Source: Adineta ricciae (Eukaryota > Rotifera > Eurotatoria > Adinetida > Adinetidae). Taken from it: 64,000 nucleotides of DNA. The notes beneath the pieces were generated by a model. It saw nothing but the letters and a program-made list of their open reading frames with translations. It searched no databases and was not told the DNA's origin. Positions within the stretch are counted from its first letter, which is position 1. Each line of letters begins with the position of its first letter. Shown here one piece after another: positions 1 to 64,000 of this stretch. A program made the position numbers and the translations under genes. The stretch covers positions 310,001 to 374,000 of the forward strand of contig CAJNOJ010000048.1 of NCBI GenBank assembly GCA_905250025.1. Direction: 5' to 3'.

Positions 1-377
1 AATTTGGCTTTTCTTTGCCCTTCGATTGAAATCATTTTTCTTACTTAATCCTCTAATATTTTTATGCTACTAATCAGTTTTATTCTTTAATGAAAATAAC
101 AATAGACTAACCGACACAAAATGCATCTTTTCTTGCACAAGTTCCTCGCGATCATGTAGTATAGATGTTTATTTATATCTTTAACCGACAAATAGCGAGA
201 GATTAGATTAATCTTAACCACAGTAGCATAGCATGAAAATAGAACGAGTAATCTGTGTTATTGAATATTCACCGAAAATGTTAAGTCTATTTTCACTCAG
301 TGAAAAACATGATAAGTACAAACAGAGATAAAAACTTTGTTCATTGAAATATAATAGCACCAAAAGGAAAAACATCA
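1..377. other. Intergenic / 3' flank, no gene seen
   Basis: AT-rich sequence downstream of the JmjC gene stop codon. I see no open reading frame with coding character, no RNA gene and no clear repeat. It probably holds the 3' UTR of the minus-strand JmjC gene. Confidence 0.5.
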
Positions 378-1444
378 TCAGTCAAACTCTGATCCTATTG
401 TAATACTAATTTCATCGTCACTCGCAACAAAGGTTTTGTGGTACCAGACATTTGTGTTGAGTACAATGATTTCTCCTGGTTCAACGGTAAAACTGAATTC
501 TCGACAAACGAAATGACATTCAGGCACTGGTCGCAGTGTCCACCGCTTTCGTCCACGTACTTGTGCTTGCCATGAGGGTAAATCAACATTATCAATATGC
601 ATATGTGCACCAAGTCCTGGTGTTCCCTATGATGAAACAAAAAAAAACGAAGACATTCAATAATTTACTTCCATCGAATCAATCATACCATAAAAATCCA
701 ATCTAGTTTACTAGATTCTGAACGTTCAGGCAGAAAATATGGTCTCGAATAGTATTGACGAAGGAGATAAGCTGTCGAATAATCACAATTACTCCATCCA
801 ACATACCATGGTCGATAGTTTTCATCGATCATATAAGCTCGATCTAAATCCATTTCGAAGACATCGCCCAACGTTTCAAATTCATTCTTGTTCTTATAGG
901 GAAAAAATTGACACTTCTCTTCTACTGCGCGAAGTGCACTGGAATTTGTTCGATAGAGACGTTTGAAAAATTTAAAATCGAATTCTTCCAAAGCCAACCA
1001 ATCATTCATCGCATCAGTTATAATAACAGGACGATTTGTGTATGCATACTTCGCTTCGAACTCATCCCGTGTTATCTTTGATACACGTTCAATTTCAGTA
1101 ATATTACGACATATGTCACAAGATGTGACTGGACGAAATGTATCAATTAAAAATTCAAGTTTGGGTGCTAAACATTCTTCCCGGTAGATATCAATCCCAA
1201 ATGCTTTATCATAGGAGTAATGAAGAAAACGTGCAATACCAAAATAAGGAATACTAGCCGTAAATATTCCAACAAGACCAAATGTGATAGCTAAGACAAG
1301 GTAAATATCACAGAATCCTGTCGATTGCATTGCAGAAATGAATTCTAGTTTTTTATAATTGGGAAGATTTTCAATAGCATCTCTTGGTATGGATCTGCAT
1401 TGTTTAACGATCGATTGCGTTTTTTCGTCGATAGCCTTCGACAT
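378..1444 (-). CDS. Membrane-anchored JmjC/cupin-8 dioxygenase-like protein
   Basis: Two exons (about 1444-689 and 626-378) with a 62-bp intron give about 334 residues. Residues about 50-75 form one hydrophobic membrane segment (LVLAITFGLVGIF), so the catalytic part sits on one side of a membrane. The C-terminal half is a JmjC/cupin-8 fold: the text VIITDAMNDW is a typical domain entry, HID (H262, D264) is the iron-binding HxD, and H315 in WYHKTF is the distal iron ligand after the GEIIV strand. The W-x-A-Q-V-R-G-R-K-RW segment matches the family core. An Fe(II)/2-oxoglutarate oxygenase activity is therefore expected; the substrate cannot be told. The upstream in-frame ATG at 1486 adds 14 hydrophobic residues and is a less likely start. 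Family: cupin-8 proteins (HSPBAP1/FIH-like); exact orthology unknown. Confidence 0.75.
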
Positions 1445-2223
1445 GGTGGTTGATGAAATCGTATAAAAAAAAAAGACAACAGGCAAAATAATTGCCTACT
1501 ATACGTTGTGTTGTTTATTGACAGAACATTATCCTGTACACCAATAATCAACAGTTTTCTAGCCCTCTGTCCATTTGCATGATTGGCTGCGTTTTTCTAA
1601 TGCTAAAATAATGTGCGTAACGAAGAAAACAATTCGATTTTCTACATAGAAAATGACATGTTCAGTCGCTTGATAAAGTATTTGGATGAAATGATTATAA
1701 CTACGAAATATTTACAGTGATTAGAATAGGTATCGAATATGTTAACATAGATAGCTTTTCTATTGATTAGATTAACTACTATCGTTCTTTTCTATCGCCA
1801 CAATGTAATTAGTAATGAGATTAGATGAATTATCTAACAATAGTCGTTGAAATGACTGGAACATAAATAAGATTGACATAACTATTACATATACGAGTTT
1901 TTGCATGATATTTATTGATTTTGAAGAATAATAGTTATAGGTAAATTATTCCTCCTACTCATATGAATATAATTATCTTCCATTTATCGTCACTTTTCTA
2001 TTTTTGACATCAACGCTTCACTGCTAATATTGACACCTACACAATTTCATATGGGGGAAAAATAGAATGTAAACGTCGACTTTATTCGTAATTAGTGAGA
2101 CATCTATCTCTACTAATGATTGGCGCTTGTCGAACTTCGAATCGTATATATGCGTCGTGGATATAGATATAGAATACAGGAGATTAATAATAGTCGTTTC
2201 AGTCCAGTCTCTAAAACGAAAAC
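1445..2223. promoter_or_regulatory. Divergent intergenic region (JmjC gene / HM13)
   Basis: 779 bp between two genes that start in opposite directions, so it must hold both promoters and 5' UTRs. AT-rich; no coding ORF or repeat stands out. Short ORFs here have no coding character. Confidence 0.45.
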
Positions 2224-3583
2224 ATGGCGGCATCAACAGAAAATGCAACATTATCACCTTTACTTGACACAGTAGATGTACTTAATGATACAAATTCAAC
2301 ACAAAAGCAACCTTTTGTGGCAAGTACAGAAGGAATGTTATTATCCTATTCCTTTCTTGTTTTTGCTGCACTACTCTGTGTTTATTTGGGTTCATATCGA
2401 TCAATTATACGTAAAAATAAACAAAAAAGTTCAGGTGAAAAACCTGATGTACTTACTGCCAAAGATGGTAAGTTACAATTGTTTTTTTTTTCTCAGAAAA
2501 AGAAGTTTTTCAACGATAATCTTTGTTTTTCTAGCGGCCATGTTTCCTTTCATTGCGAGTGGATTTTTATTTGGCATCTATCTCGTTATATTACTCGTTT
2601 CAAAGGAATACATAACGTTCGTTTTAAACATCTACTTCTTTCTCATTGGCATTGTTGCACTCTTTCGTGCTATACAACCCGCTTTAAGTAAACTACGTTT
2701 ACCAGCGTTGAATAAACTTCGTGAAAGACAATTTCACGTGAAACTCTCAGAAAATCAAGCCTCAAATAATAACGACATCATGCATGTGGACTTTAAATTT
2801 GATCTTGTCGATGTTGTGACTCTGTTTGGTTGCATTTTGGTCGGCGTCTGGTATTTACTTAAACGCCATTGGATTGCTAATAATATATTTGGTATTGCTT
2901 TCTCTATTAATGCAATTGAAATTCTTCATTTCAACAAGTAACTATCGAGGATATATTTCGTTGCAATTGTTTGAAAATTTAATTGACTCTAGGGTTTTCA
3001 ATGGATGCGTTTTACTTGGTGGTCTATTCATTTACGATATCTTCTGGGTTTTCGGTACAAACGGTAAGGATTCATATATACCTGTTGAACTATTTATTCA
3101 TTTGTTGTTCTCTTCATTGTAGTTATGATTACCGTGGCGAAATCATTCGATGCACCAATTAAATTAATATTTCCCCAAGATCTGATTGAAAATGGCATAT
3201 TCACAGCAAATAAGTTTGCTATGCTCGGACTCGGTATGATTTTTCTACTTGATATGAATTCATTTTCAATATTGTTTATCTATTTAGGTGACATTGTCGT
3301 TCCAGGAGCGTTCATTGCTTTGATGCTTCGCTACGATGTGACTCGTAAGCCATCATCAACACGTTATTTCAGTGCGTCATTTGTGGCTTACATCATTGCT
3401 TTATTCATTACTATTCTTGTTCTTCAAATCTTCAAACATGGTCAGCCAGCTTTGCTCTACATCGTTCCACTTTGTCTTGGATTTCCATTGTTAACGGCAT
3501 TGGTTTGCAAGGATTGGACAACAATGTTTGCTTATGAAGACCATCCGTCAACATCGGAAGTTGCGGACAAGAAAAAAGAATGA
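2224..3583 (+). CDS. HM13: Signal peptide peptidase (A22B intramembrane aspartyl protease)
   Basis: Five exons (2224-2467, 2535-2937, 2993-3063, 3123-3233, 3288-3583) encode about 374 residues, nearly the length of human HM13 (377). Multi-pass ER membrane protease that cleaves signal-peptide remnants inside the bilayer. Both catalytic aspartates are present: YDIFWVF (D231) and GLGD (D278), spaced 47 residues apart, close to the human spacing; the QPALL motif (PAL) follows in the last exon. The stretch around FGTNVMITVAKSFDAP is almost invariant in the family. The N-terminal region has NAT and NST N-glycosylation sequons on the lumenal side, as in vertebrate SPP. The C-terminus ends in a lysine cluster (DKKKE), suggestive of ER retrieval. 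Introns are 55-67 bp. No defects seen. Confidence 0.96.
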
Positions 3584-3937
3584 ATCCACGTTGTGTTTAG
3601 TACTCGTTTATTGTTATTATATTTCATTTAAGAGAAAAAAAAATTATTATCATTTTATTTATATTTTAAACGTTGTATGACTAAAGATGTTATGGATGTG
3701 TTTGATGTTGTTTGTTTTGTTTCCATCGAAATATAGTACAATATATTTAACCATACTTAGAGCACAAAATCAGAAATTATTTGTCTTCTTTACATATGGA
3801 CATCATATCGTCAGTGAGGAAATCAAATTCAAGGTCACACAGGTGCTAGATATTCTTTTTTCAGATAATATTCTTTGATTTATTCTAACGAACAAAGTCA
3901 TCATGTTATAAATTTCGAAGAAAACACAAACTATTTT
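3584..3937. other. Convergent intergenic region
   Basis: Holds the 3' UTRs of HM13 (+) and the fibrinogen-domain gene (-). AT-rich with poly-A tracts; no further gene seen. Confidence 0.5.
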
Positions 3938-5125
3938 TCATCGTCGATGACGACCACGATCTCGTCGTAATTTCGGTTGCATAGCCATCTGAACATGTTG
4001 ATATGAATAATGTCGATCAGCTTTCCAACCTACCCACAAAATACCTGTGTTGAATGGAACAAGTCCGTCAGCATGTGTTGGGAGAAAACCATTCAAATGT
4101 ACATGTGCGCAATCACCACCGGAATGATACCACCATCCACTACCGCCGTGTAAGTGAGGACAATTTATAGTGTTTGTCGTATAGTGATCATAGGTGGAAA
4201 ATGGCGCATTATTATGCCATCGAGAGAAACCTATGCGATGGGAAGAGATGATAGAGTCGACTTCATTTTCTAATAGCTTACTATCAAATCTATTGAATAC
4301 TTCCATATTACCGCTGTATCCATCGATTTGTAGACGATAGTCATCATTTTGATTCGAAATATAGAATATCTCATATATAGCTTTTCGAGTTTCATTATGC
4401 CAATCGGTTAGTTCAATTTTGAGACGACACGGAAAATTGTTAGTTAGCCAGTATAAATTTTCATTTCCAATCCAAAAATCGATTTGATCTTGAACATTAC
4501 CAAATCCTCGTTGATATTCCAGCCATGTTCGATTGAAACTAATATGATTTGTTTGTCGATCTTGAATGACAAGCCATTGCTCGTCTTCGTTGTCTGTCGA
4601 AGATATCGGACAGAAAACATTCGAGACAACTTCTGTTAAGCCCACATAGAGTTCCAGACAACGCGTAGTACGATTTCGTTTCGGATATGAAAATGAATGA
4701 CAGGAACAGTCAGGATTACGCCTTTCAAAATGGAGAAAAATGCTCTTTCCTTAATTAAATAAAACATACTTCACTTACTGATTATGATGGTTAGGTCGAT
4801 TGTGAGAATCTTGATGAAGTGTAGAATTATGATTTGGATTGAGAATCGAAAGAATTCGGATTTGTCTAGCATTGATTTGTCCGAATCGAACATAGATAAT
4901 AATAATAACAATAGTATAGAATAGTAATTGAATGAGAAGCAAATAACATCGTTCACGCGTAATTTTCGATGTTCTCCGTAAAAATCGAGTGTAATTCGTT
5001 ATAGAAAATTGTGAATTGTTTGTTGTTATAGTTGTTGGTGTAGTTGGTAGCATATGATTTCTTTGGAATCGTGAGCTTGGCTTTAATGAAGTTGAGTTAA
5101 ATCTTTTGAATCGTTCTTTGAACAT
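3938..5125 (-). CDS. Type II membrane protein with fibrinogen C-terminal domain
   Basis: Two exons joined across a short intron near 4735-4780, about 385 residues. N-terminal cytoplasmic part is basic and Ser/Thr-rich, followed by a signal-anchor helix (LLLIQLLFYTIVIIIIYV), a short stalk and a fibrinogen-related domain (FReD). FReD landmarks: CLELY at the entry, WLVIQDR, the WLEYQRGFGN motif, DFWIGNENLYWLT, and a GGWWY-like GSGWWYHSGGDCAHVHLNG core. The Ca2+ loop is degenerate (TYDHYTTN instead of DxDxD). The usual final WK strand is replaced by a basic Arg-rich tail. Such proteins are secreted or cell-surface lectins binding acetylated sugars or acting in immunity and adhesion; the ligand here is unknown. 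Bdelloids and other spiralians carry many divergent FReDs. Confidence 0.8.
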
Positions 5126-5684
5126 AACGCGTGTAAAGAAAATACTTTGATCATCTCCTCGTGGTTAAAATATATATAAATGAACAACAGCTTGGTCAAC
5201 CTCTTGTTGAAAGTAAAAGAAAATGCTCTTTTAGAAAGAAAAACTGAAGTATCACGCAACTAGATTACCTAAGTTTCCATATATAGAGAATAGTTAGAAG
5301 AAAAAGAAAAACGAGAAATAACAACGTTCGATTGCCGATTTGTTTTAACAATCCGTCGAATGAGTGAAATAGGAAAAAAATATCAATTAAGAATACATCA
5401 AGAGCAATAGACATCCGAATCGATTTCTGACAGCTGTCAATATTGAATAAATTCTTCCATGGAGCTGGATGAACTTCTTTAACAGGATGAATCTTAATTA
5501 ATACGGAGTACAATGGCACACTTCTATGTACTGGGCATGGATTTTCTTGTTGTTTTGTTTGCAAATCTCGTCGTGTAGTTCTTTCTTTTCTCTATGTTCA
5601 TAATAAATAATATTCCTTTTCCTATGAGAAAAGAATTTTCAATGGGAAGGGCTTTTCTGTTCAAGATATCATAATAGAAGATCG
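5126..5684. promoter_or_regulatory. Divergent intergenic region (FReD gene / FRA10AC1)
   Basis: 559 bp between two oppositely oriented starts; expected to hold both promoters. It contains a minus-strand open frame (5265-5564) without an ATG start that I could not assign to a gene. Confidence 0.4.
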
Positions 5685-7084
5685 ATGGCACGAATTACCG
5701 ATTTAGCTCATGTATGTTATGCGCTACTCGATGATAAATCACATCAATAATTTACCCTCCGTAGGTCGATGAAGTATCAGATTTGAATTCAGAATTTGAT
5801 AACGCTGAACGTGATGAAAAGAAGTGAGTTAATACTTATGTGTGTAAAGCCGAATCTAGTTTTTCTTTGTGTATTCTAGACGAAAACGTGAAGATCTGTC
5901 GGAAAAAACTACTTTTCAAACGACTACGGGTGGTGGTGGTGGTCTCGCTCGAAAGGAAGATCGAGTTGCCAGTGCAAATAAGTACATATTTATGATTGAT
6001 TCATTTGAAAATCTGAAACTGATCATGTAGAGAAAGATTTCGTTCACAATTCATGGCTATGAATGCTTACGAGCGTCACAAACGCTTAGTAAATGATTAT
6101 GTTCGTTATTATTCTCAAGGAAAATCGTTTGATGAACTATTTAAACGAGACTCGTAAGCGGATTGAACAGAATCAATCGGCTGTTTATGTCAAATGCATT
6201 TATATTTCAGTTCAAAAGATAAAAATGATTTGGATATAGTCCGAAGTGAACATCGATTCTTATGGGATGACGATGAAGATGCTCCTGATGAAACATGGTA
6301 CGATGACGGAAGTTTTCGCCGCGCTTTACTCAACAAAACGGTTCCTCGATTTTAGGGGCAAACGTTTGGCAAAGAAATACTATGACAAGCTGTTTAAAGA
6401 GTATTGTATATGTGATCTGAGCAAGTGGCAAGAGAAGAAAATTGCTATGCGATGGCGAATCGACAGCGAAGTTGTTAGTGGCAAAGGTGCTTGCATTTGA
6501 ATCTTGTCCGATTATTCAACTTTTGCTTTGATTGGTAGGTCAATTTATCTGCAGTGAAAAACGTTGTGACGAAAAAGAGTATTTACGCAGTTGGGAAGTT
6601 TTGTTTGGTTATGTTGAACATGGGAAGAAACGAGATGCTCTCGTCAAATTAAGTACGTGTGCTTTTAATGTTGATGGAGTATAAACGATGTTTTTATTCG
6701 GATTTAGGATTATGCCCATCATGCACAAAGAAGCTTCATTTTGGTCATAAGTAAATCTCGATCATTCTCGATCTTTTCCTGTTCGATATTCTTGAGCTTT
6801 TAGAGTAAAAGAATTCGTACCGAAAGAGAAAGAAGCGGATGAAAGTCAAGCGACAGATGTTAGCGAAGAAGCATCATCATCGTCTGTACAAAAGAAAAGT
6901 CGACTTGATGACGATGATGACACAATAACACTTCAAGATGATGGACAAATATGGTCAAAATCGTTAGCAGAAACTCGTGAAGCAACAAGGTGTGTATTCT
7001 ACGATTCGATATGAGTTTTATTTTGACATCATTCTATTTAGAGAGGACGAATTCGACGAGTATTTACAAACATTATTTTTCTAA
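5685..7084 (+). CDS. FRA10AC1: FRA10AC1-like nuclear protein
   Basis: Ten exons with about nine introns of 50-75 bp. The central exons give a near-diagnostic match to the FRA10AC1 family: KRLAKKYYDKLFKEYCI, then the SGKGQFIC / C-D-E-K-E zinc-ribbon-like cysteines, SWEVLFGYVEHGKKRDALVKLRLCPSC, and the C-terminal EDEFDEYLQ box. The N-terminal part holds NAYERHKRLVNDYVRYY and the HRFLWDDDEDAPDETW stretch. FRA10AC1 is a spliceosome-associated nuclear protein; function in detail is poorly known. The serine/aspartate-rich linker before the C-terminal box is shorter than in mammals. ATG at 5685 opens a 9-codon first exon, the best start because the next exon joins in frame. Stop is followed 23 bp later by a polyadenylation signal. 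Confidence 0.93.
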
Positions 7085-7106
7085 ATTGTAAATTTCTTTT
7101 CTGTCA

Positions 7107-7112
7107 AATAAA
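7107..7112 (+). terminator. Polyadenylation signal of FRA10AC1
   Basis: AATAAA hexamer 23 bp after the FRA10AC1 stop codon and only about 40 bp from the stop of the convergent innexin gene. Confidence 0.7.
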
Positions 7113-7148
7113 ACATTATTCACGAAAATATTGTCTCTTTTCTCACAA

Positions 7149-8432
7149 TTAAACGTCCGAATCTCGATAAAACTTTCGTCGAAACAATTCATGAAGAACT
7201 TCCGCTGTGATCAACGAATTTGAATTGGACGCCATGATTCGTAAGATAAACAGATTATCAATGGGAAAATACTTGAGAAAATTCGCAATGTATCGATCGT
7301 CATTTGCATTGTTTTTAATCATTAATTCTAAATTTTCTCGAATAAACGAGTCCCGTGAATCATGAACAAACATTCGATAGAGAAAACGAATTAGATCAAT
7401 CGCAGTTATCAATAATAGGAAAGTGAACCAAACCCACAAGATGATGTATATCTTTTCCAAAAAGATATTAATGACTAATATACATTCAACTGTGTACAGA
7501 TGTTGTTCGCCTAATTCCCGTATGCGGAAGTCGCATAGAGTTATTCGTGGAAATAATCGACTTTCCGGTAATGGTAATCCGGAGATCAATTGACGAAAGA
7601 CATAGAATCCGTATTGAAAATAGCTGACATCATAGTAACTAAGAAAATATTGAAGAAACGATAGTTGAAAGAATAAATTGATTATATAAAGTAATTTGAT
7701 AAATATATAGAAACAGGTCAAGGATGCACCTGTACGTGCTTGACAAACCAAACGACATTGACGACGTAAACGTTCGAAAAACGATGGTCTGTTGTACTTC
7801 AAAGGATTAATATATTCTTCATAGCGCTGCAAACAATCCGATACGTATTGTATGACTAAAGAAAGCGTCAAATGCTTTATAGAAATGATTATGTCATAGA
7901 CAAACCAGCATCTCGTTCTTTATCAGTATCAAACATTTCGGATTGACTCGATGCATCCACTAGAACTCCGATCGATAGACCAAATTTGTCATTAAATGAT
8001 TGCCAGAGAAATCTTGGTAGACTGAAAAATAAAGCTTGCAAGAGAAGAACGAAATGCATCCACTGATAATATTTCAACGTTCGTTCATGACGTAAGTTCA
8101 TATCTCGCGGAATGAATTCATTTTTCGATACATGATATGTGTTTTGTATGTAACATAAACGATTAGTGTAATCTTCGTAATTATCAGTGAATTGAGCGGG
8201 TACCCAACATTGTAATGGATCACCTGCAATGATATGAGAGATCGAATGAAATGTTTCCATCGAACTTACCAAGATAATCATATGTTGATATTGCAATGCA
8301 AAAACAAATTAAAATCGCGACTGTATATCGATTATGCAAACGATCAACGAGCAAATCATCATGTACTGTTGTTGTCTTCTTGTCGTCACCAACAAATCGC
8401 TTAGCATTGTCAATAATTTCAGTATAATCCAT
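7149..8432 (-). CDS. Innexin gap-junction protein
   Basis: Three exons (8432-8270, 8223-7906, 7855-7149), about 395 residues, normal innexin length. Four membrane segments: VAILICFCIAI, WMHFVLLLQALFFSLP, FYIFIKLLYIINLFF and LEKIYIILWVWFTFLLLI. The first extracellular loop carries the family signature PLQCWVPAQFT with the two loop cysteines (QCW and RLCYIQNTY), and the second loop has FPRITLCDFRIRELG and VECIL. Innexins form hexameric or octameric channels between adjacent cells and unpaired hemichannels in invertebrates. Intron 2 uses a GTTTGT donor. The C-terminal tail is short. Head-to-tail with the NCX gene but 1.8 kb away. Confidence 0.95.
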
Positions 8433-10267
8433 ACTTTTTTACACGATGACAGATGTTAAAACGACGTCGATCTAAGTCATTAGTTTCGTATTGATATGCA
8501 CCTATGAAATACAATCTAATGCTCTGACAAGAACAGGAATAGAACAAAAAATAGTCATCAGATTTATTTGCTCTTGATAGAAACGAAAAAAATTTCGTAT
8601 TTATACATGATGAAAAAAAAAAGAAAGAACCTTGTTAGATAAACATTGTTTTCGATAAATGTAAAGACAAATCAGCTAGATTTCACACACTTTTATTGAT
8701 AATAATTAATAAAATCAAGGTCTTTCTCAAATTTATATCTTATCGTTATACATTTGAACATAAAAACGACTTGTATTACTCTTTTTCTCTCGACATTAGA
8801 AGATGATGTGTTGTTCTTTTTTCGCAAAAAAAGACTTTATTTTAAAACATGACCTTTCACTTTTATAGACACTCGTCATTATACACAATACAGAAGTTGT
8901 TGAGTAAATTGTGTTATCATGGACACTCTCGATAAAACAATCAACTCTATTCAAATGCAATGTATGAATGAAAATGATCAGTTTCATGTACACAACATTT
9001 CTCTCAAATATTAATGTATACGACCACACGGCTTCATGTAGGAAATATATAGTCATTTGATATTTTGATGAATGACAATAAACATGAATTTAAGTCATCA
9101 GTCAACAATGATTCTCTTTTCAGTAGTAGTAAACCTCATTCGATTAACAATATGTAGTTTTTTCGTACCATGTTTTCATCAACGGCCATTCTTTTGGAAG
9201 AGAATTTCATTTCTGTCAGACGCGAAGGTTGTTCTGAGACGCACTGTCTAATTGACTCTTTACTTGTCATAAGTTATTACAAAAAACAATAACAAATGTC
9301 CTGTCAGACGTCATTCATTTTGACTTCTCCAAAACATTTACTTCAATGATATCAATAATACCAATTAGACTAAAATACCCGGATTATACACGTTTAAGTA
9401 AAGTCATTCACGAATGATTATTGTGATAAAGTCGTGTATGAAGACAATAGTTCAGGATTGATGTAATCAATTTCATTCGCTTCCACCACACGAGAGATGT
9501 CTGCGTGTACATAAGGACAAATATTGTCATAATTTACTCAATTGAAAAATGATTTTGGTATAGTCACGAATCGAACTCTTCCGCATGAAAGAACATTCAT
9601 TCCGCTCTCCATACACGATTTCTAATCGTCTCAACGAAAGATGTTTATCTCCGAATCGCTTACCGATGACAATCTCTTTTGAATTAAAAGAAAATCGTTT
9701 TGTACTTTATTTCAAAGAATAATGTCAGAACTACTGTCTGTTATGAAACATTAGACATAAGAAGTTGAGGGGAAAACGAGAAGAAATACACTCACATTAA
9801 AGAGTAGATAAAGGCACAATAATACACACACAAATGTAAATAGGAGTAAAGTCACTTTAGATAATATTCTTTATAAAATAAAGCAATGGTGATGAAGGAT
9901 AAAGGAGAATAAGTAGTGAAGGAAAGAAACCACAACACAGTCCTGAGTTCACTTGTACAGAAAAAAAAACAACGAACGAACGAAGAAAAAAAGGATATTA
10001 TTTTGAATTTTGTTTTCATCTGTTCACTAAAATTACTGCATACTAAAATAATGACAAACTGTACGAACAGACGAACATGTTTTTTGTCGAAATACTTCAT
10101 TATTAGTAGATTTTGTTTTTGATCGAACAGATAGAAAAACCTCATTGATTCTTTCCTTTTTTTTTTGTTGTGTGTATAAAATCACAGATGCGCCAATTAA
10201 TATGAAGATAAAAATAAAAAGAATAAAATCGTCTACGAATGTTTTTCACTAATTATAATTTTCTGTC
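8433..10267. other. 1.8-kb intergenic region
   Basis: Upstream flank of the innexin gene and 3' flank of the Na+/Ca2+ exchanger gene, both on the minus strand. AT-rich with homopolymer A/T runs; only short overlapping ORFs without coding character. No RNA gene or transposon recognised. Confidence 0.5.
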
Positions 10268-13200
10268 TTAACTTTGCCATTTAATATGTCCGTAAGCTTG
10301 AAGACCAGATAATGTCAAATAGCCAACCCAGAGCAGAACAAAAAAGATCGAACATACATACTTGGGTATTGTTGGACCGCCTAGAGAAAAAATCGATACA
10401 AAAGATTTCCGGTTTTCTATCAGCGAGCTTCTCCTTACCTAATTCAGCCTTGCCGAAAAAGCCTAAGTATCGTCGAAGGATAAGGACGGTCATACCAAGA
10501 ACACAGCAAATAGAAAAGACAAGTACACTAAAGGATAAATCGCCTGCTTTGACCGTAAATGGAAGATTCTGAAAAGGCAGACGACTTGTTTATGGTTTTT
10601 GACAAATGATTTTCGTACCTTAGATTCCCAATAGATAGCAGCGACAAGCCAAGGAAGTCCTAAGCCAAGAAATACGTTGACACTATTCGATCCCGTCACA
10701 TTTCCAATAGCATCGTCGGCTGTTTTCGAATTTTTCGCTGCAATCATCGAGGCAAATGTATCAGGTAATGATGTACCAAGAGCAACAAAGGATATAGCTG
10801 TGATACTATCTTTCAATCCGACAAGACAACCAAATATAGCTGCTACATCACCAACAACAGCCGTTAGGATAGCAATGAATAAAAGTGAAACGAAAAATGT
10901 TAACCAACCACCAGCAATGGAGGTTGGAGGAACGAAAGCAAAGAGAACTTTCCAGAAGAACGAAAGTGAATGGCCAACGTAATGACCAAATTTTGCGGTT
11001 TCTAAATCGCCACCGTTCACATTCATGGCATCACGAAATTGTTGTCCCCAGGACGTTTTCGTTACACTTAATTTATCAATATCCACTTGAACAAGCGAAG
11101 CCATTTTATTTGCCATGGTTTTATAATCTAAATAATCAACGATTATCGTTATGATCATTCCAGACGAATACATTTACCATCATCATTGATAATTGTAACA
11201 ACTGTTCGCGGATGTTTACCTATTTGTGCACCACCAGTTGGATCATATAATTCAACCGCAAAACTTTCATCTTTTTCGGCTTCAAGATCATTTATAATCG
11301 GTATGGCGATGATTTTTGAAATTTCACCGTGCTCAAAGACTAATTCAGTATCAATAGCTGAAATAACCCAAACCATTTCCGTTACAAACAAGCCAACAAT
11401 CGACATTCGTGAACTTACGTTCATAATCTTTCGTTCCTACCGCATCGATATCTTTAGTTCGATAGTGCACTGAAACTTTGCCATCAGCACCATTGATACG
11501 AACGACTTTAATTTCTGCTTTGCCAACGCTTTCTTTTACTAAATTAATTGTTTCTTCGAATTCAATATAGCCCGGTTCTGAAAACGAAAACAACAGATTA
11601 TATATCTTCTCTCTTGCGTTCAAATCGTTTACCATCATCGTTGATAATAGTTACCAATGCAACTGTTTTCGATCCTAGTTTGGTACGTGTCTCTTCGCCT
11701 TCGGGTAAAGATAGCTTCACGAAGAATGTTTCATCTGGTTCCCATTGATTATCATCGATTACATGAATGGTAATTTTCTTCTCTTGTTGACCGGGCTCCA
11801 TTCGAAATTCTTCGGATAATTTGACATAGTCTTCACCAGCTGTCGCTGTACCGTCTATTGTATCGAGTCTATTAAGAAAAATTTATTAATAGAACGAATA
11901 CTAAAAGCAATGTTATTAAATGTGCAGATGCGTCATTTGGTGATGTGAGGTAGTGGCATAGTTCATTGAGAAGATGTGCAAAGAAAAACCGACTATAGCG
12001 AAGCAGGTGTGAAACATGCAAATTGTGCTCTTCTACGTAATAATAGTGTCTTAAATCCTGTCTTTTTTGCAACACTGAATATAGGACATTTTAGATTTGA
12101 TCAATACAGTCAAGGACAAAACAGGGTACGATATTTCGAAACACAGACACGGAATATCGTTGGGACATACCGAAATAATATAGTCGAATTCGTGTAACCG
12201 TATCTGACGACTTCGACAGTTACACGCTGTTCGCGTTCCAGTACAGCATAACTAGGAGAAGCAAACTCAAGAACCGCCATCTGAGGATCGTCATCAAAAT
12301 CTAATTTCGACAGTGTGCCTTTTCGACCACCGATTGGTTGGTCAGCTGGAAGATTTCCATCTGATGACTGTGGTTTGACAGCTCGTTGATAGATCTAAAC
12401 GAATCAGTCTAAACTGTTTTAACCTGAACCAATAAGTGTATATATATATAAATGTAATTATAAATAGAAATTAAGATCAAATCTGTGATGATCAAGAAGA
12501 AGAAGAAGAAGAAGAAGTAATAGTAATATTTGTTGTAATCGTAACCGTGGAAGAAAATAGTCGGTGAAAGAAGTTATCTACATCTATGTATATTGTGTCG
12601 TTTTGGTATCATAGCATAGACATGCATCAATGAATGTATGAGCGAGCTACTTCAAAACACCTGAATCGTATGGCAACGTCAACAGGGCCCAATCGTCTAA
12701 CGCCAACTTCACAAATTTGTTCGTTTTCGAGTACGGCATATTCGTCAGCATTCAGTTCAAGACATGGTACTTCATGTGGTGCTTGAACAGCAGCAGCTAC
12801 TTCCTCTTTCCATTCGCTGGTTTTATGTGTTTGTAATCGACCGTGTATCTGAATTGTATTTATATAGATGCAAGACGAAGAATAAGTTCATGGAAATGAA
12901 GTCAATATGATCAGAGTGAAAAGAAGAAGAGAAGAAGAAATTCTCCTTTACGTATTCATTCTCTCTACAAACCTCTTGGAGCTTGTCGGGAAGATTGACA
13001 AACAAAGATTTACCACCGGTGAGCATACGTGATCCTTGAATTCGATACTGCATACGTGATCTATGCATACTTTCACTTAATTTAGCTGCAAATAATTGGG
13101 CTTTATCTTCCAATGACAGATTAGATGATTGACCAAGATCCTAATTGTAAGAAATGAAGAAGACTTTTCCGTGATTTCAGAGTCGATTCATTAACATACA

Positions 13201-14573
13201 CGTAAGAATTGTAACAATTCATCTTTACGAAAAGTTCGTGCAGCACCAGTTGAATCAAGTTCAGGAGGAGCTAAAATAGACACCGATCAATTTACATTCA
13301 CCATCGACAGGAGAATTCTTACTTAGTATGAGTGTTTGTTCTTCTTCTTCCATGTCGATTTTGTTTGAAGCATAGAAGTTCTTTTCAGCCTAACGGTACA
13401 TAAAAGAAAAACACAGAAAACTCGCTGGTATCGATTTTTTTTCTTATGTAGTCTCCTACGAGAAAAGCTAAAATGACCACCAATGGAAACATAAGAAATG
13501 TTATAACAGCTTCCCAAAGGTCGACAACGTCTTTTGATATAACCGAAAGAACGATGAACATCCAAATATAGGCGAAGAAGCCAAAGAATGACGTGATCTA
13601 GAAATGAAGAATTCTCATCATTTGATATCTTAGAAGAAAAGCTAGTTACTTACCATAAAGACACTATACAATTTGATTCGTCGTGTCTCGGGGGTCTTTA
13701 TTGCCGTAATACATAAGGCAGAGATCATAAGAAGATTGTAAGCCGCAGAGCCCACGACTGAAAAGAAAAAAATTTATCTTTTTTTACTCGTCAACCGAAA
13801 AGGAAAAAAAACTCCTCTTCTCTTCAGTATTTACAGATAATTAGAGACAATAATAAATCTAACCTTTCGATGCAATGTTTAAAAAAAAACAATGAAACAA
13901 ATTGGTTTCTCGAAAAGTTCTCTATTGTCATATATAATCAACAACTGACGAATTTCAAAGGCCGAACTATAATATCATGACCTTAACGTTTGTTGCTTTA
14001 TCCAAATAGTATGTATGTACGTCTATTTTAATGACATTTTTTTTCATTTTTAGGATAGTTGATCCTATTAGTTGCTAATTGAAAAAAACAAGCGATCGTA
14101 TTTCTTTCTTACTTGTGCCTGGTCCAAGTTCTCCGGCCTCGAAACGATTGCCGATAATTTCAATAATTGATAGGAGAATTTCTGGTGAACTTGAACCGAG
14201 CGCCATCAATGTTAAATTAGCAACAGTATCATTCCATAGTCGAACTTCGACTGTTAAATATTTATCTTTTTGTAGCGGATCGGGATATTGAATTTTACGT
14301 CGTCTGGATGTGATCGTTTCAATAGCGGACATGAAGATATCAGCAATAATTGCAATACCAAGAAAGAGATAGAGAAGGAATATGAAATAGAGTGTGGCTC
14401 GCAATGGTATTGACATGCATGCTTCGATACCTATTACATAATAGACAAAAAATGAGATCTTGTTGCGACGAAAAGCAAACGACTTATTTACCAAATGGTA
14501 AGATGAGACCACGAGCGGAACATTTGAATTTTTGACAACTCCACGTTGTATAATTAGCCAGTTCAGTAGACAT
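10268..14573 (-). CDS. Na+/Ca2+ exchanger (NCX / SLC8 / Calx family)
   Basis: About 14 exons; one isoform is about 850 residues. N-terminal membrane half: short lumenal part with two cysteines, RGLILPFG, then IAIIADIFMSAIE and the alpha-1 repeat LMALGSSSPEILL. After five helices comes the cytosolic loop with a FYRIQ-type element (QYRIQGSRMLTGG), Calx-beta 1 and Calx-beta 2, each ending in INDD with the acidic Ca2+-site residues kept (IDDN..EPDE). C-terminal half: WKVLFAFVPPT, alpha-2 repeat FVALGTSLPDTFAS and GNVTGSNSVNVFLG, ending with a helix and short tail. It extrudes one Ca2+ for three Na+ at the plasma membrane. Two alternative exons for Calx-beta 1 lie at 12661-12848 and 12171-12394. 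A cleaved signal peptide as in vertebrate NCX is not seen at the chosen ATG; an upstream exon cannot be excluded. Confidence 0.95.
12171..12394 (-). other. NCX alternative exon B (start of Calx-beta 1)
   Basis: 224-nt exon between AG acceptor (12395-12396) and GT donor (12169-12170). It starts in phase 0 with I-Y-Q-R and ends in phase 2 with LF-R, encoding an acidic linker (DFDDD) and the first beta strands of a Calx-beta domain (LEFASPSYAVLEREQRVTV). It occupies the same structural slot as exon A and has identical phases, so only one can be used per transcript. Confidence 0.75.
12494..12518. repeat. (AAG)n microsatellite in NCX intron
   Basis: About eight AAG units between alternative exons A and B of the NCX gene; on the transcribed strand it reads as a UUC pyrimidine tract, which could bind splicing repressors such as PTB (inference). 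Confidence 0.8.
12661..12848 (-). other. NCX alternative exon A (start of Calx-beta 1)
   Basis: 188-nt exon with AG acceptor at 12849-12850 and GTGTTT donor at 12659-12660. Starts in phase 0 with I-H-G-R, ends in phase 2 with RF-R. Encodes a linker and the first strands of Calx-beta 1 (LELNADEYAVLENEQICEV). Parallel in structure, boundaries and phase to exon B; joining A to B runs into a stop codon. Confidence 0.75.
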
Positions 14574-17279
14574 TTTTCTTTGTTTGCGTGCAACGTTCAC
14601 ATGTCAGTTAAATGAAGAAAGTGTATTAAAACCACCCCAAGCTCGTGCCAGGTCGTTTCTTTTTCTCTTCCTTTTTTTGTCTAATCTTTTCCTTTGTCAA
14701 AAATCTATAGACACCCTTAAATAGAAGAGAAAAAAAAAAGAATAAAATCAACATTTTCATTTCTCTGTATCTTATTCTCTATATTCTTGTTCTTCTCAAA
14801 CCAAAGGTGATTAGAGAAAACAAAAACTTGAGCTAATAAAAATATCTTTCGTGTTGAAAATCTATTACTCGTTTAACAATATCTTTCTCTTTTTCCCCTT
14901 TTTTCTTCTCTAATTTATGCTCTGTTTCTCTATACAACGGTAATGATGAGAAGTCGACGACTACTACTCTTACAAAGGCGATCGTATAGAACGTCTAATG
15001 ATTTAACGAGACAAGCTGACAGACATTAAAGAATAAGGAAAAAAAACGAGTCTGTTTCGCTGTTCTTAGTTGTTAAATTTCACATCTTTTACTTCTCATC
15101 AGTGTATGTCGCTGTCGATAACAACGGCTCTTCATTTTTTCTCTTTTCCTTTTTCTTCGTCTTCCTATGGGAATGATGTTGCGAGTGCACTCTTACGTCT
15201 TGGAAAGGTGTGCGTGTGCCAGTGTTGCAATCCATGTCGAGAAACGAGATTCATCGACAAACGGAAGGCTCATTAAATAAGATTTTATTGCCTTAATGAC
15301 TATGATTGAAAATGAGCTATATATACACACGCACGTCGTATAGAGTTTTCATTAGATTTTGATAAACAAAGAAAAGGAAGAGAACGATTTTTTTTTCTTT
15401 ATCTATATTTAAAATCTATTATCCAAAGTCAATATCACGTCGTGAAAATGCATACGTGATTGATTCCAGAATCGTCATGTCAAGGTATTCAATGCTCTCA
15501 CAGGGGAAATAACTCGCAAGCTTATTCTTGTTTTCTATTGTATAAATAGATGGATATTAATAAATGTCGACGATGTAACTAATGCGATTCTGTGTTCTAG
15601 TACATCGTGATACGATAACAATTACCTTGATCATAGAGCGATCATAAAAAAGAATAAGAATAATACTTAACCAGAAGAATAAGAATATATATATACGAAG
15701 ACAGATGAAGTAATTAACTAATTAAAAGACTTTTGGAATGAAAAAAAACAAGCGACTTGTCGGGCGATCTAGTATAGAACAATTGCGAATAAAGCAAGTT
15801 AACTAGCAAACAGCAAAAAGTGCTGGAGGCTGTATGCGCGAGGAGTGAATAATCAAGCATGAATTATAGATGAAACGAGCATACAGGCCAAAATAGCTTT
15901 CTCCTTCCCTTCGTTTCTTCTCTCGACAGAAAAGACACTTCGACAATGTCGAACAGCACATGTGCAACGCGCCTCCGTCTCTCTCTCTCTCTCCTGTCTA
16001 TTTGCTTTCTATACGCAATGAAAACATGAAGTACCGCAAAACCATGATGAAACAATGGGCAACCAAAGACGAAGAAGGGAAATGTGTACTCCGCTGTCTG
16101 TCATCATACAGCAGCAGCAGGAGGAGAAATAGCATTAGTAAAAGAAGCAACTGCTCTCAACGATTGATGTACTTCTCTACCTATGGAAGCTTTCTGTTAA
16201 ATACTTGTCGTATATATTACAAGTCAAAAAAAAAAAGAAATGAAAAAGGAAGAAAGAAAGAAACAAACACAAAACGCAGGCAATGTGTTTTCGTCAACAT
16301 ACTCATGTTCGATTCGCATCGTTGGATGCTTCTGTAACTACGAAAAAAAATACATTGGAAAACAATTGGGCAAAGCTATTTTCTTTTCTTCGACTCTTTA
16401 CGCGAATATATCTCCTTGGATGAAAATCTCAACAGACTAAATCCTGATAGACATCGACAGACTAATCATTATATAGTTGATGAAGCAAAGCATTCGAAAA
16501 GAAAACTTGTGCATGTGCGGCGTAATCGATTCAGTGATGATACTTGCATTTTAAGGTGCAAAGTGTTTATACTGTAGAAAAAAAAGTATTGAAGAAAAGA
16601 AAAAAAAGAGATGAAAAGAAAGGAAGAAATTGCTCTTTTTTTCTCGTTGTTAACACATAAATATGTAACTGAATTTCTTCATATTTAATATTGTCTTAGA
16701 ATAGAACTTCCATCGATCGTATATTCCATTAACGTTCGGTATGTCTACTTTCGATATGTGCTAATATGACGAAGTACTCGAGAAATATGCGAACAAAAAA
16801 GTTCGTCACTCGGGTGCGCAAAAAACCATAGTAGCAGCAATGCAGAGCAACCGGCCAATAGAGAGAGGAAAAAAACTAGGTAAATGAAGAGAAATGTTTT
16901 TCTTTTTCTGCTCTCTGTCTCTTTCTTGTTTCTATTGATGAAAAAAAGTCGCTTTTGACCGTCATACATGTAACATGATTTGAAACGAAAGGTAGTTGTG
17001 CTCGACACGAATACGAAAGGCGAGAGAGGAGGAGGAGGAGGGGGATAGAGAGAAACGCGTATGTGACAGAACCGTGTGCGGCTATGACAAAATAAGTGGA
17101 CGAAAATTACCTCGACTCATACATTGCGTTTATTGATTTGAGCACATTCGTTCTTTCTTTTACTGGGTTACATATGTACAAACAGAGGGGACCGGACGAG
17201 AGAGGAAGAGAGACAGAGAAAAATTCTACCCTTTTGCTTTCATTGTACAATATTATACACGCTCGAAAACATCTTATAC
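14574..17279. other. 2.7-kb gene-poor region
   Basis: Upstream of the NCX gene. AT-rich with many A and T homopolymers and scattered short purine-rich stretches (around 16210-16260 and 16560-16620). Short ORFs overlap in several frames and show no recognisable protein. The NCX promoter and 5' UTR exons are probably here. No tRNA, rRNA or transposon seen. Confidence 0.5.
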
Positions 17280-17813
17280 ATGTTTTGGTTGCATGTAGTA
17301 ACACTCGTGACCTTTTGTTCTATTTGTTTACATGTTTGCAAAGGTGAGCATAGAAAACTAGTACCTTGTTTTACGAAAAATGTCCATGTTGAAATACAAC
17401 AAATCGATCAACGAATTTTATTGAAATATCTCAATTGTACACGATTATTACAGAAGCATGTCTTCACGATAACCTTTGAACTACAACGACAATTCAAGAG
17501 AATCGATCAGATGCTTGACTCCAACATGGTTGCTACACTCTTTGCTAGTCCTTGTTCATCAAGTACAGCAACGTTAAGCAATGGTCGAACATTTCCATCA
17601 ACACATGGCTCATTGGATGGTAGTGATCCATCGCCTATTGCTTCAAGTCACTTGCCTTGGAATGACCATTCACAACGAGGATCGATCTCGTATGAATATG
17701 GAGGCGGAGGAGGCGATCATGCGCAATTGATATCAACATTAATTCATGTTGTTATCCGTCATGGAAGGAATGAGATGATAAAAGGCATATATGTAATAAA
17801 ATTTTATAGTTAA
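17280..17813 (+). CDS. Putative 177-aa ORF, unrecognised
   Basis: The open frame starts with a hydrophobic signal-peptide-like segment (LHVVTLVTFCSICLHVC) and ends in a Ser/Thr/Gly-rich part with a five-glycine run. No domain recognised. The second half has codon use and composition resembling real coding sequence of this window, but no splice pattern connects it to a known protein. It sits alone in the gene-poor stretch between NCX and the DUF2183 gene. It may be a small secreted protein, an exon of an unseen gene, or chance. Confidence 0.3.
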   Translation: MFWLHVVTLVTFCSICLHVCKGEHRKLVPCFTKNVHVEIQQIDQRILLKYLNCTRLLQKHVFTITFELQRQFKRIDQMLDSNMVATLFASPCSSSTATLSNGRTFPSTHGSLDGSDPSPIASSHLPWNDHSQRGSISYEYGGGGGDHAQLISTLIHVVIRHGRNEMIKGIYVIKFYS

Positions 17814-18370
17814 CTGAGTAGAGAATGCACACACTTCTAGTTCGAATGAATACTTGACGTATCAAGTGACGCTCAATAAAAAAAACTGCATTTCCTGAAG
17901 GGCATGATTTCCGTTTCAATGATCTATTGAATGTATGAATGAATGTGACTGATTTCTATTAGATTGTTCATTTATCTTATTGAATGAGTATTCTTAGCTC
18001 TTTTTTAAAAAAAATATATATTTATGACTCGTTGTGTGTGTATGTGTGTGTATGTGTGTCGTTTGTTTTTGCATGTATACAGATTGAAATAAAAGCAAAA
18101 CAGGCAGATTTGATTTTTCTTATTTAAAGTCGATAATTCTCTATTAATTGAAATTGACAGTACAGGTAACGTAATTTACTATTCAAATATTTACCTGTAA
18201 AATGATACAACGTGATTTCTGTCGTCTTTGAATAAATGAGAACAAAAGAGAAAGTAAGTTATATCGAAATGACTCTGAATGTACATTAAGAGATTAGTCA
18301 ATCTAAGCCATGATATGCAGGATAAATATGAATATCGTGCACAGCTATTCTCAGTCAGTACTCGTTGATC
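17814..18370. promoter_or_regulatory. Upstream region of DUF2183 gene
   Basis: AT-rich, with a TG-rich microsatellite at 18032-18059. Expected to hold the promoter of the plus-strand secreted phosphatase gene. No gene seen. Confidence 0.4.
18032..18059. repeat. (TG)n/(TATG) microsatellite
   Basis: About 28 bp of TG dinucleotides interrupted by TA. Confidence 0.8.
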
Positions 18371-19429
18371 ATGGGTCGTGTTTTACTTCTCCTCTTGAGT
18401 GTTGTTTTTACATCATCATCAATAACAAACGCCTTTCTTTTCGACAAGAAAGGTCTGTTCCTTGTTCCATCAGTTGCGTTTCGTGATCGTTCGTCAGCAT
18501 CGCAATGGACTTTATACAATCAAGGATGGCATTACGAAGAAAATCCTGTGAAAGCTTTATTGATGGAGAAATCCTTGGAGCTTATTGTTCAGAAAGATCT
18601 GGATCGAAACCGAGTGAAAATGTTCACAGCCGAAGGAAAAGAAAAGAAAGATGTGTGTATTGATGGTCTCACCCGATCGATGTGTACAAAAACCGATAAT
18701 GAAGGCCGTATTAAAAATCCATTTACGATGACCAATGAGGAAATTGAATTGCTTCGTCAACCAGGTGGCAATGGAGGTAAAGTTACTTTCCAAGCGTCAA
18801 TTCCAAAAAAGAACATCAAAACGCAAGGTGAAGTTTATTTATGTGACGACGAAGGTGTAACTTTCATCAGTGATATTGATGATACAATTAAAATAACTGA
18901 AGTGACGTCATCGACTCAAACATTAATTAACACGTTTAGTGGCGATTTCAAAGCAGTACCAGGTATGGCCGAGATCTATCGACACTGGGCAGGTCAGTAC
19001 AATGCAACCTTTGCATATCTGACAGCATCGCCCGATCAATTATATCCGTTTTTACGTGAATTTTTTGACCGGGAACAGTTCCCATCGGGTTCGGCTCACA
19101 TGAGACATTTCACATGGTTCGATGTGAACTTTATCTCGTTTTTCATGTCGTCAAATTACATCAAGAAGAAAACGGAAACGTTAGAAATGTTCTTACAGAA
19201 TACACGCAATCGTCGGTTCATTCTACTCGGTGATATCTTTCAAAAAGATTCGGATATCTATGCGAGCGTCTACGCAAACTATCCAGATCGTATAGCGAAA
19301 ATTTTCATTCGAAAGTATGCTAATGATGTTGACGGTCAACAACGATTGGAAACTATTTTCAAAGATATTCCACGGGAAAAATGGGCAACGTTCGAAACCG
19401 GTGCTGATCTTCCGCGAAGTATTTTTTAA
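18371..19429 (+). CDS. Secreted DUF2183/App1-type phosphatidate phosphatase-like protein
   Basis: Intronless, about 352 residues from the ATG at 18371 (an ATG two codons upstream is possible). A clear signal peptide (VLLLLLSVVFTSSSITNA) precedes the mature protein. The domain is the App1/DUF2183 HAD-like phosphatase: VTFISDIDDTIKITEV holds the DxDxT catalytic motif (D168, D170, T172), followed by FKAVPGMAEIYRHW, AYLTASPDQLYPFLREFF, FPSG, and RFILLGDIFQKDSDIYA with the late acidic motif. Yeast App1 dephosphorylates phosphatidate at actin patches; this one is predicted to be secreted or lysosomal, so its substrate may differ. Unlike nearly all neighbours it has no intron, which fits retroposition or horizontal origin (inference). 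AATAAA begins 5 bp after the stop. Confidence 0.88.
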   Translation: MGRVLLLLLSVVFTSSSITNAFLFDKKGLFLVPSVAFRDRSSASQWTLYNQGWHYEENPVKALLMEKSLELIVQKDLDRNRVKMFTAEGKEKKDVCIDGLTRSMCTKTDNEGRIKNPFTMTNEEIELLRQPGGNGGKVTFQASIPKKNIKTQGEVYLCDDEGVTFISDIDDTIKITEVTSSTQTLINTFSGDFKAVPGMAEIYRHWAGQYNATFAYLTASPDQLYPFLREFFDREQFPSGSAHMRHFTWFDVNFISFFMSSNYIKKKTETLEMFLQNTRNRRFILLGDIFQKDSDIYASVYANYPDRIAKIFIRKYANDVDGQQRLETIFKDIPREKWATFETGADLPRSIF

Positions 19430-20285
19430 GTAAAATAAAAAGCACTTGATTACACCGTAATAATTAATGAGAGAGAAAAAAAAGAACTTGCCCGTTAACT
19501 GAATGACATACACATATGCATAACATGGCGACGTCAATCGACTCGCAACTCAGAACGTTGCTCTCTCTGTTATTAATGATCGAATCTGTATGTTTTAACG
19601 TCATACTACTAATCGATTTGTGTCTGATCAAATGTTTATTGATCGACACTCGTTGTTTATCGAACTTATTTTTGCGTCCTAATGAAGCATATAACGAGCA
19701 AAACGATCGCTAATCGAACTTCGAAATTTGGTCTTCAATCATGCAAATAAATACACCCACACTAGAAGAAAAATTGATACTTGACATAGAAACTTGTGCC
19801 TGTGCTTACTTTCTCTCTTTCAAATAACGAAACGAATTAAGATCAATAAAAAGAACCTTGCTTCTTTTTTTTATCCAAGTGGCGGTTCTATACAATGTAA
19901 GAAGAGAAAAAAAATGAAACAGGGTGTTATGTCAGAAAACGAAAGAAGAACCAGAAGAAGAGTACGACAAAGAACACCATATATGCATATGTATATATAT
20001 ATATATATATGTACAGTAGTCATTCGAAAACTGATAGATTTAATTACATATGTATAAAGAAAAATACAAAAAGAAAATGAAGAGAACTTTGTTGATGAGA
20101 ACGAAAGAAAAGAAAAACCGCTGAAAATAAGATTTACGAATGACCAGACATGGGTTTCTTCTTAATGGGTTTTCTTTGTTTTTAGTGAGGATATATGTGT
20201 ATATGTTTGTATATATGGAGACAGAAAAGAGAATAAATATAAAACACACAGGCACCCTGTACAATACACTAGATGAACGAATGAA
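19430..20285. other. Convergent intergenic region
   Basis: Between the DUF2183 stop (+) and WIPI2 stop (-). Contains a TA-rich microsatellite near 19991-20011 and A-rich tracts; probably 3' UTR sequence of both genes. No gene recognised. Confidence 0.5.
19991..20011. repeat. (TA)n microsatellite
   Basis: About ten TA units. Confidence 0.8.
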
Positions 20286-22251
20286 CTAATCATAAACACC
20301 TTGTGGAGGAGATGGTAATCGAGGAAAATTTTGTTCATCAATGGAAATATTTGATGAAGGATGAACAAGATTTTTGCCCGATGTTGGACTTGTTGGTGGT
20401 GGTGTGGATGATAATGGAATCGATGCATTATCATTTGCTAAAACATTGTTTGGATAGACTCGTGTAGAACCGCCGTCTAAAATCACAATCGAAATGAAAC
20501 TTTCTCAGCAATGAATGATCTTTACCAAGCGAATTTCGCGTTTCATTTGTTGTTGTTGTTAATGCTTGTTGATTAGTTGTATTAGGAGACATACTGAATA
20601 AGAGATATTGACTGATTTGCTTGCATTCACCGCCATCAATTGTGTTTACTTCATAGACACAAACAACGCCATCGTAACCGGCGACGAATAACTTCAATGT
20701 TTTGTTTAATCTTGAAAAAGAATCAAATAAAGATATTATCGAGAGATGTTCACATCTCATCAACATACACATTCATAGCAATTGTTGTTTTCATGCCAGG
20801 TGATTGTAAGTGTACAAATGCAAATGATCGGTCTTGTGTTAAGACTTCAGATGTTTGTTTCGGTAAATAATGGGCGACGTCACTCAATTTGCGACCAAAG
20901 TAACCCATCCATGTCGCCTCCTCCGGTGCTCTGAACGAACCATGACCATGTTAGACATGAATAAAATTGAAATAGGTAAAGAATTACTTTTCTTTCGGAT
21001 TAGCGAGACGGAATATATGAATTGTTTCCGTATTGCTTGATGCTGCTAAGAACATTGCGTCAGGACTAAATGCTAATGAATAGATGGTTGCAACTCTAGA
21101 AAAAAGAAGAAGCATATTGGAATCATATGGCGATCGTATTTGAAGAAAAGAGGATTTGTGTGTTCGGTGACATTCCATTCGTTCTGTAAGGACTACAGCT
21201 CAAACTAAGTAGAACGTAGATGTTACATACCGTCGAACTCCTCGACGAAATTCAAAAAGTCGAGTGCCATCGATCGCACTATGAACACGAATCACCGTCC
21301 CCTAGAAAACAATTCATTCATATATTTGTATGCATATACTCGAATTGACTGTCAACATACTTTATTCGACGCTGTAGCCAATTTGGTTCCAGTCATATCA
21401 AACGCCATTGCAGTGAGTGGACTTTCATGTGCGCTAATCATAATACCTGGTTTCTAAAGATATACAATAGCAAAATAATTATCTTCATTATTTTTAATTA
21501 TTTGTCGACATACTAGATTTAATGTATCGAAAACTTGTATTTCACCAGTTATAGAACTGCCCGGATACGCTAAATATGAATTTTCACTATTCGATGATAG
21601 GGCGCAAAGACCTTCACGATTGGATGGTACATCTCGAATCGTATGTAAGACTTTCATATCGCGCATGTTATGGATGTAAATGCTTTCTTCCAAACAGACA
21701 ATGAGCCGCTAGAATTCAAAAAGAAAAAAATAGACATCTGTTTCAGTTTCCAACTCTTCTTCCTCACCAATCGATTAAGCTTAACGGCGAGAATTGTATT
21801 CGCAAATGAATACGAACATATTTCCGTTCCCTTTTTAAAATGACAAACTTTTAATTTCCGTGGCGCTTGATTACTGACAAGTGCTGTCAATGAACTTGAG
21901 AATAGACGTTCAATTATACAGACATCGTCATAGGCTAAAAAAGTGCAATCATCAACAACCGAGTTCATTCATCATACTTACCACAATCGTATATTTCATC
22001 GATTTTATTATCTTGACTTATCGTGAATAATGCATACGTTTTTCGTGTACCCATTGCGAGTGATCTAGACAAATTTGCACGAATAGATTCATTCATAGGA
22101 TGAATATGACAACTTACGTGCAGTCTTGATTGAATGTTAGAGTGAGCACCTTATATTGCGAAAGAACATTGTTATCTGTTGAGCCATCAGTGCTGCTACC
22201 AGGAACTCCACCAATCGCTCCACTATTTGGTCGATTAGCAAGTGCACTCAT
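20286..22251 (-). CDS. WIPI2: WIPI2-like PROPPIN (autophagy PI3P effector)
   Basis: About nine short exons. The protein is a seven-bladed beta-propeller of the PROPPIN family. Near-identical stretches to WIPI1/2 include [80 protein letters not shown] and the lipid-binding FRRG motif ([10 protein letters not shown]), then [11 protein letters not shown] and a G-Y-F-G-R stretch. FRRG binds PI3P and PI(3,5)P2; WIPI2 recruits ATG16L1 at forming autophagosomes. The C-terminal tail is Ser/Pro/Thr-rich and unstructured. ATG at 22251 opens a low-complexity N-terminus ahead of blade 1. A strong pyrimidine-rich splice acceptor lies 58 nt upstream of the ATG. Confidence 0.93.
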
Positions 22252-22309
22252 AATCGTTTTTCAGTGGTATCTTTTGAATAGAAGTCGAATTTCAGTAGAA
22301 CATAACAAT

Positions 22310-22311
22310 CT
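22310..22311 (-). promoter_or_regulatory. Splice acceptor upstream of WIPI2 ATG
   Basis: A pyrimidine tract followed by TTCCAG ends 58 nt before the start codon, inside the 230-bp gap to the NPLOC4 gene. It suits a 5' UTR intron or spliced-leader trans-splicing. Confidence 0.5.
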
Positions 22312-22481
22312 GGAATAAAAAAGAAAAGAAAAACAAATAAACAACAAATTAGAATTAGAATTTCTGTGTTTTTTTTTAATATCTCGATTGACAATTGGTT
22401 TTATTCTGCTGGCTTCAGTATGTGAGATAGAAATAAATAAGCATCAAAGAAAATTTCTATGAGAAAGGAGAGAATTTGCGA

Positions 22482-25147
22482 CTAAGAACCCTTTTCACAT
22501 GAACAGATTTCACATGTTCGAGAGGAGCCAGGATTGATAAAAGTACAACGCGGACAATTCCATTGAGACAAAGTCGAAGCTAAATCGGTTTGATCTTCAT
22601 AATCCATATAAGATGGTCGATTTGCTAATTCTGGTGAACCAGGAGCTAAAAACAAGTAACATTTCATTTGTGAAAACAAAATCCATTTGATTTAGACATA
22701 CTTTGAGTTTGAAGCACTTGAACAATCGTCTGCCAATCAGAACCTTCCATCCATGTCTCAACACCGTTAAGATCATTCGTACGTAGAGAGTCAAGTAAAG
22801 GATCCAATTGATCCTAAAGAAACATCACCCATCGCAGGAATCGAAGAATAGGTCGCCTTACCATTGAAAATGAAATAATGTCATTGACAGCCAAATATCT
22901 TAATAGATGGATATCAGCGAGAATATCTGTTGCTTTATATTGACTTGCACTTGATGTCGTCACACCTGTAGCACCAGTTTTTGAAAATTGTTTTAAATAT
23001 GATGCTAATGCATTCATATCCTATAGAAATGATTGAATATCGAAGTCAAATGTTGACTTTGTCTTACTTGTAATTCTCCAATTTGCATTCGATTTTCTAC
23101 ACAAAATGGCGTTTTCACTGACGCACAATCATCATTAAATGTTGATTGTATTTGAGCATCAGCCGAAGGAAAACCTGTTGGAACGTCAATGATAAGATAT
23201 TCAAGTGGTAATGGACGGGCTATTTTCATAATTTCGTTATTATACGAATCTTTTTCCTATAAAATGAAATAAAGGTTTAAATCAATTTATTGCATGTGTT
23301 TTTCACTTTATAGTAAACGTCAGGAACGTATTGTTCGGAACTTGTCTCTTTGATAAAACCCAGCTCGGGTGCGTCGTATGTAGGTAGTAAAATTTTTGAC
23401 TTTTCTAAAGCCATGCACTGATTGGAAACTTGATAGCCTTCGAAATGAATTTGACCTGACGCATCACCGGTAACAACGACAGTGACAAATTTCGAGCCAA
23501 AATAACCATCCGGCGAGCACTTGCATATATTTGGATGTTTGTTTTGCAGCCAAGCTGCTGTTATACATTCTTGCGCACTTAAAAAGTAGGAGTTCTGTAA
23601 GAGAAAAAAAAGACATTGAACTTCTTTTCGAAAAAATTCACTCTTTATTTGATACGTACTACATTACCCCGATGATGAAGAACAGGACCACCACCAGACT
23701 TGGATTCATCTGGTACAAGATCAGTGAAAATCCATCCGATTCGACGAACATTGAGACGACGAGCTAGATCATCAATCAATGCTTCATGTGGATCTGGAAG
23801 ATTCAATTTAACACTGTCTCTCGATGTTTCCTAGAAAATACAATGAACCAACAGTACTGAACTCATTCGCAACTTCATCAATACGAACTTGTGGTGGTTC
23901 ATAAATAGCAGCAATAACTGCACGAACACCAAGTGGCACACCATCGTATACTTCATATCGTCCGTATAGAAAACCAATCCGTTGATGACCTGATAATCGC
24001 CAATAGTTCAGAAAACGGTTGACCATGTTTCCATTCTCGAACATGATATTGTCGACATGACGATATGACTAGAAATTCGAACACCGGTATTAGCATCAAT
24101 TTTTGTAGACGCGAAGCAATAAATCATACCTGTCGCATTAGCGTAACGGGATTCGGTTGACATTTAGTGCAAACACCTGAGAGAAGGATTTTTCTTCACA
24201 AAAATATTGGACTTTCTTTTCTACAAATCGTTACCTTTCGGCCATGGTGCATGACCAGTTGGACATTTGTCTTTTATCGAGCAACTGATGTTTTCTAAGC
24301 TGGCGAATGTCGTTCTAAAACCACAACATCGAATCGTACCAGATAAAATTCTAAAATCAAGCAATTTACCTGTCACTATGCGATGAACTTTGTAGTTTTC
24401 TGATGTATGCTCGAAATGACATGTGTTTTATCGGTGGATTTCGATTTTTTAAAAATTCCTCGTCATAGGGTTCAATCGGTATACAGTGAATACATTTTCC
24501 ATGAATATTATGATGACACCTAAACAGACAGGGGAAAACACAACAAAAATAAGTTGTTCGCGAAAAACATCTGCTTCATACAATTGTGGATCTCGTTTTC
24601 GAGGTATTCGTCCATCGATCTTATCTAATTGTACATCAACCTCATCCTCTTTGACATCAATACTGCTGACATTCATTTTTCCTATGGAGTTGGATTGAAA
24701 CGATCCAATTTTAGGTGATGCATAACTATTTCCATTAGTTGGTGTATCCGATTTGAAATCTAATGGTACATGTGGTGATGAAGTTACTTCAGGCGGGAAT
24801 AAATTTTCTTGTTCAGGAACTAAATAGATCATATCGCCATGTTTTAAAGCATTTTTCGTTGATGATCGAGATACAGGTGATCGTTTATTTTTTTCTTTAT
24901 ACAACGTAAATCCATCTGTCGATGGTAATGAAAACGTTTGAGCAACCTGAAATAGTGTGAAATTGATTTCAAAAATGCCCTTTCTTCATTTTGTTTTACT
25001 TTGTCGTAGATTTGTTTGTTTGTATCTTGAGGAGTGATGTCAACTCGTTTGGTACCTTCCGAGGATTGGATACGGAGAACCTAATAATGAACAAAACAAT
25101 GAATAATTTAGGGAAAGGCATCTTCATCGTACGTATGTTTTTGACAT
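22482..25147 (-). CDS. NPLOC4: NPL4 homolog, p97/VCP ubiquitin cofactor
   Basis: About eleven exons. Order: N-terminal ubiquitin-like UBX-type domain ([15 protein letters not shown] to [12 protein letters not shown]), zf-NPL4 with [17 protein letters not shown] and [12 protein letters not shown], second zinc site [16 protein letters not shown], the NPL4 MPN domain ([19 protein letters not shown] and [18 protein letters not shown]), the C-terminal domain with [12 protein letters not shown], and a terminal RanBP2-type NZF finger ([14 protein letters not shown]) that binds ubiquitin. With UFD1 it recruits polyubiquitinated clients to p97. The MPN lacks JAMM zinc ligands, as in other NPL4. The first coding exon is only five codons (ATG at 25147), inferred from an in-frame donor; moderate certainty. 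The linker between UBX and zf-NPL4 is long and Ser/Asn-rich. Confidence 0.94.
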
Positions 25148-26132
25148 TTGAATTAAACTAAAAATTTATCTAAAGTTACACGTATTACGTCGAAAATGAT
25201 CTAGAAGGTGAAGAATAAACGACAGAATGAATCTATATATTATTGTTGTTGAGAGAGAGAGAGAGAGACGAGCGTGTGACAGAAACATACATACATTGGT
25301 TAAGTCAGCTGATTGAATTGAATGAAAATAATTTTTTTGCATTTTTCTTCTTTTTTATTTAATCAACTAAACACAGGAGAAAGTTTTGCTATTTTATTCG
25401 AAAACTTTTTTTTTCCTTTACTCATCGAAGAGGTCAGATGCGCGAATCTGATTGGTCTAAAATCAAATAGCCAATATACATCACACACAAAGGAGCACGC
25501 ACCTTTGTTAACTACGTTTTTCATATGAAATGAATATTATTCATGTATACTCGTGACTATCATAGAGAATATTCGCAGATGACATCGGATTATTTCAGCA
25601 TAACTACACACCGATGAAAGACGAAAAGATACCCATTTTGTCTACCCGACAGCAAATTCATGCGCGCGAAAGAGTGTAATTACAGTAAATATGCAGGTCA
25701 TATGTTGATTCAAACGTTGACTAACTACTTGACTTGTTTTTTTTTCTTGAATACATGCTCTGATGACGCTCTTCGTCGTCATGAGTATACTTAATGTAAG
25801 TTATTATAGTAATTACCAAAGACGAACGTAAGGCTACTCAATTAATGTGCAATGCAAAATATAATTACTTCTCTTTTCTATATGACATTTGATGAAAATG
25901 AAATGCTACGCAAAACATTCATTTGGGAGTGATAGTTTCCATTTTATGATCACTGAAGGCGTAAGGAGAAAAAGGAGACTCTTTTGTAATTTGAAAAGCT
26001 TATTGTATTTAGTTCATACAAAACAAAAAGCATAATGAATTTTTCTTTGCTTTCAAAAGAAAAATGAAGCAGAGATAGTTAATAGTTGAATACTGTCTGT
26101 GTTTCTAGTATATCGAGTTCATGGGAAAATTC
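25148..26132. other. Intergenic region NPLOC4 / ADSS
   Basis: 5' flank of NPLOC4 and 3' flank of the adenylosuccinate synthetase gene, both minus strand. Contains a GA microsatellite (25249-25268). No gene recognised. Confidence 0.5.
25249..25268. repeat. (GA)n microsatellite
   Basis: About ten GA units about 100 bp upstream of the NPLOC4 start. Confidence 0.8.
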
Positions 26133-28018
26133 TTAAAAACAACGAATCATGGCCATACGATCTTTGCCTACACCGATCCATTTCACTAGAAGAGAAATTT
26201 GAAAAGAAGTAGAGAATTTAAGTCGATAACAAACCAGGAACACCGAGAAATTGTTCGATAAATTGAACGTATAGACGAGCATTGTGTGGAAGAGAGTTAA
26301 ATGTACGACATTCCGATGTCGAACGTCCTCGCCAACCAGGAAATGTCACGTACTCAACTTCGATATCATGCATTGTATCAACGGAAGCTAAACGAGGGAA
26401 CAGTTGAAAGTAGAAAGAGCTTGTATAGAGATAAGTTTATTCTTGTACCTGGAAAACTTGGCAACTCCACGCCATTGCGCTTGTAAGTTGTCGCAATTTT
26501 GATTTCCGCTAATTCATCAAGTGTGTCAAGTTTTGTTAAACACAATGCCGTAAAACCATTGATCATGGTTGTATATCGCAACAAAACAAGATCGAGCCAA
26601 CCACAACGGCGTTTTCGACCAGTGGTTACACCCCATTCGCGGCCGCGTGTTTGTAAATGTTCGCCAATTTCCTAATCGAAAAGTGAATGTCGATATTAAT
26701 TCAACTGTCTTTTGTACATACATTCTTCAATTCAGTAGGAAAGACACCGTCACCGACACGCGTCGTATAAGCTTTCACAACCCCATAGATATCACCGATA
26801 TATTTGGGGGCAAGACCAAGACCAGTGCACACACCACCAACACTGCAATTCGATGAAGTAACGTATGGATATGTACCTGAAGAGATAATCTTCTTCTTCT
26901 AGTTTGTCAAATTTTTGAAATTTACCAAAATCGATATCGAGCATGGTAGCATTGGCACCTTCGACAAGAATCTTTTTCGAGCCATCAAGAATCGATTGAT
27001 TCAAATAAGCAATCGTATCAATGATCATTGGACGGAAGTATTCAGCTAGTCCTTTGAATTGTTCGATAGTTTTTTCAATATCAATATCCAAATCGGGAAA
27101 GGTTAATTTATAGTAATTATAAAGACTGCGTAACTTGTCAGTAAAGATAGAAAAGTCGCCTATTAAGTCAACGACACGAATTCCATTGCGTGTTGCCTGA
27201 AAATCGCTGATTATCCGTACGATCATAAGACATAATAGACCCTTACTTTGGACGAATATGTTGGTCCAATTCCTTTTTTGGTTGTACCGAGACTAGAATT
27301 CATGTTGGAATGATCATCAACTCAATTTAGTTGTTCACTAATGTATACCTGCTCGTTCCACGTCCTCGTTCGATTAATCCATCACTTAACTTATGAAAAT
27401 CGAATACTAAGATAAGAGATATTCAGATTCACTTTCTCAATACGAACAATCTCTCTTTCTTCTTACCCAAATGTGCTCGATCGGAAATTAACAATCGTTC
27501 CTTCCAATTGGTAACACCTCGTGATTCATTCTTTTGTATTTCTTCTACTAATTCAGGAAGATTGACGACACAACCATTACCTAAACACGCATCACTTTAT
27601 CTTCCGTTTATGAACTTCGGTTAAAGCTCTTTACCAATGATATTCACACAATTTTGAAGATGAAAACCAGATGGAAGCATATGAAAATCGTATTCAACGC
27701 CTTCAACAACGACACTATGTCCTGCATTATTTCCACCCTATGGAAATTGAATTATTCAAACAAATTGTTCGACTGAATTGTCAACAACGATTTACTTGAC
27801 AACGACAGACAATATCAGCTTCCGATGCCAATAGATCGACTAATTTGCCCTTTCCCTAACGAACGATTCCATATTACTGATCGAAAAATCTCCTTTCACT
27901 ATTTACGTACTTCATCGCCCCATTGTGCACCGAGAACAATACAAACCGACGATGGATTTGGAAACGGATGTATCGACGCACTGCTACGTCGAGTGGCTGT
28001 TGTCGGACGAGACGCCAT
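26133..28018 (-). CDS. ADSS: Adenylosuccinate synthetase
   Basis: About ten exons with short introns. Catalyses GTP-dependent ligation of IMP and aspartate, the first committed step to AMP, in the cytosol. Landmarks in order: [18 protein letters not shown] (P-loop and catalytic Asp), [14 protein letters not shown] (catalytic His), [29 protein letters not shown], the helical [11 protein letters not shown] region, [67 protein letters not shown], and C-terminal [14 protein letters not shown]. The N-terminal extension before the P-loop is short and Ser/Thr-rich, as in animal ADSS. All active-site motifs are intact. Starts divergently from PEX14. Confidence 0.97.
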
Positions 28019-28634
28019 GCTAATACTTTTAGATCTATATAGGATTGAAAAAGAATAACACAAATAGTTTAGACAAACACAATGCTATAAAGCTGATGAT
28101 AAGCAATAAAAAGCGAGTATTTTTTTTCAAAATACAGGAAGAGAAAAGTTATGATAAATACCTCGATAAGTGCAGAAAAAAGCTCTATTACATATTTCTA
28201 TGATTGATACAACCAAGGTTCTAGTCGAAAATCAACGTGATCGCATCGTAATGTACACTGTTCCATGCTGACGTGATAAAACATTCTATGACCTAGAAAT
28301 AATAAATCTAAAAGACTCTGTGATGAGTTCGCACATGAAAGCATGTCAATTGGACGATTTTATATAGTGACAAAGTGACGTCATGTAAACAAATATCTAG
28401 TTTTCCACGAGTGCTTTTTATTGATTTTACACACAAATGAATAATAATGACGCGAAAAAATTATTATGCGAGATCAACGGAGACCTCTGCGACGTTCTTA
28501 TTGACGAGTTTGAACTCGAATAGAAAGATGAATGACTCACAAAGTCTGTCTACCACTTATCTCGTTTTCTTTCTTTCGATATCCGAAGGAAAAAGTTGCC
28601 GATAGCTTCAGATACGATGACCGATCAAACCTCG
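28019..28634. promoter_or_regulatory. Divergent intergenic region (ADSS / PEX14)
   Basis: 616 bp between two divergent start codons; should hold both promoters. No ORF with coding character and no repeat. Confidence 0.45.
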
Positions 28635-29482
28635 ATGCCAGACAACATTCGATCAGATATGGTACGAGGAGAACTTTCAATGTTACCAAATCTCTATTTT
28701 TCTCGCAATTTAGGTTGAGATAGCTGCTGGTTTTCTACAGAATCCGAAGATTGCCAGTGAAGATATGGAAAGAAAACGTGTATTTTTACAAAAGAAGGGT
28801 CAGTCGAACTTGTCCGTCTTCGCTCCTCCGAACAAACCTCGTCATTTCAGGTCTGACGGATACTGAAATCAATCACGCTTTTCAACGTCTACCGTCGCAA
28901 GGTTGAGTTTCTCATTTTCGATCGATTGATTCGTCTAGAATTTCATTGATATCTGCAGAGACAATAGAACAAAGCAATCCAAAGCAACCATCATCCTATT
29001 TATATCGTTTTGTGAAAGATGTAGCTATCGCTGGGCTTCTCGTATTTCTCATACAACTAATCAAACGCTCGTTTCGTTCAGTAAGTAAATCTGTTTATCC
29101 TAAACGAATTTTTCTTCTATTTCAATAATAGAATCAACCGAACGAATTGCAAGAAACCATAAAAAGTCTTCAAAAGACCATTGAAGATATGCAAACAAGC
29201 GTTGTTAAACTTGAGCAAGCATCCGATCAATTAGATCTAAAGATTCGAACATCGAATGCTCATCCGTCCTCGTCAGTCATCAATGAAATTAGACAAGAAG
29301 TTCAATTGCTCAAAGAAACTTTCCTAAATCGATCACAGTTCCCAGCGATCCCATCGGTTCGACCGATCGCTTCTCGTGTAACGAATTCCACGCTGACAGA
29401 TAGTGAGAATGATGGTATTATCATCATATCTGAACACGATAAAAAGAGTGACGATGAAAATCTTCCATCAACCGATTATTGA
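28635..29482 (+). CDS. PEX14: Peroxisomal docking protein Pex14 (short form)
   Basis: Five exons, about 211 residues, versus about 377 in human. The N-terminal PEX14 domain is clear: MVEIAAGFLQNPKIASEDME, KRVFLQKKGLTDTEI and AFQRLPSQ, the helical fold that binds WxxxF motifs of PEX5. A hydrophobic segment follows (VAIAGLLVFLIQLI), then a coiled coil (LQETIKSLQKTIEDMQ.. VVKLEQASDQLDLKI). The tail is Ser/Asp-rich. It docks cargo-loaded PEX5 at the peroxisome membrane. The proline-rich and extended C-terminal parts of vertebrate PEX14 are missing. The 5'-most ATG at 28635 gives a nine-codon exon that joins in frame to the domain. Confidence 0.92.
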
Positions 29483-29833
29483 TTCGCTTTGCTTGTCAAT
29501 AGGCATTTTTTACATCTAGTAAAATGATATTTTTCGACGAAGAAGTCTTCTGTTACTAATTGAAAAAGTATGTCGTTTGATATGAATTTTATTATAAATT
29601 AAATGGAAAGAAGAGAAAAAATATTCATGGCAAATATGAGTTTAATCTTCTTTGCAAACAAAGCAAGAAAAAGGAGAAACTTTCTAATTGTATTGCATTA
29701 CACATGTGAGTGAAGTGAAAGCGTTGAACTTCTAGTTTGTTTTCTGAATTAAACTCTCAACTTAACACATATCTGGCAATCGTGTAATTAACTAAATAGC
29801 TGTACAATAAACATGAAGAATTCTTTCTTTATG
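29483..29833. other. Convergent intergenic region
   Basis: 351 bp holding the 3' ends of PEX14 (+) and the orphan membrane protein gene (-). AT-rich; nothing else seen. Confidence 0.5.
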
Positions 29834-32800
29834 CTACACCTCGAATTCATCGGTCCATTCAACACTGTTCCCAAGTAATTTTGTCACTTTATTCCATTCA
29901 CGTTCGCGTTCGTATTGAGGATCAAGATTGAAACGTACTTTCGGTTTTAATGCTTGCTGTTGAGATGTTTGATCGTCTGAATTATCCAATGTTTTGTTTG
30001 TCGCTGTTATTTTCATGATCGAAGTCGGCTGAGTACGGTTCCCTTCGGTTGGTGTTGAGATTAACGCGGAAAGTAAATCATCTTCTTGCATGATGAATAT
30101 ATCACGATCATCGGTTGTCCAAAGATTATTGATTTTGTGCTGCTCTTCCTTTTGTGATAATTCAAATTCTTGCACAAGATCGATTTCTCCATTATCAGCA
30201 CTATCATCGCCTTCGGATATGTCGTTAGCTGAGCTTTCCTGTGTATCATCCTCTTCGGATGTGATTTGAGATTGTGGAGTTGTTATTGTATCACAATAGA
30301 AGTCTGAACGCTTTGTTGCTGAACTTTTCAACGATACGGATTCATCTGTGGTTTGATCAACAGCTAAAACAAAAGTAACAATAAATCGATGTGATAGATA
30401 CATTGGATGCGTCTACATACATGTGGAATTCGAATTACTGTTATTGCCAAACTGTTCTGCAGACATTGTGGACGGAGTAGAAGACGATTTATCATAGAGT
30501 GCATTTTCGGAGACTTTCTGTGCTGAGGATGAAATGGGTTTGACGGTAACGATTGGCTTTTGCAGTTCTTTAACTTTGAATTCATATATGGAATATTTTT
30601 CTGGTTGATTCATTGATGAAACGCTGTCTTCATCATCATCTTCATCACATGATGTTTCAGATAATAGATGAGATCGTGGTACATCGAAATGTTTGACTTC
30701 AACATCAGGCGACGAGCCAACGTTCGGGAAACAGTCATTGTTGGTAAAACACGATGATGATTTCTTTGTCATATCCCAGAAATGTTCATCGATTGGTGAT
30801 GACATCGGAAGAAAATCATCGTCGACAAGAACACCGGATGGTTTGCTATTGTCATCGAATTCTAGACTAGTCAAACTACGTATAGATGTAAGAGTTGCTG
30901 TCGATGATGTCGATGATGTTTCATGAATCGTTGAAATCAATGCCACTGGTCGAGCAAGAGGTTCGCGTTTTGTTGCTAAAGACTGAAATTCCATGGAACG
31001 TGAATGGCCATTGACATCTACTTGATGTCGTTGTTTTGACAATGGTAAAGTTGTATTCGAATGTGGAATATTAATTGGTGTTGAACGTTGATAATCATTT
31101 GTTTGAGTAGTAGATGCATTCTATCGAACAACAACAAAGAAATCAAACAAAACATGACGATCTATTTTTAACAAGACGAAAAAAAAAGAAAAGAAATCAT
31201 TCAGATGTGTAATGTTTTCTTCGTCGGTGTATTTACTAACAAAATAATAATGTCTGGATAAATACGCAAATAATAAATGAATGAATGAATGAATGAATCG
31301 CATTCGTTGGTGAAGGAAAAGGAAAAACAATGTTTCTATTTTCTACAGTAAAACGCAGAATGTTTCAACTCACCGCTACTGGTTGTAAAGATTTGCCATT
31401 GACGGGTTTGAATGTTTGTGAATGTGGTTGAATCGGTTTGGGTGAAATTGTTCGATTGAGAATATTCATATCGGAATATGAACCATTAGCTAATAGATCC
31501 GCATTTAGACGATCGATTAGTGAATTAGCATCACTGTCATCGTCATCGGTTGTGTGACGGCACCTAACCTGGTTATACTGATGAAATTGGTCGAAAGCAT
31601 TTGTTATTAAATGACTACACGCTTGATGATTATTTGCACGCTCGATACTTTCTACAGGTGACGTCACTGTTGTTGTGCTCGAAGCACTATCATCAATGAA
31701 GCGAAAACGTTCAATTTTTTGCATGAAAGCTTTTTGATAAGATGGTAATGTTGTTGACCCAATTGATGTTATACTCGACGCTTTTTTACAATGATGAGTT
31801 TTGAACGAAGTAGTGGATTGATATGGTAAGAATGATGATCGATCGCTATTGTCGGAATCAACAGGAACTGTTTGCGAAGATATGGTTTTGGTTGTTGTCG
31901 ACGTCGTGGAATCGATTGTCGAACAGAAAACACGTGGTTGTCTAGCGAAAGAGTTTCGACGAAGGACTGAGGCAAAGGTTGCGCGCCGTCGGGATTTCAA
32001 ATCGATACTATTGCTGTTACAATTCTCGCCGTCGGCATTCGTAGACGTCAATGAAGAACAAAACGGATGCGAGTTCGAAGGACGTACGAGTGGTAACAGT
32101 GCATTGAGAGAATATTTACGAGTCGTATGATTTGATGAATTTTTAATCGTTGGTACAAATTCTGTTGTTAATAATGGCGTTTGATCGTCACACTAAATAA
32201 AAGAAAGGAGATCTGAACGTTTTTCTTTCTACTTCTAATCTTAAATTAATCGAAATATGACTAGGTTTTCTTTCTAACCTNNNNNNNNNNNNNNNNNNNN
32301 NNNNTTTTCTTTTTCTTTTCCTCTTCTTCTTTCACTCTCCTTGCGTGTCTCTATTGAATCGTTTATTATGTCACAGTTCTTTGCACACGAAATCATCTTG
32401 AAGACTTACTCCAACACTTCCACGTCTCGAACTGGGCTCATTGTATTGTGCAGCGCGAGCGCGCAATATATCCGTTTGTGGATTATCTTCTTCTCGATGT
32501 CGACATGCATTTCTAGATAGAGAAAAAAGAAAATCATATTCATCATTTTTCAAACCATCACCAAAGATTAACTTTCATCGTTGACCACTTCGTCGCAAGA
32601 CAATTTGACTTACATATAATTACAAATGATCGATGCTATCTCCATTTTCTTCTTTCTCCTTTATTTGAAATTAGATGTTTATGCAATAAAGAAAAACTCA
32701 ACATCTCATCGATTCATGTCTCGACACTGATCACAATTCATTTTCTTTTCAATCATCTCGCTGATAACCATACACATTTGGTTCAATCATGCGAATTATA

Positions 32801-33217
32801 ATTCTCTTACCTAAACCGAAAGATAGCAATGATTATCATAATGAAACTAATGATGAGAACAACAGTTACGATAACTTTGATTTGCGTTCGAGTGAAATCT
32901 AGATGAAAAAAGTTGAAGACAACGATCAAGATGAAAGTGAACTTGCTCGTTCCGTTCGAAGTCGAAAACAATCGCGTTTGACTCGTTGATGAAGTTGTGT
33001 GAACATCGGTCAAATTGAAAGTTTTCGTCTCGAGATGTTTTCGAAATCGACGTTTCCAATCGTAACGACGAAATGATGATGTGGAATAAATGAGCCAGGA
33101 CATTGTGTCATTCTTCTGCTGACTATTGTTATCCAATAGTGAAGAAATAATTGGATTGATGAATGATAAACTTTCGATCAGAAATAAAATACTCGTAAAG
33201 AAATGATTGATGTGCAT
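29834..33217 (-). CDS. Unrecognised single-pass membrane protein with long Ser/Thr-rich cytoplasmic tail
   Basis: Five exons read (33217-about 32812, about 32519-32412, about 32192-31372, about 31119-30420, 30364-29834) with matching phases; about 850 residues. N-terminus is a hydrophobic signal segment (FFTSILFLIESLSFI), then a short extracellular part with NLT and NGT sequons, a second hydrophobic stretch (FTFILIVVFNFFHL), and a strong membrane helix (VIVTVVLIISFIMIIIAIF) followed by RFRN and an Arg-rich juxtamembrane segment. The remaining 700 residues are low-complexity Ser/Thr/Asp with an acidic patch (EDDDED) and the C-terminal box KPKVRFNLDPQYERE. KVRF fits an RVxF-type PP1 docking motif (inference). 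No domain recognised. The N-gap lies inside the intron between exons 2 and 3, so a small exon could be missing. Confidence 0.65.
31277..31298. repeat. (ATGA)n microsatellite
   Basis: Five to six ATGA units in an intron of the orphan membrane protein gene. Confidence 0.8.
32281..32304. other. Assembly gap (24 N)
   Basis: Run of N bases flanked by pyrimidine-rich low-complexity sequence within an intron of the orphan membrane protein gene. Confidence 0.99.
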
Positions 33218-35486
33218 TTTCTTTCGAGAATACGCTCATGTCTCGGGTTTTTTTTTTCGTTCGAGACTATCTCAACAAAGAAGAAATCAATAAATTATTA
33301 AACAATGAAAATAAACGGATGATAAACATTGTAAGCCATCTGTAAAAGAAGTATTTCGATTAATCTAACATAGAAAAAGAAAAAGAAAGAAACAAAGAGA
33401 AAATACATTTCACGATATCTCATCTCGTTGTCTTTTTCCTTGTGTGAAGAGAAGAAAAAAGATCATCTCATTGTCAAATTTATTCAGGCAACCCTCGTCG
33501 TCAACACACATGATCCAATACATCACACATTGAGAAAACCAACTATTTGAACTGTCAAATTCAATTATGATCATATCTCACACTATAGATTATCCAACTA
33601 GACGTAATCCATTATTGTATATATCTATCTCTTCATTCCCTCTCTCTCTCGCGTACTTCATTCTATTAGTGTCGTCTCAAGTTATTAGTGTATATTTAAC
33701 ACGGGAACTTCTGGCAGTGATCAATGAGTACGGGACACACATTTTTTTTCTTTCATTAAATAATAAACTCGTTTACTAGTATTTCGAATAGAGATTAATT
33801 ACAGCAGACACATGGTAGTAATTATCGTCGACGAGAATTCTTTTGATCTCATCTCCGAGAGAGAAAACTTTGCCTCGTCGACAAGTTATACTTACATGAA
33901 ATGTTTCAGAATTCATCTGTTAAAAAAAGAAAATCTTTTGTCTAATTATTTCAAGATCACTTCGGGAAGGCAAACAAAAGTGCACAAATTCTATTTTTAT
34001 TGTTTCACTAGCGCACGTTCTCGCGTTTTCTTTTCATTCTAGTCGGAATGCATAGATGCATACAGCGAAAAAAAAAAGAAATGTATCTGTTGCTTAAAGG
34101 AAGAAAGTTGAGTTAATGCGCACGTTAGTGCAACAAGTTATTTAGAATTTTCTCTGGTGACAAACGACGAGAAGAAGAAAAAAGAAAATAAAACGCGAAG
34201 ATACGACTAACTAACTAGCTTACTATTAGGTCATTCACGATTACACATGCCTCACGGAGATATGAATAGCAAAATATCAACGTTGTTGATATTCTCGACG
34301 TTCTTTGCCAGATAGTAGTGAGCAACAAAAGCCTATCTTGACATTGTTCCGATACGAACATCAAGAAAGAAAGAGAGAGAACTTTGCATGTTAGCTGAAG
34401 TTTTTTTTTCCTGGAACAATGAGTTAAAGATTCACTCACAGCAGATGTGAGAGAAACCTTGATATGTAGAAGCAGATGGAACTATCATACACTATTCCTG
34501 TGCGAAAATTTTCGATTAATAAAATAAAAAAAAAGAAACGACTTACGATATTCAATCATTGGAAACATGTCTAGTTTCACTGATATTCATTGGACGTGTA
34601 ATAGCTGATTAACGCTCGAATTGTCAGGAAAAAAATGGTTGGAAATATAATTTCTTGATACGTCTTTCTCGATTAATTAATACCTATGCTTTTCTGCGCG
34701 AGAAAAATGAGTGTCTTACATCAGACCATAATCAAATAATGATTGTGTCACAACGTCTATATTTATATGCGAAAGAAAAAAAGAGTCGCTGAAAGTCTTT
34801 CTTCTCACCCACGACTGGCAGATACAAAGTATTGAAAGAAAAAACTTGTTGATCAATCAGAGAAAGAGAACTTTTGCTCCTCTAATCGAATTATTTCAAT
34901 CGACACATCCAATCAAATATATCGACATGTTTGTTTCATTAATGAATGCACTGAATCAGGTTAGTTCTTTCTCAACATTTCACGCTGGAATGATCAGCTT
35001 CACAAGTGCGAGAGGACAATTTTGAGGGTGATTGGTATAGAATCAAAACTCTTCAGGTGTTTTTAATAATTATATACTTTTCAGGGTAATGTATCTATTC
35101 ATTAGAGATATCACAGTGAATTACATAGATAGTTCTTTTAGTTAGATGAGAATTTCTTGCTCGTTGACATTCTAAACTTTAAATTGATGATATGATATTT
35201 CATATTCCGTTTTGAACCGACTATAACAAGTATGCTAATGTTGATATCGATGTTGCATTAGAACCCTTTTCATTCAGTGAATGATCATCGTGTTTTAATA
35301 ACATATATAGAAAGAAACAATACACAAGAAGAAGTTGAATTAAGACTTCTGATATTCGAAAGTGTCTGTATCTAAAGAGAACATTTACACATAGAAGTTT
35401 GCTGAGATAAAACAACGATTTAATATTTTACTTGTATGGTCTATGTGTTGGTTTTGGCTGGTATTATTAGATCTGTACGATGTTGC
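33218..35486. other. 2.3-kb intergenic region
   Basis: 5' flank of the orphan membrane protein gene and 3' flank of the RBR ligase gene. AT-rich with many A/T homopolymers; only short, mutually overlapping ORFs. No RNA gene, transposon or repeat family recognised. Confidence 0.5.
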
Positions 35487-38400
35487 TTATACGGATGCTA
35501 AAAACCCAAAATACAAAATATGGGATATGACGAATAACAAAAAGCACTATTGATAACTACTTGTCTTTGTTGAAGGAGTATACATCGCATTTGGATGTCG
35601 TACTGGATTAATTTCGTCACTGTATTCTCTACGTTCTGGCGGTGTAGGTTGATGACGAAATGTATTGTTTGATGCTGATAAAGCACCTCTTTCAACCTAA
35701 AATGTGTATATATATTAATAAGTATTTTGAAGTGGAAATCAAATGGCTTACGTCTGTCGCGTCCTGTGCAGCAAGACCTTGCAAATAAGAGTAGGCTTCG
35801 TCAAACGTGCGGTGATATTGAATTAGATCGTGAAGTACACGTTTATCATCAGATTGGTAGTGTGTTAAACGAATGGCTTGGACCTGTTCGTGCGCATCAT
35901 TGATTTCGTAGTGTTCCAAACCAGGAACCAAACGTTGCGCTTCACTGTAAAACATTCGAACAGCACGCTGTGAAAGATAAAGAAACAATGTTATCCGTCA
36001 ATCGAACTACTATGGAAGTAAACATCTTCTCTTTATTCAAACTGAGGATAGTCTGTTGATATGGAAGAGTTCAAAAACCTACATGGATTTCATCGCCTTT
36101 GATGCTGAGAACAGCTTGAAATAAATTGAATGGGACTGGTGTTTGGAAAGTTCTTTTGAGACTTTCCACAGTTTGTCTATTCGGGAACAATGGTTTTGGG
36201 GATAGAGCTTCCTTCTGAATTTTTTCTTTTAAAATCATATCAAAGTTACGACAATCACATCCAAAAATTAACGCTTGTTTGAAGACGTCATCAGAACAGT
36301 TCCTGAATTCTTCTGGAAGAGTTCGTCGCCGTTTGTCGAGGTCATCTTCCTGTAATGTTCGTCTAGCTATAATTTCTGAAAGTTCCCGTTCTACGAAAGA
36401 TTCGTCTATTTCCTGCTGATTTCCTTTGTTCTGTATTGAAGACTATGCACATTAGATTTATCGAAATGACACAAAAGCTGTAGAAATTAAGTTTTTACTT
36501 TGAGTTGATCTACCACAAACTTTGTTTGTTGATCAAGTATACGTGGAGATTGTTGTAAATTCTAGGGTAAAATCAGTCCTAAAACTTGCTCGTTATAAGT
36601 AAATGTCAATATTTACTTCAGTTGCACAACGAGAGGATTGACGAGTGAAGGTACCAACCGATATTGACGATGAAACGGGAGGGGCATAGTTTTGACCAGA
36701 TCGATTATCATTAAAGCTCTGTAAAGGAGTTGTCAAAAGATATTCTCAATTATTTCTAATGATTGTTTCGATGCAAAATGAAATCTCTTGCTTTTCGTGA
36801 AACTGACTGTACTAGCGGTACCTGAGCAATACAGTAATGCGTGTTATATGCAAGTCATAAATAAGATAAGCTGTACCTATGTAGTTCATTTTGTCTAAAA
36901 AATAATTACCTGATACCTTTTGGGGTGACCACTGTTATAGAGATCTTCCTCTAAATTTGGCACACGTGTCCCAGTATTCGTAGCACTACTCATGATCGGT
37001 TTTTCCTTGCTAGTTAGATGAACAAAACGTTGAAATTTTGTACGGAAGTCTTTTTTTCTCTAAACAGAAATCATTTCATAGCGTTCAGAATACGTTTCGT
37101 ACACAAATATCTACTTCGGTAAAAAGTTTTTTTTCTAATATGAATACCACCTCGCAGAAATATGGATCTATTTCTAGTATGAAAGAGAAAACGACGTCAA
37201 ATGTGTGCTAACGTATGAAATTTTCAAATGATTCATCAAATAATGGCTGATAACATACGTTAATCTACAAAAGAAAAGACAAATTTACTTTTAAAAGTCA
37301 CCCAAAACAATCGAAATCAAAAGTTTATGTAATACAAAAATTCCGGTTTAAATATATCCAATTCTTAGCTTGTGAGCGTATCACCGTATCCAAAATCTGT
37401 TGCAAACTCCTATTAATGCATTCTCGGTATTTTTTTTGGTTGTCCCAAAAATTGTCGCAAATGCTGTTGAGCCAACTAAACAAACAAATCAAATCCATAA
37501 CAAAACGAAATATCTAGACATCGTCTAACTTACTGTTATGTACACATCATGTGTTGCTTGTGCTGGGATGGGAACGGATGCATTTAGAAGTCTCTGCCGG
37601 AGCTCATTGTCATCATACAACTCCCTGTAATTTTTCTGTAGAATAAAACTATGTCTTTTCAGTCATTCATTTTACCATGGTTCTAGTTCACGACGCCATA
37701 CAAATAAGCACAGAAATTGTTTATAGCACGCTCTATGGGTGAATGAGAATGAGATGAATATAGAATAAAGAAGTTTTTCATACTCGCAGAAACGATTTTC
37801 AGTTGCGTCCGACAATTGATGATTGCAATCTTCAACTGAACAAATACCGTCTTTACCAACCGGTTTTTGTCGAAGTTCTTCCGCGACGTTGATGCCATGC
37901 TTCTGGAAATAAAATGTAGATGTATTGAAAAATGGAAGATCAAATACGAACATTTAAAAATGCGATAAGTTGCTCAGTTGGAACATCACGAATTTCACGA
38001 TAACAATTCAGACAGCAATGTGCATGAAATGTACTCCGCAACGGGCATTGTGCTCGTGGACAAGACTAGATTGAAGAAAAGTAAACAATTATCTTCGTTT
38101 CTCAGTCAAATTATAACTATTACTTTTTGCTTTTTTGGATTGTAGAACAGTGCAGAACATGTGCGACAAAATTCCGTGTTACATCGAGGACATGTGAAAT
38201 GTTCGCATCCGCCAGCTTTACTATAAATACAATAGATTTACATAGAATTCAGACATTTCTTTCATTAGTCGATATTTTGCTCGACTGAGAACAGTGGAAT
38301 GAAAGACTAAACATTCATGATTGAAACGTAACTAACGAAGCGTGACAAAATATATTGATGCTGTAGCCTAAGTAATGAATACAGTAAGGTTACACGCGAG

Positions 38401-41164
38401 CCTTGTCGTTGCTATCAACTCTATTCATCGTTAGAAGAAGCCTATGCGTTGATCAGATTGGCTCCGATCGAGATATCTTTACAACGATACATTTCGATCT
38501 GTTTAACTCGGTGAAATAGTGTAAAACTCTGCTCCTTACGATGTCAATGTCGAATAAAGACAACATTTCACTTACTATTCATAAACAGCTTTACATTGCT
38601 CGTTTGGACATGTCATTCCAGCTGTATTTAGATACTGCATAAGTTGTACTTCCGGATCATCAGGGTCGTTATCTCTCAACCAATCAGTGTACTGTTCACA
38701 AGTCCTATCATTATGTTCGTCAAGCCACTTTCGACAACACTGTTGACACTGTTGAAATTGACATCCGGCATGAGGACATTGAATAGGAGCGACTCGGTTA
38801 TTACGGTTGCCCGTATCAAAGAAAGCAGGACACTAGATTCATTTGTATCTTAGTTATTATCGCGAGAAATTTAAGGAGCTTACTCGTGGATTGCCACATT
38901 TTTTTATTTGAGTGTCTCGCGTTGCTAAAAAGAGATTTTCATGGTATATGCCAAGAATCAGTTGATCATCGGCAAACCATTGATTGAGCTAATGAAAATT
39001 CAAAGCAAAGTGATGAGTTTCTTCAGCTGTAAACGATTAGTTCTATTTACTTTTGTTTCTAAATATTGAAAAAAATTCAGTTTGATTTCGTCAGGTATGT
39101 CGTGTTGTTCCTGAAAACATGCCAAACGTTTCAGACAATCCGCGCTTTCGATTGTTGTAATAGTTGTACGGTAATAATTCTTAATGCAATCTGAACAACA
39201 TATGTGGTTGCATAAAAACATGACTTCCATATTGCTGCGGGGAAACGAATCCAAACAAATTGGACATTCTAATGATAGTAGTTTCACAGCGTCATCTTCG
39301 AAATCATTTGGAATATTCCCATGATCACAGGATTTGATAATATCACGAATATCAGTTATATTCAGATGTTGGAGACTAACAAGTGGGACACGGCACAAAG
39401 CAGAAGCCAACATTTCGATCTGCACTGGCAATAAGTTATGAACAATACGAGATAACTCACTGTAGATCAATCGAAACAGTCTCTAAACGTACAGATATGA
39501 AGTCACAAATCCTTACTGTTTTACTATCGAGATATCCTACTGAAACAGCGAATTCATCGGCCTGCCCACTATCCATCTGTTGATCATTATGCTGTTGTCG
39601 AAATTTGATAATAGCATCGACAACATGTGTCGCAGATTTCCATTCCTGAATAATAGTGATTAGAAGGCAAAAGACACGAGTGTAAGTCTCTTACATCAAC
39701 CCGATGTATCGGCATCGGTTCAGCTCGATTTCTATTTGCATTATTCATAATTGCATTCCAGTGAATTCGTAAATGTTGTGTACAACTATTGATTGAAGTT
39801 CTTGGCGGTTCAGGAGGCGCTACTGGTTCTGGAGGAGGTTGCTAAGCGCGCATAAAAAAGAAGAGGCTTATTAATGAGGCAATGTGATATTCAACTGACC
39901 AGGTTAGGTCGTTTTATACGAAGTATCTCGAGTGCAGCATCTTCATCGAATCTGGCTCGAATCAAACATTCAAAATAAACTTCATTACTTGTCGACAAAT
40001 TTCTATCTCTGTCTCTCATTTTCAAATTTTCAACTCGACGGTCAATGTCTCCATCAATGATTTCGTCGCCAAGCTCAACGCTACCCGGATAGAGTTGTTT
40101 AAATAATAACAGTAACAAAGTTCGACGAATGTAACTGTGTGGAGTCGGTGCTCCATGTTGTGGTACGATACTTTGCTAGAATGATTGAAATTTAATCGAA
40201 TGAAATTAAATATCGTTGACATACTTTGAATAAACGAATAGTTTCATCTGTTTTTTCATTGCCTTCTTGGACTGCCATAAAGCTGGGCAGTTTTGATGAA
40301 GATGATGACCGTGTTACTGGTGATGCAGTGTCAAACTAGGAGAAACCAAGCCATCCTGAATATCTTTTATATGTAGTCATCTACTCACACTTGCGAACGG
40401 CGATGAATTTGATGTTGTTCTGCATCGATATAGAAAAAATATTCATTTGAGACGAGAAAATCGTGTTAGTTCCACTTACTGCCATGATCTTTCAACTAGA
40501 GAAAACGATAGTATATTGAAATAGTCATTTAATCTTTTTTGTACTATACTTACATTCATAACCAACTTCCAAATCATCGTTAAAAGATGCTTCCGAGTAC
40601 GAGAGTAAAATCTGAACGAGTAATGATCGACAAGGTATGCAGTTTCCAAAGAAAAACTTACGTTCTGCAAGTCTGGATAATTAGTCGAATGCTCATCTTT
40701 GATGCTCGTCAAATAATCATGAAATCTCTGAAATTCCTCGACGGCTCTCTCACGTTGTACTATTTCATTCGGTGAATTCGTTTGTTCATAAACATATCGT
40801 CCGTTTCCGTCGTCTATATATCCAATATATTTCAATAATTCCAATGCATGCACCTATACGTCAACAAAAAACACGATTCAAACATCATACGTGGTAAATG
40901 CCAACCTTTGTATTCAGTTTTTGGATCACATTTGAATGGAGACCCGGTGCTTTTTTAAGATTAGGTTTCGTTATAATTGTCATAGGCTGCAATGCGTCTA
41001 GTAGAGATTGTATGTCTTTGATAACCTAAAATAGAAAGAAAAAACGGAAAGTCTCAGCTACATCTTTTTACAATATTTACATTGTTACTCACATCAGTCG
41101 GACGGATATTAGCTCTAAGTATATCTTCCACACGGATGATTTGATAATTTCCCATCCAACTCAT
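35487..41164 (-). CDS. RNF31: RNF31/HOIP-like RBR E3 ubiquitin ligase with C-terminal extension
   Basis: More than 20 short exons. N-terminal region has a PUB-like domain (VHALELLKYIGYIDD..), then a UBA-like helical part (NEVYFECLIRARFDEDAALEIL), RING1 (CPICLDSFPRSNMEVMFLC..CCSDC), an IBR with CPHAGCQFQQCQQC and the HOIP-like CEQYTDWLRDNDP, and RING2 CPNEQCKAVYEY-KAGGCEHFTC whose GGC cysteine equals the HOIP catalytic cysteine. The following LDD-like part (FHAHCCLNCYREIRDVPTEQ, GICSVEDCN) matches the linear-chain-determining domain. HOIP builds Met1-linked ubiquitin in LUBAC for NF-kB and immune signalling. About 400 more residues follow through in-frame exons and end in TTSV, a class I PDZ ligand. 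The npl4-family HOIP Npl4 zinc fingers are not clearly seen. Confidence 0.8.
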
Positions 41165-41861
41165 CTAAAATATAGTATCCAAGTATTCGTCGCGAAAAAC
41201 TCTCGAAGTCAAACTCATAGTTCCAAATTTTAGTTGTTGTACGATATTCCACGTGTGCGCTTTTTTTTACTTAAAAACCCACTGTCGACGCTCTTACATA
41301 CTTATTTTTCTTCCTTTCTTTTCTTATTTATTCAGTTTTATGCGATTTCTCCTGTGCAGCAGCGCTGGAGAAAGGGAAAAAACTAGATACGTCTGTAGCA
41401 AAATATTTTTTTCTTTTTTTCCCATCACGACACAGGATAGTCATGGAAAGCGTATGCAAAAACTACCAACGTAAGTGTACAGCGGTTAAGTTGGTTAACA
41501 GTCCGTGAAATTTACTGATATATCTCGGGGAATAAACCGTATCGAACGTGGCGTAGTAACCCACACATTTGTAACCTTGATACGCTTGGGAGTATTGATC
41601 TGAGAAAAGTGATGAAGTTTTATATTTGTAGTGACCTGCGCCTGATCTATGAATCCTTATTTAACATAGGTCAGTGCGAACTATACTAACGGTGAGAATC
41701 GCGGTGAATTCAAACAAGATTATTATTGTAGAAAAGAATGTCATTTATTTTTATGATTAAAAAGAAAATGAACGAAATATCAAGATAAATTCGTTTCGTT
41801 TACATAAAACATGTTTAAAATAGGGTAATAACGTTAATGGGGTAAACATGAAGTCGAAAAT
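41165..41861. other. Intergenic region
   Basis: 697 bp upstream of the RBR ligase gene and downstream of CHMP1, both minus strand. An AG acceptor directly abuts the RBR ligase ATG, so an upstream exon or trans-splice site may lie here. No gene recognised. Confidence 0.45.
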
Positions 41862-42568
41862 TTATTGTGCATGACGAAGAGCAGCCAAACGATTGCTTTG
41901 TGCAGCAGCTTCCTGTTGTGCTGGTGTTTGTATCGTGTGTTGAATATTTGGAATGGCATCGAGTTGTTCCCGAATTTCCAAATTATTCTCGTCAGCAATT
42001 TGCCGTAAAAGATCATGTACAGCTTCCGTTGGTGAACTCGTTGCCATAGCTTGATTCATGGCATTACTCATAACTTGTTCTTTCACATCGAAATCTTCGA
42101 ATGCCTTAGAAAAGATATGAATCATCTTATCGAATATGAAAAACAGAATCTGAAACGAACTTGTTCGAATTTCTCCATCACTTTAGCCAACTCCGATGCA
42201 TTCATATCTTTATTTACATGTTCGAGCATTTTGTTAACTTGTTTCATATTCTTCACCATCACATTTTGCGCATTTGCTTGTTGAATCTAAAATCAAATGC
42301 TTGTGTTGTCGCTCAAAAATGACCACAGGTTGCTCACTTTAGCAATAACACTATCGATACGCGATGCCATTATAAGAAATTGATTATGTGCTGATCGATT
42401 TTGAACGGCTGTTTCCGCGTAGATACGGGCTGTTTCTACATCACCTGACTTCTTCAGTGCATCCAAGGCCTTCTTTCGACTTGCTTCGTACTTTTTCTCC
42501 GCTGCGGATGCTTCCCTTTCGATCATTTTTTTCGTAAATCGAAGATTGAACTCAGCATTAGTGCCCAT
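41862..42568 (-). CDS. CHMP1: CHMP1-like ESCRT-III subunit
   Basis: Three exons, about 198 residues, the usual CHMP1 length. N-terminal basic helices (FNLRFTKKMIEREASAAEKKYEASRKKALDAL start; I list only the landmarks), GDVETARIYAETAV, NQFLIMASRIDSVIAKV, then the acidic helices (KVMEKFEQ, DFDVKEQVMSNAM) and C-terminal MIM1-type motif NRLAALRHAQ that binds MIT domains of VPS4 and spastin. CHMP1 (yeast Did2) works late in ESCRT-III disassembly, in multivesicular body sorting and cytokinesis. CHMP1A versus CHMP1B cannot be separated by eye. ATG at 42568 is the first in frame and a TTTAG acceptor lies a few bases upstream. Confidence 0.9.
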
Positions 42569-42851
42569 CGTGACTAAATTCGTATCAACTCAAGAAAATG
42601 AGTAATAACGACCAAACAAATATATGAGCAAGATGTTTTGGATTACTCAAGGTACAATTTGGAAGATGTCAAGACGCGATCACGCAAAGGATAGATGGCA
42701 TTAGTTGACCTTTACAGACATCATGGGTTGTTGTGCTAAATAATTCGTTCGCTGTTGGTAAATTTCGAGCGCTTTTGAGCAAATTCATTTCTCTATTTTC
42801 ATCACTTTCATTTGTGCAGTTCAGTTTTCATGACATTTTTTTCGATCTAAA

Positions 42852-43142
42852 ATGGTGCGTTCAGTTTCGTCGAGAATCTACTTACCAAATTGTTATCGCC
42901 CTCTTCAACACCTCTACAAAACAACACCTCAGAACAACACCATTTGTATTCGCTATCCACCTGAACGATATCAAACAACGAACATGACTTATGGCAGTTT
43001 TCATTACAATAATTGGACATTTATTCAAAAGATTCGATCAGTTAAATACACAAAAGAAGTCGCAGCTCGGTATAATCAACAAGGAAAGTCTAACATCAAA
43101 CGAAATTGCTCAGATAAACCTGATCATATACAATGCTGTTAG
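42852..43142 (+). CDS. Putative small ORF, 96 aa, unrecognised
   Basis: Basic, Tyr/Asn-rich product with an N-terminus (VRSVSSRIYLPNCYRPLQHLY) that could be a mitochondrial presequence. No domain recognised. It starts divergently from CHMP1 about 280 bp away and has no visible introns. A second ORF in another frame overlaps its 5' half, so the reading frame is not certain. It could be a small mitochondrial protein or chance. Confidence 0.35.
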   Translation: MVRSVSSRIYLPNCYRPLQHLYKTTPQNNTICIRYPPERYQTTNMTYGSFHYNNWTFIQKIRSVKYTKEVAARYNQQGKSNIKRNCSDKPDHIQCC

Positions 43143-43490
43143 CATAACCGACTCGTTTTTTTTTCAATAGAAACTTTTACACAGTGGTCTGAAGAACAAA
43201 AACAGATCAGATTTCATAAGATTCTTGAAAGAAAATCAATAGCAGATTAAATTCCATCGAATAGAGAATTTCTTGATCTGATTCTTCATTTATTCATTCA
43301 TCTGTATTTAGATAACAATGTTCTATGCGGGCAGAACGTAGAAAAACACGGAAATAAAACGACAAAATAATCTAATGCACTTCCATTTATTTTCCTGTTG
43401 ATGTTTGTTTAAGAAACCGATGAAACTTTGGGAAAATATTTAAGCGCAAACTCAATGAATACAATTCGTCTTTTGATAATTGCCCATTAA
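43143..43490. other. Convergent intergenic stretch
   Basis: 348 bp between the two small uncertain ORFs, AT-rich; nothing recognised. Confidence 0.4.
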
Positions 43491-43952
43491 CTAAATAAAA
43501 GATAAAACTAGTCGAGCAAATTTCTCGAACAATAACAAACCATCTTCATCGAAACTTGTAAACAATCGCTCGATCATTGTGCGTCGATATCGTTCACGTT
43601 TGAACTCTTGTTGAGGATTGATATTCGTTGGACTATACGCATGCTCAACAGCATGATTCGAATAACTCGAGTGAGGAATACGTCGGTAGATTTTGTATGA
43701 ATTCACTTGTGGATGAGACGTCGATGTGGTTACGCGATCGACAATTTGAACCATAGCAACAGGATATGTGTCGTATCTACTCGGAGGAGTTGGCAGAGCA
43801 TTGGACTGAGATGTCAAGATCAGAACTAATAATATACAGAAACGTAATCGATCTATTGGATTGATTTTGATTAGAAAATTTCTTTCATGATGTTGGATAC
43901 AATCATTGAAGCATAGGATTTGTTTATAACATTCATCGTTCGATTCTTCCAT
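43491..43952 (-). CDS. Putative small membrane or secreted protein, 153 aa, unrecognised
   Basis: Single open frame from ATG at 43952. Residues about 36-50 form a hydrophobic stretch (LRFCILLVLILTSQSNALP) that looks like a signal anchor or late signal peptide with a possible cleavage after SNA. The remainder is Tyr/Ser/Arg-rich, with a basic run RERYRRTMIERLF and a final acidic-amphipathic segment (SFDEDGLLLFEKFARLV). A clean acceptor (TTTATTTTATAG) lies 12 nt upstream of the ATG, supporting a real transcript. No family recognised; dibasic sites raise a precursor-peptide possibility (weak inference). Confidence 0.5.
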   Translation of the reverse strand: MEESNDECYKQILCFNDCIQHHERNFLIKINPIDRLRFCILLVLILTSQSNALPTPPSRYDTYPVAMVQIVDRVTTSTSHPQVNSYKIYRRIPHSSYSNHAVEHAYSPTNINPQQEFKRERYRRTMIERLFTSFDEDGLLLFEKFARLVLSFI

Positions 43953-44179
43953 GCTTTTATAATCTATAAAATAAAGCAAAAAGCATTCGAAGAACAAGTT
44001 GGACGTATCGTTGAACGGTTCGGTTTTCTTTGATGAATGTTTTTACCTAGCTAAATCACATGGCATGTTCAATGATGATCACGATACGAACAGAAAATAT
44101 ACCTTCGACTTGTTTGAATAGAAAAGAATAACGTTACGACAGTTGACTCAAGTATTGGATTAAGTTTTGATAACTAGTG

Positions 44180-44201
44180 TATATACATATATATATATAT
44201 A
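44180..44201. repeat. (AT)n microsatellite
   Basis: About ten AT/AC units. Confidence 0.7.
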
Positions 44202-45869
44202 GCCTAATTATCTTCGTTGTCATATGTAAAGTAGTAAAAATAAGACGAACACAAGCGCATTGTGTCACCTTGATTGACAAGAAAGGAGGAAAAGGGAGGC
44301 AAGAGAAGGTATAAGTATAACAAGGAAAATGAACATACGATGATTTTTGATTGTACAGATGAAGGTAATTGTATTTCTGAGTACTGATAGCTAGGTTTGA
44401 TATCAAGATGGGATTTTTTCTGTTGGTATCTTCGCGATATCGAAAATGATAATATTCAGTCGAGGACGTGGTGTAGCAATCTTAGAGGAAAAAAAACTAA
44501 TGACTGTGATTGATGGATACCGACTGGCAAGGTTTAGTTTCAAAAAATGAATTCGTTTACTTTCTCCAAGACAAAAAAGAAAAACTTCCTAAGGTTTATC
44601 GAATACTACACTGACATCTTAATTCTTATCCAATTAATAAAAGACAACGGAATGTTGATTTAAAGGACGTATCAGTTGTCGTCTCGTCATAGAATACCGA
44701 TTATGTTCTGATCGAGATTTTCTTTATATAACAAAGATTTTGTCCTCACGTAAACGTCATTGAGTCTATCAATTCTCGATACAATATCTACGCTTAACTA
44801 TATCACTGTAATTGTTATGTAAATCATATTTTTGTTAAATAAACTCGTCGTAACTTACATTTCTCTTCTCTGTATGAGTAATGCTCGTCGCCACAACATT
44901 GCTCCTATCTTTGATTTGATTTCTCGTCGTTTACTCATGTTTTCTCTTTCTCTCGCTCTTTTCTACCTACATTATAAAAAAAAAAGAGAAATGTAAGAAA
45001 GACTAAATATCCTGTCTCTCTTTCCTGCTGTTTCTCTTTTGTTATCGAACTCGATCATTGACTCATACTGATTATATATTTTTCGATCAGAAAAAATTAA
45101 ATTACTTAACAAAGCATTCTTACATTCAAGTTATTCCAATGCAGCGATATACACTTATTCATACAAATTGCAATCGTATTGATCAACGTATGATATCGGT
45201 CGGTTTGATTTCAAGGTATATTCCTTTTCCTCTATGTGACTTAGCAAAGAAAGTGAAGTAATCGGTTTTTTTTTCTCTTCTTCTTATAATTGATTATTCA
45301 AGGTTATCGAAAGAGAAAAAAAGACCTGCAAATTTATCTCGTCTCGTTCATCGGATGATATAAGACGAATCAACTTTTCTTTTTTTTTCATAAAAAAGTG
45401 TCAACGCGGAATCGGATTTCTTTTTCGTACATTTTTACAAACAGGTCATAGTAGAATAGTGTAAAAGCAAAACGGTCATGTCAACAATACCCATTAGGTG
45501 ATGATTTCGCACAATAGAAGTGATTCGATGGTATAGAAAAAGAATTGAAGAGGTGTCATGTTAACTAAACCATGAGTAATTCCATGTCTTGCTCGATGAA
45601 TAACAAACCGATAGTTTTCTACTAGTTGTTACATTCGATTTATAAGGTGAGAAAGTATTTGTTTGAAAATCAAATAGTAACTATGTCATAAATCAATATT
45701 TGATAATGAAGACTGATCGTACAAATAGGAATAGACATCGTTTGTCCTTGAACAACGACCAGCTGTCAAAGAGTATTAAATCAATAAGTTGCTTGATTAT
45801 ACTCACATTGAAACGTCAAGTTATTCGCACAATCCTCAATCGTTGTATCATTAAAAATAGATAAAGCTA

Positions 45870-45886
45870 TGTGTGTGTGTGTGTGT
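45870..45886. repeat. (GT)n microsatellite
   Basis: About eight GT units close to the 3' end of EMC10. Confidence 0.8.
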
Positions 45887-45991
45887 TTTGCTAATGAAAA
45901 TCACTTTATTCGCGGATGATACGAAACAACTTGTTTATGTGACGAAAAATGAAAACAACATGAAATGAAAATGCGTATTAAAAGTCGACGA

Positions 45992-46941
45992 TTAGCGCCC
46001 ACCACTACCACCATCGGGAAATGCGCCTTGGACAAGAAAAATGATCACAATTGGTAACAGATATTTCCACTAGAATGTTAAGGCGGCTTTTTTATTCTTC
46101 AAATATTTTTTGTTGTTTTTACTTACATATTTCAATACAAATGGGCGATTGTCACTGTCCGTATTTAATTTGGCTTCTTTCTCGCGTTTAAGTTTATTAA
46201 GAAAATGTTGAATTTCTGGCCTGTTAAAACAAAAAAAGAACAATAAAACAAATCTAAAAACATTCTCATACTGTGGCCCATTATCACTCGATTGTAAACG
46301 TAGGGAGACTTTGTATGTCAGATCATTTTTCGTATCTAATGTTGATACATTCAATGTAGTACACGTTGCATTATTAGTTGCGATATGTGCACTGACAATA
46401 TAGCCGTTTTCATTGAGAAACAGATCGATCATATATTGAAATCGTGTTTGTACAACAAGACACTAAAATATGACATGAAGAGTTGGAGAAACTTTGTAAG
46501 GAGATCAGTACCATAGGAATGGATGTCATCACATAGTCTTGAAGTAGGCGGTGTTTAAAATTGACCTTCAGAGTGTAATATGAATGTGCATTTAATCGAA
46601 ATTCCTTTAAAAGAAGAAAAAGAAAATATCCTATAATGATTATGAGAAATTAATTGTATAAATTAACCTCGATTAGTCGTTCGTACTGTTGAGATGATAG
46701 AGTACGTGATGGTACGACTTCGAGACTTGCAGAATGTGATGAACGAATGTTCATTTTAGTAAACGCTGATAACTTTCCATCAATGGCATTGTCTTCAAGA
46801 GTGAGAGATATAGTATCGTCATTTGTACTCTCAAATGGCTGTCAAAACAAATAGACAATTAGGATGATTATCTAATTCGAGAAATTTATTTACTGAAGCG
46901 AGTTTTAGTATTGCGATGAAAACGATGAATTTGAACATCAT
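45992..46941 (-). CDS. EMC10: ER membrane protein complex subunit 10
   Basis: Six short exons, about 227 residues. Signal peptide MMFKFIVFIAILKLAS, a lumenal beta-sandwich domain (TISLTLEDNAIDG.., FRLNAHSYYTLKVNF, YIVSAHIATNNA with N-glycosylation sequons), then the conserved PEIQHFLNKLKREKEAK helix and a C-terminal membrane helix WKYLLPIVIIFLVQGA that ends with a glycine-rich FPDGGSGGR tail. The helix plus Gly-rich end is a diagnostic EMC10 feature. It is a lumenal subunit of the EMC insertase for tail-anchored and multipass proteins. The Gly tail is shorter than in vertebrates. Starts divergently from RNF121 with 145 bp between the two ATGs. Confidence 0.92.
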
Positions 46942-47086
46942 CAACGGATTATCTTAAAATGGAATGGCAGAATGACTTTACTTACTTTCAGCGCCGGAGT
47001 TTTTATTCGAGAATGACGTCCACCAATCAGTGATGACTTGTGTATTAACCACGTTTTATTTTACTTTACTGGCTCAGATAGGAATC
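46942..47086. promoter_or_regulatory. Compact bidirectional promoter (EMC10 / RNF121)
   Basis: Only 145 bp separate the divergent start codons of two secretory-pathway genes, so both promoters and 5' UTRs must overlap here. No TATA box stands out. Confidence 0.55.
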
Positions 47087-48422
<1,336 letters not shown>

Positions 48423-48567
48423 GAATTCAATTTCAGTAATCAGTTTGAATGAATAGTGGTGTTTGTTTTTCGTTGTTTCTATATTATTATTTTACAAGAT
48501 ATTAAAATATAATCACGATGTTATTTTTTTGTTTTCTTGTTATTATCTAAAATATAAGAATTCTTTT

Positions 48568-48569
48568 AG
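48568..48569 (+). promoter_or_regulatory. Splice acceptor upstream of TDRD3 ATG
   Basis: TTCTTTTAG ends 15 nt before the TDRD3 start codon and 146 nt after the RNF121 stop on the same strand; suits trans-splicing or a 5' UTR intron within the short gap. Confidence 0.45.
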
Positions 48570-48584
48570 ATATTCATTATAGAA

Positions 48585-50735
48585 ATGAGTGTGAAAGAAC
48601 AATTGATCAATGCAGGATGGACAGTCAAAGAAGAACTTTTTGAAGGAAATCGACAAAGACCGGATGATTTGAGAAAACAACTGCTCGATGTAAGTTTCAG
48701 TAAACATCATTGAAATTTTATTGTACTTTGTTATCTATAGAGCGATTTACGACAAATTGGTGAAAAGGCATTACCTGATTTAGGAAAACAGGATCAAGTA
48801 AGAAACGGAATGAAAAATTTCATCTATTATACTCTTAAATTAGACATCGAAACCGTACATTGTGCAATTGAATAAGACGCGCAATGTCACAGCACCAAAA
48901 GATAATGAATCATCATCAGGTCGATCGCATCTTTATCGTCTATCGATTACCGATGGCCATGTATTTCAAAATGCACTTATTCTACCATCACTTCGAAATT
49001 TTAAGTAAAAAAGAAACAAAAAATCGACATATCAAACCTTTTTTCTGTTAATTTCATTAGCTTGGATACGCCACCTGGTGTAAAGCTTTTATTGAAAGCA
49101 AAAACGAAAATTGTAAATGGTTTTTACATACTCAATGATCAAACATGTGAAGTTCTCGGTGGAACAGTTACTGAACTTGTTCAAAAATGGAAATTAGCTA
49201 AAGTACGAATGTTCATTTTGAAATTATATTTTTGAAAACAATGTCGCAATTTAGTTAATGGGTAAACACGTTCGAATATTGATCGGCGAAGGCGCGCCAC
49301 CACCGTGGGTTCCATTTGGTGCGCGAAATACAACAGCAACTACCGGTTAGACTATTGCAATGTGTTTTCAATTGTATTTTATTTTGATTATGCGTAGTTG
49401 ATACATCTCAACGATCCATGGATGTGGCGAAAAGTCAGCAAACGACTGAAGAAGATCCGGAATTTGTTCGTCAACGACGTGCTGCGATCGATACTCTTTT
49501 GATGAGTCAGACATCGAAAACGGAACGGTTTGCTAGACAAGATGTTATCCGAGGTGTCAATCTTGCCAAAGGCTTCGAACTGGCTGGCCAACGAGCACCT
49601 ACGGACAGACCCTCTTCTACTTTGTCATCGATTTCTAATCAACCAGTGAATATGGCAGCAACAGCTGCGGCAATCAAAGCGAACACTCGATGTAATCATC
49701 TGTTTTCAATAAAAGCAAATGATCGTTTGATTTCATTGTTTAGTGCCAGAATGGGCGAAAAATCAAATTGCTGATGAACCAACTGATGATGACAAGCGAC
49801 GACCGCAGACGAGTAGACGCAATTTAGATGATGATGATGACCGGCCAAGACGAGGTGGTTTTGGACGTAATCGGCGAGGTCGAGGACGTGATGATGATGG
49901 AGGCGAAGAAACACGGCCTAGTAAAGACGTGACTTTGTTTGATTTCTTTTCGTCAAAACCAAATAGTAAGAGACTTTGTTCTTCGATCTCATATCGATCA
50001 GTTTTTGTTAGCTTCCACGCAAAAAGCTCCGTCTTCCAAAACACAAAAAAGTGACAATAGATCTGGTCAGGAAGCATCTGCTTCGAATCAGCCTCGCATA
50101 TCGAGTGCCATGCAGGTAAACTTATTTCCTCTATGATTAACAATGCTAGAAGTTCTATTCGATTCTAGAAACAAATCTTTCCGTACGAAACCGGTGATCA
50201 AGTTTTAGCTCGATATTATGAAGATAATGAAGTAAGAATGTCGAAGTTATCCTTAGAGAAAAAGCTTGAATAATCTATTTGTATATAAATTTTATTAGTA
50301 CTATCCAGCGATTATCATGAACATCATGTATGACAGTCAACGATGTGCGGTGATGTTCGAAGGATATGACTCACAAAATGTCGTGAGTTTTGATGACATT
50401 GAAACTTATGAGGTAAATAAATTTCACTTGTAATGCGTTTTGCAATCTAGTTTTCCTTTCAGGAAGGTTATTACGACGACGAGGGAGAAGAAGAATATGA
50501 ACAGGAACAAGTGCAACCACCTCCGCCGCAAAGAAATAATCAAGCACAACAGCAACCACGAAATCAATCCGGTTATCAACAAAATCCATCGAACTATGGT
50601 TACTATAACCAACAACAGCAGCAACAACAACGAAATAATCCACAAGGCAATCGTCCGAATTCCAGTCGTGGCTACCCTCAACAACAACAACAACAACAAT
50701 ATCCTAATCGTTATAATAATAACTATTACCAGTAA
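48585..50735 (+). CDS. TDRD3: Tudor domain-containing protein 3
   Basis: Nine or more exons, about 550 residues. N-terminal RMI1-like OB-fold: LRQIGEKALPDLGK, VQLNKTRNVTAPKDNESS, RLSITDGHVFQNAL, LDTPPGVKLLL, NGFYILNDQTCEVLGG and GEGAPPPWVPFG. The middle has EDPEFVRQRRAAID, an RG/RGG-like segment (RRGGFGRNRRGRGRDD) and the TLFDFFSSKP box that equals the exon-junction-complex motif of vertebrate TDRD3. The single Tudor domain (GDQVLARYYEDNEYYPAIIMN) reads methylarginine marks. TDRD3 partners TOP3B in RNA and DNA topology. The vertebrate UBA domain seems absent. The tail is Gln/Asn/Tyr-rich (CAA repeats about 50510-50735), a prion-like low-complexity region. Confidence 0.92.
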
Positions 50736-51231
50736 CATTGGTGAAATCGAGATTTTTAACTGGTTTTTCTCTTGTTTTGTTTTGTTAAAAACATGATTAC
50801 ACGCATTTTTATTGAAATACTTCTCTCAAATCAAGGTAGACTAAAAAGAGTTACTTCACGTGCGCTGAAAGGAAACCGTATGAGTATTCGTTTGATATAC
50901 ATTCATATCTTCGCTTCTCAACACGTGTGAATTACTTGATGTATATTTTAATGTAACATTAGTGACTATGGCGATAAAAATTACTTCTTCAAGCTGCCAT
51001 TTAGATTCCCAAAGTAATTGTTTTCTAGGTAGTTGTTAGTTCGATTCCTATATCGTTGATCAATGACGAAGTAGCTTCCTTCTGAGTTTGCAAAGTCCGC
51101 GAAAGTGGTTCTATTCAATATTTTGTCCTAAGAATTGCTGACAAAAGATGGTTATTTGACTTTATTTTAACTAATAAAACAAAGTAGTACTGCTTCGGAC
51201 ATATTTTCACGAAAGTGGAAGATAAAAATAT
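50736..51231. other. Convergent intergenic region
   Basis: 496 bp with the 3' ends of TDRD3 (+) and the FkbM-like gene (-). AT-rich; nothing else recognised. Confidence 0.5.
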
Positions 51232-52430
51232 TTAAGGCCATGAATGCATTCTTATACCCATTTGTCTTAGTTTTTTGAAAAGTTTATACGTGTCTTTCAA
51301 TTCACCAGGTGGTTCTGTCCAATAAGGTTTCATTTCCTTTACTGTTACATGCATTTCAAAAAACATCTCATCAATTAATGACGAAATGGATGTATTTTTT
51401 ATAAGTTGTTCTACAAGTTCCATTTCTAATGTAGGTGTATCGATATCAAGTTTAATAAGAACATAATCATCACGTTTCGCGATTGTTTTTAAGATATTCC
51501 ACGGATTATATTTACCATTTGACTCAACTCCTACAGAAATATAAGTCAATATTCCCATAAGATCAGCAGGTATTTGTTTCCAGTACACGTGTGGCGGATA
51601 ATTAGCTCGATCGAACGCAATAATACGATCAAAATGTAACGAATGTGAACGAAAATATTCATAGAACCATCGAGCACCTGTCAATGAGCTCGAACCTGTC
51701 TCATTGGTTGTTCCCGTAAAAAGTGAACAACCAATATCAAAAAGAATCTTCTGTGAACCTTGGCGATAAAGCCACGGAGCAATGATTTTACTTGGTGTTT
51801 GATAATTTTGATACGGTGCAGATGGACCAAGAAGAAAGAATCGTTTTGACTGCATCGCAGCCTCTTCATCAATCTGAAGGTTGGATGGAATGTTATCATA
51901 CTCGCAGATCGTTAGCGGATCACGTAAAAGACCGACCAATGGTTCAATATATTGACAAACAATCTGGTTCAATGGAGATCGGTAACAAATCTTCGAGAAA
52001 ATCTCATCATATTTGTTCGATTGAAGATATTGATGAAAAATTTCTTTGTGAAATTCAATAATAGAACTCAGTGCTTGAATACTTCGTTTTATTTCGTTTG
52101 GTCTCAACAATGTTTCACAAACTTTATCTTGCAATATACTAATATTATTCAACCAAGACAATTCCCATGAACTTGAAGAATAATGATCGAATTTCCATTG
52201 AAAAGCATCACGTAGAGAAACTTCTATGCAAAACTAAATATATGTGTAAAAGAGAACGTCTAATTACCTGAATTGATGTTGTAGTGCTCAATGTGATTAT
52301 ATATCAACATACAAAGTAAAATTGAAACACCAATCACAAGTATTGAACAAAATAGACAGTATAGACTAATACTTTTTGAAATATTTCTTTCAATTTTCCA
52401 AGAACGCTTTCTGACGTGTGAGATGCTCAT
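51232..52430 (-). CDS. Type II membrane protein with FkbM-like methyltransferase fold
   Basis: Two exons joined across a short intron near 52220-52270, about 370 residues. Short basic cytoplasmic N-terminus, then one signal-anchor helix (LYCLFCSILVIGVSILLCMLIY), then a long lumenal part with NISILQD and other sequons. The C-terminal domain has ILFDIGCSLFTGT, resembling SAM-binding motif I, then IIAFDRANYPP and YVLIKLDIDTPTLEMELVEQL, close to the KxDIDG/E motif of FkbM-type O-methyltransferases. The topology suggests a Golgi enzyme modifying glycans or secreted proteins, but the substrate is unknown. No close named animal family recognised. Single intron. Confidence 0.6.
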
Positions 52431-53629
52431 ACCAATGTTTAGTTTTTCTCAAATGCTCGACGATTTTTATTTTTGTAATTGGCAGGAAAAGAATGGTTGC
52501 CATTCAAAGAAACGCCATACATTACAATGCTGAAACCATAAAAAAAAATGTAATTATATTTTAGTTAGAAGAGAGAAGAAAGTTTTTTTAAATATTCTAA
52601 CACGGCAGGAAGGAAACATTGAATAAGTAAGTCAACAATCGAGCCTACAAAAAATTATATTTTGATTTAGTTGTCTAATACAGCATGCGCTGCAAACTAC
52701 CTTAAAAATCTCTGTTAACTACGGTCTACCTCTGTCATTTTTCTAGCTGAGCAAATATTTTTGCCATCTTACAAAACCGTCAGATTTGAATCGAAATCAG
52801 ACTTTACCGTAATTAGGCAAAACACTATAAAAATTGTCAAAATCGACGCCACGGGCAACTATTCAAGGTTTTATTCATCTGCTAATGAACTCTCGTCGAA
52901 TGTTTCTAGACAGTTTAAACACTCATATGCAAGAATGAAACGATCCGAAAGATTTCAAAAGAGTTTCATACTGAATTGTTTTTACCTGTGAGTTCCATGG
53001 CTAAACGAAGATGATTCAAACGACAGAAGACAGTTTCATATCGCACCGTGTTTCTTTTCCGAAACATTTACCGTCGATTTCAAATCGCGGTAGTTACTTC
53101 ATATATTAAACGTTTGCTTTCAATGTAAAGAATTATAGTTAATATATCGATTGGTTTTATTCGATACTATTTTATTTACAAGCAGTTTGAATACGAAACT
53201 TATACATACAATTGATAGGTAGGTAAAAATGCTTAGATAAAAAAGAACACGGATAAAGTCTTTGGGGTGGGCTATTCTCTGGAAGACTAGCGTCCTTTTT
53301 TTGTTTAGAAAAGTCAATTAAACGTTTGCGATGAAATTAGATTTGGTGCTTGAACTTTAAAATGTTTTATATGATTTTTTTGTTTCATCGCGCTAGCTTT
53401 ATATCGATAATCGCTTTTAATGATGCCTGTTACTAGTAACGTTGAAAATGACGACATCTTCGATCGGTTCTTCTCTTATTTCGTTTCATTAAAACATAGG
53501 CATACAAATTTTGAACTCAAACGCTCAAATTAGAATAGTCTCGAAAAAGTAGTATCACATCTATTGTCAACCGATGATTGTATGCAGATCTTTTCTGAAG
53601 TTACAATATCAGATGAAATCTACGTATAT
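52431..53629. other. 1.2-kb intergenic region
   Basis: Between the FkbM-like start and the nicotinic receptor stop. A 76-codon plus-strand ORF (52761-52991) shows no recognisable feature. AT-rich; nothing else seen. Confidence 0.45.
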
Positions 53630-55506
53630 TTACACTCGAGTAATATTCAAACGGAAATATTCCGGAGCTTTTGGTACAGTTTTGAGTAATGGTGCTAGAA
53701 GTAAAGTAAATGTTGTTAGCATAATTGTCAATGTCAGATACATATAAAAAAGGCAACGATCAATAACTAGTGCAACATTTTGCCAATCGCGTGCAATTAT
53801 GTCTTCTTCACGTGTGTCAGTCGGACACCGAATTGTCCCATTGAGTTCACAAAGCAAACGTTTGCATTCTTGTAAGGCTTGTGTAGTCGATTGTAGATTT
53901 GATAGTAGAGGCGGTGGAAGTTCATTCTTTGTATCGGAATTATTCTCATTTAAGACTGTTGATGTCGAACAAAATGGATGTCGAGATGTTTGTGAAGTGT
54001 TATTGTTAGCAAGATCATTTTCATTGACGAAAATAGCATTGTAGATCGTTGTCGAACGACGTGGTATCGATGCGGTCGATGTACAATGTGCATTTTGTCG
54101 ATCATTGATGATCGTTCCGCGATGCAGATTGACTCGCAAAAATGGTGCAACATGAAGGAAAAGTATACGACGTAATCGATGTGGTACAGGTTTCAGAGCA
54201 GAGCCGTACAGATGAACATTTAGCACAATAACAGCTAAGACAACGGATAAACTGGTCAAACTCATGACTAATGTAAAATAAATGCCTGTATAGGGAAGAA
54301 GTGTTTGTTGAAAATTTTAGAAGATCAAATCACGCTTTACCTATCAGAGGAATAAATTCACTTGTGGCTGGCATTGACTCAGCAATGAGTAACATAAACA
54401 CAGAAAATGAAAGGAGTACAGTCAAACCCAACGATATCTTCTCTCCTGATTCAGTTGGTAAATAAAAAGTTAAACACGTCAGACAAGATAACATAATACA
54501 AGGAATAATAACATTGTATGTATAATATAATGTTCGACGACGAATGTGAAAATAAAACTTCAAATCATAATACGATTCATCACAACATGGATATGTCAAT
54601 GTCGACAGAACAGTCCATGATGATAGTAATTTCCATTCACCTTTTTATTTCGTAAATAGATCGATAAAAACAAAGTCTTCAGGAATCACTTACCATTATC
54701 GACATAGTTGATCATGTCAACATTTCCGGATCGATTTGTTAGTGCAAGTTGAGTTGAATCATATGTCCATGAGCCAAATTTTAGAAAACAAACTTGATCA
54801 TCAAATGGAAACCTAGTTTTTCAAATGAGAATACCAAACAGATCAATTTCTAATCCCTTCCTTACCAAGTTATATCGATTTTACATGTTGATCGTAACTT
54901 CACAATCGGTGGCCAAAAAACTGTCCCATCAAACGTAATCATAGCTAACGATTGCATATATCCTTGCGTGTAATCGTCAGCAGAATTGTATAAGACAATA
55001 TCAGGTAGCCAAATATGACGACAAGGTATACGTATCTTTTTGATTCCACCAAAATCAGCTGGATTCCATCGGAAAAACACATCAGTCCATTCCTTAACCA
55101 GATAAGAGAACAATATAAATATTTTCGTTTTCATGTCTGTTTTTAATACCTGATCGAGCCAAATATTTGTAGTTAAGATTTGATTTCTTTCATCCTGAAT
55201 ACATGTTAATATAAACATGTATTCTCTTCTAAATATCACTTCATTACTTACAAGATCCATAATTAGCGTTAGTGTAACACCAAGCTTGACGATTACAGCA
55301 TCAGTTGCCTTTTTAGTTGGTCGTACTGCTTTTTCATAACCGGTCATTAAAGTATAAAAAAGTCGTTGTTCATCAGGCATATCATCTGTAATATTTGTAA
55401 TTCCGAGAAATACGGGTGCTGATGAGAAGGAATTCGAAATTGTTTCAGTAATTGCACAGATGAAATTGATGATAATCATATAATGATAATATCTCTTCGT
55501 GCACAT
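53630..55506 (-). CDS. Nicotinic acetylcholine receptor alpha-type subunit
   Basis: About seven exons, roughly 500 residues. Signal peptide, then extracellular domain: LTLIMDLDERNQ, IWLDQEWTDVFFRWNP, HIWLPDIVLYNSAD, the Cys-loop CKIDITWFPFDDQVC with 13 residues between cysteines, and the loop C vicinal pair YPCCDESYYD, which defines an alpha (agonist-binding) subunit. M1 (YYTYNVIIPCIMLSCLTCLTFYLP), M2 (GEKISLGLTVLLSFSVFMLLI, starting with the cation-selective GEK ring), M3 (YFTLVMSLTSLSVVLAVIVLNV), a large Ser/Thr/Asn-rich cytosolic loop and M4 (FYMYLTLTIMLTTFTLLLA) follow. Ligand-gated cation channel at synapses. No defect seen. Subtype cannot be set. Confidence 0.95.
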
Positions 55507-56711
55507 GTTTAACGATTAGATGAACTAAACATTTATTCTGAATGCTGAGGTTGTTATTAATCCTAGTGGTACTGTAACTCACGTAGAAAGAATTGATATG
55601 TCTTGCCGAGCAATCATCGAATAAAGTCAGTTGGCGTTTTCTGCTATTTTTCTCTGTCCTTGCCTGGAATAATAGTAGTAATTTCGCCGTATAATTGTAC
55701 TGTTGCTATCGATGACAATCACTTGATGTATAATTGGGGAAAAGGATTATCATTTGAAGAAAAGACTTGTCTACATTCATCACAATGAAGTTTTTTCGGT
55801 CATTTGTCTATTCGACGGTTACATACACAATCCTTTCATTTAAGTATAAACGTGTCCTCTGTGAGTCTATTTTTCAGACGGACGCGCATTGTATTTCGAA
55901 GTTATTTAACATAACAAATACGAGAGAAAAAGATTTTCTTTTGTAAATCGGCATGTTCATGAAAAGAGAACATGTTTGATTAAATAATACAATTAATGTT
56001 AGTTGCATTCAAAATAGAAGTCGGTGGAAATTCTTATGTAAATTATCTATCAAACAAAACCCGACCGAGTGAATCACTCTCGTTCGTTGCGCTATCATCA
56101 GCAACAATCAATGATATGTTCGAGGAAAATATCAAGCTCATCTAATGATAGATCATTAGCTTCTCCAATAACATTGATATTTTGATTGTAACACAGACCG
56201 ATAATTAAGTTTGAGTAGAGGAATTCTTAGAATCTCTTGCAGCTGTTGTTAATCATGGCTTTCTCGGATGATTATCACTAAACACTACAAAACATGGCTT
56301 GCCATTAAAATCGATAGTGCGAATGTTCTGTTTTATTCAAGAATGCTATTAAATTGACAAGAATGAAAGAAGCAGAAGAAGAAAAAGAAGAAGAAAATAG
56401 ATCATCGCACTCACACACGGATTTCACAGCACCAGTAGCACACACAGAGAAAAAGGAATGAAAGAACGTTAATGATAAAAGTCAAGATATCATCGTCAAT
56501 TGGAGAGAGAGAGAGAGATTAAACGAAGGAAAAGTAAAAAACCACCGGTACATTGTACATAAATAAAGACAAGAAAAATAAGTCGTGCGAGAATTATCTA
56601 GAATAATGAAAAAAGGCCAAGATGTCTGTTGAACAGAAGAAAAGAAGTCTCTCACTCTCTCCCTAGACACACAAACGTACACACACAATAGAGACAGAAG
56701 AAAAGAAAGCG
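55507..56711. other. 1.2-kb intergenic region
   Basis: Upstream of the nicotinic subunit and downstream of importin beta-1, both minus strand. Contains a GA microsatellite (56503-56518). No gene recognised. Confidence 0.5.
56503..56518. repeat. (GA)n microsatellite
   Basis: Eight GA units in the 3' flank of importin beta-1. Confidence 0.8.
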
Positions 56712-59700
56712 TTAATTATTTTTTAATTTTCGAATTTCTTTCATTGCCCATGATGCTAATGTTTTGGTTTTTGCATGTTTCGATCGTTTAGCATCATTCA
56801 ATAGTTTTTCAAGTGCTTCACGTTCAACAAATGGTAACATCGCTTGCCCGTACGTTGTGACTAAATCACCAATCAAGCCAATTGCTGCGCTAACAACTGC
56901 ATCCGATTTGTTTTGATCACGTGCTACGGTTTCAAGAAATTGCACTATAAATGTTAGTTGACTTGTGACTAATTGCAATTCAGCAAGTGCGACCATGTTC
57001 GATGTTGCTGAACCTCGAAGACCTTGAATGATACCGGTATAAGCCAATAGACAACCTTCGCGTAACTCATTTAAATAATCCATCATGTCGTAATCGCTCT
57101 TCGCTACATGAGCACGGCAAGCTTGATTTAGAGTGCCCAATACAAGTTCGAGGTAATTTTTGAAATGTCCGTTGATAGCTAACGCAATATCACCAAATGT
57201 GCTTAGAATTTGCGGTTTAACGGAACGATGTAACTTATCATCCTAAAATAAAGGCGTTTTTTTTTGTAATCAGAGAGCGTGACAAGATGATTCTTACGTT
57301 AAGACAACCGAATAAATGTGTCATGATTTGATCACAATAAGGTATTAATCTATCATTTAATGAACGACATAATTCAGCCACAACACCAACAGCAGCCGCA
57401 CAAATCTGATATTCAACATGATTATTCAAAGCTTCGTATAGAACGGGAAGAACGTGATCCATATATTTGAGAAAATGCAAACCCAAAACTACAAAAGCAA
57501 ATACTTTATCGATGAATTCATGTAGAGTTTTTCCTACCTTCAACTAAAGTTCCAATAGCAATAAGTGCATCTTCTTGTACGACACTTGTTCTACCACTAG
57601 TGGTCTTAAGCATAGATAGTAAAGCTTGCATAATTGGATCGGATATTAACGGTGCGTCATTTGGATGCATTTTACGCAGTACACTCTTCAAATGTTCAGA
57701 AAAACAGAAATTTCGTTTATGTGCAATGAATTTAGTGTTTCACTTACTTGAAGTGTAGCACAGAGCAAGGACTGAAGATCAGTGATCTGTACTCGATCGT
57801 TTGGATTGATCGTTTGGTTTTCAACAGATATAACACGATTTAAACGGTCAAGTATGGTTATCGTTGTGCTTTGAACAGTATTATAACAATCCTACAAGAT
57901 AAATTATTTCTAGGAATCTGCCATTTTCTTTCTACATACTTTGGCACTGTGTCGAATCATTTCCATTAATGCTTCATAAGCTGCATTACGTAAATTTGAT
58001 TGATTGCCATCGGGTCTATAAAATAATTCCAGATAAAAAAAGAATAGTAGATGCAATTGCATACCTATCTGTTGTTGCAATAAGTTTCTTAACAATAACT
58101 TCAAAATATGGTGATAATAAATACGTTTTGGGTGTATCGTCATCGTCGGATGATTCGGCAAATTCATAGGTCGCTCTTGCTAAACTGGAAAACGACTAAA
58201 ATAACAAGTTGAATCTTATCTAAAACGCTTCTTCGCCTCTCTCTAGCAACGATCTCATACCCAACAAATATTGGTTGCAACACGTGGTAAATCATTTAAA
58301 CCATTGACAAGTGCTTCTGCAATCACTCGAATCATGTCACTTGTCATAACAGCTTGGGAAACGAATTCAAATATACGTCCGATTGTCCATGCTGTGGTAT
58401 CACGTACAGCAATATTTGGATCTTGTAATAATTTCAGTAGGAATGGCACAGCTTGTTCAGCAACTGGTTTTAGACTGGTCGCATCAGGTCCTTCTAAAAT
58501 CGAACCAAATGCCATCACTGCTGCTTCACGGAATTTCCAATCAGCATGATTAATGTTTCCACTAACAAATGGAAAGACATGTTGAGTTATTGCATTTTCC
58601 GCACAATTCGATAGTAGCATTAAACAAACACCGGCAGCTTTACATGGATTCCAATCATCATCATCATCAGTTTCTTCTTGCATAGTCAATCGTTGAAGTA
58701 AAACTGGAACGAGGTATTGTAAAGCGCCACGTGCATAGTACCGACTTGTTCTTTCTGGTTGTCGATTTTGTTCTTGTGCCTAACATTAACATCTCCACGA
58801 ATGTAAATAGTATTGAACGGAAAAGGAAATCCTACTTCTTGTTGGCGTAATTGCAATTCATATTCTTCGTCGCATACATTGGACCAAAACTCAACACCTT
58901 GCAAGGCAATTTCATCGCGAGCTGACTTCATTGCGTCCATTGTGATCTAAAAGCACGAATGAATACAAATCAAGGTCGAAAAGGTATCTTACAGCGAATA
59001 AAGCTGGTCCCATATAATATTCCATGTAGTCATAGTAAAGGGAAAGAATTTTGACAAGATTTTGTAAGGCAGCGACTTGAATTTTTAAATTCGTTGATTG
59101 AGTTGCTTCACAAACGACTTGCATTATATAGTGTCTCTCATTCTACAAGGGAAATGAACGTGCCGTATCTAAATACAATGTTGGGGAATACATACATCGT
59201 TTTGAAAGTTATTCTTTGTAAATTCTAATGAATTGAGCATAGCTGTTGTTGCCGCAAGTCGAACATTATCATTAGTTTCTTCTTTGCGCATGCCATAGAC
59301 AAGTGCCGTTAATATTACATTACTTTGTGGTACAAGAACATCCGAATCCTAGAGAAAATGTTGATTTTTTCGGGAGAATATGTAGATACGTACGAAGAAA
59401 GAGCATAGATCAACACGCGCACAACAGAAAAAAAAACACACACACGGATGAATGAATAAGCTTACAATATCTTGGCATATATAACCGAGTGCTTCCAAGC
59501 TGGCTTCCCGTATGTTATCAGGTCTGCCCACGGTAGTCACATTGTCAACCAGGCGCTCTAAGATGGTACACACACATACAATCAACACTCATCAACACGC
59601 TCATCAAAATTTCGATGACCAAATTCGATGATCATATAAACACACTTACGTATCAAATCTTGCCATTGATTACGCGGTATTTCAGCACACGCGATATATC

Positions 59701-60266
59701 CAACACATTGAGCAGCTTGGGACGGTTTAGATGATTCAGTACCAAGTGCATTGAAACACTACAAAAAGAACAATATGAAGAGTTCAAAGCAATAAATCTG
59801 ACACTTCTTACATTTGTTTTGATATGATCTCGGATATTCGCTGGCATATTCAGCCATCGTTCTTGATAGGCTTGTTTTAAACTTTCTTCTTTTGAGTAGA
59901 GTGCATTTTTCAATTGTAATGCTAAAGAAATCAATATAGTAAAGTTGATCCGAAAATCATTCTTAGCTTACCTGCTTGTGCACGAGCTGTTGGATTGTTT
60001 GTAGCAGCAATTAGAATATCAGACAGATGTTTTAATAATTCAGGCTAGAGATATGCAAGTTCGATAAAACACCTATTTTTGTCAATGAGTATTACATACT
60101 AAGTTTTGTTCAGCCGCTTTCTCAAGAAAATTTCGTGCATTTTCCAAATCAGCTTGAGCTGTATATAGAAAAGAACAAAATCAACAACGAATTCGATCGA
60201 TTCATATAAACACTTACATCCCGTGCCGGTACGCTCGAGAATATTAATGATTTCTTGTGTGGCCAT
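56712..60266 (-). CDS. KPNB1: Importin subunit beta-1
   Basis: About 15 exons with short introns, full HEAT-repeat length (about 870-880 residues). Landmarks in order: [150 protein letters not shown], the acidic loop [102 protein letters not shown], and the end [16 protein letters not shown]. It carries importin-alpha and cargo through nuclear pores and is released by RanGTP. No defect seen. Confidence 0.97.
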
Positions 60267-60310
60267 GAGACTTCTTTAATAGTAATGAAGAGAATGATCA
60301 AAATGACTAT

Positions 60311-60312
60311 CT
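60311..60312 (-). promoter_or_regulatory. Splice acceptor upstream of KPNB1 ATG
   Basis: CATCGTTTTAG ends 44 nt before the KPNB1 start, inside the 164-bp gap after RPS13; suits trans-splicing or a 5' UTR intron. Confidence 0.45.
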
Positions 60313-60430
60313 AAAACGATGAAATAAACGTTGCTTGATGTTTTAAATTTTATTTCAACCGGTTGTTTTTTCTTCTACATAGATTTTTTTTTCTTTTCAT
60401 ATAAAAACGAAACAAAAAAAACTATTTCAT

Positions 60431-61049
60431 TTAAGCAAGAAGAGCTGCGGCTGTTGACGATTCGTATTTCCATGTTGGCGGTAAGACATTCTTGGTTTTG
60501 TAATATCTTGCCAAACGATGAATACGACTTTCAACGAGAATCAAACGAAATTTGGAATCTTTATCTTTACGATTACGTTCCAAATGTTTACGGATGGCGA
60601 CAGCTTTCTTAATTAAATGATGTAAATCTTCAGGTTTGCTTGGCGCAAGACCTTTTGCTTTCATGATACGTAAGATTTTATTTCCAGTGACGAAACGTGT
60701 TTGTGCAACACCGTGAGAGTCACGAAGAATAACACCTGAAAGAAAGTTTCGATTACATCTAAACCATTTTCACGAGAACTTCGTCTTACCGATTTGTGAT
60801 GGCGTTAAACCTTTTTTAGCAAGTTTGCAAATTTGATCTACAACATCTTCTGATGTTAACTTAAGCCACTAGGAAACGTAAAAAACCAAACGATGAGCTC
60901 GATCTCAATCAGACTTGACTTACTGATGGAACTGTTCGTTTATAGGGTAAAGCAGAATCTGAAATACCCTTGCTAAAGATACGAATATCGAAATGAAAGA
61001 ATGGTAGATAGATGAGGAAAACATACCCAGGAGCATGCATACGACCCAT
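60431..61049 (-). CDS. RPS13: 40S ribosomal protein S13 (uS15)
   Basis: Four exons, 151 residues, exactly the usual eukaryotic length. Exon 1 codes MGRMHAPG; then [108 protein letters not shown] and the C-terminal [17 protein letters not shown]. Part of the small ribosomal subunit. The C-terminal A-L-L-A replaces the usual A-L-V-A. An acceptor (TATTTTAG) lies 24 nt before the ATG. Confidence 0.98.
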
Positions 61050-61371
61050 GATGACGGTTTTTTAGTCAAAAATCTAAAATAAAGAACGAAAAACAATCGT
61101 TGAGATAAATGTTGGTAATTGTTTGAATGGAGAAAGCGTAAATAAATAATAGAGCCCTATCAAATTCAGATTGGCCTCCGATTGAACAAAATGTATGAAA
61201 TGAGGAAATTTTCCATGACAATTTATCTTTCAAAATTTCATTTTATTCAACACAGAAATTGTTGTTTTCTGGGGAAAAAATGTGTTTCATCATCATTAAT
61301 AAATTCTCGTATCTCGCTTATCATTTGCCTCATAAACAGCCAATCAGATTGCATTGGAATTCTGTGGATTC
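61050..61371. promoter_or_regulatory. Intergenic region upstream of RPS13
   Basis: 322 bp holding the RPS13 promoter and 5' UTR plus the 3' UTR of the ARM-TIR-SAM gene on the same strand. No gene seen. Confidence 0.45.
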
Positions 61372-63534
61372 CTAACACTTATTTATCAGATGTTCCAATG
61401 CATTGATAAATTTCAGAAATTCATACGAAGATAAATGTTGTTGTTGTTCTTGAAATTTTCCTTCAAATCGTAATCTTATTCTCTCATATTCTTTTGTCCA
61501 CTGATAACCGCTCATTGCTTGAGCATAGAGAAACAACTCATGTCCACTTTTAAATTGATAAAATTCATACAATTCAGACTTAATACCATGATTCTCAAAC
61601 CATTGTTGAACATCCGAACTATTCCATTGTTGAATATTCTTCGAGTTTCTTAGAGATGATACCGATGGTAGTTCTATCGAGAGTTGCTCGCCGATCAAAG
61701 ATAATAGTTGGTTGCAATTCGTTTGAAAATCTTCTCGGCCGAAACAAATATGTTTTACTCGTGTTTCAAGCCAACCTTTCGCTTCATAATCAGCATCGAT
61801 CAAGATTGGAATGAATGACTTTTTCAATGTGCTTGTCGCATAGATAAATTCTTGTCGACACGATAAACTCTGATAGAAAGATGGAGAAACAAGCAAGAGT
61901 ACCAAATGACATTGCTGAATCGTCTGTGCTACTTCATTCCAAAGATATTTTCCATTTTGAAAATCAATAGATATGGATAGTTGAGGTAATTTAACTAAGA
62001 CATCATACAATTCTCGACAGAAATGCATATCGTCATGAGAATAGCTTATTCTTAATGAAAAAACCGAATTCTTTGGTGGAAAACAAGGTGGAATCGGAAT
62101 TGACGTTTTACTACCTAAATTATGCAGCACACCGTCCGCTGCTCTTTTTAATGAATACATATGACGTGGGGTATAATCAAAGAGTACGACTTTGTCAAGT
62201 TGATCATTCAAACGAATCGTTTCGAGTCGTTCGATTACTATTAGATCTTCAAGAAGATCCTTTCGATATCGTGGATGAAATGAAATACTCCAAAGAATGT
62301 TAATCACTGCCATGAGTGTCAGTCGATTCGAAAGATCGTTAATTCTTGTTAAATCAGAATAATACAAGAAATTTCCGGTAATTAATTGCAGCATTTTGAT
62401 ATGTTTCTCATTTTCTAAAATGCAATTCATATAATAATCATCCCGACATAATTTCATCACAACGATCCAGAATTCCACTAAATGAAATCCTAAGTATCTC
62501 AATTTACCATTATAAATAGTGCGCAAAATTGCATCTATTAAATAGTCGTTGATAAACGCTCTTATCGAATCGTTGTTCAGTTCATTCGACTGATAACATA
62601 GAACCATTGTTATAAAACTGGTCAGAGTAAAGTATTCATTTTGTTCATTATCAAGAATAAAAGCGAGAATTTGTCCGGATATTTCATTACGGAATTGATT
62701 TAAAATTTGACGACATTTGTGGTATCGAAGAATGGCAGCTCCATCATCATGACGTGCGATGTTACAGATGATTCCGAGAGTGAACTTGTATTCATCAAGA
62801 CTGAGATATGGTAAGGTTAACCATTGTAAACATAATTGTGGACAATCGATCTGAATCAATATTGGAATAGTTTTTGTCGAACAACTGATAACAACAAAAA
62901 ACGATAAGATTTCATGAATTAAAAGATCCATTTGTGAGCGTTCGTTTGTGACGAAATAATCATTGAGAAAATGGAATAGCCGAGGAAAAAGATTTGTTTG
63001 ATATTTATCGAGTTCGAGATCAATGGAATTCGTTTTGAGAACTCTTAATTGTCGTAAGATTAAAATCAGAATACATCCGACGAAACTACGTGTCTTTTGT
63101 TCACTAAATGTCAATCGTGAGTAGACGCTCGTTTGTAGAAAAGCTTCCAAACTTTTCGATAGTTTCAATTGATCAAGTAATCGGTAGGACATTTGTTGTC
63201 GAGCGGATATTGTCATCCTATCGATGATGTCTGATCCATAAATATGAGTCAGCGATTTGCACAATGACCCATTGAACGATGTCCACAAAACTGAATGATG
63301 TTGAACGATGATATCGATAAATTCAGTCGTATCCAGTAATTCAAGACATGATTTGAGAATATATTCAAATATATCCACAGTATCGATAGGTATAGACGAA
63401 AATACTAATGACAGATGTGTAGCAAGCCTTGAGATATCAGTTAGAACATCATGAAGTGCAAATGATTGATTTGTTCGTAAAATCTCATGTAGTTTTTCGT
63501 ATAGGTCATGAATTTGTTGAAACTCTTCACTCAT
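61372..63534 (-). CDS. ARM-TIR-SAM protein, putative NADase (intronless)
   Basis: Single uninterrupted frame of 720 codons from the ATG at 63534 (an ATG 17 codons upstream is less likely). Residues about 1-480 are all-helical, leucine-rich and repeat-like, resembling ARM/HEAT folds (LSLDEYKFTLGIICNIARHDDGA is typical). Residues about 490-615 form a TIR domain: LRISYSHDDMHFCRELYDVL (box 1), HLVLLLVSPSFYQS (box 2) and SFIPILIDA; CRQEF places E562 where SARM1-type NADases have the catalytic glutamate. Residues about 635-695 form a SAM domain (WNSSDVQQWFENHGI.. F.. SGHELFLYAQ). SARM1 has the order ARM-SAM-SAM-TIR, so this is a permuted layout. A role in NAD+ cleavage, innate immunity or stress signalling is inferred. 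No intron, unlike its neighbours. Confidence 0.8.
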   Translation of the reverse strand: MSEEFQQIHDLYEKLHEILRTNQSFALHDVLTDISRLATHLSLVFSSIPIDTVDIFEYILKSCLELLDTTEFIDIIVQHHSVLWTSFNGSLCKSLTHIYGSDIIDRMTISARQQMSYRLLDQLKLSKSLEAFLQTSVYSRLTFSEQKTRSFVGCILILILRQLRVLKTNSIDLELDKYQTNLFPRLFHFLNDYFVTNERSQMDLLIHEILSFFVVISCSTKTIPILIQIDCPQLCLQWLTLPYLSLDEYKFTLGIICNIARHDDGAAILRYHKCRQILNQFRNEISGQILAFILDNEQNEYFTLTSFITMVLCYQSNELNNDSIRAFINDYLIDAILRTIYNGKLRYLGFHLVEFWIVVMKLCRDDYYMNCILENEKHIKMLQLITGNFLYYSDLTRINDLSNRLTLMAVINILWSISFHPRYRKDLLEDLIVIERLETIRLNDQLDKVVLFDYTPRHMYSLKRAADGVLHNLGSKTSIPIPPCFPPKNSVFSLRISYSHDDMHFCRELYDVLVKLPQLSISIDFQNGKYLWNEVAQTIQQCHLVLLLVSPSFYQSLSCRQEFIYATSTLKKSFIPILIDADYEAKGWLETRVKHICFGREDFQTNCNQLLSLIGEQLSIELPSVSSLRNSKNIQQWNSSDVQQWFENHGIKSELYEFYQFKSGHELFLYAQAMSGYQWTKEYERIRLRFEGKFQEQQQHLSSYEFLKFINALEHLINKC

Positions 63535-63734
63535 TACGAAAGTGCTTTTACAAAAAAAAAGAAGCTCTTTGACAATGATAGACACGACAAAAAGGTAAGA
63601 GTATTGTTTCTTATCTACGATTCTTCTGCTCTTGATATCATCAACGAAAGATTGTTCTATCTTTTTTTTTCTTTATTCAAGAAATCCTTCTTAACTTCTT
63701 ATAAATGCGTCATGAAAATTGTTGCCGGCCGTTG

Positions 63735-64000
63735 TCAATCGTGCGGATTGAATCCTTCTTTCAATGTTATCATGCTATCCTTCTGTTGCGAAGCATCATT
63801 AATTAGAACCACTTTTTCAGGATCAACACTTCGACTTAAAACAGTACCGAGACTATCTGGTAGTGGTTGGATATGTTCAAAAAAGTAGGCGTTAATTTGA
63901 GCACCAATAACCAGTAGCCAACCGCAAAAGTAGAAGAACAAAACTGTGATAACGGCAAGACCTAATTGACCAACATAAGATGTCATGAAATTATGAACGT
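63735..64000 (-). CDS. YihY/BrkB-like membrane protein, 3' part (cut by window)
   Basis: The open frame runs into the window edge on the 5' side (codons before the ATG at 63986 stay open), so only the C-terminal about 88 residues are seen. The last membrane helix LGLAVITVLFFYFCGWLLVIGAQINAYFFE matches the end of YihY/virulence factor BrkB family proteins, where a G-A-E/Q-I/L-N-A motif closes the final helix. The tail after it is soluble. Family members are bacterial and plant multipass proteins of uncertain transport role. In an animal this suggests horizontal origin (inference). Full gene lies beyond the window. Confidence 0.5.
   Translation of the reverse strand, partial: VHNFMTSYVGQLGLAVITVLFFYFCGWLLVIGAQINAYFFEHIQPLPDSLGTVLSRSVDPEKVVLINDASQQKDSMITLKEGFNPHD

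What the first reader, a model, noticed from the sequence alone, without database searches (positions are those of the whole stretch)
12171..12848. Mutually exclusive exon pair in the first Calx-beta domain of NCX
Two exons (A 188 nt, B 224 nt) lie in tandem. Both start in phase 0 with I-[HY]-x-R, end in phase 2 with F-R and encode the same A-B strands of Calx-beta 1 (YAVLENEQ / YAVLEREQ), while only one downstream exon supplies the rest of the domain. Neither length is a multiple of three: A+B read together hits a stop (AAT TAG) in B, and skipping both gives a stop soon after in the next exon. The flanking introns (124, 266 and 302 bp) are two to five times the local norm, and a UUC tract lies between A and B. 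Known NCX alternative splicing affects the second Calx-beta domain; a switch in the Ca2+-sensing first domain would tune Ca2+ regulation.
Basis: partly seen in the sequence, partly recalled or inferred. Interest (0 to 1): 0.82.

Follow-up and report, generated by a model that had tools for sequence, protein, structure and literature searches.

The report
Alternative exon pair in calcium-sensor domain
A sodium-calcium exchanger gene from a small-intron animal (perhaps a bdelloid rotifer) carries two interchangeable versions of the exon that starts its main calcium-sensing domain, a place where this gene family is described as having no alternative splicing; no RNA evidence was available to prove it.

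Summary
A complete NCX gene lies on the minus strand, 14573-10268; both isoforms pass the NCX family cut-off. Exons A (12848-12661, 188 nt) and B (12394-12171, 224 nt) are tandem homologues, phase 0 in and phase 2 out, with an ungapped 38-residue block holding 16 identities. Each completes the same Calx-beta domain with the single exon C (C alone 61.8 bits, A+C 79.4, B+C 85.2). Joining A to B, or skipping both, gives a stop. Synonymous positions look saturated, yet both frames are open, so selection has probably kept both. The pair carries one Ca2+ ligand, the NCX1 E385 equivalent, in both; the next residue is Asn in A, Arg in B. A 2016 review says CBD1 is not alternatively spliced. Most likely this is a mutually exclusive pair tuning the Ca2+ sensor. 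Not shown: any splice junction, conservation in a relative, the species, or an effect on Ca2+ binding. The long-intron argument is weakened by a 355-nt intron elsewhere in the gene, and exon A alone barely resembles NCX1.

The parts
10268..14573 (-). Complete NCX (Na+/Ca2+ exchanger) coding region, 15 exons counting both A and B; 820 aa with A, 832 aa with B
   Evidence: Gene model (stop codon); TIGR00845 702.1 bits with A and 695.1 with B against cut-off 679.85; human NCX1 structure 8sgi E 7.4e-155 with the B form
12973..13140 (-). Exon 7, common upstream exon, ends in phase 0
12661..12848 (-). Alternative exon A, 188 nt, phase 0 to phase 2; linker plus first strands of CBD1
12171..12394 (-). 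Alternative exon B, 224 nt, phase 0 to phase 2; linker plus first strands of CBD1
11633..11868 (-). Exon C, common downstream exon, supplies the rest of CBD1 including the other Ca2+ ligands examined
12726..12728 (-). GAA codon of exon A, equivalent of NCX1 E385; next codon AAC (Asn)
12236..12238 (-). GAA codon of exon B, equivalent of NCX1 E385; next codon CGC (Arg)
12918..12940 (-). 23-nt UUC-rich pyrimidine tract in the intron upstream of A, at the far end of a 92-nt AG-free zone
12494..12517 (-). 24-nt UUC repeat tract in the intron between A and B; an acceptor-like CACAG follows it and several AGs precede the B acceptor
12395..12660 (-). Intron between A and B, 266 nt
11869..12170 (-). 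Intron between B and C, 302 nt
12849..12972 (-). Intron between exon 7 and A, 124 nt

Best explanation
Exons A and B are an old tandem duplicate of one NCX exon, now spliced as alternatives. Each mRNA takes exon 7, then A or B, then C, and each choice completes the same first Calx-beta domain (CBD1). Shown: likeness of the two exons, matching phases, splice dinucleotides, open frames, one shared downstream exon, stops when both (at their own sites) or neither is used. Inferred: that both are used in RNA, that NMD or loss of function removes double inclusion and skipping, and that the choice is set by competition between splice sites. Inferred effect: A and B swap the inner linker and the first strands of CBD1 around the E385-equivalent. 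The B form has Arg beside that ligand and four units more positive charge in the 38-residue block, so I expect weaker or faster-releasing Ca2+ binding in CBD1 with B than with A.
For: A-B local score 59, ungapped over 38 residues running to the shared 3' exon end, 0 of 20,000 shuffles, 16 identities. Pfam Calx-beta 61.8 bits for C alone, 79.4 for A+C, 85.2 for B+C. Both full proteins pass the NCX cut-off. A duplicate-exon screen of 13 internal exons, modelled on published rules: A and B find each other (54), best hits for the other exons 16 or less. Synonymous saturation: 6 of 16 identical residues use the same codon, 7.4 expected from usage; dS by NG86 not computable; both frames open. In-frame codon scores 0.141 (A) and 0.181 (B) bits per codon, their other frames -0.17 to -0.23; only 10 and 3 of 298 open segments of similar length score as high, that set holding real exons too. 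E385-equivalent in both; E385 binds Ca2, Ca3 and Ca4 in the NCX1 tandem (PMC3386913 passages). In human MXE clusters 60% contain exons with lengths not divisible by three (PMC5740500 passages).
Against: No RNA reads. No relative's sequence was found to show conservation. Exon A or B alone finds no solved structure up to E 10; alone, B reaches 13.2 bits to Calx-beta (cut-off 27) and A nothing. The first-strand part of A is not like NCX1 CBD1 beyond chance (score 20, 686 of 2,000 shuffles) and only weakly like CALX CBD1 (32, 25 of 2,000); B matches the CALX CBD2 stretch (42, 0 of 2,000) better than the NCX1 or CALX CBD1 stretch (32 each; 13 and 40 of 2,000). The screen's control is thin: 5 of its 16 candidates came from exons other than A and B, and 9 of 13 exons had none. 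B's acceptor has the shortest AG-free zone of the 14 (12 nt), so B could be used poorly. 25 of 197 joins through cryptic sites would keep A and B together in frame. Among 30,189 neighbouring ORF pairs A-B ties for second by raw score, level with a Phe/Ser-rich pair that is probably chance. No significant pairing between introns.
Confidence: 0.77

Rival explanations
1. One exon (most likely A) is the working exon and B is a little-used or dying duplicate that rarely enters functional mRNA.
For: B's acceptor is crowded by upstream AGs (AG-free zone 12 nt, shortest of 14). No RNA evidence for B.
Against: With synonymous sites saturated an unselected copy should have lost its frame (4.4 in 1,000 by base composition for 74 codons; 979 of 18,224 74-codon stretches sampled from the window are open, coding ones included). 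B scores higher than A when joined to C against Calx-beta and in codon usage, and keeps the Ca2+ ligand.
Confidence: 0.13
2. B is the first coding exon of a shorter transcript from an internal promoter (Met-Ala-Val-Leu-Glu in B), or A is a terminal exon by read-through into its intron, so the choice is made by promoter or polyadenylation rather than by mutually exclusive splicing.
For: B contains an in-frame Met just before its first strand, and the A frame runs on past its donor to a stop just beyond 12630.
Against: B's frame is open at phase 0 from an acceptor-like TTTAG and begins with the same I-x-x-R pattern as A, which an untranslated leader would have no reason to keep. Promoter signals were not examined.
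Confidence: 0.06
3. A and B are both included in some mRNAs through cryptic sites, giving an exchanger with a duplicated half-domain.
For: 25 of 197 joins examined stay open and in frame with C.
Against: None of the 25 uses A's own donor at 12660; a second copy of the first strands would lack partner strands, because exon C is single.
Confidence: 0.04

Closest known systems
[quoted passage not shown]
   Same: Same gene family; two homologous exons, one used per mRNA, inside a Calx-beta domain at Ca2+-binding loops; ascribed to duplication early in vertebrates (PMC2408596, sections 9 and 11 read; PMC9820601 passages).
   Different: Different domain (CBD2, not CBD1) and a different part of the fold. 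In the window CBD2 lies in single exons D and E. The vertebrate pair changes Ca2+-coordinating residues; this pair keeps its one ligand.
Drosophila CALX1.1/1.2
   Same: Invertebrate NCX with two splice forms that differ in Ca2+ response (PMC4746289 passages).
   Different: The CALX forms differ by five residues in the CBD2 FG loop (PMC9820601 passages), not by homologous exons in CBD1.
OGDH exons 4a/4b
   Same: Mutually exclusive exon pair that sets Ca2+ sensitivity, with a long pyrimidine tract and long AG-free zone in the intron between the exons (PMC7969005 passages).
   Different: Unrelated mitochondrial enzyme with mapped distant branch points. Here no branch point is mapped; the long AG-free zone lies before the first exon of the pair, and the second has the shortest in the gene.

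Membership tests
NCX (SLC8) Na+/Ca2+ exchanger | Score above curated family cut-off | tested here: met
   TIGR00845 702.1 (A form) and 695.1 (B form) against 679.85
NCX (SLC8) Na+/Ca2+ exchanger | Two tandem Calx-beta domains between two transmembrane halves | tested here: met
   Alignment of the B form to human NCX1 8sgi over both membrane halves, CBD1 and CBD2; Pfam Calx-beta for CBD1; Pfam was not run on CBD2
NCX (SLC8) Na+/Ca2+ exchanger | CBD1 Ca2+ ligands E385, D421, D446, D447, E451, E454 | tested here: met
   All six identical in both forms; position 449 is Gln (Ile in NCX1). D498-D500 lay outside the NCX1 stretch used; the window reads N-D-D where CALX reads D-D-D
Mutually exclusive exon pair | Neighbouring internal exons, similar sequence, same frame, length difference a multiple of 3 and at most 60 nt, GT-AG sites | tested here: met
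   188 and 224 nt (difference 36); criteria from PMC5740500 passages
Mutually exclusive exon pair | Joint inclusion absent or frame-shifting | tested here: met
   Join at the exons' own sites gives a stop in B; cryptic-site exceptions; absence in RNA not testable
Mutually exclusive exon pair | Splice-junction reads for each exon to both common neighbours | not testable with these tools
   No RNA-seq on hand
Vertebrate-type NCX exon A/B pair | Alternative exons lie in CBD2 | tested here: not met
   The pair completes CBD1; CBD2 is encoded by single exons D and E

The most novel reading that the evidence does not exclude
An invertebrate lineage evolved, independently of vertebrates, a mutually exclusive exon switch in the primary Ca2+ sensor (CBD1) of NCX rather than in CBD2, retuning the sensor by swapping the strands around an unchanged Ca2+ ligand instead of swapping ligands; this could be linked to a life style with large ionic swings such as desiccation.
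Probability: 0.5. Interest if true: 0.65.

Novelty: new variant of a known kind. Interest (0 to 1): 0.52.

Why it matters
NCX reviews treat CBD1 as the unspliced primary Ca2+ sensor and CBD2 as the spliced, tunable domain (PMC4746289, passages). A natural two-form CBD1 would offer a ready-made experiment: two evolved versions of the strands around the same ligand on the same scaffold, to test how CBD1 affinity and occlusion kinetics set exchanger regulation. It would also suggest that exon-duplication switching arose at least twice in one transporter family, in two sister domains.

Tried and rejected
Weak 5' splice sites as the basis of the choice: rejected. U1 pairing energies of exon 7 (-5.6), A (-6.7) and B (-5.0) lie inside the gene's range of -1.2 to -9.9.

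Competing RNA structures between the introns: not supported. For the three intron pairs, shuffles reached or beat the observed pairing in 145, 20 and 39 of 200, and the three single-intron folding z-scores were 1.2, 0.19 and 0.48.

A shared intronic element upstream of A and B beyond the UUC tract: not significant (694 of 5,000 shuffles). The UUC tracts alone: 43 pyrimidine tracts of 15 nt or more on this strand of the window and 20 on the other; 3 lie in the gene, 2 of those in these introns. Suggestive only.

Steric blocking: not supported. The A-B intron is 266 nt, and the UUC tract begins about 140 nt from A's donor; branch points were not predicted.

A third copy or another duplicated exon: none found in the gene, within the limits of those screens.

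Origin of A or B from this gene's own CBD2 exon: not supported. A and B match each other (59) better than either matches the window's CBD2 stretch (24 and 28; 345 and 104 of 2,000 shuffles). B does match the CALX CBD2 stretch at 42 (0 of 2,000), above its 32 to either CBD1 stretch; I read this as general Calx-beta likeness, but it is not what a pure CBD1 story predicts.

Relatives: a scan of genome contigs with the B-form protein (one pattern match, not a relative) and of viral contigs with the A-form protein (no match) found nothing. These are collections of prokaryote genomes and viral contigs, so the result says little. No whole genome is held.

Literature: no title or abstract start about an NCX CBD1 exon pair appeared in the listings of nine searches (one search listed 15 of 63 papers); one search was about exon duplication in general. 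Nine papers were opened, as passages or named sections, none in full. Open-access papers only.

Full report
What is there. The region lies in a complete NCX gene on the minus strand (14573-10268). I built a 15-exon model with AG-GT borders throughout; with A it gives an open protein of 820 aa, with B one of 832 aa (stop codon). Both forms exceed the curated NCX cut-off, and the B form aligns with human NCX1 over both membrane halves, CBD1 and CBD2. No whole genome is held for the window, so the species is unconfirmed. Ten of the 44 ORFs of at least 110 aa were scanned; they include importin beta, a ligand-gated channel and a TIR protein, which fits an animal.

The pair. A (12848-12661) and B (12394-12171) are 188 and 224 nt, both phase 0 in, phase 2 out. 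Their last 38 residues align without gaps to the common 3' end with score 59; 0 of 20,000 shuffles reach it and the shuffle maximum is 45. 16 of 38 residues are identical. By codon position 16, 23 and 14 of 38 bases match; of 16 identical residues 6 share a codon, against 7.4 expected from usage, and dS cannot be computed by NG86. The duplication therefore looks old, and the surviving protein likeness, open frames and splice sites suggest selection on both. This is an inference from one genome.

Screens. I searched the neighbouring introns of each of the 13 internal exons for open, GT-AG-bordered, in-phase duplicates with a length difference of at most 60 nt in steps of three, following rules quoted in PMC5740500 (passages); for A and B the other exon was treated as intron. 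Sixteen candidates arose: 10 for A, 1 for B, 3 for exon 3 and 2 for exon 5. The best for A is B and the only one for B is A (54 each); the best for exons 3 and 5 are 13 and 16. Most of the gene's introns are too short to hold a candidate, so this control is thin. In an all-pairs scan of neighbouring ORFs (30,189 pairs, 19 with 45 or more) A-B ties for second (59) with a Phe/Ser-rich pair, behind the CBD1-CBD2 pair at 100.

Same domain. Exon C alone scores 61.8 bits to Calx-beta, A+C 79.4, B+C 85.2. Alone, B reaches only 13.2 bits, below the cut-off, and A nothing; neither alone finds a solved structure. Joined to exon 7's end and C, the best solved matches are CALX for the A form (E 3.1e-16) and NCX1 for the B form (E 6.2e-21, summed over its CBD1 and CBD2). 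Compared stretch by stretch, B scores 32 against NCX1 CBD1 and 32 against CALX CBD1 (13 and 40 of 2,000 shuffles), A 20 and 32 (686 and 25 of 2,000): A's likeness to outside CBD1s is weak and rests on B and on C. Aligned to NCX1, the pair carries the E385-equivalent, while D421, D446, D447, E451 and E454 are in C; all six are conserved in both forms. Next to E385 stands Asn in NCX1, CALX and A, but Arg in B. The numbering (chain position minus 10) puts E, D, D, D, I, E and E at 385, 421, 446, 447, 449, 451 and 454, the residues named in PMC3386913, where E385 binds Ca2, Ca3 and Ca4 in the CBD12 crystal (passages). The 38-residue block has net charge -4 in A and 0 in B.

The linker. The first 25 (A) or 37 (B) residues lie before the aligned block. 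In human NCX1 the loop between XIP and CBD1 is described as disordered, and a construct lacking residues 341-365 as fully functional (PMC10550945 passages). So I place the likely functional difference in the strands rather than the linker. This is inference.

Exclusion. Joined at their own sites, A+B stops in B; exon 7 to C stops after 11 codons. Exclusion is thus built into the frame; 60% of human clusters contain exons whose lengths are not divisible by three (PMC5740500 passages). It is not absolute: of 197 donor-acceptor combinations examined (donors from base 61 of A on, acceptors up to the first part of B, introns of 40 nt or more) 25 keep A and B together in frame with C, none with A's own donor.

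Signals for choice. A's acceptor has a 92-nt AG-free zone, the longest of 14, with a UUC-rich tract at its far end; B's has 12 nt, the shortest, with several AGs upstream and a UUC repeat about 99 nt away. Long tract plus long AG-free zone recalls the OGDH 4a/4b pair (PMC7969005 passages), but there it lies between the two exons, here before the first. 5' site strength and RNA pairing gave no clue. I take site competition, perhaps with a pyrimidine-tract-binding repressor, as the likeliest control, with low confidence.

Long introns. The three flanking introns (124, 266, 302 nt) exceed the 58-nt median of the other 11, but a 355-nt intron lies between exons 2 and 3, and no convincing duplicate exon was found in it.

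What is known. [quoted passage not shown] PMC9820601 describes mutually exclusive exons A/B and cassette exons C-F in CBD2, and the CALX difference in the CBD2 FG loop (passages and section 29). PMC2408596 places the vertebrate A/B duplication early in vertebrates; its species table as shown lists fly, mosquitoes, honeybee, worms, squid, urchin and Ciona but no rotifer (passages and sections 9 and 11). The passages seen of the nematode NCX paper PMC4232491 mention no CBD1 exon pair, nor do those of a bdelloid transcriptome paper, PMC12220480, searched for splicing terms. Searches pairing 'bdelloid' with 'mutually exclusive exon' or 'calcium exchanger', and 'Calx-beta' with 'exon duplication', returned no papers.

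Verdict. A real tandem exon pair, most probably mutually exclusive, in CBD1 of NCX: a new variant of a known kind. Not shown: expression, conservation, effect on Ca2+ binding.

Noticed in passing
window 18371-19426 (+): Uninterrupted 352-codon frame with an APP1-type phosphatidate phosphatase catalytic domain and a hydrophobic start; of 15 pattern-matched stretches in prokaryote genomes, 2 encode relatives (35-36% identity, a Planctomycetaceae MAG and a Kuenenia MAG). Possibly a foreign gene, but eukaryotic relatives were not compared.
   Followed up: partly
window 61372-63672 (-): Uninterrupted 766-codon frame with a TIR domain at residues 542-656.
   Followed up: no
window 13758-14112 (-): 355-nt intron between NCX exons 2 and 3, the longest in the gene; no convincing duplicate exon found in it.
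   Followed up: partly
window 11178-11577 (-): CBD2 of this NCX is encoded by exons D and E, 61-nt intron between them; I saw no sign of the cassette exons used for splicing in vertebrates (gene model).
   Followed up: partly
window 38578-39482 (-): Two neighbouring cysteine-rich frames resembling a RING-type ubiquitin ligase (read from the sequences printed, not searched).
   Followed up: no
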